Part shown: piece after piece, positions 1 to 64,000 of the stretch
Position numbering within the stretch: the stretch's first letter is position 1
Layout: the number at the start of each line of letters is the position of its first letter
DNA from: Brevibacterium gallinarum
GTDB lineage: Bacteria > Actinomycetota > Actinomycetes > Actinomycetales > Brevibacteriaceae
Assembly: GCF_014836885.1 (NCBI RefSeq)
Contig: NZ_JACSPY010000007.1
Location: 108,170-172,169, forward strand
DNA length: 64,000 bases
Direction of reading: 5' to 3'
Notes under the pieces: generated by a model
Databases searched by the model: none
Told to the model about the DNA's origin: nothing
What the model saw: the letters and a program-made list of their open reading frames with translations, nothing else
Translations under genes and position numbers: made by a program

Positions 1-1
1 G

Positions 2-21
2 CCCCCGCTTTTCTGGGGGGG
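2..21. terminator. Possible hairpin at window edge
   Basis: A run of five C and a run of seven G flank an 8-base loop, so a short GC hairpin can form. It lies downstream of pyrD on the minus strand and could be its terminator. Any T-tract would fall outside the window, so the call is weak. Confidence 0.3.
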
Positions 22-78
22 CCGCTTCTCCTCTATATAAGGGGTCTCTGTCGATGAGGTCCGTGGATGCTCGGGGGC

Positions 79-1158
79 TCAGGGTTTGCGGCGCAGCGTG
101 CGCAGCATGCGACCTGGCCACATCGGCCCGCCGTAGATGAGCCCGGAGTACACCTGGACGAGGTCGGCGCCGGCGCCGAGCCGGGCAGCAGCATCCCGGG
201 CATCGGCGATCCCGCCGACGGCGATGACGGTGAGCTGGTCCCCGGCGTGGGCGCGGACGAGCCGCAGCACCTCGAAGGCGCGTTCGGCCAGCGGCTCACC
301 GGAGATCCCGCCGGCCTCGGATTCGGCGAAGGCCCGGTCGTCACCGGTGAGGACGCTGCGGTCGATCGTCGTGTTCGTTGTGATGAGCCCGTCGACGCCG
401 GTGCGCAGGGCGAGATCGGCGATGGCGAGGACATCCTCGTCGGCGAGGTCCGGGGCGATCTTGATGAGCAGCGGCACGTGACCGAGGCTCGAGCGCGGAG
501 TCTCGACCGCCTCGGCGGCGGCATCACGGACGGCAGAGATGATCGGCTCGAGCGCCTCAGCGGACTGCAGGTCGCGCAGGCCGGGGGTGTTCGGTGAGCT
601 AACGTTGATGACGAGGTAGTCGGCCAGCGGGGCCAGCTGGGCCGCTGACTGCCGGTAGTCCTCAGCGGCATCGGCGGCCTCGACGACCTTGGTCTTGCCG
701 ATGTTGACGCCGATGATCGGACGCTGATCCTCCGGCAGCTTGGCGATGTCCTCGCGGGCGCGCAGCAGTTTGAGCCGGGCTGCGGCTGCCCCGTCGTTGT
801 TGAAGCCCATCCGGTTGAGCACCGCATGGTGGCCCAGCAGGCGGAAGAGGCGCGGTCGCGGGTTGCCCGGCTGGCTGTGGGCGGTGACGGTGCCGATCTC
901 GATGTGGCCGAAGCCCATCTGGGTCAGCGCCCGGATGCCGATGGCGTTCTTGTCGAAGCCGGCTGCCATTCCGAGCCGGTTGGGAAAGCGCAGACCGAGG
1001 ACTTCGACAGGGTCGGAGGTGCCGCGGCTCATGACTGCGCGGCTGAGCCGGCGCAGGCCGGGCATGCGGTCGAGGGCGCGCAGGCCGGTGAAGCTGAGGT
1101 GGTGGGCGGTCTCTGCGTCGAGGCGGGTGAGCAGGGTGCGGAAGATCAGCGAATACAC
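79..1158 (-). CDS. pyrD: Dihydroorotate dehydrogenase (quinone), class 2
   Basis: Oxidises dihydroorotate to orotate in pyrimidine synthesis and passes electrons to membrane quinone through FMN. The 359-residue product has the class 2 layout: an N-terminal helical stretch (MYSLIFRTLLTRLDAE) that docks on the membrane, then the FMN barrel. Visible motifs are AAGFDKN near residue 67, the FNNDG segment, the catalytic-serine loop NVSSPNTPGLR near 185, and the phosphate-binding segment VGGI followed by GADLVQVYSGLIYGGP at the C-terminus. Length is normal for the family (about 340-370). It is divergent from pepA across about 160 bases, and no other pyr gene is adjacent. The start at 1158 gives the expected N-terminus. 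Confidence 0.95.
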   Translation of the reverse strand: MYSLIFRTLLTRLDAETAHHLSFTGLRALDRMPGLRRLSRAVMSRGTSDPVEVLGLRFPNRLGMAAGFDKNAIGIRALTQMGFGHIEIGTVTAHSQPGNPRPRLFRLLGHHAVLNRMGFNNDGAAAARLKLLRAREDIAKLPEDQRPIIGVNIGKTKVVEAADAAEDYRQSAAQLAPLADYLVINVSSPNTPGLRDLQSAEALEPIISAVRDAAAEAVETPRSSLGHVPLLIKIAPDLADEDVLAIADLALRTGVDGLITTNTTIDRSVLTGDDRAFAESEAGGISGEPLAERAFEVLRLVRAHAGDQLTVIAVGGIADARDAAARLGAGADLVQVYSGLIYGGPMWPGRMLRTLRRKP

Positions 1159-1322
1159 GCTCTCATCCTAGCGAGGCCTCCGGTCGCCGGAGTACACGTG
1201 GGAGTTCGCTGACGAATCGAAGTTCGGCAGGTGACTTTCGTCCCAGCAGCGCCTGCATTGACTACGGTAGGAGGCGGAGCAGATCCCCTGCCTGAGATTT
1301 CTGTCTATTGGAAAGGAACAGA

Positions 1323-2834
1323 ATGACGACCGCAGAACTGACGATCGACGCCGCGGCATCCGAACCCGCCCGCAGCAAAGCCGACGTCCTGGTCATCGGT
1401 GTCGCCGCTGACGGCGATGCCGTGTCCATCCCCTCCGGTGTCGCACTGGCCGCTGGAGTCCGCAAGGAGCTCGTCGCCGCTGCCGCCGCTGTCGGCTTCA
1501 CCGGCAAGGCCGGTGCGCTGGCCCGGATCCCGTCCCCCAAGGGCGTCGCCGCCGGTTCGGTGCTGCTGGCCGGCCTCGGTGACTTCGACGAGGTGGCCCT
1601 CGAATCAGAGCTCGACGCCGATGGCGCTCACGAGGCGCTGCGCCGCGCGGCAGCTGTGGCCGTGCGCTCGCTGACGAAGGGCGAATCGGTTGCTCTCGCC
1701 TTCCCGGCGCAGACTGCTGCCGCTGCCGAGGCGACGGCCACCGGTGCTGTGCTCGGCTCGTACCGCTACACCGAGTACCGTTCGAATGCCGAGGAGCACA
1801 AGCGCGTCACCTCGGTCACGGTGATCGCACCGAAGGGCTCGAAGGACGGTGTCGCACGCGGCCAGTTCCTCGGTGCGGCCACCAACCGCTGCCGTGATCT
1901 GGTCAATCAGCCGCCGCTGGACCTGTACCCGGAGACCTTCGCCAAGACGGTCACCGAACAGGCTAAGGGCCGCAAGGTCAAGGTCACCGTCATCGACGAG
2001 GCCGCTCTGGAGGCCGGCGGCTACGGCGGTCTGACCGGTGTGGGCAAGGGCTCGACCCGCGGACCGCGCCTGGTGAAGATGGAGTACAAGCCGCGCAAGG
2101 CCAAGAAGCACCTCTCGCTCGTCGGCAAGGGCATCACGTTCGACTCCGGCGGCCTGTCGCTCAAGCCGCCGCAGGCGATGGAGGAGATGAAGTGCGATAT
2201 GGGCGGTGCGGCTGCGGCCGCGCAGGCCGTGCTCGCCGCTGCCGACCTGGAGCTGCCGGTGCGGGTGACCGCGTGGCTGGCCCTGGCTGAGAACATGCCC
2301 GGCGGCAACGCCCAGCGTCCCTCCGATGTCATCCGCATCTACGGCGGCAAGACCGTCGAGGTGCTCAACACCGATGCCGAGGGCCGTCTCGTGCTCGCCG
2401 ACGCCCTCGTCGCCGCGCAGGAGGAGAAGCCGGACCTCCTCATCGACATCGCGACGCTCACCGGCGCGCAGGTCATCGCGCTCGGCAGCCGCGTCTCGGG
2501 TGTCATGGGCACCAACGGCGCACGCAACCGCGTCGTGCTCGCCTCGGAGGTCACCGGAGAGTCGATGTGGCCGATGCCGTTCCCCGAGGAGATCCGTTCG
2601 CACTTCGATTCGACGGTCGCTGACCTGAAGAACACCGGCAAGCGCGAAGGCGGCATGCTCGCCGCCGGCGTGTTCCTCAACGAGTTCGTCGAGAAGGACC
2701 AGCAGTGGGCCCACATCGACATCGCAGGCCCGGCGTTCAACAGTGAGAGCCCGTGGGGCTACACGGCCAAGGGCGGCACCGGTGTCCCGGTCCGCACCCT
2801 GGTCGAGGTCGCCGAGCAGCTCGACCGCAGCTGA
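1323..2834 (+). CDS. pepA: Leucyl aminopeptidase, M17 family
   Basis: Cytosolic dinuclear-metal aminopeptidase that removes N-terminal residues from peptides. The product is about 503 residues. The C-terminal catalytic domain shows GKGITFDSGGLSLKP (metal Lys/Asp and active-site Lys), KCDMGGAA and the M17 signature NTDAEGRL. The N-terminal half is the poorly conserved macro-like domain. I chose ATG 1323 because a GGAAAGGA ribosome site lies 5 bases upstream; an in-frame TTG at 1308 lacks one. A strong hairpin follows the stop, so the gene is probably monocistronic. Its position just upstream of lpd-sucB is common in actinobacteria. Confidence 0.95.
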   Translation: MTTAELTIDAAASEPARSKADVLVIGVAADGDAVSIPSGVALAAGVRKELVAAAAAVGFTGKAGALARIPSPKGVAAGSVLLAGLGDFDEVALESELDADGAHEALRRAAAVAVRSLTKGESVALAFPAQTAAAAEATATGAVLGSYRYTEYRSNAEEHKRVTSVTVIAPKGSKDGVARGQFLGAATNRCRDLVNQPPLDLYPETFAKTVTEQAKGRKVKVTVIDEAALEAGGYGGLTGVGKGSTRGPRLVKMEYKPRKAKKHLSLVGKGITFDSGGLSLKPPQAMEEMKCDMGGAAAAAQAVLAAADLELPVRVTAWLALAENMPGGNAQRPSDVIRIYGGKTVEVLNTDAEGRLVLADALVAAQEEKPDLLIDIATLTGAQVIALGSRVSGVMGTNGARNRVVLASEVTGESMWPMPFPEEIRSHFDSTVADLKNTGKREGGMLAAGVFLNEFVEKDQQWAHIDIAGPAFNSESPWGYTAKGGTGVPVRTLVEVAEQLDRS

Positions 2835-2849
2835 CGGCAGCTCACCTGA

Positions 2850-2889
2850 GTCAGGGGCGCCGCCGCCACCCGGCGGCTGCGCCCCTGAC
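2850..2889 (+). terminator. Hairpin terminator after pepA
   Basis: An 11-base outer stem (GTCAGGGGCGC with GCGCCCCTGAC) continues into a CCGCC/GGCGG inner stem around a small loop, 16 bases after the pepA stop. No T-run follows, as is usual in high-GC actinobacteria. Confidence 0.7.
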
Positions 2890-3056
2890 CATGTGCCCAA
2901 CCAGCCCCCGCCTCGGGCCCGGAATCCAAATGAGACAGACGTGAGCAGGGTTACGGGAGTCCAGGGGCGGACGGTTACGACATTTCCGGGAAATAGTGGA
3001 AAGATGGAGACAAGTGCCGTGACCCGGCAGTTCATCCATTCAACGAGGAGCAACCT

Positions 3057-4448
3057 GTGAGCGAATCGGACAATACCTATGACCTCGTCATTCTGGGTGG
3101 TGGCACGGGCGGCTACGCTGCCGCGCTGCGCGCTTCCCAGCTTGATATGCGCGTCGCACTCATCGAACGCGACAAGGTGGGCGGCACCTGCCTCCACCGT
3201 GGATGCATCCCGACCAAGGCCCTGCTGCACGCCGCCGAGGTGGCGGATTCAGCACGCGAGGCCGCGTCCTTCGGCATCAATGTCGAGCTGCAGGGCGTCG
3301 ACATGGCCAAGGTCCTGGAATTCAAAGACGGCATCATCGACCGCAACTACAAGGGTCTGCAGGGACTCGTCAAGGCGCGTGGCATCGACTACATCGCCGG
3401 TGAGGGCAAGCTGACCGGCAAGGACACCGTCGAAGTCTCCACCGATGACGGCTCGATGACCGTGACCGGCAAGCACATCGTGCTCGCGACCGGTTCGACG
3501 TCGAAGACCATCGGCATCGAGATCGGCGGCCGCGTCATGACCTCCGAGCAGGCGCTGCAGTACGACGAGGTGCCCGAGTCGGCGATCGTGCTCGGCGGCG
3601 GCGTCATCGGCGTCGAGTTCGCCAGCGTCTGGGCCTCGATGGGTTCGAAGGTCCACATCGTCGAAGGTCTGCCGAACCTGGTCGCCAATGAGGACGCGAC
3701 GATCTCGAAGAACCTCGAGCGCGCTTTCAAGAAGCGCAAGATCAAGTTCACCGTCGGCACGATGTTCAAGAGCGTCGAGCAGGACGACGACGGCGTGCAC
3801 GTCACCCTCGAAGACGGCACCGTGCTCGACGCCTCCGTGCTGCTCGTGGCCGTCGGCCGCGGCCCGGTCACCGAAGGCTTCGGCTTCGAGGACCAGGGCA
3901 TCGAAATGGACCGCGGCTTCGTGCTGACCGATGAGCGCCAGCACACCGGCGTCGGCTCGATCTACGCCGTCGGCGACATCGTCCCCGGCCTGCAGCTGGC
4001 CCACCGCTCGTTCGCCCAGGGCATCTTCGTCGCCGAGGAGATCGCAGGACTCGATCCGGCCCCGGTCGTCGAATCCGGCATCCCGCGCGTGACCTACTGC
4101 GAGCCGGAGATCTTCTCCGTCGGCCTGACCCAGAAGCAGGCTGAGGAGAAGCACGGTGAGGACAAGATCAAGACGATCGAGTACAACCTCGCCGGCAACG
4201 GCAAGTCGACGATCCTCAAGACCACCGGTCTGATCAAGCTCGTCAGCCTCGAAGACGGACCCGTCCTCGGCGTGCACGGCATCGGCGCGCGCCTGAGCGA
4301 GCAGGCCGGCGAAGCGCAGCTCATCGTCAACTGGGAGGCCTTCCCCGAAGAGGTCGCCGAACTCATCCACGCCCACCCGACCCAGAATGAGGCGATCGGC
4401 GAAGCCGCCCTGGCTCTGTCCGGCAAGCCCCTTCATTTCCACAGCTAA
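3057..4448 (+). CDS. lpd: Dihydrolipoyl dehydrogenase (E3)
   Basis: FAD-dependent E3 that reoxidises dihydrolipoamide on the E2 swinging arms of pyruvate and 2-oxoglutarate dehydrogenase and makes NADH. The 463-residue product has the FAD dinucleotide fold (VILGGGTGGYAAA), the redox disulfide GGTCLHRGC (Cys45, Cys50), the NAD fold (VLGGGVIGVEFA), the second FAD motif (YAVGDIV) and the C-terminal His/Glu active-site segment HAHPTQNE. Length is typical. It starts at GTG 3057 behind GAGGAG. sucB follows 21 bases downstream in the same direction, so E3 and E2 are probably cotranscribed. Confidence 0.96.
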   Translation: MSESDNTYDLVILGGGTGGYAAALRASQLDMRVALIERDKVGGTCLHRGCIPTKALLHAAEVADSAREAASFGINVELQGVDMAKVLEFKDGIIDRNYKGLQGLVKARGIDYIAGEGKLTGKDTVEVSTDDGSMTVTGKHIVLATGSTSKTIGIEIGGRVMTSEQALQYDEVPESAIVLGGGVIGVEFASVWASMGSKVHIVEGLPNLVANEDATISKNLERAFKKRKIKFTVGTMFKSVEQDDDGVHVTLEDGTVLDASVLLVAVGRGPVTEGFGFEDQGIEMDRGFVLTDERQHTGVGSIYAVGDIVPGLQLAHRSFAQGIFVAEEIAGLDPAPVVESGIPRVTYCEPEIFSVGLTQKQAEEKHGEDKIKTIEYNLAGNGKSTILKTTGLIKLVSLEDGPVLGVHGIGARLSEQAGEAQLIVNWEAFPEEVAELIHAHPTQNEAIGEAALALSGKPLHFHS

Positions 4449-4469
4449 GAGCGAGGGAGACCAAACGTT

Positions 4470-6500
4470 ATGTCCAATAAAGTGCAGATGCCGGCTCTCG
4501 GTGAATCGGTCACCGAGGGCACAGTCACCCGCTGGCTGAAGGAAGTCGGCGAGGAGGTCGAGGTCGACGAGCCCTTGCTCGAGGTCTCGACCGACAAGGT
4601 CGACACCGAGATCCCGAGCCCGTACGCCGGGACCCTGCAGGAGATCCTCGCCGACGAAGACGATGTCGTCGAAGTCGGCGGCGACCTGGCTGTCATCGGC
4701 GATGGTGACGGCGACTCCTCTGACGACTCCTCCGATGAGGACGCCGACAGCGATGACGCAGACGAGTCCGATGACTCGGCCGAGGATCAGGCTGACGACG
4801 ACTCCGCTGATGAGGAATCGGCCGACGAGGCTGATGACAGCGACTCGGACGACGCGGATGACTCCGACGACTCCGCTTCTGATTCCGACGATTCGGATGA
4901 CAGCGATGAGAAGCCGAAGAAGTCCTCGGGCGGTTCCGGTGACTCCACTGAGGTGAAGATGCCGGCACTCGGCGAATCGGTCACCGAAGGCACCGTCACC
5001 CGCTGGCTCAAGGAGGTCGGCGACGAGGTCGAGGTCGACGAGCCGCTGTTCGAAGTCTCCACCGACAAGGTCGACACCGAGGTGCCCTCCCCTGTGGCCG
5101 GCACCGTGCAGAAGCTCATGGCAGATGAGGACGATGTCGTCGAGGTCGGCGATGTCGTGGCCCTCATCGGCTCCGGCGATGCACCGGCTGACGACTCGGA
5201 CGATGCAGATGACTCCGACGACTCGGACGAGGCGGAGACCACCGACCGCAAGACCGAGCAGGCCGATGACGTCTCCGAGGAGGACACCGACGACGACGTC
5301 AAGGAGGAGTCCGAAGAGGACGACGAGTCCGATGACTCCGAGGTCAAGGACAAGGAGTCCGACGCCAAGGCAGCCAAGGACGAGGCTGAGAAGTCGGACA
5401 AGTCCGAGAAGAAGGCTGAGAAGAAGTCCGAGAAGTCGGAGAAGTCCGACGAGGACGCTGCCGCTGAGGCGCAGAAGGCCGCAGCCGAGCAGGCCGCCGG
5501 TGAAGAGGCCAAGCAGTCGATCTCCTCGACTGTCGCCCACGGTTCGGCGTACGTCACCCCGCTGGTGCGTCGCCTGGCCAAGAACAAGGGCGTGGATCTC
5601 TCCAAGGTCACCGGCACCGGCGTCGGCGGACGCATCCGCAAGCAGGATGTGCTCTCGGCAGCCGAGAACGCCGGCGGATCGAAGTCCGGCGGTGCCCCGG
5701 CACCGGCAGCCGGCAAGCCGGCTGTCACCGATGACCGCGAGCCGTTCGTCGTCGAGATCCCCGAAGAGGTCAAGCAGCTGCGCGGCACCACGCAGAAGGC
5801 CTCCCGGATCCGCCAGACGATCGCCACCCGGATGCGCGAGTCGCTGCAGAACTCTGCACAGCTCACGCAGGTCATCGAGGTCGACATGACCCGTGTGGGG
5901 CAGCTGCGCAAGGCCTACAAGGACCAGTTCCAGCAGACCCACGGCGTGAAGCTGACCTACCTGCCGTTCTTCGCCAAGGCCATTGTCGAAGCACTCCAGG
6001 TCCACCCGAAGGTCAACGCCACCTACGATGTCGAAGCCAAGGAGATCACCTACTTCGACCACGAGAACCTGGCTGTTGCCGTCGACACCGAGCGGGGCCT
6101 CCTCGTTCCGGTCGTCAAGGACGCCGGCGACCTCTCGATCGCAGGTCTGGCCAAGGCCATCGACGATGTCGCTGAGCGCACCCGCACGGCCAAGATCGGC
6201 CCGGATGAGCTCTCCGGCGGCACTTTCACGGTCACGAACATCGGCAGCGTCGGCGCGCTGTTCGACACCCCGATCCTGAATACCCCGCAGATGGGCATTC
6301 TGGGCACCGGTGTCATCACGCGCCGCCCGGTCGTCGTCGAGACCGCTGACGGCGGCGAGTCGATTGCGATCCGCGACATGGTCTACCTGCCGCTGACGTA
6401 CAACCACGAGCTCGTCGACGGTGCGGATGCAGGACGCTTCCTGCAGACCATCAAGGCGCGCCTCGAGGACGCGAACTTCGTCGCCGACCTCGAACTGTGA
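4470..6500 (+). CDS. sucB: 2-oxoacid dehydrogenase E2 (SucB/DlaT type)
   Basis: Lipoylated acyltransferase core of pyruvate dehydrogenase; in actinobacteria the same E2 type also serves the 2-oxoglutarate branch. The 676-residue domain order is: lipoyl domain 1 (about 4-77, lipoyl Lys43), an Asp/Ser/Glu linker (about 79-150), lipoyl domain 2 (about 162-234, Lys200), a second acidic then Lys/Glu/Ser linker (about 240-350), the E1/E3 peripheral-subunit binding domain (about 360-397, [17 protein letters not shown]), an Ala/Pro linker, and the catalytic domain (about 437-676) with the active-site segment [13 protein letters not shown] (His646, Asp650). The two lipoyl domains are nearly identical. 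The gene lies 21 bases after lpd and ends at a perfect bidirectional hairpin. The linkers are unusually acidic. Confidence 0.95.
4482..5168 (+). repeat. Internal lipoyl-domain duplication in sucB
   Basis: Two copies of the lipoyl-domain coding segment, at about 4482-4697 and 4953-5168, encode nearly the same roughly 72 residues (both contain [20 protein letters not shown] and [10 protein letters not shown]). The DNA between them is a low-complexity run of Asp/Ser/Glu codons (GAC, GAT, TCC, GAG). Confidence 0.85.
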
Positions 6501-6550
6501 TCCGGTCCGTCAGCTGAGCCTCACCGCCGGCTGACGTACGGGACACCGAC

Positions 6551-6588
6551 CACTGCGGGTGGGATGCTCCGGCATCCCACCCGCAGTG
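6551..6588. terminator. Perfect bidirectional terminator, sucB / 6594 gene
   Basis: A perfect 17-base-pair stem (CACTGCGGGTGGGATGC with its complement) closes a 4-base TCCG loop between the convergent sucB and the minus-strand gene that ends at 6594. It probably serves both. Confidence 0.85.
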
Positions 6589-6593
6589 TCGTC

Positions 6594-8192
6594 TCAGCTC
6601 TGTTCGATCGCGTCATAGACCTTCCAGCTGCCGTCCTCGCGGCGCAGCTCGACGCGCATGTCCACGCTGCCGTAGTCGTGGTCGGTGCCGTCGGGTTCGC
6701 TCACCTGCGTGCGGGTCGCGACGTCGAGCGACGCCCGGTCGGTTCCCTGCTGCGTGACCTGGGCCGATTCGATGTCGATGCTGATTTCGCTGCCTTCGAA
6801 CGCCTCAACGTCGGCTGCGCCATCGGCTGCTGCTGCCGGTGAGCCTGCGACCGTGAGCTCCGCCAGAGCGGCGGCATCGCCGAGGTGGTAGGCCTGCTCG
6901 CGTCTGCGGGTGAGTGCGGCGAACGCATCCTTGGGGTCCTCCGGTCCCGAGGCGGTGGGCGCCGAGGAATCGTCGCTCGCCTGCGCACTGGGTGGGCTGT
7001 GGCCGGCGCTGACCGGGGTCGTCTCCTTCTCGCCGGGATCGATGAGCCCGGTGAGCACCGCGATCCCCGACAGACTCAGGACCAGCGCCGCGGCAGCGCC
7101 GATGAGCGTCGTGCGGCTGACCGGCAGGCGCGGGAGCCGGAGCGCCCTCGAACCGGTGTCTCGTTCCTGCCGCGCGAGCCGCTTCTGCTGCCGGTTGTGC
7201 CTCGTGGCTGCAGTGCGCTGAGTGGAGTCCTTCCTGCGCACGCGGTCGCGTCCGCTGTGCCCGGCGGCGGCGCGCAGCCGGCCGATCCCGCTGCCTGTGG
7301 TCTTGTCTTCGACCCGGTGAGCCCTCTCTTCACGCTGGCCGCCAGAGGTGTGCTCGCGGCTGCGCTCATAGCGGCGAGTGAGCGCCGAGGCCACACTGGC
7401 GTCGACGCGCAGCTGGGCGGTCACTGCCTCGGACACCGATACTTCCGCCTCGACGGGGACGAAGGGGATCTGCTCCGGTTCCCCGCTGGCCGCAAGCGTC
7501 GAGAGCAGCTCCGGGCCGAGCTCCGGAGCACTGCCGGGTTCGGCTTCGAGCAGCTCGATGATGATGCCGGCCAAGGGCTGTGGCACAGCTGGGGTGAGGT
7601 CCGGCACCGGCACCCCGTGCTCCTCCCACGTCAGACCGGTCAGGCACAGATAGGCCAGCTGCCCGAACTCCACCGCCTCACTCGACACTGACTCAACCGG
7701 CACCGTATAACCGGGCACGAGGTGAATGGCACCGGCATCATCAACGCCGAAGGCGCTGCGATGGCAGCGCAGCCGGCCGGAACTCGGTGCAGGGGCGGCA
7801 CACAGCGCCTCCAGGCAGGCAGCGAGCACCGCCAGCGTCTGCCCGAGGGTCAGCCCGGCATAGCTGCGCAGCGCATCGACGAGCAGGCCGCCGTGGAAGC
7901 GGGGCACGATGAGCCCGCTGCCGTCTGCCTGCCGCGGCTGGCCGAGCACATGGGCCGGCTGCCCATCGACTGAGGCGACGTCACCTGCACAGGGGCCCTC
8001 CGCCTCGGGAACGGCGGCAGGATCGCAGCTCACCGGCCCGCCAGTGAGCTCAGCGGCGCCGATTCCCGGCCACCGGTGCGTGATATCGGCCACATCGCCC
8101 TCGGGCAGGAACCAGGCGGTGCGCTGCCCTGTGCTGATGCGGCGGATCCCCGGTGCCACCTCGGCGACGGTGTGCCACGTCTGCTCGGCCAT
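6594..8192 (-). CDS. Pseudokinase-like membrane protein with NTF2-like tail
   Basis: Function unknown. The 532-residue product has three visible parts. Residues about 93-235 resemble the C-lobe of a bacterial Ser/Thr kinase (helix LTLGQTLAVLAACLEAL, a position equivalent to the catalytic loop at LRCHRSAFGV, and FGQLAYLCLTGLTWEEHGVPVP), but the HRD and DFG motifs are absent, so it should not phosphorylate. Residues 270-358 are a basic linker. Residues 361-384 form one membrane helix. Residues 420-532 look like an extracytoplasmic NTF2/SnoaL-like domain ending VELRREDGSWKVYD. I chose ATG 8192 because AGGAGG lies upstream and the longer frame would run over lipB. It is divergent from lipB. The kinase reading is by pattern only. 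Confidence 0.65.
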   Translation of the reverse strand: MAEQTWHTVAEVAPGIRRISTGQRTAWFLPEGDVADITHRWPGIGAAELTGGPVSCDPAAVPEAEGPCAGDVASVDGQPAHVLGQPRQADGSGLIVPRFHGGLLVDALRSYAGLTLGQTLAVLAACLEALCAAPAPSSGRLRCHRSAFGVDDAGAIHLVPGYTVPVESVSSEAVEFGQLAYLCLTGLTWEEHGVPVPDLTPAVPQPLAGIIIELLEAEPGSAPELGPELLSTLAASGEPEQIPFVPVEAEVSVSEAVTAQLRVDASVASALTRRYERSREHTSGGQREERAHRVEDKTTGSGIGRLRAAAGHSGRDRVRRKDSTQRTAATRHNRQQKRLARQERDTGSRALRLPRLPVSRTTLIGAAAALVLSLSGIAVLTGLIDPGEKETTPVSAGHSPPSAQASDDSSAPTASGPEDPKDAFAALTRRREQAYHLGDAAALAELTVAGSPAAAADGAADVEAFEGSEISIDIESAQVTQQGTDRASLDVATRTQVSEPDGTDHDYGSVDMRVELRREDGSWKVYDAIEQS

Positions 8193-8346
8193 GTCCCTCC
8201 TGTCTGTGCTCGTGCTGATGGGCTGTGCGGCAAGGCTACGTCTGGGCTGGACGCCGTTTCCATGGGCTTTTAGGATCTGTGGATAACCGCCGGCGGCGGA
8301 TGCGGACGGCTTTGCCCGCTCGGAGCGTGCGGCATAGGGTGAGTGC

Positions 8347-8985
8347 ATGTCATTCACAGTGGAATGCCTCGGGTATGCACCCGACTATGTCGACTACCGC
8401 AGCGCCTGGGATCTCCAGCAGCGCTATCACGCCGACGTCATCGCCGGCACGCGCGAGTCCACCCTCCTGTTCCTGGAGCACTCCCCCGTCTACACCGCCG
8501 GCAAGCGCACCGAAGACCATGAGCGCCCCGTCGACGGCACGGAGGTCATCGACGTCGACCGCGGCGGCAAGATCACCTGGCACGGACCCGGCCAGCTCGT
8601 CGTCTACCTCATCTACCGGCTCAACGACGCCAAAGACGTCAAGCTCTTCGTCGACCAGATCGAAGACGCCCTCATCGACGTGTGCGCCTCCCTGGGCATC
8701 GAGACGATGAAGGTCGACGGCCGCTCCGGCGTGTGGCTGGCCGCCACCGACACACTGCCCGAGCGCAAGATCGGCGCGATCGGCATCCGCATCCACGAAG
8801 GCGTGACGATGCACGGACTGGCCCTCAACTGCTCGAACGACAACGCCGGCTTCGACTCGATCGTGCCCTGCGGCATCGCCGATGCCGGAGTCACGAGCCT
8901 GAGTGCTGAGACCGGCCGCACCATCACCCCCGCCGACGTCGCTCCGGCTGTCGAAGCGGCGCTCGCCAGGCACATCAGCGCCTGA
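8347..8985 (+). CDS. lipB: Octanoyltransferase
   Basis: Transfers octanoyl from octanoyl-ACP to the lipoyl lysine of E2 proteins and the glycine-cleavage H protein, the first step of lipoate assembly. The 212-residue product carries RGGKITWHGPGQLVVY (residues 72-87) and the catalytic pair: Lys141 in PERKIGAIGI and Cys175 in IVPCGI. Length is normal. lipA follows about 78 bases downstream on the same strand, and the substrate SucB is encoded just upstream. The start codon is ATG. Confidence 0.95.
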   Translation: MSFTVECLGYAPDYVDYRSAWDLQQRYHADVIAGTRESTLLFLEHSPVYTAGKRTEDHERPVDGTEVIDVDRGGKITWHGPGQLVVYLIYRLNDAKDVKLFVDQIEDALIDVCASLGIETMKVDGRSGVWLAATDTLPERKIGAIGIRIHEGVTMHGLALNCSNDNAGFDSIVPCGIADAGVTSLSAETGRTITPADVAPAVEAALARHISA

Positions 8986-9063
8986 GACAATTGAAGCCCC
9001 GGCACCAGCCGCGCCGGCCGGCGCACCTGCACGAGGCACGACCACCGACGAGAAGGACCCACA

Positions 9064-10104
9064 GTGACGATTGCTCCTGAAGGACGCAAGATGCTGCGTG
9101 TCGAAGCACGCAACGCCCAGACGCCGATCGAGAAGAAGCCGGCCTGGATCAAGGCGAAGGCCAATATCGGCCCGGAGTTCACCGAACTCAAGTCCCTGGT
9201 GCGCTCCTCGAAGCTCAACACGGTCTGCGAGGAGGCCGGCTGCCCGAACATCTTCGAATGCTGGGAGGACCGCGAGGCGACCTTCCTCATCGGCGGTGAG
9301 CAGTGCACCCGCCGGTGTGACTTCTGCCAGATCGACACCGGCAAGCCGGCCGACTTCGACGCCGACGAACCGCGCCGTGTGGCCGAATCGGTCGCGACGA
9401 TGGGTCTGCGCTACTCGACGATCACCGGTGTCGCCCGCGACGACCTCGACGACGGCGGCGCCTGGCTGTACGCCGAGACCGTGCGCCTCATCCACGCCAT
9501 CGAGCATGAGGACGGCCACCAGACCGGCGTCGAACTGCTCATCCCCGACTTCGACTCCAACGACGACCAGCTCGCCGAGGTGTTCTCCTCCCGGCCCGAG
9601 GTGCTGGCCCACAATGTCGAGACCGTCCCGCGGATCTTCAAGCGGATCAGGCCCGGCTTCCGCTACGAGCGGTCCCTGTCGGTCATCACGAAGGCCCGCG
9701 ATGCCGGCCTGGTGACGAAGTCGAACCTCATCCTCGGCATGGGTGAGACCAACGACGAGGTCATCGAGGCGATGCAGGACCTCTACGATGCCGGCACCGA
9801 CCTGCTCACCATCACCCAGTACCTGCGCCCATCGCCCCGGCATCATCCGATCGAGCGCTGGGTCAAGCCGCAGGACTTCGTCGAGCTGCGCGATGCCGGT
9901 GAGGAGATCGGCTTCGCCGGTGTCATGAGCGGTCCGCTCGTGCGCTCGTCCTACCGGGCCGGCCGGCTGTGGGCGCAGGCGATGCGCCGCCGCGGTGAGG
10001 AGATCCCCGCCCACCTGCTGCACCTCGACCGGGAGATGCCGGCCAAGCAGGAGGCGCAGGCGGTCGTGAATACCTTCGGACCCGGCGAAGAGGTACAATT
10101 CTAG
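9064..10104 (+). CDS. lipA: Lipoyl synthase (radical SAM)
   Basis: Inserts two sulfurs into octanoyl-E2. The 346-residue product has both iron-sulfur motifs: the auxiliary cluster cysteines C55-C60-C66 ([12 protein letters not shown]) and the radical-SAM cysteines C81-C85-C88 (CTRRCDFC). The C-terminal RSSY serine that ligates the auxiliary cluster is visible in LVRSSYRAG. It starts at GTG 9064 after a GAGAAGGA ribosome site. It is part of the lipB-lipA pair that supports the pyruvate and 2-oxoglutarate dehydrogenases in this window. Confidence 0.96.
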
Positions 10105-10168
10105 GTTGTCCGCCCAGCACGGCTGGGGCGTCATCCGCCACACCAATGAAAGCTGATTGAGCACAGGA

Positions 10169-10897
10169 ATGTCAGAAGAGAAGCCACGCCGCTTTTTCAA
10201 GCGCAAGCCGAAGGATCCGAGCAAGCCGGGCCGCATCGCGCAGATGCGCCAGGTTGTGCAGCTGTCGAAGAAGCACAACCCCGCCACCGTCTGGCTCATG
10301 CTCGCCGCGATCGTCGGCCTCACCGCCCTGGGTGTCGGGGTGGGCTTCCTCTTCGGCCCGATCTGGCTGTGGACGATCCTGGGCCTCATGCTCGGCATCT
10401 TCCTGGCCCTGTTCATGCTCGGCCGCTTCGCTGAGACTGCCGCGTTCAAGGAGATGGAGGGCCAGCCCGGTGCGATCGGTGCGGTGCTCAACACCTGCCG
10501 GCGCGGCTGGCTCATGGATGAGCAGCCCGTCGACGTCGACCCGCGCAGCCGCGACCTCGTCTTCCGCTCCACCGGCAAGGCCGGCGTGGTGCTCATGAGC
10601 GAAGGCCCCAAGGGCCGGGTCGAGAAGCTGCTGGCCAAGCAGAAGAAGCGCCACGAGCGCGTGCTGCCCAATGTGCCGATCTACACGCTGCAGGGCGGCG
10701 ACCAGGACGGCCAGATCCCGATGAGCAAGATCGTGCGCACCGTCCACCGGCTGCCGCGCAAGCTGAACAAGGCCGAGATCCTCGCCGTGCGCAACCGGCT
10801 GACCGCGCTCGGCTCGGTGACGAAGAACCCGCCGATCCCCAAGGGCATCGACCCGATAAAGGCCCGGCCGAACCACCGCGCGATGCGCGGACGGTAA
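10169..10897 (+). CDS. DUF4191 membrane protein
   Basis: Conserved actinobacterial membrane protein of unknown function. The product is about 242 residues: a very basic N-terminus (KPRRFFKRKPKDPSKPGR), two membrane helices at about residues 40-90 (VWLMLAAIVGLTALGVGVGFLF and IWLWTILGLMLGIFLALFML), then a soluble basic domain ending RPNHRAMRGR. The family usually sits between lipA and glnA1, as here. The start is uncertain: ATG 10169 has a purine stretch almost against it, and an in-frame TTG at 10157 (246 residues) is also possible. A perfect hairpin follows. Confidence 0.85.
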   Translation: MSEEKPRRFFKRKPKDPSKPGRIAQMRQVVQLSKKHNPATVWLMLAAIVGLTALGVGVGFLFGPIWLWTILGLMLGIFLALFMLGRFAETAAFKEMEGQPGAIGAVLNTCRRGWLMDEQPVDVDPRSRDLVFRSTGKAGVVLMSEGPKGRVEKLLAKQKKRHERVLPNVPIYTLQGGDQDGQIPMSKIVRTVHRLPRKLNKAEILAVRNRLTALGSVTKNPPIPKGIDPIKARPNHRAMRGR

Positions 10898-10908
10898 GCA
10901 ACTAGACG

Positions 10909-10944
10909 AAGCGGCAGGCAGTGCATGTGCACTGCCTGCCGCTT
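10909..10944. terminator. Bidirectional terminator, DUF4191 / RDD gene
   Basis: A perfect 17-base inverted repeat (AAGCGGCAGGCAGTGCA with its complement) around a 2-base centre lies between the convergent DUF4191 and RDD genes. A TTTC follows on the plus strand. Confidence 0.85.
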
Positions 10945-10982
10945 TCGCATGCCCAGGCGAGAACCGCCTCGGGAACGGAAGA

Positions 10983-11423
10983 TCAGCTGCGCACGACGGC
11001 GGTGCGGGCGGCGATGTCGTGGAAGCCGCGCCGGTCGGCATCGAAGATGACGGCTGGGATGACGAGCATGAGCAGCAAGGTGCGGATGAAGCCCGAGGCG
11101 ATGCCCGGGGTTGCGCCATCGAGACGGATGACGCGGATGCCGAAGATCTTCTGCCCGACTGTTGTGCCCAGCAGCGAGACGAGCACGAGGTATTCGACGA
11201 AGAAGATCGCGAGGATCGCGAGATTGCTGCCCTCGAAGAGCCAGAACGCGATCCCCAGGCACATGAGGTAGTCAAGCCACAGAGCCAGCAGGCGGCGCCA
11301 GATCGGCGCGATCGATCCCGGCCCGGTCTCAGGCAGGCCGAGCCGGCTGCCCGGCCAGCTGCTGCCGGTGCTCGCGGCGGTGGGTCCGTTGAGCCATGAG
11401 CCGAAGTCATCTCGCTGAATCAC
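10983..11423 (-). CDS. RDD family membrane protein
   Basis: Small membrane protein of about 146 residues with the RDD-domain pattern: Arg and Asp in the first helix (APIWRRLLALWLDYLMC), a second helix (LAILAIFFVEYLVLVSLLG), the polar segment TVGQKIFGIRV, and a last helix (FIRTLLLMLVIPAVIF). Function is unknown; some family members are linked to ion transport. I chose GTG 11423, which follows TTGAGGGC and begins VIQRDDFGSW; the longer upstream frame is unsupported. It is divergent from glnA, the usual actinobacterial arrangement. Confidence 0.85.
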   Translation of the reverse strand: MIQRDDFGSWLNGPTAASTGSSWPGSRLGLPETGPGSIAPIWRRLLALWLDYLMCLGIAFWLFEGSNLAILAIFFVEYLVLVSLLGTTVGQKIFGIRVIRLDGATPGIASGFIRTLLLMLVIPAVIFDADRRGFHDIAARTAVVRS

Positions 11424-11603
11424 GCCCTCAAGTGTAGCCGCCGGCACCCGGGCACGGCGCACCGGCAGAGGGTGATGCAGCACTCGCAGACGTGGCCGAA
11501 AACGGCGTGGCACCTGTTCTGGCGAGGGTGTGGGGTGAATTAGGATGGAGAACACACCACAGGGCCACGCCCGAGTCGTGGCCCGCGACTTCCAGGAGTG
11601 ATC

Positions 11604-13028
11604 TTGTTCAATACCCCGGCAGAGCTAGTCGCCTACATGAAGGAAAACGACGTCGACTTCGTCGACATCCGGTTCTGTGACCTTCCCGGTGTGGTGCAGC
11701 ACTTCAACCTCCCGGCCTCGGCCTACGGCGAGGAGGAGCTGGAAGAGGGTCTGCTGTTCGACGGGTCGTCGATCCGCGGGTTCACCTCGATCCACGAGTC
11801 GGACATGAAGCTCATCGCCGACGTCACCAGCGCCTACATCGACCCGTTCCGGATGGCCAAGACGATGGTCATCACGCACTCGATCGTCGATCCGTTCACC
11901 GACGAGCCGTTCTCCCGCGACCCCCGCCAGGTCGCGGCCAAGGCCGAGGCGTACCTCAAGTCGACCGGCATCGCCGACACCGTGTTCTTCGGTGCGGAGG
12001 CTGAGTTCTACCTCTTCGACTCGATCCAGTACCAGAACCACCCGGGCAACAGCTTCTTCAAGATCGACTCGGTCGAGGCCGCCTGGCGCTCCGGTGCCGA
12101 GGAGGGCGGCAACAACCTCGGCTACAAGACCCCGTTCAAGGGCGGGTACTTCCCGGTCTCCCCGCAGGATCACTTCGCCGATGTGCGCGATGCGATCTCG
12201 CTGACGCTGGCCGAGATCGGCTTCGAGGTCGAGCGTGCCCACCACGAGGTCGGCACCGCCGGCCAGCAGGAGATCAACTACAAGTTCGACTCGCTGAAGA
12301 AGGCCGGCGACCAGCTGCTGGACTTCAAGTACGTCGTCAAGAACGTCGCCTGGGACTTCGACAAGTCGGTGACCTTCATGCCCAAGCCGCTGTTCGATGA
12401 CAACGGCTCGGGCATGCACTGCCACCAGTCGCTGTGGAAGGACGGCGAGCCGCTGTTCTACGACGAGAACGGCTACGCCGGCCTGTCGGATGTCGCGCGC
12501 TGGTACATCGGCGGGCTCATCGAGCACGCCGGTGCGGTGCTGGCGTTCACGAACCCGACGATCAACTCCTACCGCCGTCTCGTCAAGGGCTACGAGGCAC
12601 CGATCAACCTCGTGTACTCCTCGGGCAACCGCTCGGCGGCCATCCGCATCCCGGTCACCGGCACCTCGCCGAAGGCCAAGCGCCTGGAGTTCCGTGCACC
12701 GGACCCATCAGCCAACCCGTACCTGGCGTTCTCGGCCCAGCTCATGGCAGGCCTCGACGGCATCCGCAACCGCATCGAGCCGCCGGAGCCGATCGACAAG
12801 GACCTCTACGAGCTGCCGCCGGAGGAGCTCGAGGACATCAAGCTCGTGCCCGGCACGCTCGAAGAGTCCCTGGCCGCGCTCGAGGAGGACCACGACTTCC
12901 TCACCGAAGGCGATGTCTTCACCGAGGACCTCATCGAGACCTGGATCCAGTACAAGCGCGAGAACGAGCTCGACGTCGCGCGTCTGCGCCCGACCCCGAC
13001 CGAGTTCGAGCTGTACTACTCGATCTGA
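11604..13028 (+). CDS. glnA: Glutamine synthetase type I (GlnA1)
   Basis: Makes glutamine from glutamate, ammonia and ATP; the main ammonium-assimilating enzyme, a dodecamer. The product is about 474 residues with all type I motifs: FDGSSIRGF, the metal/ATP segment [25 protein letters not shown], the ATP-binding stretch [19 protein letters not shown] and NRSAAIRIP. The adenylylation site [10 protein letters not shown] is present, so GlnE should control it. I prefer TTG 11604 with AGGAG 5 bases upstream; GTG 11598 is in frame but too close to that site. A likely -10 (TAGGAT, 11538-11543) lies upstream with a poor -35. It is monocistronic with a hairpin downstream. Confidence 0.96.
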
Positions 13029-13075
13029 TCGGCACACCTCGACCTGACCGGCTCGCCGCCGGGTCAGAGGTTCAG

Positions 13076-13116
13076 CACCGCAGGCGGTCTCCCCCACCGG
13101 GAGGCCGCCTGCGGTG
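13076..13116 (+). terminator. Terminator after glnA
   Basis: A 12-base stem (CACCGCAGGCGG with CCGCCTGCGGTG) lies 48 bases after the glnA stop. A second, weaker hairpin (CTGACCGG with CCGGGTCAG) precedes it at about 13043-13069. Confidence 0.8.
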
Positions 13117-13171
13117 TGTCTGCGAGGAATCTGCACAGTCACGATCGTGCTGATCTCGTAGGATAAGGGTC

Positions 13172-14641
13172 ATGACTCATTACGACGTACTTGTCATCGG
13201 CACCGGATCAGGCAACTCGATCATCAACCACCGCTTCGACGACCTGAAGGTCGCCATCGCTGAGTCCGCCCGCTTCGGCGGCACCTGCCTCAACGTCGGC
13301 TGCATCCCGACGAAGATGTTCGTGCACACCGCCGACCTCGCCCGCGACGCAGCTGACGGTGAGCGCTTCGGCATCGACACCTCGTTCAACGGCGCGAACT
13401 GGCAGTCCATCCGCGACCGGATCTTCTCGCGCATCGACGAGATCGAATCCAGCGGCCGCGACTACCGCACCCATGAGCTCGACAACGTCACCGTCTACCC
13501 CGAGCACGTCGAATTCACCGGTGCGCGCTCCTTCCGCTCCGCCTCGGGCAAGGAGTTCACCGCTGACCGCATCGTCATCGCCACTGGCTCCCACCCGTTC
13601 GTCCCCGAAGCCGAGGGCCTCGATCCTGAGCGCGTCGACACCCCCGGCTACCCGGTGCGCACCTCAGACACCGTCATGCGCATCGATGCGCTGCCCGAAT
13701 CGATGGTCGTCATCGGCGGCGGCATCATCGCCGCTGAGTTCGCCCACGTCTTCGCCTCCCTCGGTGTGGAGGTCACGGTGCTCGTGCGCGGTGAGCGGCT
13801 GCTGAAGAACTCCGATGAGCTCGTCTCCGAGCGCTTCACCAAGGCCTTCGGTGCCACTCCGCGCGTCGACCTGCGCACCGGCACCACCGCGACCCACTAT
13901 GAGATCCGCGAGGACGCCGATGCCGCGCAGGGCCAGCCCGGCACCCGGGCGGTGCGCCTGACGACCGACGCCGGCGATGTCATCGACACCGACCTCGTGC
14001 TCGTGGCCACCGGCCGCAAGCCCACGACCGAGCGCCTCGGCCTGGAGCACACCGACATCGACGTCGAGAACGGCTCGATCACTGTCGACGAGTACCAGCG
14101 GGTGCTCTCCGGCGGCAAGCCGCTTGCGGGTGTCTTCGCCCTCGGCGACGTCTCCTCGGACTACCAGCTCAAGCACGTCGCCAACCACGAGGCGCGCATC
14201 GTCAAGGACAACCTGCTGGCCGACATCGCCTCCGGTTCGCTCGGCGGCGCCCAGGAATCCGATCTCACCGAGGTCAACCACCATGCGGTCCCGGCTGCGG
14301 TGTTCTCGCATCCGCAGTCGGCCAGCGTCGGCCTGACCGAGGCCGAGGCCCGAGAGGCCGGCTGCGAGTACACGGTCAAGGTCCAGGAGTACAGCGACGT
14401 CGCCTACGGCTGGGCACTGGAGGACACAACCGGGTTCTGCAAGGTCATCGCCGATCGCACGAGCGGCCAGATCCTCGGCGCCCACATCCTCGGCGCGGAG
14501 GCCTCGATGATCATCCAGCCGCTCATCCAGGCGATGGCCTTCGGGCTGCCGGCTGATCAGATGGCCAAGGGGCAGTACTGGATCCACCCGGCGCTGCCCG
14601 AGGTCGTCGAGAACGCCCTCCTCGGCCTCGAACTCGACTGA
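13172..14641 (+). CDS. mtr: Mycothione reductase
   Basis: FAD/NADPH disulfide reductase that returns oxidised mycothiol (mycothione) to its thiol form, the actinobacterial counterpart of glutathione reductase. The 489-residue product begins HYDVLVIGTGSGNSI, carries the redox disulfide GGTCLNVGC (Cys39, Cys44), an NADPH fold (VVIGGGIIAAEFAHVF), the FAD motif GVFALGDVSSDYQLKHVANHEAR and the C-terminal YWIHPALPEVVENALLGL. The GTGSGNS start and the HVANHEAR and IHPALPEVVENALLGL segments separate it from lipoamide dehydrogenase. It is about 20 residues longer than the M. tuberculosis enzyme, with extra sequence near residues 240-260. It is a single gene between two hairpins. Confidence 0.93.
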   Translation: MTHYDVLVIGTGSGNSIINHRFDDLKVAIAESARFGGTCLNVGCIPTKMFVHTADLARDAADGERFGIDTSFNGANWQSIRDRIFSRIDEIESSGRDYRTHELDNVTVYPEHVEFTGARSFRSASGKEFTADRIVIATGSHPFVPEAEGLDPERVDTPGYPVRTSDTVMRIDALPESMVVIGGGIIAAEFAHVFASLGVEVTVLVRGERLLKNSDELVSERFTKAFGATPRVDLRTGTTATHYEIREDADAAQGQPGTRAVRLTTDAGDVIDTDLVLVATGRKPTTERLGLEHTDIDVENGSITVDEYQRVLSGGKPLAGVFALGDVSSDYQLKHVANHEARIVKDNLLADIASGSLGGAQESDLTEVNHHAVPAAVFSHPQSASVGLTEAEAREAGCEYTVKVQEYSDVAYGWALEDTTGFCKVIADRTSGQILGAHILGAEASMIIQPLIQAMAFGLPADQMAKGQYWIHPALPEVVENALLGLELD

Positions 14642-14654
14642 GCACCGGCGAACC

Positions 14655-14688
14655 GAACGCCCGGTCCCTCTCCTGGGGCCGGGCGTTC
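14655..14688. terminator. Terminator between mtr and glnE
   Basis: Perfect 10-base stem GAACGCCCGG with CCGGGCGTTC, extended inward by a short GGG/CCC pairing, between the convergent mtr and glnE. Confidence 0.75.
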
Positions 14689-14733
14689 GTGTTGCCGCTG
14701 GCGACGGTCGCTGACCGGTCCCGAGGCGGTGGT

Positions 14734-17700
14734 TCAGAACCGGCGGGAGTAGCCGCGGGCGAATTCGTCGGGGTCGGCGACGTGACCGCGGTTGGCGGCG
14801 TGGGCGTGGCTGCCGGCCTGCTCCTCGTCGAAGTCGTAGAACAGCCGCTCCATGACCTTGCGTGCCCGTCGGGTGGCGCCGAGATAGTCGTCGAAGAGAT
14901 CCTGTCCGCATCCGGGTTCGTAGTCGAGCAGACGGGCGGTGGCCTCCAGCTCGGCTGAGTCCGAGGGCAGGGCGGCTGCCGTGCGGCCGCGGAAGAGCGT
15001 CACCGCTGAACGCACACCGGTGGCCAGCAGCCACGCTTCGCTCAGGATCTCGGCGTCCTCAGCGTCGATCTCGCCTGCGGCGACGAGCGCGTCGAGGGCG
15101 GCCAGCGTCTCGGTGGTGCGCAGAGCCGGGTTGTCAGCAGCGTGCTGCATCTGCAGCAGCTGAATCGTCCATTCGACATCGGACAGGCTGCCGCGGCCGA
15201 GCTTGAGGTGACGGTTCGGATCCGCGCCGCGGGGCAGACGCTCGCTCTCCATCCGGGCCTTGAGTCGGCGCATCTGCCGCAGGGAGGATTCGGGCACCTC
15301 ATCCGGGTAGCGCAGCGGGTCGATGAGCTCGGTGAAGGCATCGCGCAGGGTCTGCTCGCCGGCGATCGGCCGGGCGCGCAGCAGCGCCTGCGCCTCCCAC
15401 GGCTCGGACCACTTGTCGTAATAGCCGGCATAGGAGTCCAGGGAGCGCACAAGCGGTCCCTTCTTGCCTTCTGGCCGCAGATCCGCGTCGATCTCGATCG
15501 GCCGCGACGGCCCGGCGCTGCCGAGCTGGTTCGTCACCTCAAGGGCGACCCGGCGCACATGGGAGCTGAGCTTCGAGCGGGCGTCGGCGTCGAGGTTCTT
15601 CTCCAACGACCGGAAGGCGAACATGACATCGGCGTCGGAGAAGTAGCCGATCTCGGCTCCGCCGAGCCGGCCCATGGCGATGATCGCGAACTCGTACTCC
15701 CCCACCTCGGCGTCGGCATCGAGTCCGGCGCGCACGGCGCGCACGGTCGCGTCGATCGCGGTGTCCATGAGGATGGCCAGCTGCTTGGGGATGTCCCTGC
15801 GGTCGGCGATGCCGAGAATGTCCGACAGCGCAATGCGCAGCACCTCCCGGCTGTAGCGGGCCCGCACCGCCGGCACGGCTTCGTGGCCATACCGGTCGAC
15901 GATGCCGCGCAGCCGGGCTTCGATGTCTTCGGGCTCCTGCAGCTGCAGCCGGGTCTGGTCATCGAGCCACGAGACCGCGCTGGGATTGCGCAGCAGCAGC
16001 TCGGTGGCGAATGAGGACAGGGAGAGCACATGGGCCATCGACTTCGCAGCGACGCCGGAGTCGCGCAGCATCTTGACGTACCACGTCGAGGTCGACAGCG
16101 ATTCGGACAGCCGGCGGAAAGCCAGCAGCCCGGCATCGGGGTCGACGCCGTTGGAGAACCAGTCGAGCAGTGCCGGCAGCACCTGCTTCTGCACCATCGC
16201 CGCACGCGAGACACCGGTGGTGAGCGCCTGGATGTGCTTCATCGCCGACTTCGGATCGCGGTAGCCGAACGCCGACAGGCGCTCGCGAGCCGATTCGGCT
16301 GACAGCCGGGAGATCGCACCCTGGCCGGCAGCAGCCTCGAGGATCGGGCGGTAGAAGATCTGCTCGTGCAGGGCCCGGATCCGCCGCGACCGGGACTCCC
16401 GCTCCTCCTTGAGCCGCTGCGGGGAGCGGTCGCCGAGGGCGTAGACGCTGCGCGAGAGCGCACGCATCTTCTTCTCCTGTGTCGGCAGCAGCGCAGTCCG
16501 GCGCATGCGCGGGATCTGCAGCCGGTGCTCGACGGTGCGCAGGAACCGATAGGACTCGCTGAGGTCGGCGGCGTCATCGGAGGAGATGTAGCCGCGTTCG
16601 CCGAGGCGCTCAAGCAGTTCCAGCGTGTTCGTCACCCGGATGGCCTCGTCGTCGCGGCCGTGGACGAGCTGGAGAAGCTGGGCGGAGAACTCGACATCGC
16701 GCAGTCCCCCGGCGCCGAGCTTGATCTGGCGTTTGGCCTCCTTGGCCGGGATGAGGTCGACGACGCGGATGCGCATCCGCCGCACCTCGTCGATGAATCC
16801 GGGCCGGGACGAGGCGGTCCACACGTGCGGGTTGAGGCTCTCGAACCAGGCCGCGCCGAGGTCACGGTCACCTGCGATCGGACGGGCCTTGAGCAGCGCC
16901 TGGAACTCCCAGTTGTGGGCGATCTTGTCGTAGTAGTGCTCGAACTCCTCCAGTTTGCGCACCAGCGGGCCGTTCTTGCCCTCCGGGCGCAGCGCGGCAT
17001 CGACCTCCCACAGCGGCGGCTCGGGCGCGTAGCCGGCGATCACCTCGGCCAGCCGGTGAGCGAGCTTCGTCGCCGTCCGGGCCCCGGATTCGTCGAGTTC
17101 GGCGAGCTTGCGGGCCTGCGCACCGTGGTCGGTGTCCTCGTCGCTGGTCTCGGGCTCGCCGGTCTCGACCGGCGCCCAGCAGTAGACGACGTCGACGTCG
17201 CTGACGTAGTTGAGCTCCCGGGCCCCGCACTTGCCCATCGCGATGACGGCCAGGCGCACGGTCTCGGCTTCCTCGGTCTCGGCGCGGGCGACGGCAAGGG
17301 CCGCGTCGATCGCTGCGGCAGCCATATCGGCCAGCAGCGCAGAGACATCGCAGACGATCTCGTTGGCGAACAGGCTGCCGAGGTCGTCGCTGGTGAGCTG
17401 GACGAGCAGATCCCGGTAGGCCTGCCGCAGCGCGACCACGGCGTCCTCCCCCGTGACCGAGGCGACGGGCACCTCGGCAACAGGATCGGCGCCGACGGCT
17501 TCGAACAGGTGGGCGCGCAGCTTCTCCGGTTCGGCGGCCTCGGTGCCCAGCAGCAGGGTCTGATCTTCGGAGGCGAGCAGGAACACCGCCTCGGGCCGGC
17601 GCACGAAGTGATCGACTGAGGCATCCGAGGTGCCGGCCAGGTGCGACAGGCGCGGCAGGAAGTTCGAGTGCTCATCGACGGCAGCAGCGAAGCGGCGCTG

Positions 17701-17907
17701 CCCATCCTCGTCGAGCGCCTCGATGGTGCGCAGGATCCCGAGCGCGGCGGCGTCCGGGTCGGGTGCCTGGGTGATGAGCTCGACGCTGACCGGTGAGCTC
17801 AGCGTCTCGCTGCCGAGCAGTTCGTCGGCCTCAGCCAGGAATCCCCGGGCGCGGCGGGAGTCGCCGAAGCCGGAGCGGCTGCGCGCGGGGTCGACCTGGC
17901 GGCTCAT
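14734..17907 (-). CDS. glnE: Glutamine synthetase adenylyl-/deadenylyltransferase
   Basis: Bifunctional enzyme that adenylylates a tyrosine of GlnA1 to lower activity and removes the AMP again. The product is about 1057 residues with two nucleotidyltransferase domains: the N-terminal deadenylylating domain with MGKCGARELNYVSDVDVVY near residue 220, and the C-terminal adenylylating domain with MGRLGGAEIGYFSDADVMF near 740. Each is followed by an ADLRPEGKKGPLVR-type segment. The start is ATG 17907, sharing ATGA with the glnA2 stop; no ribosome site is seen, so translation is coupled. It is the last gene of the SPOR-glnA2-glnE operon. The longer upstream frame is rejected because it runs into glnA2. 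Confidence 0.95.
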   Translation of the reverse strand: MSRQVDPARSRSGFGDSRRARGFLAEADELLGSETLSSPVSVELITQAPDPDAAALGILRTIEALDEDGQRRFAAAVDEHSNFLPRLSHLAGTSDASVDHFVRRPEAVFLLASEDQTLLLGTEAAEPEKLRAHLFEAVGADPVAEVPVASVTGEDAVVALRQAYRDLLVQLTSDDLGSLFANEIVCDVSALLADMAAAAIDAALAVARAETEEAETVRLAVIAMGKCGARELNYVSDVDVVYCWAPVETGEPETSDEDTDHGAQARKLAELDESGARTATKLAHRLAEVIAGYAPEPPLWEVDAALRPEGKNGPLVRKLEEFEHYYDKIAHNWEFQALLKARPIAGDRDLGAAWFESLNPHVWTASSRPGFIDEVRRMRIRVVDLIPAKEAKRQIKLGAGGLRDVEFSAQLLQLVHGRDDEAIRVTNTLELLERLGERGYISSDDAADLSESYRFLRTVEHRLQIPRMRRTALLPTQEKKMRALSRSVYALGDRSPQRLKEERESRSRRIRALHEQIFYRPILEAAAGQGAISRLSAESARERLSAFGYRDPKSAMKHIQALTTGVSRAAMVQKQVLPALLDWFSNGVDPDAGLLAFRRLSESLSTSTWYVKMLRDSGVAAKSMAHVLSLSSFATELLLRNPSAVSWLDDQTRLQLQEPEDIEARLRGIVDRYGHEAVPAVRARYSREVLRIALSDILGIADRRDIPKQLAILMDTAIDATVRAVRAGLDADAEVGEYEFAIIAMGRLGGAEIGYFSDADVMFAFRSLEKNLDADARSKLSSHVRRVALEVTNQLGSAGPSRPIEIDADLRPEGKKGPLVRSLDSYAGYYDKWSEPWEAQALLRARPIAGEQTLRDAFTELIDPLRYPDEVPESSLRQMRRLKARMESERLPRGADPNRHLKLGRGSLSDVEWTIQLLQMQHAADNPALRTTETLAALDALVAAGEIDAEDAEILSEAWLLATGVRSAVTLFRGRTAAALPSDSAELEATARLLDYEPGCGQDLFDDYLGATRRARKVMERLFYDFDEEQAGSHAHAANRGHVADPDEFARGYSRRF

Positions 17908-19247
17908 ATGGTGTTGAAGTGGCGTCGGTACTCGTGCGGGGTGACCTGGTCGCGGTAGTCGACCCACTCCTGCATCTTGTTGCGCAGCACGAACTCGAAG
18001 ACTGCCTCGCCGAGGGTTTCGGCGACGAGTTCGCTGTTCTCCATCTTCGCGACCGCGTCGTTGAGGCTCACCGGCATCGCCGAGATGCCGAGTGCGCGAC
18101 GCTCATGATCGGACAGCAGCCACACATTGTCCTCGGCCTCGTCGGGCAGCTCGTAGCCCTCTTCGATGCCCTTGAGGCCGGCGGCCAGCATGAGCGAGTA
18201 CGTCAGGTACGGGTTGGCTGAGGAGTCGATGCCGCGGTATTCGACCCGCGCCGAGGAGGCCTTGCCGGACTTGTACTGCGGGATCCGCACGAGTGCGGAG
18301 CGGTTGCGGTGTCCCCAGCAGATGTAGCTGGGCGCTTCGTGCCCGGTCCACAGCCGCTTATAGGAGTTCACGTACTGGTTCGTCACCGCTGATATCTCCG
18401 GGGTGTGCTCCAGCAGGCCGGCGACGAACTGCCGGCCGGTCTGGGAGAGCTGATACTCAGCACCGGGTTCGTAGAAAGCGTTCTCGTCGCCTTCGAACAG
18501 CGAAACGTGGGTGTGCATGCCGTTGCCGGGCTCGTCGATGAGCGGCTTGGGCATGAACGAGGCGAACACGCCCTGTTCGAGGGCGACTTCCCGGATGACG
18601 GTGCGGAACGTCATGACGTTGTCGGCCATCGTCAGCCCGTCGGCGTAGCGCAGGTCGATCTCGTTCTGGCCGGGGCCGGCCTCGTGGTGGGAGAACTCGA
18701 CGGAGATGCCCATCGACTCGAGCATCTGCACAGCACTGCGGCGGAAGTTGTGGGCTGTGCCGCCGTCGACGTGGTCGAAGTAGCCTGCGGTGTCGACGGG
18801 CACCGGCGGCTGGCCACCGAGGTGGCCGGACTTGAAGAGGTAGAACTCGATCTCGGGGTGGACGTAGAAGGTGAAGCCGCGGTCGCTGGCGATCTTCATC
18901 TGGCGCTTGAGGACATTGCGCGGGTCCGAGGCCGACGGGGTGCCGTCGGGATCGTAGATATCGCAGAACATCCGGGCGGTCGGTTCGGTGTCCCCGCGCC
19001 ACGGCAGCAGCGCGAAGGTCGCCGGATCGGGCCGCAGCACCATATCGGCTTCGAAGATCCGGGAGAAGCCCTCGACTGATGAGCCGTCGAAGCCGATGCC
19101 CTCCCGGAAGGCGCCTTCGAGTTCGGCGGGCACGATGGCCACCGACTTGAGCTGGCCGAGCACATCGGTGAACCACAGGCGGATGAACTTGACGTCACGG
19201 TCTTCGACCGTGGACAGCACGTACTCCTGCTGGCGGTTCATCGACAT
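17904..19247 (-). CDS. glnA2: Glutamine synthetase GlnA2
   Basis: Second type I-like glutamine synthetase, 447 residues, the length of the actinobacterial GlnA2 class. The core motifs are present: FDGSSVEGFSRIFEADM, HPEIEFYLFKSG, SHHEAGPGQNEIDLRY, GNGMHTHVSLF and GHRNRSALVRIP. The C-terminal loop that holds the adenylylation tyrosine in GlnA1 (LYELPPEE) reads instead DEAEDNVWLLSDHERRALG, so this isoform should escape GlnE control. ATG 19247 overlaps the upstream stop as TGATG, with AAGGAG 11 bases before it. In vitro GlnA2 activity is usually minor, and roles in D-glutamine or polyamine metabolism have been proposed for relatives. Confidence 0.93.
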   Translation of the reverse strand: MSMNRQQEYVLSTVEDRDVKFIRLWFTDVLGQLKSVAIVPAELEGAFREGIGFDGSSVEGFSRIFEADMVLRPDPATFALLPWRGDTEPTARMFCDIYDPDGTPSASDPRNVLKRQMKIASDRGFTFYVHPEIEFYLFKSGHLGGQPPVPVDTAGYFDHVDGGTAHNFRRSAVQMLESMGISVEFSHHEAGPGQNEIDLRYADGLTMADNVMTFRTVIREVALEQGVFASFMPKPLIDEPGNGMHTHVSLFEGDENAFYEPGAEYQLSQTGRQFVAGLLEHTPEISAVTNQYVNSYKRLWTGHEAPSYICWGHRNRSALVRIPQYKSGKASSARVEYRGIDSSANPYLTYSLMLAAGLKGIEEGYELPDEAEDNVWLLSDHERRALGISAMPVSLNDAVAKMENSELVAETLGEAVFEFVLRNKMQEWVDYRDQVTPHEYRRHFNTI

Positions 19248-19447
19248 CAGCCGTTCCACTCCTTGTCCTCGGCGTCCCACTGCTTCGTGTTCTCGGCTGC
19301 CTTGGCCAGCGCCTGTTCGGCTTCCTCGGCGGTGTCGTAGGGGCCCATGCGGTTCTCCCAGTTGCTCTGCGGGCCGTGTTCGACCTTGCCGGTCTTGGTG
19401 TTGAACCAGTACTTCTCGGCGCCGTAGGTCTCTTCCTGATCAGTCAT
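19247..19447 (-). CDS. Small SPOR-like protein upstream of glnA2
   Basis: A 66-residue acidic protein (EKYWFNTKTGKVEHGPQSNWENRMGPYDTAEEAEQALAKAAENTKQWDAED). Very similar short proteins precede glnA2 in other actinobacteria and are usually labelled SPOR domain-containing. The Y-WFNT-TG-VE-G and GPYDT-EEA patterns fit a single SPOR-like fold, but there is no membrane anchor, so peptidoglycan binding is doubtful. It overlaps glnA2 by TGATG and is the first gene of the operon. Its role is not known. Confidence 0.8.
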   Translation of the reverse strand: MTDQEETYGAEKYWFNTKTGKVEHGPQSNWENRMGPYDTAEEAEQALAKAAENTKQWDAEDKEWNG

Positions 19448-19531
19448 CGCTGAGCTCCCTCGTCGGACGGTTAGGCAGCGCCGGGGACGCGTGTGCCCCA
19501 GGCACCCTGTCGTCCCAGTCTAGCGCGCTGA

Positions 19532-19602
19532 CTGGGGGCAATTGGCCGCTATCGTCCGCGCGCCGTAAGGTGTGCGTCAGGGAGTTGTGAATTGCGCCCC
19601 AG
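19532..19602. promoter_or_regulatory. Split inverted repeat in the glnA2/ald divergent region
   Basis: Arms CTGGGGGCAATT (19532-19543) and AATTGCGCCCCAG (19590-19602) are near-complementary and 46 bases apart. They bracket a likely ald promoter (TTGGCC at 19542, 18-base gap, TAAGGT at 19566-19571). On the minus strand TAGACT (19522-19517) could be the -10 of the glnA2 operon. The arrangement resembles two half-sites for a looping regulator such as an Lrp/AldR protein, but no regulator gene is nearby. Confidence 0.4.
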
Positions 19603-19626
19603 AGCGTTGAAATGAAAGGTCTGTCA

Positions 19627-20745
19627 ATGAAGATTGCCGTTCCCACTGAAGTCAAGAACAGCGAGTTCCGCGTGGCCATCACCCCGGCCGGTGTCAATGA
19701 GCTGACCAAGCGCGGTCACGAGGTCAGCGTCCAGGCCGGCGCCGGTCTCGGCTCGAGCATCACCGACGAGGAGTACGCCGCCGCCGGTGCCACCATCACC
19801 CCTGATGCCGCCTCGACGTGGGAGGCCGGCGAGATGGTGCTCAAGGTCAAGGAGCCCGTCGCTGAGGAATACGACTTCCTGCGGAAGGATCTCACCCTCT
19901 TCACCTACCTGCACCTGGCTGCCGATGAGCCGCTGACCAACCGCCTCGTCGAGGCCGGCACGACGGCGATCGCCTATGAGACCGTGCAGCCCGATGGCCA
20001 GGGGCTGCCGCTGCTGGCACCGATGTCCGAGGTCGCAGGCCGCCTGTCGACCCAGGTCGGCGCCAACAGCCTGCTGAAGAAGAACGGCGGCCGCGGCATC
20101 CTGCTCTCGGCCGTCCCGGGTGTCGAACGCGGCAAGGTCACCGTCGTCGGCGCCGGTGTCGCCGGCACCGCTGCCGCCCGCATCGCCCTGGGCCTCGGTG
20201 CGCAGGTCGACATCTTCGACATCTCCCTGCCGCGTCTGCGCCAGCTCGAAGAACAGTACGGCACCGGCCTGCAGGCCCGCATGTCCAACGAGTACGACAT
20301 CGCCGATTCGCTGCGCACCGCCGACCTCGTCATCGGCTCGGTCCTCATCCCCGGCAAGCGCGCCCCGAAGCTCGTGACCGACGAGATGGTCCAGAACATG
20401 AAGCCCGGCTCGGTGCTCGTCGACATCGCCATCGACCAGGGCGGATGCTTCGAGAACTCGAAGCCGACCACCCACGACGACCCGACCTTCGAGGTCCACA
20501 ACTCGGTGTACTACTGCGTGGCGAACATGCCCGGTGCTGTGCCGACCACCTCGACCCGCGCCCTGACGAACGCCACCATGAGCTACGTGCTCAAGGTCGC
20601 CGACCAGGGATGGCGCGAGGCGATGACGAAGGACACCGGCCTGGCACGCGGCCTCAACACCTTCGACGGCCACGTCACCAACGCCAATGTCGCCGAGGCA
20701 TTCGACCTCGACTTCACCGCACCTGAGAAGGTCCTCGCAGACTGA
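19627..20745 (+). CDS. ald: Alanine dehydrogenase
   Basis: NAD-dependent interconversion of L-alanine with pyruvate plus ammonia. The 372-residue product matches the family length. It begins MKIAVPTEVKNSEFRVAITPAG, has the substrate-binding lysine region (MVLKVKEP) and catalytic-His segment (LFTYLHLAAD), the NAD fold VVGAGVAGTAAARIALGLGA, and ends with the TNAT segment and FDLDFT. I chose ATG 19627 because AAAGG lies 7 bases upstream; ATG 19612 lies before that site. A hairpin terminator follows. The gene stands beside nitrogen-assimilation genes. Confidence 0.95.
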   Translation: MKIAVPTEVKNSEFRVAITPAGVNELTKRGHEVSVQAGAGLGSSITDEEYAAAGATITPDAASTWEAGEMVLKVKEPVAEEYDFLRKDLTLFTYLHLAADEPLTNRLVEAGTTAIAYETVQPDGQGLPLLAPMSEVAGRLSTQVGANSLLKKNGGRGILLSAVPGVERGKVTVVGAGVAGTAAARIALGLGAQVDIFDISLPRLRQLEEQYGTGLQARMSNEYDIADSLRTADLVIGSVLIPGKRAPKLVTDEMVQNMKPGSVLVDIAIDQGGCFENSKPTTHDDPTFEVHNSVYYCVANMPGAVPTTSTRALTNATMSYVLKVADQGWREAMTKDTGLARGLNTFDGHVTNANVAEAFDLDFTAPEKVLAD

Positions 20746-20760
20746 GGCACGTCTCACCGC

Positions 20761-20794
20761 AGGCGGCCGTCTCCACACCTGGAGGCGGCCGCCT
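20761..20794 (+). terminator. Terminator after ald
   Basis: An almost perfect 15-base stem (AGGCGGCCGTCTCCA with TGGAGGCGGCCGCCT) around a CACC loop lies 15 bases after the ald stop. Confidence 0.8.
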
Positions 20795-20817
20795 TCCGCG
20801 TTAGACTGGGGATCATC

Positions 20818-21729
20818 ATGACTTCACACGCACCGCTTGGCACCCTGCGCAAAGGAACCGTCTCTCCGATCCTGCCCGTTCCCAAGGACATCCCGCGTCC
20901 GGAATACGTCGGCAAGGCCGTCCCGAACGAGGGCAACGCCGGCGATGTCTACTCCGCTGAGGACATCGAGAAGATTCGCGCCGCCGGCCGGATCGCCGCC
21001 AATGCGCTCGAAGCCGTCGGCCAGGCGGTGGCCCCCGGCGTCACGACCGATGCGATCGACCGCATCGCCCACGAGTTCCTCTGCGACCACGGCGCCTACC
21101 CGTCATGCCTGGGCTACCGCGGGTTCCCCAAGGCCTGCTGCACCTCGGTCAACGAGGTCATCTGCCACGGCATCCCCGACGACACGGTGCTTGCCGACGG
21201 GGACATCCTCAACGTCGACATCACCGCCTACTTCGAAGGCATGCACGGGGATACGAACTTCACCTTCTTCGTCGGCGATGTCGATGACGAATCCCACAAC
21301 CTCGTGCTGCGCACCCATGAGGCGATGATGCGCGGCATCAAGGCCGCCAAGCCCGGGCGCCAGATCAACGTCATCGGCCGGGTCATCGAGAAGTACGCCC
21401 AGCGCTTCGGCTACGGCGTCGTCCGCGACTACACCGGCCACGGCGTCGGCGCGGAGTTCCACTCCGGGCTCATCGTCCCCCACTATGACGCCGCCCCGAA
21501 CCACGACGAGCTCATCGTCCCGGGCATGGTCTTCACCATCGAGCCGATGCTCAACCTCGGCACTGAGGGCTGGGAGGCGTGGGATGACGATTGGACGATC
21601 GTCACCGCCGATAAGAAGCGCTCAGCCCAGTTCGAGCACACCATCGCGATCACCGAGACCGGCGCCGACATCCTCACGCTGCCCGATGAGACCGCTGCCA
21701 TCTACGGCGGACCGGGAGACCCGGCATGA
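20818..21729 (+). CDS. map: Methionine aminopeptidase, type I
   Basis: Removes the initiator methionine from nascent proteins. The 303-residue product has the five metal ligands in the expected order: D in [11 protein letters not shown] in [11 protein letters not shown] in [10 protein letters not shown] in FTIEPML and E in QFEHTIAI. It is longer than E. coli MetAP (264) owing to an N-terminal extension of about 45 residues with Pro-rich [12 protein letters not shown], the class Ic feature of actinobacterial MapB, which may contact the ribosome. It overlaps ppgK by ATGA, so the two are cotranslated. Confidence 0.95.
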
Positions 21730-22565
21730 GCCCGGCAGCACCGCGCGCCGACTGGGCGATCGGCGTCGACATCGGCGGCACCGGCATCAAGGCCAGCCTC
21801 ATCGACCCGGTCGCCGGTGAGCTGGCGTTCAAGCGCCGCCGCATCCTCACCCCGCAGCCGGCCACCCCCCAGGCGGTGGTCGCCACCGTCAGCGAGGTCG
21901 TCCAGCAGGTCATCGACAAGGCCTTGGAGAAGGACATCATCGCCGATGCCGCCGAACTCGACCACGCACCCATCGGAGTGGCCTTCCCCGGGGTGCTCAA
22001 GGAAGGGGTCGTGCGCTTCGCACCGAACCTCGACCAGTCCTGGATCGGCGAGCACCTGCCCGAGCACCTGGAGAAGGCGACCGGGCGCAGCTGCTACGTC
22101 CTCAACGACGCCGACGCCGCAGGTCTTGCCGAGATGACCTTCGGTGCCGGCCGGGACTACCGCAAGCAGACCGTCATCCTCACCACCCTGGGCACCGGCA
22201 TCGGCACCGCGCTGTTCGCCAACGGCCAGCTCGTGCCCTTCACCGAGCTCGGTCACATCGAGATGAACGGCGCTGATGCCGAGACGCAGGCAGCCGAATC
22301 GGTGCGCACCCGCGAAGGGCTGAGCTTCGAGCAGTGGGCTGAGCGGCTCCAGCAGTACTACGAGCAGATCGAGCTGCTCCTGCACCCCGACCTCATCATC
22401 GTCGGCGGCGGCGTGTCGAAGGAGCACGAGAGCTTCCTGCCGCTGCTCAGGCTCGAAGCCCCGATCCGGCCAGCTGAGCTGCGCAATGCCGCCGGCATCG
22501 TCGGGGCAGGCTACTCGGCCGCACGCGCCGGCCGGACGAAGGTGAAGAAGAACACCGCCAAATAG
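21726..22565 (+). CDS. ppgK: Polyphosphate glucokinase
   Basis: Phosphorylates glucose using inorganic polyphosphate or ATP, an actinobacterial enzyme of the ROK family. The 279-residue product has the phosphate-binding [16 protein letters not shown], the catalytic-Asp segment [14 protein letters not shown], the GTGIGTALF glycine motif and ELGHIEM. There is no ROK zinc motif (CGC), as expected for PpgK. ATG 21726 overlaps the map stop. The bioB promoter begins just after it. Confidence 0.94.
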
Positions 22566-22595
22566 CGAGGTGAAGCGACCGGCGGCGTGCCGGTT

Positions 22596-22637
22596 TTGCA
22601 CACAGCTGAACACTGTTCAATAATTGAACGATGTTCA
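22596..22637 (+). promoter_or_regulatory. bioB promoter with two BioQ-type operators
   Basis: Two copies of TGAAC-N3-GTTCA occur at 22607-22619 and 22625-22637. This matches the 13-base palindrome reported for the TetR regulator BioQ in corynebacteria and mycobacteria (established knowledge). The first box lies in the spacer of a likely promoter (TTGCAC 22596-22601, 17 bases, AATAAT 22619-22624). The second covers the bioB ATG (22631). No ribosome site precedes the ATG, so transcription probably begins at the start codon. Confidence 0.8.
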
Positions 22638-23845
22638 GCTACTCTTCGCTCGCCGATCGCGTCCTCGCCGGCACCCCGGCCACCGCTGACGACGCCCACG
22701 CCATCCTCTCCAGCTCTGATGAGGAGCTCCTCGATCTCGTCGCCGCTGCCTCCCGTCTGCGCCGGGAGCATTTCGGCAACCGTGTGAAGGTCAACTACCT
22801 CGTCAACCTCAAGTCCGGTCTGTGCCCGGAGGACTGCGGCTACTGCTCGCAGCGCCTCGGTTCGGAGGCCGAGATTCTCAAGTACTCGTGGCTGCCCGGT
22901 GACGAAGCACGCCGGCAGGCGGAGTTCGGGCTGGCCGGCGGCGCCTCCCGCGTGTGCCTGGTGGCCTCCGGCCGCGGCCCGTCGAACCGCGACGTCGAGC
23001 GCGTCTCCGGCATGGTCGAGGACATCAAGTCCGCCAATCCCGGCGTCGAGGTGTGCGCCTGCCTCGGATTCCTCAAGGACGGCCAGGCCAAGCGCCTCAA
23101 GGAAGCCGGTGTCGACGCCTACAACCACAACCTCAACACCGCCGAGTCCCACTACGCCGACATCTGCTCGACGCACACCTTCGCCGACCGCGTCGACACC
23201 GTCGACAAGGCCCGCGAAGCCGGCATGTCGCCGTGCTCGGGACTCATCGTCGGCATGGGCGAGACGAACGCCCAGATCATCGAGACAATCGAATCGCTCA
23301 AGGCCGTCGACTCCGACTCGATCCCGGTCAATTTCCTCATCCCCTTCGACGGCACCCCGCTGGAGGGCACGAACACGCTGACCCCACAGCACTGCATGCG
23401 CATCCTGTGCGCGGTGCGGTTCATGTGTCCGGATCGCGAGCTGCGCATCGCCGGTGGCCGCGAGATGCACCTGCGCTCGCTGCAGCCGCTGTCGCTGCAT
23501 GTGGCCAACTCGCTGTTCCTCGGTGATTACCTCACCTCCGAGGGCCAGGCGGCTGAGGACGATCTTGACATGATCGTCGACGGCGGCTTCGAGATCGTCG
23601 GTGCGAAGAACACCGCCCAGCTGCGCGATGAACTCAAGGCCCACCGCGCGGCCCACCAGGCCGCCTTCGATACCAGCTCAGACGGCGCCGGCACCTCGGA
23701 CGACGCCGCCCCGGCAGCTGCCGCGAGCACCCTGCCGTGCGGCAAGCCGCTGCCGCCTGCCGGCCACGAGGCGGGTTCGACCGGTGTGCAGATCCCGACG
23801 ATCCGCCGCCGCGGTGCCGGCACGGAGCTTGCCCCCAATGCCTGA
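22631..23845 (+). CDS. bioB: Biotin synthase (radical SAM)
   Basis: Inserts sulfur into dethiobiotin, the last step of biotin synthesis. The 404-residue product has the radical-SAM motif C65-PED-C69-GY-C72, the following CSQRL segment, YNHNLNTAE and the [15 protein letters not shown] region whose Arg binds the second cluster. The enzyme core ends near residue 345; a tail of about 55 residues rich in Ala, Pro, Gly and Thr follows, longer than in E. coli (346). The mRNA is probably leaderless and repressed by a BioQ-type protein. It is the first gene of bioBAFD and overlaps bioA by 8 bases. Confidence 0.95.
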
Positions 23846-25163
23846 CCAGCACCAAGCCTCGACTCTGAAGCGCGACACCGGCCTGCTGTGGCACCCGTAC
23901 GGGCCACTCGATGCCGGTGCGCACTTCTCGGTCACCGGCGCCTCGGGCCCGTACGTCGACCTGATCGACGCCGCAGGCACCAGCCACCGCCTGCTTGATG
24001 GCATGAGCTCGTGGTGGTCGGTCGTCCACGGCTACCGGCACCCGGTCATGGACGCCGCGCTCACCGAGCAGATCGGGTCGTTCTCCCACGTCATGTTCGG
24101 TGGGCTGACCCACGATCCCGCTGTCGAGCTTGCCGAACGCCTCGTCGAGGTCACCCCGGCCGGTCTCGATCACGTGTTCCTCGCCGATTCCGGATCGGTC
24201 TCCGTCGAGGTCGCGCTCAAGCTCGCGATCCAGTACCAGCGGGCTCGCGGGCGGGAGCGCGGCACGTTCCTCGCCCTCGAAGGCGCCTATCACGGCGATA
24301 CGACCGGGGCGATGAGCGTGTGCGACCCGGTCGGCGGTATGCACGCCGATTTCGCGGCACTCCTGGCGGAGAACGTCTTCCTGCCCCGGCCGCCGCTGCC
24401 GGAGGCGCCCGCCGCCGAGGTGGAGGCATGGGTTACCCAGGCAGAGAACCTCGTCGACGCCCATGCTGAGGATCTGGCCGGCATCATTGTCGAACCCCTG
24501 TTCCAGGGGGCCGGCGGCATGCGGCCGTACCACCCTGCCGCACTGCAGGCGCTTCGCCGGCTGGCCGATGAGATCGATGCGGTGCTCATCGCCGATGAGA
24601 TCGCCACCGGCTTCGGGCGCACCGGCACCCCCTTCGCCTGCGAGGCCGCCGGCATCGTCCCCGATGTCATGTGCCTGGGCAAGGCACTGACCGGCGGATA
24701 CCTCACCATGGCCGCACTCCTGTGCAGCGGCCCGGTCGCCGAGGTCATCACGAACTCCTCGTACCGGGCGCTCATGCACGGCCCGACCTTCATGGCCAAT
24801 CCGCTGGCCTGCGCTGCCGCGACCGCCTCGCTTGTGCTGCTCTTCGGAGATGAGACCAGCGGCTGGCAGCCTGCGATCGCGCGCATCTCCCCGGCTCTGG
24901 AGGCAGGCCTCTCCCCTGCCCGGGAGGTGCCGGGCGTCAATGAGGCACGGGTGACCGGCGGGATCGGCGTCATCGAACTCAGCCGGCCCGTCGACGTCGG
25001 CCTCACCACCCGTGTGGCGGCCGAGCATGGTGTGTGGCTGCGGCCGTTCCGCCAGCACATCTACACGATGCCGCCCTACATCTCCACGCCGGAGACGATC
25101 GCGACGATCACCCGGGCGATGGTCGCTGCAGCGGCTGCCCACACCGGGGAGACCGCGTCGTGA
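23838..25163 (+). CDS. bioA: Adenosylmethionine-8-amino-7-oxononanoate transaminase
   Basis: PLP enzyme that aminates KAPA to DAPA using S-adenosylmethionine as donor. The 441-residue product begins [11 protein letters not shown], has the [13 protein letters not shown] substrate pocket, [14 protein letters not shown], the [12 protein letters not shown] segment and the PLP lysine in [13 protein letters not shown] 23838 lies inside the end of bioB (8-base overlap, different frame); the longer upstream frame is a bioB shadow. Its stop overlaps the bioF GTG. It is the second gene of the operon. Confidence 0.94.
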
Positions 25164-26311
25164 ACGCGATCACCGCCCGGCTCGCGGCTGCCGGTGAGCG
25201 CCGGCAGGCTGCCGATATGCACCGCACCGATCCGGTGCTCACCGGCCTCGACCTCGCGTCGAACGATTACCTCAGCCTGTCCCAGCACCCGCAGGTGCGT
25301 GCGGCTGCCATCGAGGCGATCGAGCAGTTCGGCACCTCGGCACGTGCCTCCCGGCTCGTCACCGGCACCACGCGAGCCCATCACGCGCTCGAAGCCGCCC
25401 TGGCCGAACGGCTGCGCCACCCAGCCTGCGTGACGTTCTCCAGCGGCTACATGGCCAATCTCGCTGCGGTGGCCACACTGGCCAGCCAGGATACGCTCAT
25501 CGTCTCCGACGCCCACAACCACGCCTCGCTCATCGATGCCTGCCGGCTGACGAAGGCACCGGTGCAGATCGTCGCCCACAACGACACGGCAGCCGTCGAA
25601 GCCGCCCTGGCCGAACGCCGCCAGCCCGAGGCGCTCGTCATCGTCGAATCGGTCTACTCCGTCCTCGGCGATGCCGCAGATCTGGACGCACTGCTCGATC
25701 TGTGCGCCCGCTACGATGCGATGCTGCTCGTCGACGAGGCTCACGGCCTCGGGGTCGCCGGCACCGGTGAGTACACCGGTTTCGGCGCAACCGCGCAGCT
25801 GTCAGCCCATCGCGACCGGCTCGTCGTCACCGCCACCTTGTCCAAAGCCCTCGGCTCGCAGGGCGGTGCGCTGCTGGGCAGCGAGCTCATCCGCGACGCG
25901 GCGATCAACACCGCCCGCTCGTTCATCTTCGACACGGGCCTGGCGCCGGCCAATGCCGCTGCCGCCCATGCCGCACTCGACCTCATCACCCCAGAACGGG
26001 TCTCCGACATGGCGGCTGCCCGCGCTCAGCTGGCGGCCGCGCTCGAGGTGCCGGTCCCGGCCGGTGCGGTGCTCTCGGTGCCGATGCCGAGTCCCGAATC
26101 CGGAGTGCGGGCCCGGGCGCTGCTGCGCGAGGAGGGAATCCTCGTCGGCTGCTTCCGCCCGCCTTCAGTCCCCGATGGCATCACCCGGGTGCGCCCGACC
26201 GCCCGCGCCGGCCTCAGCAGCGCCGAACTCGAACGCGCCTGCACCCGCATCCGTGCGATCACCGATACCTGCGCATCCCCGGTTGCCGGCGCTCAGGTGA
26301 CCGGTTCATGA
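25160..26311 (+). CDS. bioF: 8-amino-7-oxononanoate synthase
   Basis: PLP enzyme that condenses a pimeloyl thioester with alanine to KAPA. The 383-residue product has LDLASNDYLSLSQHP, SSGYMANLAAVATLA, the [11 protein letters not shown] segment and the PLP lysine in VTATLSKALGSQGGA. The GTG 25160 start shares GTGA with the bioA stop, so translation is coupled. The upstream extension of the open frame (about 42 residues) reads through bioA and is rejected. It is the third gene of the operon. Length is family-normal. Confidence 0.94.
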   Translation: MNAITARLAAAGERRQAADMHRTDPVLTGLDLASNDYLSLSQHPQVRAAAIEAIEQFGTSARASRLVTGTTRAHHALEAALAERLRHPACVTFSSGYMANLAAVATLASQDTLIVSDAHNHASLIDACRLTKAPVQIVAHNDTAAVEAALAERRQPEALVIVESVYSVLGDAADLDALLDLCARYDAMLLVDEAHGLGVAGTGEYTGFGATAQLSAHRDRLVVTATLSKALGSQGGALLGSELIRDAAINTARSFIFDTGLAPANAAAAHAALDLITPERVSDMAAARAQLAAALEVPVPAGAVLSVPMPSPESGVRARALLREEGILVGCFRPPSVPDGITRVRPTARAGLSSAELERACTRIRAITDTCASPVAGAQVTGS

Positions 26312-27045
26312 TCCCCCGGTATCTGCTTGTCACCGGCACCGACACCGGTGTCGGCAAGACGGTCGCGACCGCTGCCCTGGCTGCAGCGCTCGCAGCAGCC
26401 GGGCGGCGGGTCATCATGGTCAAGCCCGTGCAGACCGGGCACATCAGCCCCGATGATCCCGAGCGCACCGAACTGGAGGCACAGTACTCCGACGTCGTAA
26501 CCGAATCCGATGCGCAGATCATCGCCCGGCTGGCCGGCATCGAGACGTTCACACACACGACCCTGCGCCTGCCGATGGCACCAGTCCCGGCCGCCCGTGC
26601 CGAAGGCGCCAGCCTGGCGACAGCTGGTGAGCACGCTGCGTACATCCGCGAGCTGGCTGCGAAGACCAGCGCCGACCATGTCCTCATCGAAGGCGCCGGC
26701 GGGGTGCTCGTCGACTTCGGCGGGCACACGGCAGCCGATCTCGCTCGCACCCTGGCAGCCGAATCCTGTGAACCGGTCGGTGCCGTCATCGTCGCCCGCT
26801 CACGGCTGGGCACACTGAATCACACCGCACTGACCGCCGAAGCGCTGGCCCACCGCGGCGTGGACGTCACTGGCATCATCATCGGCTCGTGGCCTGATCC
26901 TGCCCTGCCGGTCGATATCGACAACCGCGAGGCGCTCACGACCATTGCCCCGTTGCTCGGTGTCCTGCCAGCCGGAGCCGGCCACCGCCTCGGTGCCGGT
27001 GATTTCCAGGCCCAGGCACCTGCCTGGCTGCGCCTGCCGGACTGA
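26308..27045 (+). CDS. bioD: Dethiobiotin synthetase
   Basis: ATP-dependent ring closure of DAPA with CO2 to dethiobiotin. The 245-residue product has the P-loop VTGTDTGVGKTVATAAL near residue 8, the substrate segment KPVQTG and IEGAGGVLVDF. ATG 26308 overlaps the bioF stop as ATGA. It completes bioBAFD. No bioC, bioH, bioI or bioW lies nearby, so the pimeloyl source is encoded elsewhere or comes from fatty acid metabolism. Only 5 bases separate its stop from that of the convergent hydrolase, with no hairpin. Confidence 0.94.
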   Translation: MIPRYLLVTGTDTGVGKTVATAALAAALAAAGRRVIMVKPVQTGHISPDDPERTELEAQYSDVVTESDAQIIARLAGIETFTHTTLRLPMAPVPAARAEGASLATAGEHAAYIRELAAKTSADHVLIEGAGGVLVDFGGHTAADLARTLAAESCEPVGAVIVARSRLGTLNHTALTAEALAHRGVDVTGIIIGSWPDPALPVDIDNREALTTIAPLLGVLPAGAGHRLGAGDFQAQAPAWLRLPD

Positions 27046-27050
27046 CCTGT

Positions 27051-28148
27051 TCAGGAGTGCTCGTGCCACTCCTGCAGCACCCGGCTGAGATCCTGGTTGG
27101 CATCCTCGAGTGCCTTCTCATTGGCCGCCTGGCTGCCGCCGGAGTCGATGACCATCTGGCCGGCGCGCAGCTTCGGGGGCGCCCCGAAGACGTGCCCGGC
27201 CTCAGGGTGGATGCTCAGTTCAGTGTCCGGGTGCCGTGCTGCGATGAGCTCGGCGTACTCAGCTGAGGCCCACATCCGGTCGCTGCCGCCGGCGATCACG
27301 AGGATCTTGCCGTCGAAGTCCTCGATCGGGATGCGGGCGGCCTCCGGGTTCTCAGCACCGGCCACCGCTGCCGTGTAGACCGGCTCATAGGCGACCGGGA
27401 AGGCCAGCATGAGCTGGGCGAGCATCGTCGCCGTCGGCCCGAATCCGGCCCCTTGGAAGGAGATCATCTCGACGTCCTTGCCCTGCCACGTCCAGGAGGA
27501 GGCGTTCTGCTCCTGACCCAGGCCCGGGAAGCTGTAGGCGCTCGGCGCGATGAGGACGAGGTTGTCGACGTCATCGGAGTACCGGGTGGCGACATTGGCG
27601 GCGTACTCAGCACCCTTCGAGGTCCCTATCACCGTCAGCGGGCCGCCGTCGTTGGTGGCAGCGACCTGGTTGATGACCTCTTCGAAGCTCTCCAGCGGCA
27701 CCCGGGAGAGCATCGGCTGCTGGTTGGGCATGCCGAAGAAGAACAGCGCATAGGTGTCATAGCCGGCCTCGGCCAGCCTCCGGGCCTTGGCGAAGTCCGG
27801 GGAGCCCTCCGAGCCGCCGAAGGTCACGATCGTCCCGCGCGAGGTCTGGTCCTCCGGCTTGAGGTGGAAGCCGTTGAGGTACTCGCCGGTGACGTGCTCG
27901 ATGCTCACACCGGGGATATCGGTGGGATAGACCGACAGATTGGTCGGGTCGGACATCGTCGCGTCACCGGATTCGGGGAACCGGCTGAGGTTGATCATGC
28001 GGGTGATGACGACGGCGGCGATGAGCAGTGCGATGATCACTGCGATCGCGACGAGCACGGTGAGCACCCGGCGCAGTGGCGACTTCCTGCTTCTGCGCTT
28101 CTTTGCGCTTTCAGCTGACGTGTGTGCGGGCGGGGATGCGGTGGACAT
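27051..28148 (-). CDS. Membrane-anchored alpha/beta hydrolase, BAAT/acyl-CoA thioesterase C-type
   Basis: Probable acyl thioester or ester hydrolase. The 365-residue product has a Lys/Arg-rich N-terminus (KKRRSRKSPLRR), one membrane helix at about residues 27-50 (VLTVLVAIAVIIALLIAAVVI) and an extracytoplasmic alpha/beta-hydrolase domain. The triad can be read as Ser in GTSKG (nucleophile elbow), Asp in GGSDRMWAS and His in PEAGHVFGAPP, the BAAT C-terminal domain pattern. The substrate is unknown. ATG 28148 has GGAG 7 bases upstream. It is convergent with bioD; a role with pimeloyl thioesters is possible but only suggested by position. Confidence 0.75.
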   Translation of the reverse strand: MSTASPPAHTSAESAKKRRSRKSPLRRVLTVLVAIAVIIALLIAAVVITRMINLSRFPESGDATMSDPTNLSVYPTDIPGVSIEHVTGEYLNGFHLKPEDQTSRGTIVTFGGSEGSPDFAKARRLAEAGYDTYALFFFGMPNQQPMLSRVPLESFEEVINQVAATNDGGPLTVIGTSKGAEYAANVATRYSDDVDNLVLIAPSAYSFPGLGQEQNASSWTWQGKDVEMISFQGAGFGPTATMLAQLMLAFPVAYEPVYTAAVAGAENPEAARIPIEDFDGKILVIAGGSDRMWASAEYAELIAARHPDTELSIHPEAGHVFGAPPKLRAGQMVIDSGGSQAANEKALEDANQDLSRVLQEWHEHS

Positions 28149-28242
28149 CAGCGTTCTCCGTTCGATGCGGGACGTGCTGACAGCGTAGCAAGATCCCCGG
28201 CCAACGCTGACTATCAAATGTATAAAGAACTGCAAAGACGGG

Positions 28243-28612
28243 GAGGTCAGGCCGCCTGTACGCCGGGTTCTGTCCGCAGGCGGGTCACCCCGGTCTGCGT
28301 GACGGTCATCTGTCTAGGAGCACCGTTGCCGATGCCCTCAAGCGATCCACCCGACAGCTTCAGCGAGCAGCCGTCAGGCGCTGTCTGTGCGATCTTGCTC
28401 CCGGCGGGGTTTACCGTGCGATCCCAGTCACCTGGCACCCGGTGGTCTCTTACACCACCCTTTCACCCTTACCGGCCACTGGCCGGCGGTCTGCTTTCTG
28501 TGGCACTGTCCCGCGAGTTGCCCCGGGTGGGCGTTACCCACCGCCGTGCTCTGCGGAGCCCGGACGTTCCTCGTCAGCATCTGCTGCCGCGACCGTCCGG
28601 CGACCTGACCTC
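28243..28612 (-). ncRNA. rnpB: RNase P RNA, bacterial type A
   Basis: Catalytic RNA that trims the 5' ends of pre-tRNAs. Read on the minus strand, the universal segments appear in order: GAGGAACGTCCGGGCTCC near the 5' end, ACAGAAAGCAGACCGCC, GGTAAGGGTGAAAGGGTGG, GTAAGAGACCACC, AGACAGATGACC and the 3' ACAGAACCCGGCGTACAGG. P1 pairs 28612-28604 with 28251-28243 (GAGGTCAGG / CCTGACCTC) and extends by four further pairs. TACACT at 28625-28620 can be its -10. The ends are set from P1 and may be off by several bases. Confidence 0.95.
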
Positions 28613-28717
28613 GGCCTCCAGTGTACGCCCGCGCCCGAGGCGGGAGGCACCGGATGTGCGCATCCTCACCTGCACCCAGGCGCCGGATGCGGCTCAGGCG
28701 TCGCTACGATGGCTGGC

Positions 28718-29479
28718 GTGATTGTTCTGCTGCCGCCCTCCGAGGGCAAGACGCCTGCCGCCTCGGGCCCGGTGCTCGATTTCGATGAGCTGACGTTCCC
28801 GGAGCTCACCGGTGCCCGCATCGAGGTCCTCGAATCGCTTGCCGAGGTCTCGGCCGAACCCGATGCCTGCGAGCAGCTCGGCGTCGGGCTTTCGCTCCAG
28901 GATGATGTCGAGCGCAATACGCGACTGACCGAGATCCCCTGCGGCCCGGCGCTGGAGACCTACACCGGGGTGCTCTACGCCGCCCTCGACGCCGGGAGCT
29001 TGCGCGGTCGGGCGCGCGAACGCCTCTCGCAGGTGTACGTGTCCTCAGCGCTGTTCGGGATCCTCGCAGCAGACGATCCGATTCCGGCCTACCGGCTGTC
29101 GATGAAGACGAAGCTCGCCGCCCATGGTGTGCTCGCCACGTGGTGGAAGGCCCGCTTGAGCGCGGTGCTCGATGAGGAGTTCGCCGGCCAGCTGATCCTC
29201 GACTGCCGGTCGACGGAGTACCGCAAGTCCTGGCCGGGACCGGTTGATCAGGTGGTGACCGTGACCGCGGTGACGGAGAAGGACGGCAGGCGCACGGTCG
29301 TGTCCCACAACGCCAAGCACACCCGCGGGGAGCTCGCCGGGCGCCTGCTGCGCAGCCGGGCCGCCCTGCCGGAGACCCCTGAGGCGCTGCTCAAGGCTGC
29401 CCGCCGATACTACGCGGCCGAGCTCTCCCCGGCGACGAAGCGGAAGCCGGCGGAGCTGACGATCGTGCTGCCCGGCTGA
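28718..29479 (+). CDS. yaaA: YaaA/DUF328 peroxide-stress protein
   Basis: Member of the YaaA family; in E. coli YaaA lowers free iron during peroxide stress, a role only inferred here. The 253-residue product begins VIVLLPPSEGKT, the family's N-terminus, and has the conserved YTGVLYAAL, SALFGIL, PIPAYRLSMKTKL, LDCRSTEYRKSW and SHNAKHTRGELAR-like segments. I chose GTG 28718. TACGAT at 28705-28710 ends 7 bases before it, so the mRNA is probably leaderless. It is divergent from rnpB. Confidence 0.85.
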   Translation: MIVLLPPSEGKTPAASGPVLDFDELTFPELTGARIEVLESLAEVSAEPDACEQLGVGLSLQDDVERNTRLTEIPCGPALETYTGVLYAALDAGSLRGRARERLSQVYVSSALFGILAADDPIPAYRLSMKTKLAAHGVLATWWKARLSAVLDEEFAGQLILDCRSTEYRKSWPGPVDQVVTVTAVTEKDGRRTVVSHNAKHTRGELAGRLLRSRAALPETPEALLKAARRYYAAELSPATKRKPAELTIVLPG

Positions 29480-29504
29480 GGTCATCGCGCTGCCCGGCTG
29501 AGGT
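29467..29504 (+). repeat. 16-base tandem duplication at yaaA stop
   Basis: The 16 bases GCTGCCCGGCTGAGGT occur at 29467-29482 and again at 29489-29504. The first copy contains the yaaA stop codon. It looks like a small local duplication. Confidence 0.7.
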
Positions 29505-29516
29505 GCCGTGCGCCGG

Positions 29517-30257
29517 TCAGGCGTGCAGCAGCAGCGCGCCGCACTCATCGCAGTCAGCGGTCGCACCGGATCCCGAGGCTCCGAGCCGGTCGAGGGTCAT
29601 GGCACTGATCTGCGAGCCGCATGAACCGCAGGAGCCGGCGCTGATATGTGCAGCCGTCGGCTGGCCGGCGGCGAACGCCTGGGTCAGCCGGCTGGCGATC
29701 GGCCCGGGAATCCGGGCGGCGATCTGCGCGCGCTTGGCGGCGAGCTCTTCGCTGCGTGACTGCAGTTCGGCTGCCCGCTGGGCGCGCTCGGCCTGCAGCT
29801 GCTTGCCGGTGGCAGCGATCTGGCTGAGGTCCTCGGTGACGGTGTTGATGCGCTCAGCGAGGTCATCGACTTCGCCCATCACTTCGAGCTGGTCGTTCTC
29901 GCGTTCACCCTTGGCTGCGATCGCGGTGTCGATATCGGACTGCAGCGCCACGAGGTCGCGGCTCGTCAGCCCTTCGCCGGAGTTGAGAGCATCGCGCATC
30001 TGCTCGATGCGGGTGCTGCGCGCCTCGACGTCGGCATCGATCTCAGCGGCCTGCTTGCGGTAGCCGGCCAGCGCTGCTTCGAGTTCTCTGAGCATCGCTG
30101 CTGTCGCCTGGTGCTCACCGGCAAGCTGGCGCAGCCGGGCGATGAGCTCGGTCTGCTTCGCCTCGTGCTCGGTCCTGCGTGAGGCCGCTGCGGTTTCGAT
30201 CCAGGCGTTGAGCGCCTGCTGCTCGTCTGTGCTCAGTGTTGTGGTCTTGGCTGACAT
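29517..30257 (-). CDS. Coiled-coil C4 zinc-ribbon protein
   Basis: A protein of 246 residues with a long antiparallel coiled coil (about 25-190, rich in Ala, Glu, Gln and Arg) and a C-terminal zinc ribbon with two CxxC pairs (CGSCG and CDECG), the zf-RING_7 pattern. Family members are thought to bind nucleic acid, but function is unproven. ATG 30257 has AGGTGG 5 bases upstream; a GTG at 30266 is possible. It overlaps or abuts the nif3 stop at 30259, the common actinobacterial nif3/zinc-ribbon pairing. Confidence 0.85.
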   Translation of the reverse strand: MSAKTTTLSTDEQQALNAWIETAAASRRTEHEAKQTELIARLRQLAGEHQATAAMLRELEAALAGYRKQAAEIDADVEARSTRIEQMRDALNSGEGLTSRDLVALQSDIDTAIAAKGERENDQLEVMGEVDDLAERINTVTEDLSQIAATGKQLQAERAQRAAELQSRSEELAAKRAQIAARIPGPIASRLTQAFAAGQPTAAHISAGSCGSCGSQISAMTLDRLGASGSGATADCDECGALLLHA

Positions 30258-30258
30258 G

Positions 30259-31113
30259 TCATCCACCTGCCTGTCCGATGCGCTCCGTCCACGGGTCGGT
30301 CGAGATCTCCGAGACTGTGACAGACACGTCCATGCCGCCGTCGGTCAGCCGTTCGCGCAGCTGTGCGGCGGCTCTGGTCATCCACATGGATTCGGCTGCC
30401 CAGTGGGAGATGTCGATGAGATGCGGGGTGCCGGCGCTGCGCCGGTGGGCGGTGTCCCGGGCTTCGGTGGCCGGGTGGTGGCGCAAGTCGGAGGTGATGT
30501 AGACCTCGGCGCCGGTGGCGCGGACTTCGTCGAACAGTGAGTCCCCTGCTCCCCCGAGCACAGCCACCCGCTCGACCTCCACCTCGGGGTCGCCTGCGAT
30601 CCGGACTCCGGTGGCGGTCGCCGGTGCCGCCTGTGCCAGGCGGGTGGCGAGGTCGCGCACGCTCATCCGGCTGGGCAGGGTTCCGACCCTGCCGAGTCCG
30701 ACCCCGGCAGGCGCGTCGCTGTGCTGGACCAGCGGGGTGAGCTCAGTCAGTCCGACCGCTTCGGCCAGCACGTCGGAGACCCCGCCGATGACGGAGTCGG
30801 CGTTGGTGTGGGCGTTGTACTGGGCGATGCCGGCACGGATGAGCTCGGTGATGGCCCCGCCCTTGAGGGTGTCGGCGGCGACGGTCGTGATTCCGCGCAG
30901 CAGCAGCGGGTGATGGGTGAAGAGGAAGTCTGCCCCGAGGCCTTTCGCCTCCTCGATGACGGCGTCCATCGGGTCGAGGGCGAGGTGGATGTGGGAGACC
31001 TCAGCAGCCGGGTCTCCGACAGCGAGTCCGACGCTGTCCCAGGGCTCGGCGTAGGCCGGAGGCCACAGCGAGTCGCAGATGCTGACGATGTCCGAAACAC
31101 GAGGTGAGCCCAT
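30259..31113 (-). CDS. Nif3-like dinuclear metal centre protein
   Basis: NIF3/YbgI family protein, 284 residues, hexameric and metal-binding in relatives; biochemical role unsettled (GTP cyclohydrolase I type 2-like). Metal-binding segments are FTHHPLLLRG, NAHTNADSV and the C-terminal ISHWAAES; YITSDLRHHPATEARD is also present. I chose ATG 31113 (GSPRVSDIVSICDSLWPP). TACGGT ends 6 bases before it and no ribosome site is seen, so the transcript is likely leaderless. It is followed directly by the zinc-ribbon gene. Confidence 0.88.
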   Translation of the reverse strand: MGSPRVSDIVSICDSLWPPAYAEPWDSVGLAVGDPAAEVSHIHLALDPMDAVIEEAKGLGADFLFTHHPLLLRGITTVAADTLKGGAITELIRAGIAQYNAHTNADSVIGGVSDVLAEAVGLTELTPLVQHSDAPAGVGLGRVGTLPSRMSVRDLATRLAQAAPATATGVRIAGDPEVEVERVAVLGGAGDSLFDEVRATGAEVYITSDLRHHPATEARDTAHRRSAGTPHLIDISHWAAESMWMTRAAAQLRERLTDGGMDVSVTVSEISTDPWTERIGQAGG

Positions 31114-31246
31114 GCGGATACCGTAATACATTTCAGCTGTTGAGAACATTCGCCATGATGAGCCTGCCCGTGCTAGCCGCAGGCCGACCGACATCAGACG
31201 AGACCCCCGTGCAGAGCGCTGCAGGCCTTAGCGCATAATCGGTGGT

Positions 31247-32758
31247 ATGAATCACATCACCGCCCTGAATGCCAGCACCATCGCCGATGCGGTGGCCCGG
31301 TCCGCACGCCGCAACGCCGACCGGGTCGGCGTCGTCTTCGCCGACCGCACGTGGACCTACCCGCAGCTCGATGTCGCCGTCACCGCCGTGGCCCGGCATC
31401 TGGTCTCACTCGGACTCAGCAAGGGTGAGCGCGTCGCCGCCTACGGCAAGAACTCCGACCTGTATCTCATCGTGTTCCTCGCTGCCGCGCGGGCCGGCCT
31501 TATCCACGTGCCGGTGAACTATCAGCTCAAAGAGGCCGAGCTCCAGTACATCCTCACCGACTCCGGCGCCGGTGTCGTCATCGCTGATGCCGACCTCATG
31601 GAGCATGTCGAGAACACCGAGGCCGGCCGGGCCGCCCAGCGCCTGACGATGGATGACCTGGTGCCGGTCGCCACCGCTGCAGATGTCGAGCCGGTCGCCG
31701 ACGGCGAGTTCGATGTCATCGACACCGACGCCGTCCAGCTGCTCTACACCTCGGGAACCACCTCGGCACCCAAGGGCGCAGTAATGACGCACCGGTCGCT
31801 CATGCACGAATACCTCAGCTGCCTTGACGTCCTCGACTTCTCTGCTGAGGACCGGCAGGTCCACGCGCTGCCGATGTACCACTCAGCGCAGATGCACGTG
31901 TTCCTGCTGCCGAGCCTGCTCAAGGGCTCATACAACGTCATCGTGCCTGCTCCGGTGCCGGCTGAGCTCATCGAGATCTTCGCCGCCGAGCGGATCACCT
32001 CGTTCTTCGCCGCGCCGACGGTATGGGTGGCGCTGGCGAACACCCCGGCGTTCTTCGAACGCGATCTCTCCAACCTCAAGCGCGCCTACTACGGCGCATC
32101 GATCATGCCCGGCCCGGTGCTGAAGAAGCTGCGCGATCATCTGCCGGGGCTCGGCTTCTACAACTGCTTCGGCCAATCAGAACTCGGGCCGCTGTGCACG
32201 GTGCTCCGTCCCGAGGAGCACGACGATCATCCCGGTTCGGCAGGCCGGCCGGTGCTCTTCGTCGACGCCCGCGTCGTCGACCCGATGGGTGAGGAAGTCG
32301 CTGCCGGTGAGCAGGGCGAGATCGTCTACCGCTCCCCGCAGCTCATGCGGGAGTACTGGAACAAGCCCGAGGCGACCGAAGAGGCGCTGCGGGATGGCTG
32401 GTTCCATTCCGGCGACCTCGTGGTGGCCGATGACCAGGGCTTCATCGAGGTCGTCGACCGGGTGAAGGATGTCATCAACACCGGCGGCGTGCTTGTCGCC
32501 TCCCGCCAGGTCGAGGACGCGATCTTCGAACTCGATGCCGTGGCCGAGGTGGCAGTCGTCGGCATGCCCGATGACAAGTGGATCGAGGCGATCACCGCGT
32601 TCGTCGTTCCGAAGGGTGAGATCACCGAGGAGCAGGTGGTCGACCACGTCAAGGGCCGCCTGGCGCCGTTCAAGGTGCCCAAGGCCGTGCACTTCGTGCA
32701 GGAGCTGCCGAAGAACACCTCGGGCAAGATCCTCAAGCGCGAGCTGCGCGACCGCTGA
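31247..32758 (+). CDS. AMP-forming acyl-CoA ligase (FadD-like)
   Basis: ANL-superfamily ligase that activates a carboxylate as adenylate and transfers it to CoA. The 503-residue product has the P-loop YTSGTTSAPKGA, the gating motif around YNCFGQSELGP, the adenylate-binding Asp in GWFHSGDLVV, the hinge DRVKDVINTGGVLVASRQVED and the catalytic lysine in KNTSGKILKREL. The hinge reads NTGGVLVAS rather than the usual NTGGENVAS. Length and motifs fit medium/long-chain fatty acyl-CoA ligases; substrate unknown. CATAAT ends 7 bases before ATG 31247, suggesting a leaderless mRNA. Confidence 0.85.
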   Translation: MNHITALNASTIADAVARSARRNADRVGVVFADRTWTYPQLDVAVTAVARHLVSLGLSKGERVAAYGKNSDLYLIVFLAAARAGLIHVPVNYQLKEAELQYILTDSGAGVVIADADLMEHVENTEAGRAAQRLTMDDLVPVATAADVEPVADGEFDVIDTDAVQLLYTSGTTSAPKGAVMTHRSLMHEYLSCLDVLDFSAEDRQVHALPMYHSAQMHVFLLPSLLKGSYNVIVPAPVPAELIEIFAAERITSFFAAPTVWVALANTPAFFERDLSNLKRAYYGASIMPGPVLKKLRDHLPGLGFYNCFGQSELGPLCTVLRPEEHDDHPGSAGRPVLFVDARVVDPMGEEVAAGEQGEIVYRSPQLMREYWNKPEATEEALRDGWFHSGDLVVADDQGFIEVVDRVKDVINTGGVLVASRQVEDAIFELDAVAEVAVVGMPDDKWIEAITAFVVPKGEITEEQVVDHVKGRLAPFKVPKAVHFVQELPKNTSGKILKRELRDR

Positions 32759-32819
32759 GTGCGAGAGCTGGGCCGTGCCGCTGGGCGCGTCCCGGGCTGC
32801 TCGTATGGCATACTGTTGT

Positions 32820-32843
32820 CCGGCCGGAGTCGACTCCGGCCGG
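32820..32843. repeat. Perfect 24-base palindrome before tRNA-Val
   Basis: A perfect self-complementary 24-mer with arm CCGGCCGGAGTC ends one base before the tRNA acceptor stem. It may end the acyl-CoA ligase transcript or form a hairpin in the tRNA 5' leader; CATACT at 32807-32812 could be the tRNA -10. Confidence 0.6.
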
Positions 32844-32844
32844 G

Positions 32845-32918
32845 GGGCCTATAGCTCAGTTGGCTAGAGCATCTCGTTTACACCGAGAGGGTCGGGGGTT
32901 CGAGTCCCTCTGGGCCCA
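32845..32918 (+). tRNA. tRNA-Val (anticodon UAC)
   Basis: A complete cloverleaf: acceptor GGGCCTA/TGGGCCC, D-arm GCTCAGTTGGCTAGAGC, anticodon stem CTCG/CGAG with loop TTTACAC (anticodon TAC), and T-arm with GGTTCGAGTCC. Discriminator A; CCA is not encoded. A strong terminator follows. Confidence 0.97.
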
Positions 32919-32931
32919 CATTTTTCTTCAC

Positions 32932-32965
32932 GTCTCGGGACATCGTTCACGCGATGTCCCGAGAC
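32932..32965 (+). terminator. Terminator after tRNA-Val
   Basis: A 14-base perfect stem (GTCTCGGGACATCG with CGATGTCCCGAGAC) with a 6-base loop, followed by the T-rich TTCTTTCTGCTT. From here to 33201 (about 235 bases) I see no gene. Confidence 0.9.
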
Positions 32966-33201
32966 TTCTTTCTGCTTCAGCGGCGATCGTGCGCGTCACC
33001 CTTCCGGGTTTCGGGCCGGGCGGGTTGCATCCGTGTGCACGTGTGTGCGGCGTCTCGGCGGTCGTGCAGTCGGGTCTGCGCATTCGCGCAGATCTCGCTC
33101 GGCCGCAGTGACCCGCACAGCTGCAGCATCGTGAGGGAAGAACGCACCAGTGCGTGCGCTCCAGCTCCGCCCGCCGAACCCGATGCCGAGAGGATGTGGC
33201 A

Positions 33202-34308
33202 GTGAAGGCACTCTTCTTCACCGCCGACCTCGGCGGCAATGTCCCGCCGGTCCTTGCCGTGGCCCAGGAGCTGGCCGGCAGAGGCTGGGATATCGACGTC
33301 GCCGGCCTGGCCGCTGGCGAATCCGCATTCGTCCAGCCGCACTTCCCGGCAGGGATCGCAGCCGGCCCCGTCTCGAGAATGGGCATCACACGCATCGCAT
33401 CGATCGCCAGAGTCACTGCCAGCCGGAATGCACGCAACGATGCTGCAGCGATCATCGCCTCCAGCCGGCCGGATGTCATTGCCGTTGACTGCCTGCTGCT
33501 CACTCCGCTGCGCGCCGCCCTCGCCTCCGGCATCCCGGTCGTCGTCCTCGCTCACACCGTCGGCCAGTACTGGTCGCGGCTGTATCACCCATTCACCGAC
33601 ACGAGCCTCGACCTGTTCGGCGTGAGCCTGAGCAGGTACTGGGATCAGGCCGCGGCGCGGCTCATGCTCACCGATGCCGAACTCGACCCCGGCAGCCGCA
33701 ATCCAGTGCTGAGCCACTGCACGTGGACTGGATCGACCGAGCAGGCGTCCCCTCCGAGCCCACGCGCACCTGGACACCGCCCCCGCGTTCTCGTCTCACT
33801 GTCGACGACGGACTGGCCCGGCATGCAGCCGATCTACCGGCGCGTCATCGAAGCACTCTCCCACCTGCCGGTCGACGCTGTCGTCACCACCGGCAACGCA
33901 GCATTCACCGATGCACTCAACGGCACGGGAAATGTCGAGGTGCACGGCTGGCTCGATCATGCCGCGCTCATGCCGCAGGCGGATCTGCTCATCGGGCATG
34001 GCGGGCATTCGACGACGTTCAAGGCACTCACCCACGGCATCCCGGTCCTCGTGCTGCCGGTCAACCCGGTGTCGGACGAAGCCGGCATCGGCGATGTGCT
34101 CAAAGCTCGCGGCCTGGGGATGCGGTTGCGGCCGTGGGCGCGACCGCGCAGGCTGGCGGCTGCGATCACTGCGCTGCTGACGGACAGCGCTGTGCACGAG
34201 AACGCCGCATCCCATGGACGGCGTCTGCGCAGCCTGCGATCTGGTGCTGCTGTCGCGGCCGACCATATCGTCCGCATCGCCGCCAGCCGGCAGCCGAACT
34301 CAGCCTGA
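33202..34308 (+). CDS. GT-B glycosyltransferase, UGT/MGT type
   Basis: Probable glycosyltransferase of the UDP-glucuronosyl/macrolide transferase type, 368 residues, cytosolic. The N-terminal domain begins VKALFFTADLGGNVPPVLAVAQELAGRGWDIDVAG, the usual acceptor-domain start. The C-terminal donor domain has VEVHGWLDHAALMPQADLLIGHGGHSTTFKAL followed by GIPVLVLPVNPVSDEAG, matching the GT1 donor signature (His and Gly of HGG, but HGGHST instead of HGGxGT). I chose GTG 33202 with AGAGG upstream. It stands alone after tRNA-Val. Sugar and acceptor are unknown. Confidence 0.8.
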   Translation: MKALFFTADLGGNVPPVLAVAQELAGRGWDIDVAGLAAGESAFVQPHFPAGIAAGPVSRMGITRIASIARVTASRNARNDAAAIIASSRPDVIAVDCLLLTPLRAALASGIPVVVLAHTVGQYWSRLYHPFTDTSLDLFGVSLSRYWDQAAARLMLTDAELDPGSRNPVLSHCTWTGSTEQASPPSPRAPGHRPRVLVSLSTTDWPGMQPIYRRVIEALSHLPVDAVVTTGNAAFTDALNGTGNVEVHGWLDHAALMPQADLLIGHGGHSTTFKALTHGIPVLVLPVNPVSDEAGIGDVLKARGLGMRLRPWARPRRLAAAITALLTDSAVHENAASHGRRLRSLRSGAAVAADHIVRIAASRQPNSA

Positions 34309-34359
34309 AGGGACTGACACCGTGACCTGCTCCAACCCCCGGCAGTGCCGCGTACGCTT

Positions 34360-34749
34360 TCAGCGCAGCAGCGGAAGGGTCAGCGGGTAGCGGTACTTCT
34401 CATAGCGAGCTGCGGCCATTGCGGCGATGATCGGGATCACGATGCTGACGATGTAGATGACCGCCCAGATGATCCAGGCTGCCGGCAGCAGAATGACGGT
34501 GAAGGCGAGGATCGAGGCAACCATCGACCCCAGCGCAAGGGTGACGGCGAAGTTGAAGGAGCCGGCCGCTGCAGTGCGGACGAGGTCGCTTCCGTCCTTG
34601 TAGATGAACCAGAAGATGAGCGGGCCGACGAAGGCCAGCATCCCGAGGCTCAGCACCGCGGAGATGATGAGCGAGAGGTGGCACAGGATCGCCCAGGTGC
34701 GGTCGGTGGACTGATGGCTGGTCGGGTGCGGGGCGTGTGTCTCGTTCAT
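34360..34749 (-). CDS. DUF4870 membrane protein
   Basis: A 129-residue membrane protein with the DUF4870 pattern: TWAILCHLSLIISAVLSLGMLAFVGPLIFW, then the charged loop FIYKDGSDLVRTAAAGSFNF, then two hydrophobic segments (VTLALGSMVASILAFTVILL and AAWIIWAVIYIVSIVIPIIAAMA), ending YEKYRYPLTLPLLR. It is related to Tic20-like small membrane proteins; role unknown. The start may be ATG 34749 or 34758. It is divergent from the HTH/ABC operon. Confidence 0.8.
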   Translation of the reverse strand: MNETHAPHPTSHQSTDRTWAILCHLSLIISAVLSLGMLAFVGPLIFWFIYKDGSDLVRTAAAGSFNFAVTLALGSMVASILAFTVILLPAAWIIWAVIYIVSIVIPIIAAMAAARYEKYRYPLTLPLLR

Positions 34750-34826
34750 GTCCTCCATTCTCGCCTGCTCAACCGGGTGCGACCATGCGGTTTTCCTCCG
34801 CATGCGCACGGCAGCCATCCGGACGC

Positions 34827-34861
34827 TTGACACAAACCAGTTTGCAATACAAACTGGTTTG
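34827..34861 (+). promoter_or_regulatory. Promoter with two palindromic boxes before HTH-ABC operon
   Basis: A perfect -35 TTGACA (34827-34832) is followed by CAAACCAGTTTG (34833-34844), 5 bases, and CAAACTGGTTTG (34850-34861). Each 12-mer is palindromic (CAAAC-N2-GTTTG) and the two are also exact inverted repeats of each other. The likely -10 (CAAACT, 34850-34855) lies inside the second box, and the ATG of the first gene begins at 34863, so the mRNA is probably leaderless. The winged-helix protein at 35522 is the obvious candidate repressor. Confidence 0.75.
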
Positions 34862-34862
34862 C

Positions 34863-35525
34863 ATGAACCAGATACCGCAGCAGAACCCCGAACCGCACGA
34901 TGCCGAGGGCACACCAGCTCTCGACCCGCGTCGCGCTCTGGAGATCGCCACGTCCGGGCAGCGCACGATCAGCCGCCGCGAGCAGCGGGCCGGGATCCTC
35001 ACCTCGCTGCTGTGGTCGGCCATCTGGCTTGTCGGGTACAGCGCCATGGCGGCCGCCTACGTCTTCGGGCGCATGCCCGCTGCCATCGCCGGCATCATCT
35101 TCGCGGCCGGCATGACGGCAGCCCTCATCGCCACAAGCATCATCAATGTGCGCGCAGCCTCCGGCCGACGGGGACCGGCCGCCCGGCAGGGCACGCTCTA
35201 CGGCATCAGCTGGGCTCTCGTCGTCACCGTCATGATCATCGTGAGCATTCAGCTCGGCGCCTACCTGCCGGACCCCGAGGTCATCGGCTGGCTGGCGAAT
35301 GCGATCGCCGTGTTCGGCGTCGGCATCATGATCGTCATGGGCGGCGTCATCTTCGCCGACCGGATGATGTTCGGATTCGGCATCGGGGCGATCGTGGCCC
35401 TCATCATCAGCCTGCTGGTCGGCCCGGAGCTCTTCACGCTCGTCTTCGTCGCCGCAGCCCTGGCAGGACTCATCGTCAGCATCATCGCCCTGGCGCGCAC
35501 CGGACGGGAAGCAGGCCGATCATGA
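34863..35525 (+). CDS. Four-to-six-helix membrane protein, first gene of HTH-ABC operon
   Basis: Unrecognised membrane protein of 220 residues. The first 45 residues or so are polar (MNQIPQQNPEPHDAEGTP, then TISRREQRAGI). Paired hydrophobic helices follow: LLWSAIWLVGYSAMAAAYVFG, AAIAGIIFAAGMTAALIATSI, TLYGISWALVVTVMIIVSIQLG, AIAVFGVGIMIVMGGVIF, then MFGFGIGAIVALIISLLVG and LFTLVFVAAALAGLIVSIIAL. Its start lies directly under the palindromic operator, and its stop overlaps the winged-helix gene as ATGA. It is probably a membrane partner of the exporter, but that is inference. Confidence 0.75.
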   Translation: MNQIPQQNPEPHDAEGTPALDPRRALEIATSGQRTISRREQRAGILTSLLWSAIWLVGYSAMAAAYVFGRMPAAIAGIIFAAGMTAALIATSIINVRAASGRRGPAARQGTLYGISWALVVTVMIIVSIQLGAYLPDPEVIGWLANAIAVFGVGIMIVMGGVIFADRMMFGFGIGAIVALIISLLVGPELFTLVFVAAALAGLIVSIIALARTGREAGRS

Positions 35526-35818
35526 CGGCACTGGATCCGGTCATCCACGCTGACTCGCGCCTGCGCATCATGGCCGCCCTGGCCGGGCTGCCGGCCGGTG
35601 ACGAGGTGCTGTTCACCCGCCTGCGCAAGGACCTGTCGATGACCGCCGGGAATCTCTCCACCCACCTGCGCAAGCTCGAAGAAGCCGGCTACCTCACCCA
35701 GACCAAGACCATCGAAGGCCGCACACCGGCCACCTACCTCTCCCTCACCGCCACCGGCCGCGCAGCCTATGAGACCTACTTGACCAATCTGCGCACCATC
35801 CTGGAAGGAAACCCCTGA
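35522..35818 (+). CDS. Small winged-helix regulator (HTH_34/MarR-like)
   Basis: A 98-residue DNA-binding protein consisting of little more than one winged-helix domain: RLRIMAALAGLPAGDEVLFTRLRKDLSMTAGNLSTHLRKLEEAGYLTQTKTIEGRTPATYLSLTATGRAAYETYL. The recognition helix is TAGNLSTHLRKLEEAGYL and the wing follows. This is the PF13601-type layout. It overlaps genes on both sides (ATGA upstream, TGATG downstream), so it is tightly coupled to the operon and probably binds the CAAAC-N2-GTTTG boxes at 34833-34861. Confidence 0.88.
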   Translation: MTALDPVIHADSRLRIMAALAGLPAGDEVLFTRLRKDLSMTAGNLSTHLRKLEEAGYLTQTKTIEGRTPATYLSLTATGRAAYETYLTNLRTILEGNP

Positions 35819-36762
35819 TGTCACCGACCCCCACCCTCAGCCAACCGCAGCGTACAAACGCGCCCACCTCCTCGGGCACGGCCGCTGTCACCGTCGACAA
35901 CGTCGCCAAGTCCTTCGGCACCACCACCGTGCTCTCGCGCATGAATCTGCGCATCACCCCCGGTGAGGCCGTCGGCATCCTCGGGCCCAACGGCGCAGGC
36001 AAGTCCACGCTGCTCTCCCTCATCACCGGTGAACGGACACCTGATGCCGGCAGCGTGGCGATCTTCGGGGCCAACCCGCGCACACCCGAGGCGCGGCGCA
36101 CGATGGGCGTGACCCCGCAGGCGACTTCGCTGCCGGAGGTGCTCAAGGTCCGCGAGGTCCTCGACTTCGTCGCCGCGCACTACCCGAACCCGCTGTCGAC
36201 GAGTGAGCTGCTCGACGATCTCGACCTCACCGCACTGGCCGGCAAGCAGTGCGGCGGCCTCTCCGGCGGGCAGAAGCGCCGCGTCATGCTCGCTGTCGCG
36301 CTCGTCGGCAATCCCGACATGCTCGTCCTCGATGAGCCCTCGACCGGTCTCGACGTCGAATCCCGCCAGCAGGTGTGGCAGCGCATCCAGGCGTTCAGCG
36401 CAGCCGGTGGCACCCTGCTTGTCACCAGCCACCACTTCGATGAGATCGAGCGCCTCGCAGACCGGGTCGTCATGCTCGCCGACGGGCAGATCATCGTCGA
36501 CGACCAGCTCGAACGCGTCCGCACCGCCGTCGACTTACGCCATGTCACCGTCACGCTACCCGACACCCCCGAGGCGGTCATCGCCGCACTGCCCGGTGTC
36601 ACCGGCATCCAGCCCGGTGAGGGTGCCCGGCAGGTCATCACCTGCAGCGATTCCGATGCCTTCATCCGCGCTCTCATCGCCGAGGGCCTGACATTCACCG
36701 ATCTCGAAGTGCGCGGGGCCAGCCTCGAAGAGGCCGTTGCTGCCCACACCGCAGGTCACTGA
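35818..36762 (+). CDS. ABC transporter ATP-binding protein
   Basis: Cytosolic ATPase of an ABC-2 type exporter, 314 residues. Walker A GPNGAGKS at residues 57-64, signature LSGGQKRRV, Walker B MLVLDEPSTGLD and switch His in LLVTSHHFDEIE are all intact. A C-terminal extension of about 80 residues (from DDQLERVRTAVDLRHVTVTLP) is typical of drug or lipid exporter ATPases. It is translationally coupled to the winged-helix gene by TGATG, and the permease follows 24 bases downstream. Confidence 0.92.
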   Translation: MSPTPTLSQPQRTNAPTSSGTAAVTVDNVAKSFGTTTVLSRMNLRITPGEAVGILGPNGAGKSTLLSLITGERTPDAGSVAIFGANPRTPEARRTMGVTPQATSLPEVLKVREVLDFVAAHYPNPLSTSELLDDLDLTALAGKQCGGLSGGQKRRVMLAVALVGNPDMLVLDEPSTGLDVESRQQVWQRIQAFSAAGGTLLVTSHHFDEIERLADRVVMLADGQIIVDDQLERVRTAVDLRHVTVTLPDTPEAVIAALPGVTGIQPGEGARQVITCSDSDAFIRALIAEGLTFTDLEVRGASLEEAVAAHTAGH

Positions 36763-36786
36763 CCGACAGCACCGACAGGAGCAGCT

Positions 36787-37578
36787 ATGTCCACCACCGC
36801 CGCCCCGGCTCTTTACCTGCCGCATCTCATCTACCGCACCCGCGACACCCTGCGCGTACCCGTCGTCGTCATCTCCGCAGCCGTCTTCCCCGTCATGGTC
36901 TTCGCGATCTTCTTCCTGCCGTTTATGGACGGCACCCCTGCCGACCAGCAGGCAGCCGTCGCCTTGGCCGGGGTCGCCCAGCTCGGGCTCATGGGCGTGG
37001 TGAGCACGTTCCTGTTCAACTACGGCATCGGCATCGCCGAAGAGCGCAAGGCCGAATGGTCCAACTACCTGCGCACCCTGCCGACCGGCCCAGGCCCGTT
37101 CTTCTCCGCCCGCGTGGCGGTGGCGGTCATCGTCGTGCTCATCGCCGTCGTGCCGCTGTTCATCGTCGCGATGGCCGCCACCCCGGTGCTCGAGCCCTTC
37201 GTCGCCGGTGAGCTGGGCTGGTGGCGGCTGGCCGCGCTCATCCCGGCGTGGATCCTGGCTGCGCTGCCGTTCCTGTTCGGCGGGCTGCTCATCGGCTACC
37301 TCGCCACACCGAAGGCTGCGGTGGCGATCACCCAGATCGCCTTCCTGCCCTTCGCCGCTGTCGGCGGGCTCATCCTGCCAGTGCAGGCGATGCCCGGCTG
37401 GCTCAACGCGATCTCCGAGTTCACCCCGGCCCGCCCCGGCCGCGATGCGGTCACCGCACTCATCGGCGAGGGCTCGGTCGACATGCTCAATGTCGTTGTG
37501 TGGCTCGGCTGGCTCGTCCCGCTCATCATCGCCGCCGTGTGGGCGCACCGCCGCGATGAGGGCCGCCGCTTCTCCTGA
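36787..37578 (+). CDS. ABC-2 type permease
   Basis: Membrane subunit of the exporter, 263 residues, with six predicted helices (VPVVVISAAVFPVMVFAIFFLPF, AVALAGVAQLGLMGVVSTFLF, VAVAVIVVLIAVVPLFIVAMA, LAALIPAWILAALPFLFGGLLIG, AVAITQIAFLPFAAVGGLIL and the last WLGWLVPLIIAAVW). The loop MPGWLNAISEFTPARPGRDAV before the last helix matches ABC-2 permeases such as the DrrB/NodJ group. It has an AGGAG ribosome site. It ends the operon; a terminator follows. The substrate is unknown. Confidence 0.9.
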   Translation: MSTTAAPALYLPHLIYRTRDTLRVPVVVISAAVFPVMVFAIFFLPFMDGTPADQQAAVALAGVAQLGLMGVVSTFLFNYGIGIAEERKAEWSNYLRTLPTGPGPFFSARVAVAVIVVLIAVVPLFIVAMAATPVLEPFVAGELGWWRLAALIPAWILAALPFLFGGLLIGYLATPKAAVAITQIAFLPFAAVGGLILPVQAMPGWLNAISEFTPARPGRDAVTALIGEGSVDMLNVVVWLGWLVPLIIAAVWAHRRDEGRRFS

Positions 37579-37607
37579 CCCACTCCCCTCAATCACCCTC
37601 GCAACAG

Positions 37608-37639
37608 ACGGTCCGGCATCCGAGACGATGCCGGACCGT
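37608..37639 (+). terminator. Terminator after HTH-ABC operon
   Basis: A perfect 13-base stem (ACGGTCCGGCATC with GATGCCGGACCGT) and a 6-base loop, with CAAC/GTTG pairing outside it, about 30 bases after the permease stop. Confidence 0.85.
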
Positions 37640-37706
37640 TGTCGTGTCGCTCACCAGGACAATCACCGCCAGACGTGCGAGGCGTGCGCTTCCTCCCATC
37701 CAATCC

Positions 37707-37764
37707 TTGACCGTGACCTGCACCACACCTACAGTTAACGCAACGCTGTTGCATTGATTGCAAC
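37707..37764 (+). promoter_or_regulatory. Promoter and operator of the creatinase cluster
   Basis: A good promoter is visible: TTGACC (37707-37712), 17-base spacer, TACAGT (37730-37735). Starting at about +1 lies GCAAC (37740-37744), GCT, then GTTGCA-TTGAT-TGCAAC (37748-37764), a perfect 6-base inverted repeat with a flanking half-site. This position suits a repressor. The IclR-family gene at 40626 in the same cluster is the natural candidate. A strong ribosome site AAAGGAGG (37784-37791) follows. Confidence 0.7.
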
Positions 37765-37796
37765 TTACGAGTTTTCTGCTTCCAAAGGAGGAAGCC

Positions 37797-39200
37797 ATGG
37801 TCATGGAACCGAAAGCCCCCAGTCCTGACACCGTCCCCGACGGAACCCAACCGCACCCGGTGCGCAGCACCTCGGGAGCCTACGGCCCCACGCTCAGCGG
37901 ACAGGGACGCACACACCCAGACGGTGTCGACCGGGCCACCCGCCGCCGCGTCATCGCCGCCAGCTTCATCGGCAACTTCGTCGAATGGTTCGACTACGCC
38001 GTCTACGGCTACCTCGCCACCACGATCGCCGTGGTGTTCTTCCCCGAAAGCGACCGCCAGGTTGCGCTGCTCTCGACGTTCGCACTCTTCGCCATCAGCT
38101 TCCTCATCCGACCGATCGGCGGATTCTTCTGGGGTCACCTCGGCGACCGGGTCGGCCGGCGCGTGGCATTGAGCTGGTCGATCCTGCTGATGTCGCTGGC
38201 GACCTTCTGCATCGCCCTCATCCCCGGGTATGCGACCATCGGGTTCTGGGCGCCGGTCCTGCTGCTCATCATGCGCGTCGTCCAGGGCTTCTCCGCCTCC
38301 GGTGAGTATGCCGGAGCCTCGGCCTTCCTCGTCGAATACGCCCCACCCCACCGCCGCGGGATCTACGCCGCGATCGTGCCGGCCTCGACGGCGACCGGAC
38401 TGCTCATGGGCTCGCTCATCGCCGCACTCCTCTACGGCGTCCTCTCCCCCGATCAACTCTCTGACTGGGGCTGGCGGATCCCGTTCCTGCTCGCCGCCCC
38501 GATGGGCCTCATCGGCCGCTACATCCGCACGAAGCTCGAAGACACCCCGGTGTTCAAGGAGATGGCCGCTGAGGATGAGGCGCTCAAGGCCCCAGCTGGG
38601 GACCTGTTCAAGAAGTACTGGAAGGTGCTCATCCTCGCCTCCGGCGCGGTGCTGCTCAACGCCGTGGGCTTCTACCTGCTGCTGAGCTACATGCCGACCT
38701 ACCTCACCGAGGTCGTCAAGCTCAGCCCGACCCTGTCGAACCTTTCGACGACTGTGGCACTGCTGACCTACATCGGCTTCATCCTGCTCACCGGGCTGCT
38801 CTCCGACCGGCTCGGCCGCAAGAAGGTCCTCATCTCCGCCTCAGTGCTGTTCATGCTGCTGACGGTGCCGCTGTTCATGGTGCTCGACACCGGGATCTTC
38901 ATCCTCATCCTCTGCGTCCAGGTGGCGCTCGGTGCGCTGCTGACCCTCAACGACGGCACCCTGCCGAGCTTCCTGGCCGAGCAGTTCCCGACCCGCGTGC
39001 GCTACTCCGGCTTCGCGGTGTGCTTCAACCTCTCGAATGCGCTCTTCGGCGGCACAGCCCCATTCATGGCGACCTTCCTCATCGCCGCCAGCGGCTCGGA
39101 TCTCGCACCGGCCTGGTACCTCGTCACCGCAGCGCTCGTCTCCCTCATCGCCGTGGCCCTGGCGAAGGAGACCTTCCGCAAACCGCTCGAACACGACTGA
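37797..39200 (+). CDS. MFS transporter, MHS (ProP/KgtP-like) family
   Basis: Proton-coupled uptake carrier of the metabolite:H+ symporter group, 467 residues, 12 helices after a polar N-terminal tail of about 50 residues. Family marks are FIGNFVEWFDYAVYGYLAT in helix 1, the loop GHLGDRVGRRVAL, RVVQGFSASGEYAGASAFLVEYAP and the loop LSDRLGRKKVLI. MHS carriers move betaines, proline, 2-oxoacids and similar compounds; with creatinase next door, creatine is a reasonable substrate (inference). ATG 37797 has a near-perfect AAAGGAGG 5 bases upstream. The longer frame from 37758 starts inside the operator. Confidence 0.9.
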   Translation: MVMEPKAPSPDTVPDGTQPHPVRSTSGAYGPTLSGQGRTHPDGVDRATRRRVIAASFIGNFVEWFDYAVYGYLATTIAVVFFPESDRQVALLSTFALFAISFLIRPIGGFFWGHLGDRVGRRVALSWSILLMSLATFCIALIPGYATIGFWAPVLLLIMRVVQGFSASGEYAGASAFLVEYAPPHRRGIYAAIVPASTATGLLMGSLIAALLYGVLSPDQLSDWGWRIPFLLAAPMGLIGRYIRTKLEDTPVFKEMAAEDEALKAPAGDLFKKYWKVLILASGAVLLNAVGFYLLLSYMPTYLTEVVKLSPTLSNLSTTVALLTYIGFILLTGLLSDRLGRKKVLISASVLFMLLTVPLFMVLDTGIFILILCVQVALGALLTLNDGTLPSFLAEQFPTRVRYSGFAVCFNLSNALFGGTAPFMATFLIAASGSDLAPAWYLVTAALVSLIAVALAKETFRKPLEHD

Positions 39201-39259
39201 CCACCACAGCACCACCACTGCTTGACACCCAACCCGATCCTGCCCGAAAGGAGACTCAC

Positions 39260-40576
39260 ATGTCCTTCACCGCACCCCACACGGCCACTCCTCCCACCAC
39301 GGCCGGGGCACCCAACCCAGCCGATCCGCCGCAGGCGACCCCCGCCTCGGCGGCGGAGGCCATGGCAGCCGAACGGCTGAAGATCATGCACAACGGCCAG
39401 AAGGTGCCGCTGACCTTCTCCCCTGCCGAGTTCGAGCGCCGGCTCGGCGGGCTGCGCCAGATCATGGCCGAGCAGGACTGCGACGCCGTGGTGCTGACCT
39501 CGTATCACGGGATCAAGTACTACTCCGACTTCCTCTTCACCTCCTTCGGCCGCTCCTATGCGCTTGTGGTGACGCCGGAGGATTCGGTGTCGGTGACCGC
39601 GAACATCGACGCCGGGATGCCGTGGCGGCGCAGCCACGGGGAGAACATCGTCTACACGGACTGGCGGCGCGACAACTACTTCTTCGGCATCACCGAAGCG
39701 CTGCGCCAGCGCGGCATCCGCACCCGCCGGATCGGCGTCGAATACGACTTCCTCACCCTCGACCAGCATGCGAAGCTCCAGGCCGCGCTGCCGGATGCCG
39801 AGCTCGTCGACATCAGTGCCGCTGCGATGCGGCAGCGGATGGTGAAGTCAGCTGAGGAGATCGAGGTCATCACGCATGGCGCGCGGATCGCCGACATCGG
39901 CGGGTATGCCGCGCGCGAGGTGATCCGGGAGGGCATCAGCGAATACGAGGTCGCCCTCATCGGCACCGAGGCGATGGTCCACGAGATCGCCCGCACCTTC
40001 CCCGACTCCGAGATCCGCGACACCTGGGTGTGGTTCCAGTCCGGGATCAACACCGATGGGGCGCACAACTGGGCGACCACCCGCAAGCTGGAGCACGGCG
40101 ACATCCTCTCGCTCAACTGCTTCCCGATGAGCTCGGGCTACTACACGGCACTCGAGCGCACGCTGTTCCTCGGCGAGCCGGATGAGCGCAGCCTTGAGCT
40201 GTGGAAGACGAACGTCGAGGTGCATGAGGCCGGCCTGGAGCTCATCCGCCCTGGCGCGGTGTGCTCGGAGATCGCTGCTGAGCTCAACCTCATCTACGCC
40301 GATGCCGGGTTGCTGCCCAACCGCACCTTCGGCTACGGGCATTCCTTCGGGGTGCTCAGCCACTACTACGGCCGTGAGGCCGGCCTGGAGCTGCGTGAGG
40401 ACATCAACACCGTCATCGAACCGGGCATGGTCGTATCCATGGAGCCGATGATCACGATCCCCGAAGGCCAGCCGGGTGCCGGTGGGTACCGCGAGCACGA
40501 CATCCTCGTCGTCGAAGAGAACGGTGCTCGCAACATCACCGGGTTCCCGTTCGGTCCTGAGCACAACATTCTGTGA
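39260..40576 (+). CDS. Creatinase (creatine amidinohydrolase)
   Basis: Hydrolyses creatine to sarcosine and urea; pita-bread fold but metal-free, unlike M24 peptidases. The 438-residue product matches Pseudomonas creatinase along its length from memory: TSYHGIKYYSDFLFTSFGR, ANIDAGMPWRR, QSGINTDGAHN, LSLNCFPM, YYTALERTLFL, TFGYGHSFGVLSHYYGREAG and SMEPMI. His269, Glu299 and Glu395 align with the known catalytic His232, Glu262 and Glu358 at a constant offset of 37. An extra 37-residue N-terminal tail rich in Pro, Ala and Thr is unusual. AAAGGAG precedes ATG 39260. No sarcosine oxidase or urease gene is in the window. Confidence 0.9.
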   Translation: MSFTAPHTATPPTTAGAPNPADPPQATPASAAEAMAAERLKIMHNGQKVPLTFSPAEFERRLGGLRQIMAEQDCDAVVLTSYHGIKYYSDFLFTSFGRSYALVVTPEDSVSVTANIDAGMPWRRSHGENIVYTDWRRDNYFFGITEALRQRGIRTRRIGVEYDFLTLDQHAKLQAALPDAELVDISAAAMRQRMVKSAEEIEVITHGARIADIGGYAAREVIREGISEYEVALIGTEAMVHEIARTFPDSEIRDTWVWFQSGINTDGAHNWATTRKLEHGDILSLNCFPMSSGYYTALERTLFLGEPDERSLELWKTNVEVHEAGLELIRPGAVCSEIAAELNLIYADAGLLPNRTFGYGHSFGVLSHYYGREAGLELREDINTVIEPGMVVSMEPMITIPEGQPGAGGYREHDILVVEENGARNITGFPFGPEHNIL

Positions 40577-40625
40577 CCAGCGGTGACCTGCCGCGCCCGC
40601 TAGGCTGTTGACAAGGAGGAAGACG

Positions 40626-41357
40626 ATGCGAGAGTCCGATCCGGCAGCCGGGCGCGGCAGGTCCGTGACCGCGAACATCCTGGCAGTGCTGCGCTGCTTC
40701 TCCGTCGACGAGCCGCTGCTCGGCGTCACGGAGCTGGCCGCCCGCCTCGACCTGCACAAGTCCTCTGTCTCGCGGATCCTCTCCGCCCTTGAGGACGAGG
40801 AGGTCGTCGAGCAGGATCCGCATTCGAAGAAGTACCGGCTCGGCCTCGGCCTGCTCGCCATCGCCGGGCCGATGCTCGCGACCCTCGACATCCGCCGGTT
40901 CGCACTCCCGGTGCTCACTGAGCTGAGCGAGTCGACCGGGGAGACCGCCGCGCTGACGGTGTGGAGTGCTGCCGAAGCGGTCGTCGTCGAGCAGGTGGCC
41001 AGCACCCAGCCCATCAAGCACACCGTGCCGCTCGGCACCCGCTACACCAACCTCGACTCCGCCTCGGTGCAGGTCTTCGCCGCCGAGGCGGAGGTCACCG
41101 GCCAGCACGCAGAGCCGGGACTCACCGCACGCCTGGAGGAGGTGCGCACGCGCGGATACGCCGTCAATCATGCCGCAACCTCACCCGACGTCGCCGGCAT
41201 CGCCGCCGGAGTCCGCGATCACCGCGGTGAACTCGTCGCAGCGCTCATCGTCGCCGCACCGCTGTATCGGGTGCCCGATGACCGGATCGGCGAACTCGGG
41301 GCAGCCTGCGCTGCTGCGGCAGCAGACCTGTCGATGCGCCTGGGCCACCGCAGCTGA
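40626..41357 (+). CDS. IclR-family transcriptional regulator
   Basis: A 243-residue regulator with an N-terminal winged helix (SVTANILAVLRCFSVDEPLLGVTELAARLDLHKSSVSRILSALEDEEVVEQ) and a C-terminal effector domain (from KKYRLGLGLLAIAG; ETAALTVW; GIAAGVRDHRGELVAALIVAAPLYRV). It probably senses creatine or a related compound and controls the cluster through the GTTGCA-N5-TGCAAC site at 37748-37764; this is inferred from position. ATG 40626 has AGGAGG 6 bases upstream. It lies 49 bases after creatinase on the same strand. Confidence 0.9.
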   Translation: MRESDPAAGRGRSVTANILAVLRCFSVDEPLLGVTELAARLDLHKSSVSRILSALEDEEVVEQDPHSKKYRLGLGLLAIAGPMLATLDIRRFALPVLTELSESTGETAALTVWSAAEAVVVEQVASTQPIKHTVPLGTRYTNLDSASVQVFAAEAEVTGQHAEPGLTARLEEVRTRGYAVNHAATSPDVAGIAAGVRDHRGELVAALIVAAPLYRVPDDRIGELGAACAAAAADLSMRLGHRS

Positions 41358-41411
41358 CCTGCGCGTGACCTGCCTCACGTAAGCTGATGCCAGGCGAAGG
41401 AGGGAGCCGCT

Positions 41412-43046
41412 ATGCACATCGTCGTCATCGGTTCGGGACTGGCCGGCCTGGTCGCAGCCACAGAGGCCTGCGCGTTAGGGGCGACAGTGACCCTCGTCGA
41501 CCAGGAGTCGGAGAACAACCTCGGCGGCCAGGCCTACTGGTCCTTCGGCGGGCTGTTCCTCATCGACTCGCCTGAGCAGCGGAGGATGGGCATCCGCGAC
41601 TCCCGTGAACTCGCCCACCGGGACTGGATGTCGACAGCCGGATTCGATGACTCCGATGTGTGGCCGCGCCGCTGGGCGGAGGCCTACCTGGAGTTCGCCG
41701 CCGGTGAGAAGCGCGCCTGGCTGGCCGGCAAGGGCCACCGGCTCTTCCCCATCGTCGGATGGGCTGAGCGCGGTGACGGCCGGGCGGACGGGCACGGCAA
41801 CTCGGTGCCGCGCTTCCACATCACCTGGGGCACCGGGCCCGGCATCGTCGAACCGTTCCTCATCACCGCCAAGGAGCAGGTGCGCGCAGGCAAGCTCATC
41901 CCCCGCTTCCGGCACAAGGTCACCGAGCTCACCCGCTCACCTGCCGGCGTCACCGGGGTGGCCGGTCGCGTGCTCGCCCCCGATCCCGCCCCGCGCGGGA
42001 GGCCCACCACGCCCGAGGCGGTGGGTGACTTCTCGATCGCTGCCGATGCCGTCATCATCGCCTCCGGTGGGATCGGCGGGAACCACGAGCTCGTGCGCGC
42101 GGCCTGGCCGCAGCGCCTGGGCCGCGCCCCGCAGTCGCTGCTCACCGGCGTACCGGCCTACGTCGACGGGTCGATGTTCCCCGTCGCCCAGGCTGCCGGC
42201 GCGCACATCCACGCCCCGGACCGCATGTGGCACTACGTCGAGGGGATCCGGAACTGGAACCCGATCTGGCCCGGCCACGGCATCCGCATCCTGCCCGGAC
42301 CCTCCTCCCTGTGGCTCGATGCCGACGGTGACCGCCTGCCGGCCCCGAACTTCCCCGGCTTCGACACGCTCGGCACCCTCGGGCACCTGCGCTCCGGGGG
42401 TCATGAGCACTCCTGGTTCATCCTGAATGAGCGGATCATCTCGAAGGAGTTCGCGCTGTCCGGCTCGGAGCAGAACCCCGATCTCACCGGGCGCTCGGTC
42501 CGCAGGCTCGCCGGCCGCCTCGGCTCCGGGCCTCCCGGGCCGGTGGCCGACTTCCTGCGCCACGGCGAGGACTTCCTCACAGCTGCAACAGTCCCTGAAC
42601 TCGTCGACCAGATGGCCCGGCTCGAACCGGCCCATGCACTCGATGCCGCAGCGATCGGCGAGGTCATCGCCGCCCGTGACGCGCAGCTGGCCAACGGCTT
42701 CGGCAAGGATGCGCAGCTGGCTGCCATCCGCGATGCCCGCGGCTACCGCGGCGATCGGCTCATGCGCACGGCTGCCCCGCACCGGCTGACCGATCCAGCC
42801 GCTGGCCCGCTCATCGCCGTCAGGCTGCGGACGCTGACCCGCAAGACCCTCGGCGGGCTGCACACGGACCTCGACGCCCGTGTCCTCGACGCCTCCGGCC
42901 GGCCGATCTCCGGTCTCTTCGCTGCCGGTGAGGCGGCGGGTTTCGGCGGTGGCGGGATGCACGGTCACCGGTCGCTGGAGGGCACTTTCCTCGGCGGCTG
43001 TCTGTTCTCCGGCCGGGTCGCCGGCCGTGCGGCGGCCCGGGGCTGA
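41412..43046 (+). CDS. FAD-binding dehydrogenase (fumarate reductase/KstD-like flavoprotein)
   Basis: A 544-residue flavoprotein. The FAD fold is VVIGSGLAGLVAATEACALGATVTLVDQE at the N-terminus, followed by NNLGGQAYWSFGGLFL, the second nucleotide segment ADAVIIASGGIGGNHELVRAAWP and the C-terminal FAD site LFAAGEAAGFGGGGMHGHRSLEGTFLGGCLFSGR. The overall layout matches the actinobacterial 'FAD-binding dehydrogenase' group (Rv0785-like) in the succinate dehydrogenase/3-ketosteroid dehydrogenase superfamily. The substrate is unknown; it does not look like sarcosine oxidase. It lies 54 bases after the IclR gene with GGAGGGAG upstream of ATG. Confidence 0.85.
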   Translation: MHIVVIGSGLAGLVAATEACALGATVTLVDQESENNLGGQAYWSFGGLFLIDSPEQRRMGIRDSRELAHRDWMSTAGFDDSDVWPRRWAEAYLEFAAGEKRAWLAGKGHRLFPIVGWAERGDGRADGHGNSVPRFHITWGTGPGIVEPFLITAKEQVRAGKLIPRFRHKVTELTRSPAGVTGVAGRVLAPDPAPRGRPTTPEAVGDFSIAADAVIIASGGIGGNHELVRAAWPQRLGRAPQSLLTGVPAYVDGSMFPVAQAAGAHIHAPDRMWHYVEGIRNWNPIWPGHGIRILPGPSSLWLDADGDRLPAPNFPGFDTLGTLGHLRSGGHEHSWFILNERIISKEFALSGSEQNPDLTGRSVRRLAGRLGSGPPGPVADFLRHGEDFLTAATVPELVDQMARLEPAHALDAAAIGEVIAARDAQLANGFGKDAQLAAIRDARGYRGDRLMRTAAPHRLTDPAAGPLIAVRLRTLTRKTLGGLHTDLDARVLDASGRPISGLFAAGEAAGFGGGGMHGHRSLEGTFLGGCLFSGRVAGRAAARG

Positions 43047-43050
43047 GCCG

Positions 43051-43482
43051 ATGGTCACCTCTGCTCATGCCGCTTCCGCTTCCGAGGTGGTTCCCGCCGC
43101 CGGTGCGGTCGTCGCCGACGGCTGTGGCCGGGTGCTGCTCGTCAAGCGCGGTCTGCAGCCGCATCGCGGCCGCTGGTCAGTGCCCGGCGGGACGGTCGAG
43201 CCCGGTGAGACCTGGCAGCAGGCCGCGGCTCGCGAGGTGTTCGAGGAGACCGGTCTGCAGGTGGCCATCGGCCCGCAGCTCTGGTGCGTCGATGTGCCGG
43301 CTGGTGGGAACCGCGTCTACCGGATCCGGGATTTCGCCGCCACTGTCACCGGCGGTCAGCTGCGTGCTGGTGACGATGCCGCTGACGTGCGGTGGGTGAC
43401 TGCTGCGGCGCTGGCACAGCTGCCGCTGACTCCGGATCTTGACCGGCTGCTCCATGACAGCGGGGTGTTCGACTGCGCGTGA
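43051..43482 (+). CDS. Nudix hydrolase
   Basis: A 143-residue pyrophosphohydrolase with a full Nudix box: GGTVEPGETWQQAAAREVFEETGL (matches G-x5-E-x7-REVxEExG-L). The substrate cannot be deduced. ATG 43051 lies 4 bases after the FAD dehydrogenase stop, so the two are probably cotranslated; the ribosome site is poor. It is the last plus-strand gene of the creatinase cluster and faces the SnoaL-like gene with only 7 bases between stops. Confidence 0.88.
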   Translation: MVTSAHAASASEVVPAAGAVVADGCGRVLLVKRGLQPHRGRWSVPGGTVEPGETWQQAAAREVFEETGLQVAIGPQLWCVDVPAGGNRVYRIRDFAATVTGGQLRAGDDAADVRWVTAAALAQLPLTPDLDRLLHDSGVFDCA

Positions 43483-43489
43483 GCAGGAG

Positions 43490-43999
43490 TCAGTCCTGCC
43501 GATTCCCGTCCTCGCCCGGGTGGTGCGCGGCTTCGAGTGCCGCAGCGGCCTGCCGGCGGGTGAGTTCGCTGATCCGTTCGGCTTCGTCGACGGCGACTGC
43601 GGTGTAGGCGCGAAGCCCTGCACGGTCGCGGCGCAGCAGGTAGACGTACAGGCCTTCGGTCAGCAGCCGTCCCCGGGAGTCGTAGAACAGCCACCGCACA
43701 TCGGCGAGCAGGAGTCTGTCGGTGATCACCCGGCAGCCGAGCAGCTCATGGGCGATGTCGGCCAGGCCGAGCTGCTGGTAGCGCGGATAGCCCTGCTGCA
43801 GACCGGCGGCCATCTCCTCCCGTGAGTCGAGCACACCGGCGAATGCGTCGCTGATGACCATGCCCGGCTCACCCCACAGGCCGGCACTCGTCTCCGCGTC
43901 GAAGGTGCGCAGGGCGGCGCCGTAGGCGCGCAGGAACGCGTTGACCTGGGTGCGGGTCTTCTCGTCTGCCGGCCTGCCGATGAGCTGGTCATCCGTCAT
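43490..43999 (-). CDS. NTF2/SnoaL-like protein
   Basis: A 169-residue protein that looks like a cone-shaped NTF2/SnoaL fold: RTQVNAFLRAYGAALRTFDAETSAGLWGEPGMVISDAFAGVLDSREEMAAGLQQGYPRYQQLGLADIAHELL, then beta-rich ADVRWLFYDSRGRLLTEGLYVYLLRR. Such proteins are often polyketide cyclase-like or stress proteins; no catalytic pair is obvious. ATG 43999 is preceded by TACCGT ending 6 bases upstream, so the mRNA is likely leaderless. Confidence 0.75.
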   Translation of the reverse strand: MTDDQLIGRPADEKTRTQVNAFLRAYGAALRTFDAETSAGLWGEPGMVISDAFAGVLDSREEMAAGLQQGYPRYQQLGLADIAHELLGCRVITDRLLLADVRWLFYDSRGRLLTEGLYVYLLRRDRAGLRAYTAVAVDEAERISELTRRQAAAALEAAHHPGEDGNRQD

Positions 44000-44057
44000 G
44001 GTTCCACGGTAGGCCGCTGCGGCCGGTTCGTCGAGGGTGCTGACGGCTGGCAGACAA

Positions 44058-44657
44058 TCAGTCCCAGATGCCGGAGGCTCCGCGCCGGTGGGAGCCGATG
44101 AGGTGGGTGTCGACCATCCCGATGGCCTCCATGAGGGCATAGGCGCTCGTCGGCCCGACGAACCGGAAGCCGCGGGCCTTGAGTGCTGTCGCCAGTGCCG
44201 CCGACTCCGGCGAGGAGGTGGGGATGTCCGCGAGCGTGCACGGCCGCGGGGTCTCTGCGGGCTGGAATGACCAGATGAGATCGGGCAGCCCGCCGTCGGC
44301 CCGCAGGTCGATGATCGCCTGCGCATTGGCGATCGTGGCCTGGATCTTAGCGGCGTTGCGGATGATGCGCGCATCATCGAGCAACCGGGACACATCGGCT
44401 TGCGTGTACTGGGCGACCGTGTCGGGGTCGAAGCCGGCGAACACCTCGCGGAAGGCCTCCCGTTTGCGCAGCACCGTCGCCCACGACAGTCCGGCTTGGA
44501 ATGCCTCCAGGCTGATGCGCTCGAACAGCCCGGCTTCATCGCGCACCGGCATGCCCCATTCGGTGTCGTAGTACTGCTGCAGGAGCGGATCGGCAGCCGC
44601 CCAGGCCGGGCGGGCCAGCCCATCGGTTCCGACGACCAGTCCTGTCGTCTCGCTCAT
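44058..44657 (-). CDS. tag: DNA-3-methyladenine glycosylase I
   Basis: Base-excision enzyme that removes 3-methyladenine from alkylated DNA. The 199-residue product has the Tag segments YYDTEWGMPVRDEAGLFERISLEAFQAGLSWATVLRKREAFREVFAGFDP, DDARIIRNAAKIQATIANAQA and the C-terminal GFRFVGPTSAYALMEAIGMVDTH-IGSHRR. The zinc-binding N-terminal Cys seen in E. coli Tag is not obvious, but the His of DTHLIGSH is present. ATG 44657 overlaps the ogt stop (ATGA), so the two alkylation-repair genes are coupled. Confidence 0.9.
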   Translation of the reverse strand: MSETTGLVVGTDGLARPAWAAADPLLQQYYDTEWGMPVRDEAGLFERISLEAFQAGLSWATVLRKREAFREVFAGFDPDTVAQYTQADVSRLLDDARIIRNAAKIQATIANAQAIIDLRADGGLPDLIWSFQPAETPRPCTLADIPTSSPESAALATALKARGFRFVGPTSAYALMEAIGMVDTHLIGSHRRGASGIWD

Positions 44658-45247
44658 GCTGCGGCTTCCAGCTCGAGCAGCTGCTGCTTGGCCGGCAGCC
44701 CACCGCGGTAGCCGCCGAGGCTGCCGTCGGAGCGCAGCACCCGGTGGCAGGGCACGATGACCGGGATCGGATTCTGGGCGCATGCGGTGCCGACGGCGCG
44801 CACGGCCGTCGGCTGGCCGATTGCCGCTGCGACCTCGCTGTAGCTTCGGGTCCTCCCGTAGGGGATCTGTGAGAGCTGCTGCTGCACCTCCCGGCGGAAT
44901 CCGGTCGACAGGCGCCGGTCGAGCGGGATGTCGAAGTCGCGACGCTGCCCGGCGAAGTACTCCGAGACTTGGGCTGCGATCGGCGCCAGCTGCGCTTCGG
45001 CTGCCAGGACGCGCGGGCTGACCTTCTCTGCAAGCTCGGTGAGCACGGCGTCGTGATCTTCGCTGTCGAAGGCCACCCGCACCAGCCCGCTTGGGGTGGC
45101 TGCCAGCAGCAGTGCGCCGATCGGCGAGTCGATGATGGTGTAGCCGACGTCGACGAGGCCGGCGCCCCCGGCGTGGTCGTCAAGCAGCTGGCGCACGCGG
45201 CGCATGTGCTCTTCGTCGAGTGGGAAGAGGTGGCTGAGGTCCTTCAT
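44654..45247 (-). CDS. ogt: Methylated-DNA-protein cysteine methyltransferase
   Basis: Suicide enzyme that takes methyl groups from O6-methylguanine. The 197-residue product has the active-site IPVIVPCHRVLRSDGSLGGYRGGLPAKQQLLELE (PCHRV cysteine) and the upstream recognition helix PYGRTRSYSEVAAAIGQPTAVRAVGTACAQNP. ATG 45247 has GGAG 7 bases upstream. It overlaps tag downstream and follows the M56 peptidase by 44 bases. Confidence 0.94.
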   Translation of the reverse strand: MKDLSHLFPLDEEHMRRVRQLLDDHAGGAGLVDVGYTIIDSPIGALLLAATPSGLVRVAFDSEDHDAVLTELAEKVSPRVLAAEAQLAPIAAQVSEYFAGQRRDFDIPLDRRLSTGFRREVQQQLSQIPYGRTRSYSEVAAAIGQPTAVRAVGTACAQNPIPVIVPCHRVLRSDGSLGGYRGGLPAKQQLLELEAAA

Positions 45248-45291
45248 GGGAGTGCTCCGTTCTCTGCCAGGCGGCCGGTGCTGGGGCTGGC

Positions 45292-46128
45292 TCAGGCGAC
45301 TCGGAAGTCTGCGGGCACCGTGAGCCGGTGGGTCAGCGTCCACTCCCCGAGTGTCAGGCGTTCGGCGCGCAGGTCGAGGGAGGGATCGCCGGTCTGTGCG
45401 GATACGGCGGCCAGTGCGTTGGCGAGGTGGACGGCACCGGCGCGATCGGCGGCGATGTCGTCTGCGGCGAGTTCGACGAGCAGGGTGGCGCTGCGCTGCA
45501 TCGCCTGCCCGTAGCGCAGTGCCGGGGGCGTCATAGCAGCGGTGAGGGCGGCGGTGCGCAGGACCGTCTCGTGTCCGCAGCGGACGTGAGCGTATTCGTG
45601 GGCGATGATCGTCTGGAGCTGGGCGTCGGTGAGCAGCTGCTGCATCCCGGTGGAGACGATGACCATCGGCCGGCACCCGACCCCTGCCTTGGCAGGCGTG
45701 CGGGCCACGGCGTAGGAGAACACCTCAGGCGAGTCGACGCGTGCTAAGACGAAGGCCTCGCGCTGGCTGCGGGAGACGATGTGGGGTTCGAGTGCTGCGA
45801 CCGCGGCATGGACGGAGCGCACGCTGGCGTGGTGGCGGTGCTTGAGGCGCATCCACACGGCGGCTGCGGCGATCATGACGATGCTGACGGCGACCGGGAT
45901 GAGCAGGTGGGCTGGGTGCAGGTATCCGGCGACGGCGGTGACGACTGCCAGCACACCGGAGAGGACCGCTGTGACCAGCCCGATGCTGATGGTCACGAGG
46001 GAGGCCATCCACAGCCGCAGCGCGGTGGCAGGGTGGCGCAGCGCCCAGGAGCCCGGTGCCAGCAGGCGCGGGACGGTGATGATGAGAGCTGCGGTGGCGG
46101 CCGCGCTGAGGGCGAGGAGCGTGAGCAT
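45292..46128 (-). CDS. M56 (BlaR1/MecR1-like) membrane peptidase
   Basis: Membrane metalloprotease of 278 residues. Helices include LTLLALSAAATAALIITVPRLLA, LRLWMASLVTISIGLVTAVLSGVLAVVTAVAGYL and LLIPVAVSIVMIAAAAVWM; the zinc motif is HEYAH (TIIAHEYAHVRCGHE), with a distal ELAADDIAADR Glu/Asp region. It lacks the extracellular penicillin-binding sensor domain of BlaR1. It begins 3 bases after the BlaI-family gene, so the two form a regulator/protease pair. The signal it senses is unknown. Confidence 0.87.
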   Translation of the reverse strand: MLTLLALSAAATAALIITVPRLLAPGSWALRHPATALRLWMASLVTISIGLVTAVLSGVLAVVTAVAGYLHPAHLLIPVAVSIVMIAAAAVWMRLKHRHHASVRSVHAAVAALEPHIVSRSQREAFVLARVDSPEVFSYAVARTPAKAGVGCRPMVIVSTGMQQLLTDAQLQTIIAHEYAHVRCGHETVLRTAALTAAMTPPALRYGQAMQRSATLLVELAADDIAADRAGAVHLANALAAVSAQTGDPSLDLRAERLTLGEWTLTHRLTVPADFRVA

Positions 46129-46131
46129 CGC

Positions 46132-46566
46132 TCAGCTGCGCCTGCGGTCTCGTTTCCGTGCAGCGGCGCGGGCGGCATCCTTGCGGGCGTGCCGGGTCTG
46201 CGCCTGCTGCAGCGAGGAGCGCAGCACGTCGAGGTCGGTGTCGCTCAGGTGCCCGGCGAAGGCCATGAGGGTCTTCTGCCGGTCACCGGAGGAGGACAGG
46301 ACGCTGACCATCCGGTCGCTGGCGTAGACATCGCGGGTCTGTGCGGCGCGGAAGCGGATCTTGCGCGGTGAGGGATCGGAGCGCACGACCATGTCCTTGC
46401 GCTCGAGGCGCTCGAGAGTCGTCATGATCGTCGAGTAGTTCGGCTTGCGTCCGGCGAAGCGTTCGCTCACATCGTTGGCGCTCAGCTGCTCATCGGCGTC
46501 CCAGAGGATCTTCATGACCTCAGCTTCGAGTTCGCCGCGCTCGCGCCGGCTGTTGAGTCCTGTCAT
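46132..46566 (-). CDS. BlaI/MecI/CopY-family repressor
   Basis: A 144-residue winged-helix repressor: GELEAEVMKILWDADEQLSANDVSERFAGRKPNYSTIMTTLERLERKDMVVRSDPSPRKIRFRAAQTRD, with a C-terminal dimerisation region and a very basic tail (RKDAARAAARKRDRRRS). Relatives are cleaved by a partner M56 protease, here the next gene. AGGAGG precedes ATG 46566. Target promoters are not identified. Confidence 0.92.
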   Translation of the reverse strand: MTGLNSRRERGELEAEVMKILWDADEQLSANDVSERFAGRKPNYSTIMTTLERLERKDMVVRSDPSPRKIRFRAAQTRDVYASDRMVSVLSSSGDRQKTLMAFAGHLSDTDLDVLRSSLQQAQTRHARKDAARAAARKRDRRRS

Positions 46567-46592
46567 CGCTCACCCTCCTGGGTGGGATGATA

Positions 46593-47090
46593 TCAGCCCC
46601 CGTGCGTGCAGTGCTCGTGCAGACCGCGCATCTGTCCTTCGAGTGCCGTCAGCGGCTTGTGTCCCTCACCGTAGGCGCGGGTGGCCTCGGCCAGGCCCTT
46701 GAGCTGGCCGGTGTACTGCTCGTCACCGGCATCGGCCTGCTTCTCCATCCACGCGGCGGCCGCTTCCGGGTCGGCTTCGGTGTTGCCGGGGAAGCCGTCC
46801 TCGAACTCCTCGAAGGCAGCACAGGTATCAGCTGAGACCTCGGGCAGCTCTGCTGCCGCGCTGTCATCGCCAGCACCGTCGGCAGACGCATCGTCGCCAG
46901 CGTCGCCGTTCGCGTCATCGGCAGCGTCGTTGCTGGTGGCGCCGGTCGGCTCAGCGCTCGCCTCGGCAGTGGTGGCGTCGTCGGAGCCGAGTGCCGGCGG
47001 GTCCTCCTCGGGGTTCTGACCACAGGCGGTGAGCAGCAGGGCGCTGATGGCAACGGCAGCGGCAGTGCGGGTGCGAAGGCGTGTCGTCAT
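46593..47090 (-). CDS. Putative lipoprotein
   Basis: A 165-residue secreted lipoprotein. The signal peptide RLRTRTAAAVAISALLLTAC ends in a lipobox (LTAC, lipidated Cys near residue 23). A low-complexity Ala/Asp/Gly/Ser linker (DDANGDAGDDASADGAGDDSA) leads to a small helical domain (DTCAAFEEFEDGF..GQMRGLHEHC) with two cysteines that may form a disulfide. No family recognised. GACGAT ends 6 bases before ATG 47090, so the mRNA may be leaderless. Confidence 0.8.
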   Translation of the reverse strand: MTTRLRTRTAAAVAISALLLTACGQNPEEDPPALGSDDATTAEASAEPTGATSNDAADDANGDAGDDASADGAGDDSAAAELPEVSADTCAAFEEFEDGFPGNTEADPEAAAAWMEKQADAGDEQYTGQLKGLAEATRAYGEGHKPLTALEGQMRGLHEHCTHGG

Positions 47091-47163
47091 AGCGCCATCG
47101 TCGCACAGGCCGGCGGGCTCGGTCACCTGCGCCAGCACCGGATGGGCTGGCTGTCCGCCGGTC

Positions 47164-47622
47164 TCACAGCAGCTGGGCGACGCCGCGCTTGAACCGTGCG
47201 CCGGCGGCCGGGTCCTGCCGGTCGAAGTCGCTGCGGTGCTGTTCGATGATGAGGGCACCGACGATGTAGTCCATCAGCGTCTCTCCCCCGCTGTGCCGGA
47301 TGGCCTCGGGAATGAGCGCCTCGCCTTCGAGGGCCAGGCCGAGGGCGTAGATCTCGGCACCGTCGCGGTAGCGCAGCAGCACGGTGCGCAGTGCCCAGGC
47401 GAGATCGGCGGCCGCGGTGCCCTCCGCCTCGGCGACGGCGGCGGTGAGCATCTGGCGGGCCAGCAGCACGAACAGATCCTGCTTGTTCTTCACGTGCCAG
47501 TACAGCGCCGAGGGCTGCACGTCGAGCTCGCGGGCGAGCCGGCGCATCGACAGGTCGCCCATGCCGAATCGCGAGAGGATCCGCAGCGATGTGTCGATGA
47601 TCGCCTGTTGCGACAGCGCCAT
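47164..47622 (-). CDS. TetR-family regulator (Tet repressor-like)
   Basis: A 152-residue repressor with the N-terminal HTH MALSQQAIIDTSLRILSRFGMGDLSMRRLARELDVQPSALYWHVKNKQDLFVLLARQML, closest in style to classical TetR (PSALYWHVKNK). The C-terminal ligand domain is short and ends GARFKRGVAQLL. Its target is unknown. Because BioQ is also a TetR protein and no bioQ lies next to bioB, this gene is one possible candidate, but nothing in the sequence proves it. Confidence 0.85.
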   Translation of the reverse strand: MALSQQAIIDTSLRILSRFGMGDLSMRRLARELDVQPSALYWHVKNKQDLFVLLARQMLTAAVAEAEGTAAADLAWALRTVLLRYRDGAEIYALGLALEGEALIPEAIRHSGGETLMDYIVGALIIEQHRSDFDRQDPAAGARFKRGVAQLL

Positions 47623-47657
47623 TCAGGTCTCTCTTCCAGCGCCTGGAGAAGCGGTTT

Positions 47658-47685
47658 TTGACGTCGGCATCTCTACGGGTATAGT
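47658..47685 (+). promoter_or_regulatory. Promoter of tRNA-Pro
   Basis: TTGACG (47658-47663), a 16-base spacer and TATAGT (47680-47685) form a near-consensus promoter 12 bases before the tRNA. Confidence 0.75.
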
Positions 47686-47697
47686 TGTCTCCGCTGA

Positions 47698-47771
47698 CGG
47701 GATATAGCGCAGCTTGGTAGCGCGCCTCGTTCGGGACGAGGAGGTCGTGGGTTCGAATCCCGCTATCCCGA
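47698..47771 (+). tRNA. tRNA-Pro (anticodon CGG)
   Basis: A complete cloverleaf: acceptor CGGGATA/TATCCCG, D-arm GCGCAGCTTGGTAGCGC, anticodon stem CCTCG/CGAGG with loop TTCGGGA (anticodon CGG), T-arm GTGGGTTCGAATCCCGC. Discriminator A; CCA is not encoded. Confidence 0.97.
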
Positions 47772-47798
47772 CCGATCCGGCCGGTGGCCTGGTGAGAC

Positions 47799-48194
47799 TC
47801 AGAGTTCGTCTCTGATCCGCTGGGCCACCGGCTTCAGTGTTTCCGGGCCCTGCATCTCGCTGGCCCGCTGGTGCATGTCGAAGTCGGCTACGGAGTTCGT
47901 CGGCCACACGTGCACATGGGTGTGGGGAACCTCATAGCCTTGGATGAGCACGCCGATCCGCTCGCAGTCGAAGGCCCTCTGCTGGGCGGCGCCGATGCGC
48001 TGGGCGACGTCCATGAGGTGTGCGAGCAGGTCTGCCGGCACGTCGATCCAGTGGGAGATCTCTTCGCGGGGGACGACGAGGGTGTGGCCCTCGGTCTGCG
48101 GCAGCGCGTCGAGGAACGCGACACAGCGGTCGTCTTCGTAGACGATGGCGCCGGGAATCTCGCCGTTGATGATCTTGGTGAAAAGCGTCGCCAC
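47799..48194 (-). CDS. HIT-family hydrolase
   Basis: A 131-residue nucleotide hydrolase of the histidine-triad family. The N-terminal segment FTKIINGEIPGAIVYEDDRCVAFLDALPQTEGHTLVVPREE and the triad HTHVHVWP (expected H-x-H-x-H-x-x) are clear. Likely cleaves AMP-lysine/amino-type phosphoramidates or dinucleoside polyphosphates. It starts at GTG 48194 with AAGGAG upstream. It is convergent with tRNA-Pro. Confidence 0.92.
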   Translation of the reverse strand: MATLFTKIINGEIPGAIVYEDDRCVAFLDALPQTEGHTLVVPREEISHWIDVPADLLAHLMDVAQRIGAAQQRAFDCERIGVLIQGYEVPHTHVHVWPTNSVADFDMHQRASEMQGPETLKPVAQRIRDEL

Positions 48195-48300
48195 TTTCCA
48201 TCACTCCTTCGCATACGTAGGTGGGAGCCGTCCATACCCGATAGCCGGGTACGGCTGGATGCTGGGCTGTCCGGGCTGTCGTTGGGGCTGCGCTCAGCAG

Positions 48301-48334
48301 TCCGGGCAGCCGGCGGGTTGCCAGGCTGCCCGGA
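48301..48334 (-). terminator. Terminator after DUF3052 gene
   Basis: A perfect 11-base stem (TCCGGGCAGCC with GGCTGCCCGGA) lies 8 bases after the minus-strand stop at 48342. Confidence 0.75.
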
Positions 48335-48341
48335 TCGAGTG

Positions 48342-48788
48342 TCAGCTGAAGTTCTTCTTGGCTTCGAGCCGGAAGCCCGACCAGTCAGGTGCTGCGCTGA
48401 TGGTCTTCGTCATGTGCATGCCCGCGGTCGGAGCTGCGTTGGTGATGTCGCCGGGCGGGATGTGCCCGTCGCGCTTGGCTTTGGGGGTCAGGAGCCAGAT
48501 GATGCCGCCGTCGGCCAAGGTGGTCTGTGCGTCGACGATGCCGTCGATGAGGTCAGGATCGTCAGAGCGCCACCACATGACGACGACGTCGAACACATCG
48601 TCGACATCCTCGTCTGCCATCTCCTCTCCGATCACCGCCTCGATCTCGTCGCGCAGGTCGAAGTCCACATCATCGTCATAGCCGATTTCCTGGACGTACT
48701 TTCCGGGGGCGAGGCCGAGGGTGTTCGCAGCGCTGCTGTCAGCATCCGCGTCCTGTGCAAGGGTCCTTTCGGAAGGAGTTGTGCTCAT
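48342..48788 (-). CDS. DUF3052 protein
   Basis: A 147-residue acidic cytosolic protein with the DUF3052 pattern: LGLAPGKYVQEIGYDDDVDFDLRDEIEAVIGEEMADEDVDDVFDVVVMWWRSDDPDLIDGIVDAQTTLADGGIIWLLTPKAKRDGHIPPGDI, then a Thr/Ala-rich C-terminus. The family is found beside aceE in many actinobacteria, as here (divergent). Function unknown. ATG 48788 has CAATAT 5-6 bases upstream, so the mRNA may be leaderless. Confidence 0.87.
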   Translation of the reverse strand: MSTTPSERTLAQDADADSSAANTLGLAPGKYVQEIGYDDDVDFDLRDEIEAVIGEEMADEDVDDVFDVVVMWWRSDDPDLIDGIVDAQTTLADGGIIWLLTPKAKRDGHIPPGDITNAAPTAGMHMTKTISAAPDWSGFRLEAKKNFS

Positions 48789-49064
48789 ACCCCATATTGT
48801 TGCCCCCTTCACTGCCCTGAGCAACTGTCAGGGCCGGTCTGCCGCGTTCTCATGCCGCAGGGACGCCCTTCGCACCCACTCACACCGACACTTCCACGAT
48901 ACGGCTGACACTTCCGCATCGTGATTGGATATATTCCACAATGAGGCCCGATGTGCCTTAGGGTTGATACCGAACCCCAAGGGCGGGATGCCGCTGCGGC
49001 CACGATCGCTGTGTGTCCCCCGCCCGCCGTCCGCCCGACGGTGAGTCCGTCCCTACGAGAGGAC

Positions 49065-51830
<2,766 letters not shown>

Positions 51831-51849
51831 TCGCACGCAGCTGCTGAGC

Positions 51850-51889
51850 ACACAGAAGCGGGAGGGAAGCACCCCTCCCGCTTTTGTGT
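51850..51889 (+). terminator. Terminator after aceE
   Basis: Stem AAGCGGGAGGG with CCCTCCCGCTT, extended by ACACA/TGTGT outside, followed by TTTTGTGT. It separates aceE from fasR. Confidence 0.9.
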
Positions 51890-51932
51890 CCGGAGCACAA
51901 TTCCTTTGTCGCCTTTCATGTAGTGTGGCCTC

Positions 51933-53144
51933 ATGCCCGTTCGCTCTGAGGAAGCCGCCGCCCATGTGCGTGCCCGCGCCGAGACGACCCGCCGGCTCAG
52001 GGCCGGTCAGGCCCTGCTGCACAAGCTGACCCTGCAGCGACTCGAGGCCCGCCTGCCGTGGTACCGCTCGATGAGCGCCGCCGACCGCGGCTGGGTCGTT
52101 GTACTGGCGAACTCCGGCATCGCCTCGTTCATCGACTGGTACCGCGACCCCGGCGCACAGTTGCGGGTCGTTCAGGACATCTTCCAGTCCGCCCCGCGCG
52201 AGCTCGTCCGCTCCGTGTCGCTGCAGCAGACGCTGCAGCTGCTGCGCGTTGTCGTCGAAGTCGTCGAAGAGCGCGTCGGCGACCTGGCCCGGCCCAATGA
52301 GCAGGCCCAGCTGCGCGAAGCCGTGCTGGTGTACTCCCGGGAGATCGCCTTCGCTGCCGCCGACATCTACGCTCGCGCGGCTGAGGCGCGCGGTTCGTGG
52401 GACGCCCGGTTGGAGGCGATGGTCGTCGACGCACTTGTGCGCGGCGACTCAGTCGATGAGCTCGCCAGCCGCACAGCCGCCTTCGGGTGGCGCACCGAAG
52501 GCTCGGTGTACGTCGTCGTCGGCCGCGCCCCGCAGCGAGCCGCACACAAGAGCATCGACGAGATCCGCGCAGCCGCCCAGAAGTGGGCCGAGGATGCGCT
52601 CGTCGGGGTGCACGACGACCGGCTGCTCATCGTCATCGGCGGTGTCGAGGACATCGACCAGGCCGCCACCGCGCTCTCACAGTTCTTCGGTCCCTCCGAA
52701 GTCGTCATCGGACCTGAGGTCAGCACGCTGGCCGAAGCCGCCACCTCGGCTGCGGCAGCCGGCTGGGCGCTGCGCACCGCCTCGGCGCGCCCGATCGTCA
52801 CCCGACCCGTCCATGCCCGTGACCTGCTGCCCGAGCGCGCGATCGCCGGTGACATGTGCGCGGTGCGCGAGCTCATCACCTGCTACTACGAACCGCTCAA
52901 CTCCGGCAGCGGCCAGCTGCTCGACACCGTTGCCGCCTACGTCGAATTCGGCGGCTCGCTGGAGAACACGGCTCGTTCGCTGCACGTGCACCCGAACACC
53001 GTGCGCTACCGTCTGCGCAAGATCGCCGACCTCATCGGCATCGATCCGACCGAGGCGCGCGCCGGTTTCGTCATCAGAATTGCGTTGGTGTACGGCCAAC
53101 TGTCTGAAGCCGGGCAATTGTCGAACCTGAACAAATCCCCGTGA
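51933..53144 (+). CDS. fasR: FasR-type (PucR/CdaR family) fatty acid synthesis regulator
   Basis: A 403-residue regulator with a long N-terminal sensory region (RAGQALLHKLTLQRLEARLPWYRSMSAADRGWVVVLANSGIASFIDWYRDP) and a C-terminal PucR helix-turn-helix (LLDTVAAYVEFGGSLENTARSLHVHPNTVRYRLRKIADLIGIDP). The position directly before fabD-fabH-acpP-fabF and the family match Streptomyces FasR, an activator of that operon (established knowledge; transfer to this organism is inference). TAGTGT ends 6 bases before ATG 51933, so the mRNA is probably leaderless. Confidence 0.85.
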   Translation: MPVRSEEAAAHVRARAETTRRLRAGQALLHKLTLQRLEARLPWYRSMSAADRGWVVVLANSGIASFIDWYRDPGAQLRVVQDIFQSAPRELVRSVSLQQTLQLLRVVVEVVEERVGDLARPNEQAQLREAVLVYSREIAFAAADIYARAAEARGSWDARLEAMVVDALVRGDSVDELASRTAAFGWRTEGSVYVVVGRAPQRAAHKSIDEIRAAAQKWAEDALVGVHDDRLLIVIGGVEDIDQAATALSQFFGPSEVVIGPEVSTLAEAATSAAAAGWALRTASARPIVTRPVHARDLLPERAIAGDMCAVRELITCYYEPLNSGSGQLLDTVAAYVEFGGSLENTARSLHVHPNTVRYRLRKIADLIGIDPTEARAGFVIRIALVYGQLSEAGQLSNLNKSP

Positions 53145-53202
53145 CGAACCTCCACATTGACGTAAGTTGAAACACGACCTCGACTGATTGGAAGCTACTC
53201 CA

Positions 53203-54141
53203 GTGCTAGTTATCGCCTGCCCGGGCCAGGGCGCCCAGAAGTCCGGATTCCTCTCCTCCTGGCTCGATCGCCCGGCATTCGCCGCAACACTCGATGCGCT
53301 CTCCACCGCCGCGAATCTCGACCTGCGCACCTACGGCACAGAGTCCGATGACGAGACGATCAAGAGCACCGATATCGCCCAGCCGCTGCTCGTCGCCTCG
53401 GCGATCGCCGCCTACCGGGAGCTCTTCTCCGACCTCGACGTCTCCCCTGATGTCGTCGCAGGTCACTCCGTCGGTGAGATCGGCGCCGCAAACATCGCCG
53501 GCATCCTCGACGACACCGCAGCGATGAAGTTCGTCATGACGCGTGCGACCGGCATGGCTGAGGCTTCTGCCGCCACGCCCACCGGCATGGCCGCCGTCGT
53601 CGGCGGGGAACCGGACGATGTGCTGGCCGCCATCGAATCCGCCGGCCTGTCCCCTGCCAATGTCAACGGCGCGGGACAGACCGTCGCCGCCGGCGCAGTC
53701 GAGAACATCGAGAAGCTCGCTGAGAACCCGCCCGAGCGCGCCCGCGTCATCCCGCTCAAGGTCGCAGGCGCATTCCACACCTCGTACATGGGATCGGCCC
53801 AGGCCCCGCTCGCCACCCTGGCCTCGAACCTGGAAGCCCAGGACCCGCAGCTGACGATCCTGACCAACGCCACCGGCGAACCGGTCGAGTCCGGTTCTGC
53901 GTATCTCGACCTGCTCGTCAAGCAGGTGACGAATCCAGTGCGCTGGGATCTGTGCCAGAAGCAGCTGCTCGACATGCGCGTCACCGGCCTGCTCGAACTC
54001 GTACCCGGCGGCACGCTCACCGGGCTGGCCAAGCGGGCGATGCGCGGAGTCGAGACCTTCGCACTGAAGTCGGCTGCCGATCTCGATGACGCCCGCGCCT
54101 TCGTCCAGGCCCACGCCGGCCAGTCCCCTGCAGAATCCTGA
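53203..54141 (+). CDS. fabD: Malonyl-CoA:ACP transacylase
   Basis: Loads malonyl onto acyl carrier protein. The 312-residue product begins VLVIACPGQGAQKSGFL, has the nucleophile motif GHSVGEIGAA and the catalytic-His segment AGAFHTSYM. It starts at GTG 53203 with GGAAG 8 bases upstream; TTG 53188 is less likely. A probable promoter is TTGACG (53157-53162), 17 bases, TCGACT (53180-53185), consistent with FasR control. It is the first gene of fabD-fabH-acpP-fabF. Confidence 0.95.
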   Translation: MLVIACPGQGAQKSGFLSSWLDRPAFAATLDALSTAANLDLRTYGTESDDETIKSTDIAQPLLVASAIAAYRELFSDLDVSPDVVAGHSVGEIGAANIAGILDDTAAMKFVMTRATGMAEASAATPTGMAAVVGGEPDDVLAAIESAGLSPANVNGAGQTVAAGAVENIEKLAENPPERARVIPLKVAGAFHTSYMGSAQAPLATLASNLEAQDPQLTILTNATGEPVESGSAYLDLLVKQVTNPVRWDLCQKQLLDMRVTGLLELVPGGTLTGLAKRAMRGVETFALKSAADLDDARAFVQAHAGQSPAES

Positions 54142-54182
54142 AGCGGCCGCACACGCAGCTGTAGACAGAGAAGAGGTTCCCT

Positions 54183-55193
54183 ATGACAGCACCGACACTG
54201 CAGACCACGCCGGCCGGCCGGTACTCCACCATCACCGGAATCGGCGGCTACCGCGGTGAGATCACCGTGCGCAACGACGACATCGTCGAGCCGATCGACT
54301 CCTCCGATGAGTGGATCCGCCAGCGCACCGGCATCATCACCCGCCGCTACGCCAGCGAAGACGTCGGCGTCGCCGAGATGAGCGAAGAGGCCGCACAGGA
54401 GGCGATCGCCAACGCCGGTCTCAAGCCCACCGACATCGGCGGCATCATCATCGCCACCGTCACCTTCCCCCACCCGACGCCGTCCGTGGCAGCGATGCTG
54501 ACCGACCGGCTGGGCACCGGCCCGATTCCCGCCTGGGACATCTCAGCTGCCTGCGCTGGCTACTGCTATGCCATCGCGCAGGCCGACGGACTGGTGCGGT
54601 CCGGCGTCATGGACAACGTGCTCGTCATCGGCGCGGAGAAGCTCTCCGACTGGATCGACCCGACCGACCGGTCGATCTCCTTCATCCTCGCCGACGGTGC
54701 TGGCGCAGTTGTCGTCTCCGCCAGCGACACACCGGGCATCGGCCAGAGTGTGTGGGGCTCGAAGGGCGAGAACTGGGACACCATCCACATGACCAACTCG
54801 CTGCTGGATCTGAAGAAGGACCCCGCTGGCGGCACATGGCCCACGCTGCGCCAGGACGGGCCCAGCGTGTTCCGCTGGGCGGTGTGGGAGATGGCCGAAG
54901 TCGCCAAGGAGGCCCTCGAAGCCGCTGGTGTCGAAGCCAGCGACTTGGCGGCCTTCGTGCCCCATCAGGCGAATATGCGCATCATCGACGAGCTCGCCAA
55001 GCAGCTGAAGCTGCCCGACTCCGTCGTCATCGGCCGCGACATCGCCGACAACGGCAATACGTCCTCGGCGTCGATTCCGCTGGCCACCGAACGGCTGCTG
55101 CGCGAGCACCCGGAGCTCTCCGGCGGGCTGTCGCTGCAGATCGGCTTCGGCGCCGGGCTCGTCTACGGGGCGCAGGTCGTCACGCTGCCATGA
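54183..55193 (+). CDS. fabH: Beta-ketoacyl-ACP synthase III
   Basis: Starts chains by condensing an acyl-CoA with malonyl-ACP. The 336-residue product has the Cys-His-Asn triad: Cys in WDISAACAGYCYA, His in VPHQANMRII and Asn in DNGNTSSASIP. It also has SSDEWIRQRTGI. Branched-chain specificity cannot be read from sequence. It lies 41 bases after fabD with AAGAGG before ATG. Confidence 0.95.
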   Translation: MTAPTLQTTPAGRYSTITGIGGYRGEITVRNDDIVEPIDSSDEWIRQRTGIITRRYASEDVGVAEMSEEAAQEAIANAGLKPTDIGGIIIATVTFPHPTPSVAAMLTDRLGTGPIPAWDISAACAGYCYAIAQADGLVRSGVMDNVLVIGAEKLSDWIDPTDRSISFILADGAGAVVVSASDTPGIGQSVWGSKGENWDTIHMTNSLLDLKKDPAGGTWPTLRQDGPSVFRWAVWEMAEVAKEALEAAGVEASDLAAFVPHQANMRIIDELAKQLKLPDSVVIGRDIADNGNTSSASIPLATERLLREHPELSGGLSLQIGFGAGLVYGAQVVTLP

Positions 55194-55361
55194 GCACCCC
55201 ATCAGGGATCGCGGCGCACCCGGCACGACCTGCCGAGGCACCCGGCTCCTTGCATATGCGCAGCGAGCATGACGTAGGATTCTGACGGGACAACTCGTCG
55301 AATCACGTTCCACAAGCCGGCCGGTGAACCTGGCCGGGAAGCATTGAGAAAGAAGGAAGAT

Positions 55362-55613
55362 ATGGCACATAGCGAAGCTGAAGTCCTCGCAGGACTCGCT
55401 GACATCGTGAACGAAGAGACCGGCCTGGCCACCGAAGCTGTCGAGCCGAGCAAGTCCTTCACCGATGATCTCGACATCGACTCGATCTCGATGATGACGA
55501 TCGTCGTCAACGCTGAGAAGAAGTTCGGCGTGAAGATCCCGGATGACGATGTCAAGGATCTCGTCACCGTGCAGGACGCTGTCGACTACATCGTCAAAGC
55601 ACAGCAGGCCTAA
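55362..55613 (+). CDS. acpP: Acyl carrier protein
   Basis: An 83-residue acidic carrier. The phosphopantetheine serine is in DLDIDSISMMTIVVNAEKKFGVKIPDDDV (DSIS instead of the usual DSLD/S). ATG 55362 follows AAGGAAG; an in-frame upstream ATT/TTG start at 55344 is rejected. A 168-base gap after fabH contains TAGGAT (55275-55280), which may be a local promoter that raises ACP output. Confidence 0.94.
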   Translation: MAHSEAEVLAGLADIVNEETGLATEAVEPSKSFTDDLDIDSISMMTIVVNAEKKFGVKIPDDDVKDLVTVQDAVDYIVKAQQA

Positions 55614-55694
55614 GAATTCCGGTCACGGGGCGGCCGGCCCGTGCGGTCTCACCGCCCCGTGATGGACCCCAACCGATTCGACGAGGTTGATCAC

Positions 55695-56936
55695 ATGACT
55701 TCCACAGTTGTCGTCACCGGCATCGGTGCCGTCACACCCATCGGCACGACCGCCGAAGCCACCTGGCAGGCAGCGCTCAAGGGAACCTCGGGCGCCCATA
55801 CTCTCGACAACAGCTGGTCAGAGGACTATGGCATTCCTGTCAGCTTCGCCGCCACCGTCGACCGCAGCGTCGTCGACGAGCGCCTCAAACGCGTGCAGGC
55901 CAAGCGACTCGACCCCTCCAGCCAGTACGCTCTCATCGCCGCCCGCGAGGCGTGGGAGGACGCACAGACCCCCGAGACCGACCCGGAGCGGCTCGCAGTC
56001 TCCTGGGCCACCGGCATCGGCGGCGTCTGGACGCTGCTCAACGCCTGGGACACCCTGCGCGAAGAGGGCTCCCGCCGCGTTATGCCGCTGACGGTGCCGA
56101 TGCTCATGCCGAACGCACCGGCTGCCGCCATCGGCATGGACCTCAAGGCCCGTGCTGCCGTGCAGACCGTCGTCTCCGCGTGTGCATCCTCGACCGAAAG
56201 CCTCGGCCAGGCACTCGACGTCATCCGGTCCGGCAAGGCCGACGTCGTCATCGCCGGCGGTTCGGAGTCCGCCGTGCACCCGATCACCATGTCCGCGTTC
56301 TCCTCCATGCAGGCGCTCTCACGCCGCAATGACTCCCCGGAGACGGCTTCACGTCCCTACGACGTCGATCGCGACGGCTTCGTCATGGGCGAGGGAGCCG
56401 GCGCGCTCGTGCTCGAAACCGAAGAGCATGCCAAGGCCCGCGGCGCCAAGATCTACGCTGAGATCGCCGGATGGGGCGTGTCGAACGATTCGCATCACAT
56501 CACCGCGAACGAGCCCGAGGGCAAGTACGCGCTGCACGCGATGCAGCATGCCGTCGACAACGCCGGCATCGACGTCGCTGATATCAAGCACATCAACGCC
56601 CACGCCACTTCGACCCCGGTCGGTGACGTGCCCGAATCTCTGGCGGTCAACGCGCTGCTGGGTGAGAACGTCTCCGAGGCGCTCGTCTCTGCCACGAAGT
56701 CCATGACCGGGCACCTGCTCGGCGGTGCTGGCGCAGTTGAGGCGATCCTCGCTGTGCTGGCAGCTCACCATCGTGTCGCCCCGCCGACGATCAACATCGA
56801 GAACCTCGACCCGGAGATCAAGCTCAACGTCGTTCGCGACACCCCGGCGGATCTGCCCAGTGGAGACTTCGCTGCGCTGACGAACTCCTTCGGATTCGGC
56901 GGTCACAACGCCGTGTGTGTCATCAAAACCGTCTGA
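55695..56936 (+). CDS. fabF: Beta-ketoacyl-ACP synthase II
   Basis: Chain-elongation synthase. The 413-residue product has the Cys-His-His triad: Cys in VVSACASSTE, His in NAHATSTPVGD and His in SMTGHLLGGAGAVEA. VVVTGIGAVTPIG begins the protein. I chose ATG 55695 with GAGG 8 bases upstream; the upstream frame from 55641 lies in the acpP-fabF spacer. It is the last gene of the block, followed by a terminator. Confidence 0.95.
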   Translation: MTSTVVVTGIGAVTPIGTTAEATWQAALKGTSGAHTLDNSWSEDYGIPVSFAATVDRSVVDERLKRVQAKRLDPSSQYALIAAREAWEDAQTPETDPERLAVSWATGIGGVWTLLNAWDTLREEGSRRVMPLTVPMLMPNAPAAAIGMDLKARAAVQTVVSACASSTESLGQALDVIRSGKADVVIAGGSESAVHPITMSAFSSMQALSRRNDSPETASRPYDVDRDGFVMGEGAGALVLETEEHAKARGAKIYAEIAGWGVSNDSHHITANEPEGKYALHAMQHAVDNAGIDVADIKHINAHATSTPVGDVPESLAVNALLGENVSEALVSATKSMTGHLLGGAGAVEAILAVLAAHHRVAPPTINIENLDPEIKLNVVRDTPADLPSGDFAALTNSFGFGGHNAVCVIKTV

Positions 56937-56969
56937 TCGGAGCACAACCGGTTTCCGGTTGGGCTTGTT

Positions 56970-57005
56970 TCAGGGCCTGCAGTCATCTGCGACTGCAGGC
57001 CCTGA
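56970..57005 (+). terminator. Terminator after fabF
   Basis: A perfect 15-base stem (TCAGGGCCTGCAGTC with GACTGCAGGCCCTGA) around ATCTGC, 33 bases after the fabF stop. The rest of the gap to 57209 holds no gene that I can support. Confidence 0.85.
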
Positions 57006-57209
57006 TGCGTCTGCGTGCTGGCTCGAGCCCCACGTGTGAGCTGCGAGCCCGAGCGTATGCGCCGAGAGGCGAGCGTATGGGCCAGGGGCCAGGAGCGCTG
57101 GCATCGCTGAGGTAGCTTGCGGGCAGGAGAAAGACACCGAATGGCCGGATGCACCCCGCAGCAGCTGCCGCGATGCCAGCGCTGGTCAGGAAGAGCGCTG
57201 GTCTGTGAG

Positions 57210-57707
57210 TCAGACTGCGGTGGTCAGCCAGCGCACGGGAGCGCCGTCGCCGGCGTAGCGGAAGGCTTCGAGCTCGTTGTCCCATGCTTCGCCCAGGGCG
57301 CGCTGCATGAGCGATTCGAGCTTCTCGGGATTGCCGGCTGCACGCTCCATGACCGAGCGGATGATGTCTTCGGAGACCATGATGTTGCCGTGCACGTCGG
57401 TAACAGCATGGTAGATGCCCAGGCGCGGAGTGTGGCTCCAGCGGCCGCCGTCAGCGCCGGGTGAGGGTTCCTCGGTCACTTCGTAGCGCACGCCCTCCCA
57501 GCCGCGCAGCGCCGAGGCGATGCGGGCCCCGGAGCCTGCTGGGGCACGCCAGCAGATCTCGGCGCGGAACGTGCCGGGTGCGGCCGGCTGCGGCGACCAG
57601 TCGAAGGCCGCCTGCGCGCCGATCGCCCCGCCCGCAGCCCATTCGATGTGAGGGCACAGCGCACGAGGTGCTGAGTGGACGAAGAGTACGCCCTGAGTCA
57701 TATCCAT
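57210..57707 (-). CDS. DUF3145 protein
   Basis: A 165-residue cytosolic protein of the actinobacterial family DUF3145. It begins MDMTQGVLFVHSAPRALCPHIEWAAGG, the family signature, and contains WRAPAGSGARIASALRGWEGVRYEVTEEPSPGADGGRWSHTPRLGIYHAVTDVHGNIMVSEDII. It is commonly found next to fabF, as here (convergent). Function unknown. AGGAGG lies 5 bases before ATG 57707. Confidence 0.9.
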   Translation of the reverse strand: MDMTQGVLFVHSAPRALCPHIEWAAGGAIGAQAAFDWSPQPAAPGTFRAEICWRAPAGSGARIASALRGWEGVRYEVTEEPSPGADGGRWSHTPRLGIYHAVTDVHGNIMVSEDIIRSVMERAAGNPEKLESLMQRALGEAWDNELEAFRYAGDGAPVRWLTTAV

Positions 57708-57876
57708 TTCTGCCTCCTGAGCTTTCGGATACGTCTTCCCCTACGATCCGAACAGGAGGATGCCACCAGCATAGACGATCGCCGTCCCTGGTCAAAAGAC
57801 ATTCGTCCAGGTGGCGTCCGTGGTCTGTTAATCTGTTGCTGGCCTCGGCCTGCAGATGTTCACGCAGGCGATGCTG

Positions 57877-57950
57877 GCCCCCATAGCTCAGCTGGTTAGA
57901 GCAGAGAACTCATAATTCTTTGGTCGTCGGTTCAAGTCCGACTGGGGGCA
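57877..57950 (+). tRNA. tRNA-Met (anticodon CAU)
   Basis: Acceptor GCCCCCA/TGGGGGC, D-arm GCTCAGCTGGTTAGAGC, anticodon stem GAGAA/TTCTT with loop CTCATAA (anticodon CAT), T-arm TCGGTTCAAGTCCGA. It looks like an elongator Met tRNA; a lysidine-modified tRNA-Ile (CAU) cannot be fully excluded. CCA is not encoded. Confidence 0.95.
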
Positions 57951-58129
57951 CGGTCGGACCACCGTTACACGCAGATGCGCCTGCGATCACGAGTTGATTA
58001 GCGCAGGCGCACATTCATCTGGCGAGGAACGGGATTCCCAGCACGGCATTTCGGGTTGTCGCTTCTGTCTTTGGGGCAGAAGTGGGACAGAGCAGCTCTC
58101 AACACCGGCTTCGCATCAGTGCAGGCGGG

Positions 58130-59797
58130 TCATCCGTGCAGGTTCCTGCGCCGGTATCCGATCAGGCCGGCGATGACGAGCACACCGGCTGCAAGGGCCA
58201 GCAGGATAACCGGCAGCCATTCCATGTCATCGGCTGGCACGCGTGGCACATAGCCGAAGGGCGAGAGCTTCGCCGTCCACTCGTCGAGCTGAAGGATCGG
58301 CCCGAAGTAGCCGGTGAAACCGGCGTATCCGAGCAGCAGCCACACCGCGATGCTCAGGCGCGGCGCCCATCCGACGACCAGGGCGGCCAGGCCGACGAAG
58401 ACCAACACGCCGGATGTGTAGACAAGGGCGGCAGCGAAGATCTTGCCGACGATGCCCGGGTCATCGACCGTGCCGGCACCAAGAGCCGACATGCCGATGG
58501 CGGCAAGGGCGAGCATAATGGGGGCGGCAACGAGCGCAATGAGGACATGCGAGGACATCCACGTCATCCGCGACTGCCAGTTCGCCAGCAGCGCCTCGGA
58601 GCAGCCCTTCTCCTCTTCGCCCTTGATGCGCAGCACCGCACCGATGCAGAACACGGCTGCGAGGATTGCGATGATACTCATGACCATGACGAGGAAGGAT
58701 TCGACGACACTGGCACCGCCGATCGAGCTCACTGCTCCTTCGATGACGTCGACACCTGCGATCATGTCCTCGACATCGCCGAGGAACGGGCCGTACATCG
58801 CGCCGAAGGCGATGAGGGCGAACGCGTAGGCGATGATCGACGGGCGCAGCAGTCGCAGCGCGAATCCACCTGGGGTGGTGAGCGCCCTGCTGGCGCGCGG
58901 ACGTCCCGGGCGCGCCGACACCAGTCCGGAGGCGACATCCCGGCGCGTGCTCAGCCACGCACCGACCAGGCTGAGGACAGCACCGGCACCCAGGCAGAGG
59001 GCCAGCGGCCACCAGTCGTTGTCGAGGTACGGGTAGGTGCGCTGGCCCCAGCCGATCGGCGAGGCCCAGGCCACTCCGTTGTCCGCCGAATCACCGGCGG
59101 CGCGCAGGGCATAGGCGACGAGCACGAGTCCGATGCCGATCTCGCCTGCTGTCCGGGAGCTCTGGAAGATCTGCACGATGAAAGCCGCGCAGCCGACGAA
59201 GGCGATGCCGATGCCTGCGTGGACGGCCCCGTAGAGAATCGATCCCGGCCAGTCGACGGAGTCGATGGCGAGCACCCCCAGACCGGCGGCGATGAGCGCA
59301 CCGATGATGACGTTGACGAGCACCGCCTCGGCTACGGCTGCCGACAGGGGCGCGTGACGTCCGACGGTGCCGGCGCGGGTGAGTTCGGCCCGGCCGGTCT
59401 CCTCTTCTGTCCGGGTATGGCGGATGACGAGGAGGACGGACATGATGCCGATGAGGACGCCGGTGAAGCCGATCATCTGATGGGAGAGGATCGAGCCGAG
59501 GGTGTAGTCGCGCAGGTATTCGATCGGGCCGGTGAAGGCCAGCCCGGCAGGGGTGCCCATGGTCTGGGCGACAACCTGGCGGTCGGCCTCTGTCTCGTAC
59601 AGGGCCGGAAACGTCACAGCGAGACCAAGGGTGCCGCCGGCGATGCCGATGATCCAGCAGATAGTGCGCACAAAGTCGCGTCTGAGCGCAGTGCGCAGCA
59701 GCGCACCAGTGCCCACAAGTGCGTGGCTCGGCCCGCGGACTGCACGCGGCGGCTGCAGCGGTGTCAGCGTCCGGGCGGGAGCGGTGGTCGTCATCAT
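58130..59797 (-). CDS. ABC exporter permease (large, polyketide-exporter type)
   Basis: A 555-residue membrane protein with about 12 helices in two similar halves (starting VRTICWIIGIAGGTLGLAVTFPALY and, in the second half, PSIIAYAFALIAFGAMYGPFLGD). The family is usually labelled exporter of polyketide antibiotics. Motifs include HTRTEEETGRAELTRAGTVGR in the first half and IKGEEEKGCSEALLANWQSRMTW in the second. ATG 59797 overlaps the ATPase stop (TGATG). The substrate is unknown. It is the last gene of the TetR-ATPase-permease operon. Confidence 0.87.
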   Translation of the reverse strand: MMTTTAPARTLTPLQPPRAVRGPSHALVGTGALLRTALRRDFVRTICWIIGIAGGTLGLAVTFPALYETEADRQVVAQTMGTPAGLAFTGPIEYLRDYTLGSILSHQMIGFTGVLIGIMSVLLVIRHTRTEEETGRAELTRAGTVGRHAPLSAAVAEAVLVNVIIGALIAAGLGVLAIDSVDWPGSILYGAVHAGIGIAFVGCAAFIVQIFQSSRTAGEIGIGLVLVAYALRAAGDSADNGVAWASPIGWGQRTYPYLDNDWWPLALCLGAGAVLSLVGAWLSTRRDVASGLVSARPGRPRASRALTTPGGFALRLLRPSIIAYAFALIAFGAMYGPFLGDVEDMIAGVDVIEGAVSSIGGASVVESFLVMVMSIIAILAAVFCIGAVLRIKGEEEKGCSEALLANWQSRMTWMSSHVLIALVAAPIMLALAAIGMSALGAGTVDDPGIVGKIFAAALVYTSGVLVFVGLAALVVGWAPRLSIAVWLLLGYAGFTGYFGPILQLDEWTAKLSPFGYVPRVPADDMEWLPVILLALAAGVLVIAGLIGYRRRNLHG

Positions 59798-60720
59798 CAG
59801 TGTGCCGCCTCGTGCATCGTGCCGGTCGTGGGCTCGGGGTCATCGCCGTAGTGGCGCAGCATGAGCTCCTCAAGTGTGGGCGGATGGCAGGTGAGCGTGT
59901 CGAAGCCGTGGGTTCCCAGGTGCTGGAGTATCTCGTTGAGGTGTTCGCCGTCGACGGTGAGTGTGACCTGGTGGCCGTCCTGCCTGAGGTCGTGGACGCC
60001 GGGCAGCGCCGGGATGTCCCCGGCGGGAGTCAGCGTGCGCGCCTCGATGTGCGTGCGGCTCAGGTGCCGCATCTGCACGAGCGTGCCGGTTTCGACGATG
60101 ACTCCCTGCCGGATGATCGAGATCTGGTCGGCGAGCTTCTCGACCTGGGCGAGGATGTGGCTGGAGAGCAGGAATGTGCGCCCCTCATCGCGCAGCTGGC
60201 CGACGACGGCATCGAAGGTCGCCTCCATGAGCGGATCAAGGCCCGAGGTCGGCTCGTCGAGCAGCACCAGTTCAGCATCCGAGGACAGAGCTGCGATGAT
60301 GGCGACCTTCTGCCTGTTGCCCTTGGAGTACGTGCGGCACTTCTTGCGCGGATCGAGATCGAAGGCCTCGATCAGTTCGCTGCGGCGCGTGGCAGAGCCG
60401 GAGCCGTGCAGGCGGCCGAGGACGTCGAGGGCTTCTCCCCCGCTGAGATTCGGCCACAGGGCCACGTCGCCGGGCACATAGGCCATGCGCCGGTGCAGCG
60501 CGACGGCGTCATGCCACGGGTCTCCGCCGAGCACCTCGGCGGTGCCGCCGTCAGCGCGCAGCATGCCGAGCAGCACACGGATCGTGGTGGACTTGCCCGC
60601 GCCGTTGGGTCCGAGGAAACCGTGCACCTGGCCGGGTTCAACCGTGAGATCGAGTCCGTCGAGGGCGGTGAATGATCCGAAGCGCTTGGTCAGCCCGCAG
60701 GTCTGGATTGCCGGTGTCAT
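59797..60720 (-). CDS. ABC transporter ATP-binding protein
   Basis: A 307-residue ATPase of the drug-exporter type. Walker A GPNGAGKST, Walker B LVLLDEPTSGLDP and the switch LLSSHILAQVE are intact. The signature is YSKGNRQKV in place of LSGGQ, a variation common in this exporter family. It overlaps both neighbours (ATGA with the TetR gene, TGATG with the permease), so the three are translationally coupled. Confidence 0.93.
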   Translation of the reverse strand: MTPAIQTCGLTKRFGSFTALDGLDLTVEPGQVHGFLGPNGAGKSTTIRVLLGMLRADGGTAEVLGGDPWHDAVALHRRMAYVPGDVALWPNLSGGEALDVLGRLHGSGSATRRSELIEAFDLDPRKKCRTYSKGNRQKVAIIAALSSDAELVLLDEPTSGLDPLMEATFDAVVGQLRDEGRTFLLSSHILAQVEKLADQISIIRQGVIVETGTLVQMRHLSRTHIEARTLTPAGDIPALPGVHDLRQDGHQVTLTVDGEHLNEILQHLGTHGFDTLTCHPPTLEELMLRHYGDDPEPTTGTMHEAAH

Positions 60721-61481
60721 GTGTGGTCCTTCCGTGGGGCCGTGCCCGAGGTGCCGGTGGCGTCTGGGGTGTGATCCGCCGGCTGGACGCCGGGGTTGTG
60801 GGCAGCGTTGTCGCCCATGAGGTCGGTGGCGCTGACGAGTATGACGGGATCGGTGAGGATCTCACCGGCGAGCTGAGCCCATTCGAAGGCCGAGTCGGTG
60901 GCGTCGTCGAGCAGGTCGATGTCGAGGTGGCGTTTGACGTGGCGGTGCATGACCATGGCTCCGAGCTGCCACATGGTCAGCACCGTGATGTACTGCGGTA
61001 GTTTGGGCGTATCGCGCAGAATGCCGCTGTCGACGCCGATGTGCATGTACTCGAGGGCATCCTCGACCAGCGTGTCGACGAGCTCATCGACGTGCTCACT
61101 GCCGGTCGACAGCGTCTGCACCAGGTAGGACATCAACGCCGAGCCGATGAAGTGTTCGCGGATCGCCTGAAGTGCGTCCTGTCCGGGCCTGCTGAGGCCG
61201 AGCTCCTTCTGCTCCTTGATCTGTTCGGCGAGGTACTCATCGCAGGCGGCGCGCAGCCCGTCCTTCGTGCCGAAGTGGTGGGTGATGAGCGGTGTCGTGA
61301 CCCCGGCGTCGGCAGCGATGTCCTTGAGGCGCGCTTTGTCGATGCCCTCGGCGGCGAAACGGCGGATCGCCGCCTGGCGGATCCGGGCCCGTGCGGTCAG
61401 ATCCTCTGACCCGATGCCTGCTGGGGCCTGTCTGCGCGTTACCGAGTCCGGTGACTGAGCTGATCTGTCGTCGCCTCGCAC
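60717..61481 (-). CDS. TetR-family regulator of the exporter
   Basis: A 254-residue repressor. After a polar tail of about 28 residues comes the HTH ARARIRQAAIRRFAAEGIDKARLKDIAADAGVTTPLITHHFGTKDGLRAACDEYL, then a ligand domain and a disordered end (NPGVQPADHTPDATGTSGTAPRK). GTG 61481 is preceded by AAAGGGAG. It is coupled by ATGA to the ATPase, so it probably represses its own operon through the repeats at 61499-61532 and is released by the exported compound. Confidence 0.9.
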   Translation of the reverse strand: MRGDDRSAQSPDSVTRRQAPAGIGSEDLTARARIRQAAIRRFAAEGIDKARLKDIAADAGVTTPLITHHFGTKDGLRAACDEYLAEQIKEQKELGLSRPGQDALQAIREHFIGSALMSYLVQTLSTGSEHVDELVDTLVEDALEYMHIGVDSGILRDTPKLPQYITVLTMWQLGAMVMHRHVKRHLDIDLLDDATDSAFEWAQLAGEILTDPVILVSATDLMGDNAAHNPGVQPADHTPDATGTSGTAPRKDHT

Positions 61482-61498
61482 TGTGACTCCCTTTCGTA

Positions 61499-61532
61499 CT
61501 TTACGCGATAAAGCCTGCTGTTACTGATAAAG
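61499..61532 (-). promoter_or_regulatory. Likely TetR operator/promoter
   Basis: A 15-base palindrome CTTTA-CGCGA-TAAAG (61499-61513) overlaps a second similar box: TTACGCGATAAAG (61501-61513) and TTACTGATAAAG (61521-61532). On the minus strand TAAAGT (61503-61498) can be the -10 of the TetR operon, so a bound repressor would block it. Confidence 0.5.
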
Positions 61533-61644
61533 GTACGGGATGCGGGAGACGACGTCAAGCACTGCAGTGCTCATGTCAGCGGCCGGACGCATCCGGGCCG
61601 GTAGAATGTGCTCATCAGTGCCCGCCTCATCAGGAGGTTCTTCC

Positions 61645-62433
61645 ATGGAAGGGCTCGTCAGCACAGCGCTTATCGCTATCGGCACCGGATCGGCGGCCGG
61701 ACTGCGGCCGTACTTCACGGTCTTCTTCCTCGGCCTGGCCAAGCTGCTCATCCCGGCAGACGCTCCCGGTGCGATCAGCGGGGTCATCACGCAGATTCCC
61801 GACATCGTCGCCGACCCGTGGGTGCTCGGCATCACCGGTGTGCTGGCCGTCGGCGAGTTCCTCGTCGATAAGTTCCAGTTCTTCGATCAGGCCTGGGATG
61901 TCATCCACAGCGTGCTGCGCCCGGTCTTCGGTGCCCTCATCGGCCTGCAGGTCGGCGATGAGTACGGCGCCACCGCGATGGTGACCGGCGCGGTGCTCGG
62001 CGGAGCGACTGCCACCGGTGTGAGTGTGGGGAAGTCAACGCTGCGCGGTCTGGTGAATCTGCTGCCCGAACCGGTGACGAACGTGCTCACGAGTTTCGGG
62101 GAGGACACGGCCGCCGTCATCGTCCTCATCGGCGTCGTGGTGGTGCCGCCGCTGGCGGCCCTGGCCGGTCTGGTGCTGCTGGGCATCGGGATCTGGCTGT
62201 TCGTCAGACTCCGCCGCGTCTGGGCTGCGGCTCAGGCCCGGCTGTCCGGGAATGGCAGCGCATCCGCCGCCAGGCGAGGGCCTGGCAGCGCTCCGCGCTC
62301 CGGTTCGACAGCTGCCGGACGCGGAGAGGCGCCGTTCACCTCGGTGCGCGAGATCCTTCAGGCCGGTGCCTCCGAGGCACCCGCGACGGATGAGACCGGT
62401 TCGCCTCCGCGCCGGGACGAGGATCGGCTCTGA
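61645..62433 (+). CDS. DUF4126 membrane protein
   Basis: A 262-residue membrane protein with the DUF4126 pattern: STALIAIGTGSAAGLRPYFTVFFLGLAKLL, DIVADPWVLGITGVLAVGEFLVDKFQFFDQAWDVIHSVLRPVFGALIG and a Gly/Ala-rich repeat region GATAMVTGAVLGGATATGVSVGKSTLR, then a last helix VIVLIGVVVVPPLAALAGLVLLGIGIWLFVRLRRVW and a disordered, basic C-terminal tail. Function unknown. ATG 61645 has CAGGAGG 7 bases upstream. Confidence 0.85.
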   Translation: MEGLVSTALIAIGTGSAAGLRPYFTVFFLGLAKLLIPADAPGAISGVITQIPDIVADPWVLGITGVLAVGEFLVDKFQFFDQAWDVIHSVLRPVFGALIGLQVGDEYGATAMVTGAVLGGATATGVSVGKSTLRGLVNLLPEPVTNVLTSFGEDTAAVIVLIGVVVVPPLAALAGLVLLGIGIWLFVRLRRVWAAAQARLSGNGSASAARRGPGSAPRSGSTAAGRGEAPFTSVREILQAGASEAPATDETGSPPRRDEDRL

Positions 62434-62490
62434 CTCTCACCTGCACCGCATGATGCGGTGCCGGGCGTGTTCAGCGTGCTGAGTTGACGC

Positions 62491-63756
62491 TCAGCGTTCT
62501 GAGTTGACGCGGGTGAGAACCGCCCGGGCGGCGTCGACGCAGGCGTAGCGGTCGGTGGTGATGTAGACGTCGAACTCGACGCGCCCCTCAGGCCCCGGGT
62601 CGTTCTTCCGGGAGGCGGTGACCATGCCCGACCAGTCCGGTCCGACGACGATGAGCCCGTATTCGTTGCGCAGCGGGTCGGAGTGGTCGATGCGACCGCT
62701 GCGCACACCGGGCACCGGTGCGACGTCGAAGCCGCCGGAGAGCATCGCGGAGAACCCGCAGACCTGCTGGATGGATGCGAACCGCTCGGCGGTGTCCTCC
62801 CATACATCTTCCTGCTCACCGTAGATGCCGATGATGACGATCGAGCTCGAACCATTGAGCGCGCGGCGCTGGAGCGATTTGAGTTCGGAGCCCACGAGCG
62901 CCTCGTCCATGACGAGCGGGTCGTGCTTGAGGCTCTGGCAGATGGAGAACGGGGTGCCCTGCACCAGCCGGTTGCGGGTGAAGTGGTCGACGAGCGGGTC
63001 GTCGTAGAGCTTGTCGACGGGGCTGGGCGCCCGCGTCGGCTCACCGATGAGCGGGCCGGTGACATAGCGGGCGCCGATCGCACGCACCTGGCGCATATCC
63101 GCCTCGGTCGCCACTCCCTCGGCGATGACGACGGCGTCGGTGCGTTCGACGTGCGCGCGCAGCAGGCGGATGAGCTCGGCAAGTTCGTCGCGGTCCTCCA
63201 TATGCAGCACATCCGGATGCAGGCTCACGATCGAGGGATTGACCAGCGGCAGGAAGGCAGCCGTGCGCAGATCGGGGCCGATCGACTTCATGCCGATGCC
63301 CCAGCCGAGCTGGCGGGCCTGGCGCACCGAGCGCAGCACGGTGGCCGGTGCCCCGGCGATCCGCTCGGGGTCGAGCTGCAGGATGACCGAACGCTCGGGT
63401 TCGTCTGTGCGGTCTTCGAGGGTGACAAGCGATTCAGGTTCAGCCCCGAGGAACAGCCGGGTGGAGGCGCCCAGCCCGGCAGAGGCGGCATCGCGCAGAG
63501 CGATGTAGCGCAGGGAGGAGTCGAAGTCCCCGATCATCCCGGAGGTGCGCACATCAGCACGCAGGCCTGCGAACTCATCGATGCGCTCGCAGTCGCTCCC
63601 CGCCTCCCCGTCCGCCCGGGCCGGAAGCACTGTGTAGCCGACGGTCTCAAAGCTCGACGCCTCTGCCACCGGTGCGAAGTAGCTGTTGACGAGGCCGTGC
63701 CGGATCAGTCCTTCGATCTCGCTCGACGCCGATACATCGGCGGGTGTCGACAGCAC
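62491..63756 (-). CDS. Degenerate EAL-domain plus DICT-like sensor protein
   Basis: A 421-residue cytosolic protein. The N-terminal half (to about 245) follows the EAL c-di-GMP phosphodiesterase layout (NSYFAPVAEASSFETVGYTVL, ILQLDPERI, FLPLVNPSIVSLHPDVL, VVIAEGVATEADMRQVRAIGARYVTGPLIGEP). The EAL triplet is replaced by TVL near residues 42-44, and the DDFGTG segment reads GIGMKSIGPD, so catalysis is unlikely. The C-terminal half (about 265-415) resembles the DICT sensory domain (LVQGTPFSICQSLKHDPLVMDEALVGSELKSLQRRA). It starts at GTG 63756 with AAAGG upstream. Single gene, convergent with DUF4126. Confidence 0.8.
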   Translation of the reverse strand: MLSTPADVSASSEIEGLIRHGLVNSYFAPVAEASSFETVGYTVLPARADGEAGSDCERIDEFAGLRADVRTSGMIGDFDSSLRYIALRDAASAGLGASTRLFLGAEPESLVTLEDRTDEPERSVILQLDPERIAGAPATVLRSVRQARQLGWGIGMKSIGPDLRTAAFLPLVNPSIVSLHPDVLHMEDRDELAELIRLLRAHVERTDAVVIAEGVATEADMRQVRAIGARYVTGPLIGEPTRAPSPVDKLYDDPLVDHFTRNRLVQGTPFSICQSLKHDPLVMDEALVGSELKSLQRRALNGSSSIVIIGIYGEQEDVWEDTAERFASIQQVCGFSAMLSGGFDVAPVPGVRSGRIDHSDPLRNEYGLIVVGPDWSGMVTASRKNDPGPEGRVEFDVYITTDRYACVDAARAVLTRVNSER

Positions 63757-63927
63757 GAGATGTCCTTTCCGTTGGCGGCTGAGTCCTGTTGAGCGCATTC
63801 AGTGTCTCACACGCAACGGACACCGAACACGGCAGAAAGTCGTTTATGACAAGACTGATACACGACTGCCGGAAATCGATATCTGCACCCCTGCCGGAAG
63901 GCGCCCACCGCCTCGGGAGCGGATCGC

Positions 63928-63999
63928 TCAGCGCTGCGGATCCTCGCCGACGATCTCGATCGCACCGGTCATGGCGACGGCCTCGTGGTGGTGTTCGGG
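63928..63999 (-). CDS. 3' end of an unidentified gene (partial)
   Basis: On the minus strand an open frame runs off the window end and stops at 63928-63930, giving PEHHHEAVAMTGAIEIVGEDPQR as the last 23 residues. It uses high-GC codons and could be the C-terminus of a real gene, but there is too little to identify. Between it and 63756 I see no gene. Confidence 0.4.
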   Translation of the reverse strand, partial: PEHHHEAVAMTGAIEIVGEDPQR

Positions 64000-64000
64000 C

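What the first reader, a model, noticed from the sequence alone, without database searches (positions are those of the whole stretch)
34827..34861. Double palindrome inside a consensus promoter of a regulator-ABC operon
After a perfect TTGACA, two 12-base palindromes CAAAC-N2-GTTTG (N2 = CA and TG) are spaced 17 bases centre to centre and are exact inverted repeats of each other. They cover the spacer, the -10 and the last bases before ATG 34863. The third-party regulator is probably the 98-residue winged-helix protein encoded second in the operon. The motif is not one I can match to a named regulon.
Basis: partly seen in the sequence, partly recalled or inferred. Interest (0 to 1): 0.6.

Follow-up and report, generated by a model that had tools for sequence, protein, structure and literature searches.

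The report
Conserved operator of HTH_34 exporter operon
The double palindrome is real. It is very probably the docking site where a small DNA-binding protein switches its own operon, which also encodes an export pump, and relatives in other genera keep the same site at the same place, so it is a well-supported but ordinary kind of gene switch for a protein family nobody seems to have characterised.

Summary
CAAACCAGTTTG (34833-34844) and CAAACTGGTTTG (34850-34861) lie right after TTGACA, 17 bp apart, and are the only CAAAC-N2-GTTTG copies in the 3.17-Mb genome, probably Brevibacterium luteolum or a near relative.
The element is a conserved operator. All 73 orthologous loci fetched, mostly Micrococcales, carry it upstream of the HTH gene, nearly always in the same operon (220-aa membrane protein, 98-aa HTH_34 winged helix, ABC ATPase, ABC-2 permease). 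In a sample of 30 ortholog-bearing genomes, 24 have the strict core and 6 have variants. Background was 0 in 352 kb.
More distant HTH_34 genes in other Brevibacterium, and a second one in this genome, have a sister operator (CTTKCC-N5-GGAAAG), so operator sequence tracks regulator clade. This implicates the HTH_34 protein as the binder and, by inference, as an autorepressor of a near-leaderless promoter. Ligand, sign of regulation and substrate are unknown. It is a new member of a known kind.

The parts
34827..34832 (+). -35-like hexamer TTGACA directly abutting the operator
   Evidence: TTGNNN in the same position in about 18 of 72 distinct orthologous operators, so lineage-specific rather than universal
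34833..34844 (+). first 12-bp palindrome CAAACCAGTTTG (quarter-sites q1 CAAAC and q2 GTTTG)
   Evidence: q1 kept in 49/72 and q2 in 72/72 distinct orthologous operators
34840..34854 (+). central dyad GTTTG-CAATA-CAAAC, the invariant operator core (STTTG-N5-CAAAS); proposed HTH_34 dimer site
   Evidence: only occurrence of STTTGNNNNNCAAAS in the genome
34850..34861 (+). second 12-bp palindrome CAAACTGGTTTG (quarter-sites q3 CAAAC and q4 GTTTG); overlaps the expected -10 region
   Evidence: q3 kept in 70/72, q4 in 27/72 distinct operators
34863..35525 (+). gene 1: 220-aa membrane protein (about 6 predicted helices), no family; start codon 1 nt after the operator, no Shine-Dalgarno sequence visible, probably leaderless
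   Evidence: related protein in 70 of 73 orthologous loci at 24-94% identity
35522..35818 (+). gene 2: 98-aa winged-helix protein, Pfam HTH_34; predicted operator-binding autoregulator; start overlaps gene 1 stop (ATGA)
   Evidence: PF13601 E 5.2e-22
35818..36762 (+). gene 3: ABC transporter ATPase; start overlaps gene 2 stop (TGATG)
   Evidence: PF00005 E 5.7e-30; present in 70/73 loci
36787..37578 (+). gene 4: ABC-2 type permease
   Evidence: PF01061 E 1.6e-11; present in 69/73 loci

Best explanation
The element is the autoregulatory operator of a membrane protein / HTH_34 / ABC-2 exporter operon. A dimer of the 98-aa HTH_34 winged-helix protein (35522-35818) binds the central dyad GTTTG-N5-CAAAC (34840-34854). 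The outer half-sites (34833-34837 and 34857-34861) extend the complex, probably through a second dimer or lower-affinity contacts. The complex covers the spacer, the -10 region and the probable start of a near-leaderless transcript, so it should block RNA polymerase until a ligand, perhaps the exporter's substrate, releases the protein. Shown here: the operator's conservation, its core, its genome-wide uniqueness and its tracking of the HTH_34 gene. Inferred: direct binding, stoichiometry, repression rather than activation, and induction.
For: Only copy in the genome. Conserved upstream of all 73 orthologous loci, which come from several genera, while flanking columns carry mostly under 0.3 bit. 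A 3-quarter pattern finds 12 sites in 149 genomes of the order, 11 of them within 1.5 kb of an HTH_34 ortholog. In that sample 24 of 30 ortholog genomes carry the strict core, with 0 in 352 kb of background. The six exceptions carry variants: TCTG-N5-CARA in four genomes of one genus, whose recognition helix (read in three of them) is NLGAHLRK instead of NLSTHLRK; TTTA-N5-TAAA in L135; one mismatch in L127. Distant HTH_34 genes have their own dyad, typically CTTKCC-N5-GGAAAG, upstream in 24 of 28 loci, and so does the second HTH_34 gene of this genome, where the dyad is single in the genome. The recognition-helix stretch TAGNLSTH is invariant in a 20-sequence alignment. The model is a confident winged helix closest to PH1061 and near MarR/PadR regulators.
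Against: No binding or expression data. The ortholog set is weighted to related genera, so the counts are not independent events. Alignment columns were anchored on the core, although the symmetric four-quarter scan gave the same register in nearly all loci. The C/G identities of paired arms do not co-vary across the core beyond chance. The -10 is weak, so strong unrepressed transcription is not obvious from sequence. Activation cannot be excluded.
Confidence: 0.82

Rival explanations
1. One reading: two separate 12-bp boxes CAAAC-N2-GTTTG, each bound by its own dimer, as ZitR does at TTAACYRGTTAA boxes over the -35 and -10 of its promoter.
For: Both boxes are perfect here, and 16 of 72 distinct operators keep all four arms. 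ZitR binds two such 5-2-5 boxes separately (PMC6372160). The 12-bp AAASTASTTT-type unit recurs with a 19-bp instead of 17-bp period in the sister operators.
Against: If boxes were independent, losing one arm should free its partner; instead 32 of 72 operators keep q1-q2-q3 without q4 and 12 keep only q2-q3. Two paralog loci (L083, L085) have two central-type dyads with no outer arms.
Confidence: 0.2
2. The HTH_34 protein is an activator, or a dual regulator, at this site.
For: The sign of regulation was not tested, and the -10 is far from consensus.
Against: The core lies between the -35 and the start codon, over the -10 region, where bound proteins usually block polymerase (established knowledge).
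Confidence: 0.1
3. A regulator encoded elsewhere binds the site and the HTH_34 protein is incidental.
For: No binding experiment exists.
Against: The site is single-copy in the genome, follows the HTH_34 ortholog across genera, and HTH_34 paralogs have a matching sister site. A distant regulator would be expected to travel with other targets.
Confidence: 0.06
4. Chance or an RNA-level element (hairpin) rather than a protein operator.
For: A 12-5-12 inverted repeat can form a hairpin.
Against: Chance: 0 in shuffles and 0 cores in 352 kb of neighbouring DNA. Hairpin: the predicted start of the transcript is at or near the ATG, so most of the repeat would not be transcribed, and outer arms are lost in many operators without compensation.
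Confidence: 0.02

Closest known systems
FabT (MarR family, lactic acid bacteria) and its box ANTTTGATTATCAAATT
   Same: Core arms and spacing match exactly: TTTG-N5-CAAA (box sequence from PMC10138225). FabT 6jbx is the second PDB sequence match of the HTH protein.
   Different: Regulates fatty-acid genes with acyl-ACP enhancing its binding (PMC9083066); longer protein; NCBIfam FabT score 24.5 against a cut-off of 200. Convergence of a short site is possible.
PH1061 of Pyrococcus horikoshii (PDB 1ub9)
   Same: Closest solved structure by sequence (E 1e-6) and fold (TM 0.83, 1.5 A); recognition helix TPGNLDSHIRVLE resembles TAGNLSTHLRKLE.
   Different: Archaeal; no paper describing it was found in the open library and its operator is unknown to me.
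ZitR/AdcR (MarR family zinc repressors), box TTAACYRGTTAA
   Same: 5-2-5 palindromes, two of them over the -35 and -10 of the regulator's own operon.
   Different: Different half-site; boxes bind independently; zinc ligands were not looked for in this 98-aa protein; conservation here centres on the dyad between the boxes.
DrrAB-type ABC-2 exporters
   Same: ATPase and permease fall in the same broad class (TIGR01188 and TIGR00025 as top or only NCBIfam hits).
   Different: Both well below the curated cut-offs (176 vs 312; 22.9 vs 146.9).

Membership tests
Pfam HTH_34 (PF13601) winged-helix proteins | score above the Pfam gathering cut-off over the full profile | tested here: met
   78.2 bits vs 27, positions 2-79 of 80
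FabT | NCBIfam equivalog score | tested here: not met
   24.5 bits vs 200
FabT | TTTG-N5-CAAA type operator | tested here: met
   core 34840-34854 vs published box; a resemblance of site only
PadR | Pfam PF03551 gathering score | tested here: not met
   21.2 bits vs 27
ArsR/SmtB metalloregulators | NCBIfam HTH_metalloreg score | tested here: not met
   26.9 bits vs 55; the general Pfam ArsR helix model PF01022 is met (27.7 vs 22)
MarR-type autorepressor of a transporter operon (works like) | regulator gene in the operon it controls, with its operator over the promoter | tested here: met
   gene order and conserved operator; the promoter itself is predicted, not mapped
MarR-type autorepressor of a transporter operon (works like) | direct binding and ligand-released repression | not testable with these tools
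   needs protein and expression assays
DrrAB-type exporter | curated NCBIfam cut-offs of DrrA and DrrB | tested here: not met

The most novel reading that the evidence does not exclude
HTH_34 proteins form a family of local, one-operator autoregulators paired with a fast-evolving small membrane protein that acts as their sensor or anti-repressor. The operator is a family-wide nested dyad whose sequence and spacing (N5 core, 17- or 19-bp period) co-evolve with the recognition helix, so it can be read as a specificity code. The ABC exporter is an optional add-on.
Probability: 0.25. Interest if true: 0.55.

Novelty: new member of a known kind. Interest (0 to 1): 0.4.

Why it matters
HTH_34 regulators appear to have no described operator: no paper in the open library holds the term PF13601, and none holds HTH_34 together with winged helix and ABC transporter. 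This gives them a predicted one, with a sister version in a second clade and natural variants that go with recognition-helix changes, so DNA recognition by the family can be tested directly. It also ties an unnamed membrane protein family to the regulator and exporter.

Tried and rejected
Regulon search: no further STTTG-N5-CAAAS site in the genome, so no wider regulon of this exact core. A strict sister-operator pattern across 198 genomes of the phylum found nothing; that sample held this genome but few relatives, and the pattern was probably too specific. Base-pair covariation inside units or core: no support for either parse. Literature: no paper for CAAACNNGTTTG, PF13601 or PH1061 in this sense. 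Pfam and fold searches for the membrane protein: nothing convincing. The divergent DUF4870 gene (34360-34749) was considered as a co-regulated target but is present only in the other Brevibacterium luteolum locus (1 of 73). A Pfam scan of the paralogs' membrane protein failed on coordinates and was not repeated.

Full report
What is there. The window lies in a 3.17-Mb genome whose nearest named relative in the collection is Brevibacterium luteolum (99% identity of the regulator). At 34827-34863 the sequence reads TTGACA, CAAACCAGTTTG, CAATA, CAAACTGGTTTG, C, ATG. Both 12-mers are perfect palindromes and inverse copies of each other. There are two matches to CAAAC-N2-GTTTG in the window against 0 in every shuffle, and two in the entire genome.

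The operon. Gene 1 (34863-35525) is a 220-aa membrane protein without any family. Gene 2 (35522-35818) is a 98-aa HTH_34 winged-helix protein (PF13601, E 5.2e-22). Genes 3 and 4 are an ABC ATPase and an ABC-2 permease. The gene 1-2 and 2-3 junctions overlap (ATGA, TGATG), which suggests translational coupling. Relatives of genes 1, 3 and 4 accompany the HTH gene in 70, 70 and 69 of 73 loci, so the operon is a stable unit. The regulator is the best conserved member: outside B. luteolum it keeps 58-70% identity, against 45-49% for the ATPase and 26-32% for gene 1 in the example loci printed.

Conservation of the site. The 73 orthologous loci come mostly from Cellulomonas, Cellulosimicrobium, Oerskovia, Isoptericola, Promicromonospora, Arthrobacter and related genera. 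A symmetric scan for two boxes, scoring all four arms equally, finds the array at a 17-bp period in nearly all of them, about 350-860 bp before the HTH gene. Aligned on the core, 72 distinct sequences give q1 CAAAS 49/72, q2 STTTG 72/72, q3 CAAAS 70/72 and q4 STTTG 27/72. The TTTG and CAAA columns of the core carry 1.9-2.0 bits and the flanks mostly under 0.3. The patterns of retained arms are q1q2q3 32, all four 16, q2q3 12, q2q3q4 10, others 2. It occurs once in this genome.

Independent sample. In 149 genomes of the order, the three-arm pattern gives 12 sites in 12 genomes; 11 have an HTH_34 ortholog within 1.5 kb. Searching the same genomes for the protein gives 30 orthologs separated by a clear score gap from the rest (88 bits and above, next 61). 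Strict cores lie upstream of 24 of the 30, counting this genome and G019. The other six have variants: symmetric TTTA-N5-TAAA in L135, a one-mismatch core in L127, and STCTG-N5-CARAS in four genomes of a single genus, read by eye. In the three of those four whose HTH was read correctly, the recognition helix is NLGAHLRK in place of NLSTHLRK (the L144 row there is out of register because its locus starts at the contig end). Non-operator parts of the first set, 352 kb, hold no strict core.

Sister operators. Other Brevibacterium species mostly lack a close ortholog but have more distant HTH_34 genes. Of 28 such loci, 24 carry a dyad of the form [CG]TTKCC-N5-GGMAA[CG] or a near variant, mostly 470-690 bp upstream, and none elsewhere in 69 kb. 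Many have the fuller shape GAAAGTACTTTCCA-N3-TGGAAAGTANTTG, i.e. the same nested design with a 19-bp period. The second HTH_34 gene of this genome (G000:C11) has its own copy, CTTGCC-ATCCT-GGAAAG, and that dyad too is single in the genome. In L104 the unit consists of a small membrane protein and the HTH_34 gene; no paralog locus has a relative of this ATPase within 1.5 kb. L083 and L085 have two complete dyads 28 bp apart and no outer arms, which again favours the central dyad as the basic site. The pattern used for this count was drawn from the same loci, so the 24 of 28 is descriptive; the 0 in 69 kb is its control.

Protein. Residues T41-H48 of the recognition helix are invariant in a 20-sequence alignment. 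The model is confident (pLDDT 93). The nearest structure is PH1061 (TM 0.83), followed by MarR, PadR and ArsR regulators, some of them DNA complexes.

Mechanism. A dimer on the core would sit between the -35 and the start codon. TTGACA-N17-CAAACT-N7-ATG fits a near-leaderless promoter; in M. tuberculosis the -10 motif is centred 7-12 bp before the start (PMC3898074), although this -10 lacks the TANNNT form. At least 13 orthologous operators have ATG one or two bases after q4, while others have a Shine-Dalgarno sequence there instead, so the promoter and start context moves and the operator stays. Repression with ligand release is the usual outcome for this layout and is an inference. Outer arms may host a second dimer; this is undecided.

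Comparison. The core equals the FabT box in arms and spacing, and the HTH protein is distantly similar to FabT, but it fails FabT membership. ZitR offers the precedent for two 5-2-5 boxes over -35 and -10. No published description of an HTH_34 operator was found in the open library, which omits many subscription papers.

Limits. Everything is comparative. Loci are phylogenetically clustered, so counts overstate independence, and the recognition-helix correlation rests on a few lineages.

Noticed in passing
G000:C11:70698-70961 and 71529-71545 (L153): A second, distant HTH_34 gene in the same genome with its own single-copy dyad CTTGCC-ATCCT-GGAAAG about 580 bp upstream.
   Followed up: yes
L083, L085: Two complete GTTTCC-N5-GGAAAC dyads 28 bp apart upstream of HTH_34 genes, without the outer arms seen elsewhere.
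   Followed up: partly
L144, L147, L148 (and L149): One genus has two operator copies about 40 bp apart with TCTG/CAGA in place of TTTG/CAAA, and a changed recognition helix (NLGAHLRK).
   Followed up: partly
L104:981-1400 and 1420-1761: Small membrane protein plus HTH_34 as a two-gene unit without this ABC transporter, suggesting that a membrane protein is the regulator's constant partner.
   Followed up: partly
window 34863-35525: Unnamed membrane protein family with invariant Trp and Gly positions, diverging much faster than the regulator next to it.
   Followed up: partly
L103 vs L104: L103 seems to have lost about 300 bp, most of the membrane-protein gene, between the operator and the HTH_34 gene.
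   Followed up: no

Follow-up and report, generated by a model that had tools for sequence, protein, structure and literature searches.

The EAL-DICT protein encoded near the end of the window (the whole 64,000-nucleotide stretch of Brevibacterium gallinarum DNA that was analysed) is, judging from sequence, a well-supported pseudo-phosphodiesterase that is found across the genus. Because its active site has been erased while the gene has been kept, and because diguanylate cyclases are almost absent from the genus, the dead EAL-DICT protein has probably found a new use as a sensor whose effects are mediated by other proteins. The explanation that we favour, at a probability slightly better than even, is that the residues for cyclic di-GMP (c-di-GMP) were lost on the Brevibacterium stem and that the protein works like BluF and RflP, namely by protein contact.

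Gene, domain layout, and loss of the active site

The open reading frame proposed in the preliminary description is real and lies on the minus strand with its stop codon included (Table 1). GTG at position 63756 was accepted as the start codon because of its good ribosome-binding site (GGAAAGGACATCTCGTG), in agreement with the coordinates given previously; the GTG is preceded by GGAAAGGA, and an alternative in-frame ATG is located at 63798. The motifs LHPDVL and VIAEGVATEADMRQVRAIGARYVTGPLIGEP, quoted before as signs of the barrel, were both found in the protein. The EAL domain is recognised by Pfam with 49.8 bits (cut-off 31.3, E 3.8e-13). The DICT match spans residues 315-383 and scores 18.2 bits, under the Pfam cut-off of 23.8. 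The second half had been called DICT-like, which is borne out by alignment A2 (13 Brevibacterium proteins, with that of the window among them, and four intact relatives), where DICT was matched in 17/17 members at E <= 0.05 (best 1e-13), as well as by the intact homologues L056 and L101, which reach 50.2 and 30.8 bits, respectively. Between the two domains, the linker residues D253, H258, R261, and N262 are conserved in 12/12 Brevibacterium representatives, and a conserved GTP tripeptide (267-269) follows. The closest protein in the scan of named genomes, where all 17 loci belonged to Brevibacterium, is that of B. luteolum CCUG 46604 (95% identical), and the identity to EAL-DICT proteins of species outside the B. 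luteolum group is 48-60%.

Table 1. Positions of the EAL-DICT gene, its domains, and adjoining features in the window
Feature	Position	Strand	Remarks
Degenerate EAL-DICT gene, complete	62491..63756	(-)	421 aa, GTG start, stop included
EAL domain, residues 17-240	63037..63708	(-)	Pfam; column table; VIA alignment
Linker, residues 241-265	62962..63036	(-)	Conserved residues in Brevibacterium representatives
DICT domain, ~residues 266-421	62494..62961	(-)	Pfam, alignment, phospholipase-D-like predicted fold
Upstream stretch: ribosome-binding site and alternative ATG	63757..63800	(-)	
HAD-GH65 fusion gene (1085 aa), 3' end	63928..64000	(-)	Extends past the window edge

It had been stated that the EAL triplet is replaced by TVL and that the DDFG motif is lost, making c-di-GMP hydrolysis unlikely. 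Both replacements are seen in the alignment, where YEALARG of intact EAL-DICT proteins faces YTVLPAR, and LDDVG faces MKSIG. Intact homologues served to define 12 columns with the catalytic, metal-binding, or ligand roles known for EAL domains, namely the E and R from ExLxR, followed by N, E, E, D, D, K, D, E, E, and Q. All 12 hold the ancestral residue in 12/12 divergent intact relatives. The window protein, in the same column order, has T42, A46, G104, Q127, P130, K157, S158, S178, H180, E213, A216, and T233, meaning that 11 columns are altered and E213 alone is kept. Among 49 distinct Brevibacterium sequences, none of the 12 columns is ancestral in at least 90%, and for nine of them the ancestral residue occurs in no sequence at all; the ancestral N is present in 3/49 and the last two glutamates in 22/49 and 19/49. 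Two residues that contact c-di-GMP in EAL structures, the arginine of ExLxR and the Gln preceding the last motif, are lost in all 49. At the level of sequence, the loss of c-di-GMP hydrolysis is well supported.

The active site stays largely intact in the relatives of the order, for which 24 proteins were compared (the four first found and 20 further chosen matches, including the stand-alone EAL-DICT ones seen). All 14 columns examined are kept in 22 of them; the exceptions are L105, which deviates in two columns, and L106, which deviates in three. There are 66 EAL columns that are conserved in at least 90% of these relatives, of which 54 are non-catalytic and 12 catalytic. Brevibacterium keeps 23/54 of the non-catalytic columns in at least 90% of its sequences versus 0/12 of the catalytic ones (Fisher p 0.005). 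Furthermore, the catalytic columns have a mean entropy of 1.74 in the 12 representatives, whereas the mean over the complete set of 221 EAL columns is 1.12 (permutation p 0.01). As judged from these columns, the loss is specific to the catalytic positions.

Nine of the 12 pocket columns vary more than the mean EAL column, and H180, Q127, and T233 vary less. H180 replaces a catalytic Asp in 48/49 sequences (12/12 representatives), and Q127 stands at a former active-site column in 45/49. The conservation of these two residues could indicate that a remnant pocket binds something or that new catalysis has arisen. A repurposed barrel, whether a new enzyme or a protein whose former pocket accommodates some different nucleotide or metabolite through H180 and Q127, is however distinctly unlikely in view of the variability of the nine other columns. 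Moreover, no new conserved set of acid, lysine, or cysteine residues was seen at the pocket columns, and the same change of the KLD aspartate to His occurs in L130, an otherwise intact EAL-DICT protein.

The full-length AlphaFold2 model (15 sequences) is of moderate confidence, with a mean pLDDT of 72.6 and a pTM of 0.73. Its residues 1-250 align to solved EAL domains, the best Foldseek E being 1.3e-11 (6hq7_A). The VIA comparison of this model delivered 3n3t_B (Z 20.9, rmsd 3.6, 237 residues aligned), 3pjt_A of LapD (Z 19.9, rmsd 3.2, 223 aligned), and 4fok of FimX (Z 19.8, rmsd 4.1, 237 aligned). The predicted structure, a check set beforehand, thus matches solved EAL domains with Z values of about 20, in line with the earlier view that the barrel is kept; a missing barrel, which had been named as the refuting outcome, was not observed.

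Distribution of c-di-GMP genes in the genome, the genus, and the order

The genome (3.17 Mb, 99.98% complete) contains one EAL match above the cut-off, which is the gene described here. A second match (11.2 bits, E 0.338) fell under the cut-off and was discarded. GGDEF, PilZ, and HD_5 (the HD-GYP model) gave no match at E <= 10 in the whole genome. The lack of GGDEF that had been noticed for the window is hence true of the entire genome and extends to PilZ and HD_5, and the count of GGDEF and EAL proteins, which had been proposed as a check, comes to zero and one, respectively. Across 57 Brevibacterium genomes, EAL is present in 56 (55 over the cut-off) and GGDEF in one (G030). The sole genome without EAL (G017) is 86% complete, and another (G076) has two partial matches on two contigs. 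A sample of 297 genomes from the order, searched at E <= 1e-5, includes 137 with EAL and 125 with GGDEF; EAL without GGDEF occurs in 25, namely 24 Brevibacterium genomes and G253. Within this 297-genome sample, an orphan EAL is nearly diagnostic of Brevibacterium. G253 itself, the only non-Brevibacterium genome of this kind in the sample, has its EAL at E 1e-24 and no GGDEF at E <= 1e-5.

The only GGDEF protein found in the 57 Brevibacterium genomes is L050 (G030:C5:194510-195739). Its frame also holds an EAL domain with the motifs EGLLR and DDFGTG, and the frame after it resembles a glycosyltransferase, as judged by eye. G030 has the degenerate EAL-DICT form as well, which is evidence neither way; B. 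senegalense JC43 has an identical EAL-DICT protein. Literature on c-di-GMP in Brevibacterium, judged by title and the start of the abstract, held nothing on such a gene among the matches listed.

The protein had been suggested to be either a c-di-GMP receptor or something unrelated, of which the second part is favoured and the first is not. As a receptor, the inactive EAL domain would still bind c-di-GMP in the manner of LapD and FimX and would signal via the DICT half or a partner. LapD and FimX work in c-di-GMP-producing cells; they have the EAL fold in common with the Brevibacterium protein (the Z values of 19.9 and 19.8 given above), and their EAL domains have been solved with c-di-GMP bound, as stated in the PDB titles. 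Such a receptor is nevertheless highly improbable for Brevibacterium because no diguanylate cyclase was found and the residues contacting c-di-GMP are gone: the genome is without match to GGDEF, PilZ, and HD_5, 56/57 genomes of the genus are without GGDEF, the ExLxR arginine and the Gln are missing from all 49 Brevibacterium sequences, and nine of the 12 pocket columns exceed the domain average in variability.

Selection, descent, and the fold of the DICT half

The gene is under purifying selection, with whole-gene dN/dS ratios of 0.013-0.251 in nine Brevibacterium species pairs. A decaying gene on its way to loss, which would agree with the vanished active site and the 48-60% identity outside the B. 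luteolum group, is extremely improbable; the pseudogene was rejected since these ratios are well under 1 and the gene is present in 56/57 genomes. For one pair (L062/L063) the EAL part is unchanged, and hence an EAL ratio does not exist. Of the two parts, DICT has the lower ratio in six of the eight comparable pairs, the domain limits being approximate. This speaks for an alternative in which the work is done by DICT, with the EAL barrel as a mere scaffold for dimerisation or folding. We regard this alternative as rather unlikely, given that the EAL part is at least equally rich in near-invariant columns (the same residue in 11 or more out of 12 divergent species), with 78/224 versus 34/156 in the DICT part, and that many of the near-invariant EAL columns are new to Brevibacterium. 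Newly conserved positions, defined as those conserved in at least 11/12 Brevibacterium representatives but not to this degree in the relatives, include R66, E114-R116, N173, H202, and D220 in the EAL domain, D253, H258, and N262 in the linker, and D357, S359, and D374-S376 in the DICT domain. A freed pocket together with new conserved positions elsewhere is the pattern that would be expected of an enzyme turned into an interaction partner.

In the tree, the 49 Brevibacterium sequences form one clade (support 100/100), whose stem measures 2.02 changes per site versus 0.18 for the branch to the 24 relatives in a midpoint drawing. The four actinomycete EAL-DICT proteins found first are 26-31% identical to the window protein and co-linear with it over almost the full length. 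EAL-DICT proteins of other Actinomycetes thus have the same order of domains, but 22/24 have an intact catalytic set, whereas the Brevibacterium protein is inactive by sequence. Among the relatives scanned for domains, L101 consists of EAL-DICT alone, as does the Brevibacterium protein, whereas L056 adds PAS and GGDEF domains (EAL-DICT-PAS-GGDEF). In L056, L058, and L059, the PAS part contains a GRNCRFLQGP stretch of the type found in LOV blue-light sensors.

A sample of 396 genomes from the phylum was also searched. Seventeen genomes matched, the own genome included, with 22 matches listed, two of them without a locus; the 19 loci besides the own one were examined (L123-L141). Degenerate EAL-DICT proteins were found beyond Brevibacterium in G688 (two copies, L123 and L140) and G708 (L135), with frames of 406-512 aa. 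These two genomes belong to the same class as Brevibacterium and to another family. The notion that the degenerate form is unique to Brevibacterium was rejected on account of these three proteins. A single column is altered in L130 and likewise in L136; L137 and L138 (mainly the DICT half) and L131 (start missing) are little informative. A tree of 39 chosen rows places L123, L135, and L140 in two groups outside Brevibacterium, and degeneracy in G688 and G708 likely had separate origins, as far as a midpoint root and long branches allow. BLAST gave no match to the neighbour genes of the window beside the degenerate genes of G688 and G708.

The DICT half was folded separately because, in the comparison of the whole model to the PDB, only residues 2-250 were spanned by at least a fifth of the rows. 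The DICT-only model (15 sequences) has a pLDDT of 77.9 and a pTM of 0.80. VIA aligned it to TrmB (2f5t_X: Z 11.1, rmsd 3.3, 123 aligned) and NucT (6ehi_A: Z 10.2, rmsd 3.7, 129 aligned), the Z values being 10.3-11.1 for TrmB and TrmBL2, 10.2 for NucT, and 9.9 for Nuc; other matches included polyphosphate kinase 1, Zucchini, FAM83, and phospholipase D. As far as their titles tell, the best 50 rows are phospholipase-D-like domains, and going by the alignments we take the TrmB effector domain to be of this type too; a literature search for TrmB as a phospholipase-D-like sugar-binding domain found nothing. Foldseek gave an E of 1.4e-4 to Zucchini 4gel_A (rmsd 6.3). Seven matches (six Zucchini chains and one NucT) were obtained at E <= 0.001 with rmsd values of 6.1-7.4, and unrelated folds were also present at E > 0.01. 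A search of the PDB sequences with alignment A3 (hmmsearch) only delivered three SAKe chains (E 0.0039 to 1.8, 31 residues), and the sequence profile thus gave no link to solved PLD or TrmB chains. Neither the 49 Brevibacterium sequences nor the 24 intact relatives have an HKD motif (HxKxxxxD) in their DICT part (0/49 and 0/24). The DICT half is thus predicted, from a shallow alignment, to adopt a phospholipase-D-like fold without HKD, nearest to the TrmB effector domain, and this fold may apply to the whole DICT family.

DICT is not known to have an established ligand, and the phrase 'DICT domain' occurs in two of the 5.39 million full texts searched. Light or redox sensing had been suggested for this half in the preliminary description, and a role as light sensor is also a published prediction (PMC8612252). 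The modelled fold points instead to the binding of small molecules; if it is right, DICT may be a non-catalytic phospholipase-D-like member that binds a ligand as the TrmB effector domain does. Redox sensing by the DICT half is possible since a single cysteine, C406, is kept in 46/49 Brevibacterium sequences.

Genomic neighbourhood, comparison with known systems, and meaning

The upstream neighbour on the same strand is an MFS (80) or a GH65 (14) gene in 94/94 Brevibacterium loci, which are redundant (49 distinct proteins) and in which only these two gene types were sought. Where the flank is long enough to tell (five GH65 loci of four genomes), MFS precedes GH65 in every case. The distance from the upstream stop to the first EAL-DICT start codon is 30-220 bases at most loci; exceptions are L010 (362), L013 (negative, with a far upstream start), and L053, L061, and L090 (no start codon). 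FabF, DUF3145, GT4, and GluQ genes lie near many of the loci. The conserved order of MFS and EAL-DICT genes may be plain inheritance. No transcription factor is linked to the gene across the genus among the neighbour genes traced, and a TetR gene 1 kb from the EAL-DICT gene is at that place in this genome only.

The HAD-GH65 fusion (L055:10098-13355, 1085 aa), which ends at position 63928 of the window, sits between MFS and EAL-DICT in G000, G018 (B. luteolum), G003, and G063. On the other side, DUF4126, TetR, and a pair of ABC transporter genes (57708-62490) separate the EAL-DICT gene from the DUF3145 gene; the DUF3145 match of L033 (B. luteolum) begins about 550 bases past the EAL-DICT gene. 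This block was found in no other genome's locus among those examined, many of which have short flanks, and it resembles an insertion specific to the strain or species.

Inactive EAL proteins with other functions have been described before. E. coli, the host of BluF, has c-di-GMP signalling. BluF (YcgF), whose degenerate EAL domain has no phosphodiesterase activity, antagonises a regulator (PMC3509220). Like the Brevibacterium protein, it fuses a sensor to a degenerate EAL domain; the sensor, however, is BLUF and not DICT (the BLUF domain had no match up to E 1 in the Pfam scan), and the gene for its target, BluR, lies in the same region. In Brevibacterium, by contrast, no regulator is linked across the genus among the genes traced. 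RflP/YdiV is a lone EAL domain from which a DICT sensor is absent. This degenerate EAL protein of Salmonella steers FlhD4C2 to degradation (PMC5930307), and its target is thus a flagellar regulator. A mirror case to the lone EAL gene of Brevibacterium is GdpS, a GGDEF and not an EAL protein: it is encoded by the lone GGDEF gene of the staphylococci, and its effect is described as seemingly independent of c-di-GMP and also of the protein-coding function (PMC9714401). Membership of the BluF or the LapD/FimX type is not claimed here, as the defining features tested were not found.

In the favoured explanation, the EAL-DICT module would have lost, on the Brevibacterium stem, the residues with which it hydrolysed and bound c-di-GMP, and would have been kept for another job. 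The DICT half would bind a small molecule or respond to another cue, and this signal would alter the contact of the EAL scaffold with a partner protein; the likeliest candidates are a transcription regulator and the linked transporter. The action would resemble that of BluF and RflP on a regulator, in this case without c-di-GMP. Against this pseudo-phosphodiesterase reading stands that no partner was found and that the neighbour conserved throughout the genus is an MFS transporter. The conserved H180 and Q127, the conserved C406, the moderate confidence of the full-length model, and the degenerate proteins of G688 and G708, which show the event not to be unique, also count against it. A wider proposal, which we put forward only tentatively, is that of a ligand-gated switch in which an inactive, ligand-binding phospholipase-D-like DICT domain, comparable to the effector domain of TrmB, a regulator of archaea, is read out by a partner-binding pseudo-phosphodiesterase, with recurrent loss of the EAL active site next to a retained DICT in Actinomycetes.

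BluF and RflP are inactive EAL proteins of bacteria that also use c-di-GMP. Brevibacterium offers a dead EAL protein under selection in a genus where 56/57 genomes show no cyclase, which removes c-di-GMP as a confounder, and a knock-out phenotype would therefore expose the second function directly. Moreover, the predicted phospholipase-D-like fold provides a structural lead on the DICT sensor domain. If the proposal of a switch is true, the EAL barrel serving as a read-out of DICT, without hydrolysing c-di-GMP, would be a recurrent signalling design, and a genus nearly rid of c-di-GMP would have retained a single protein from c-di-GMP signalling and put it to use as a switch.
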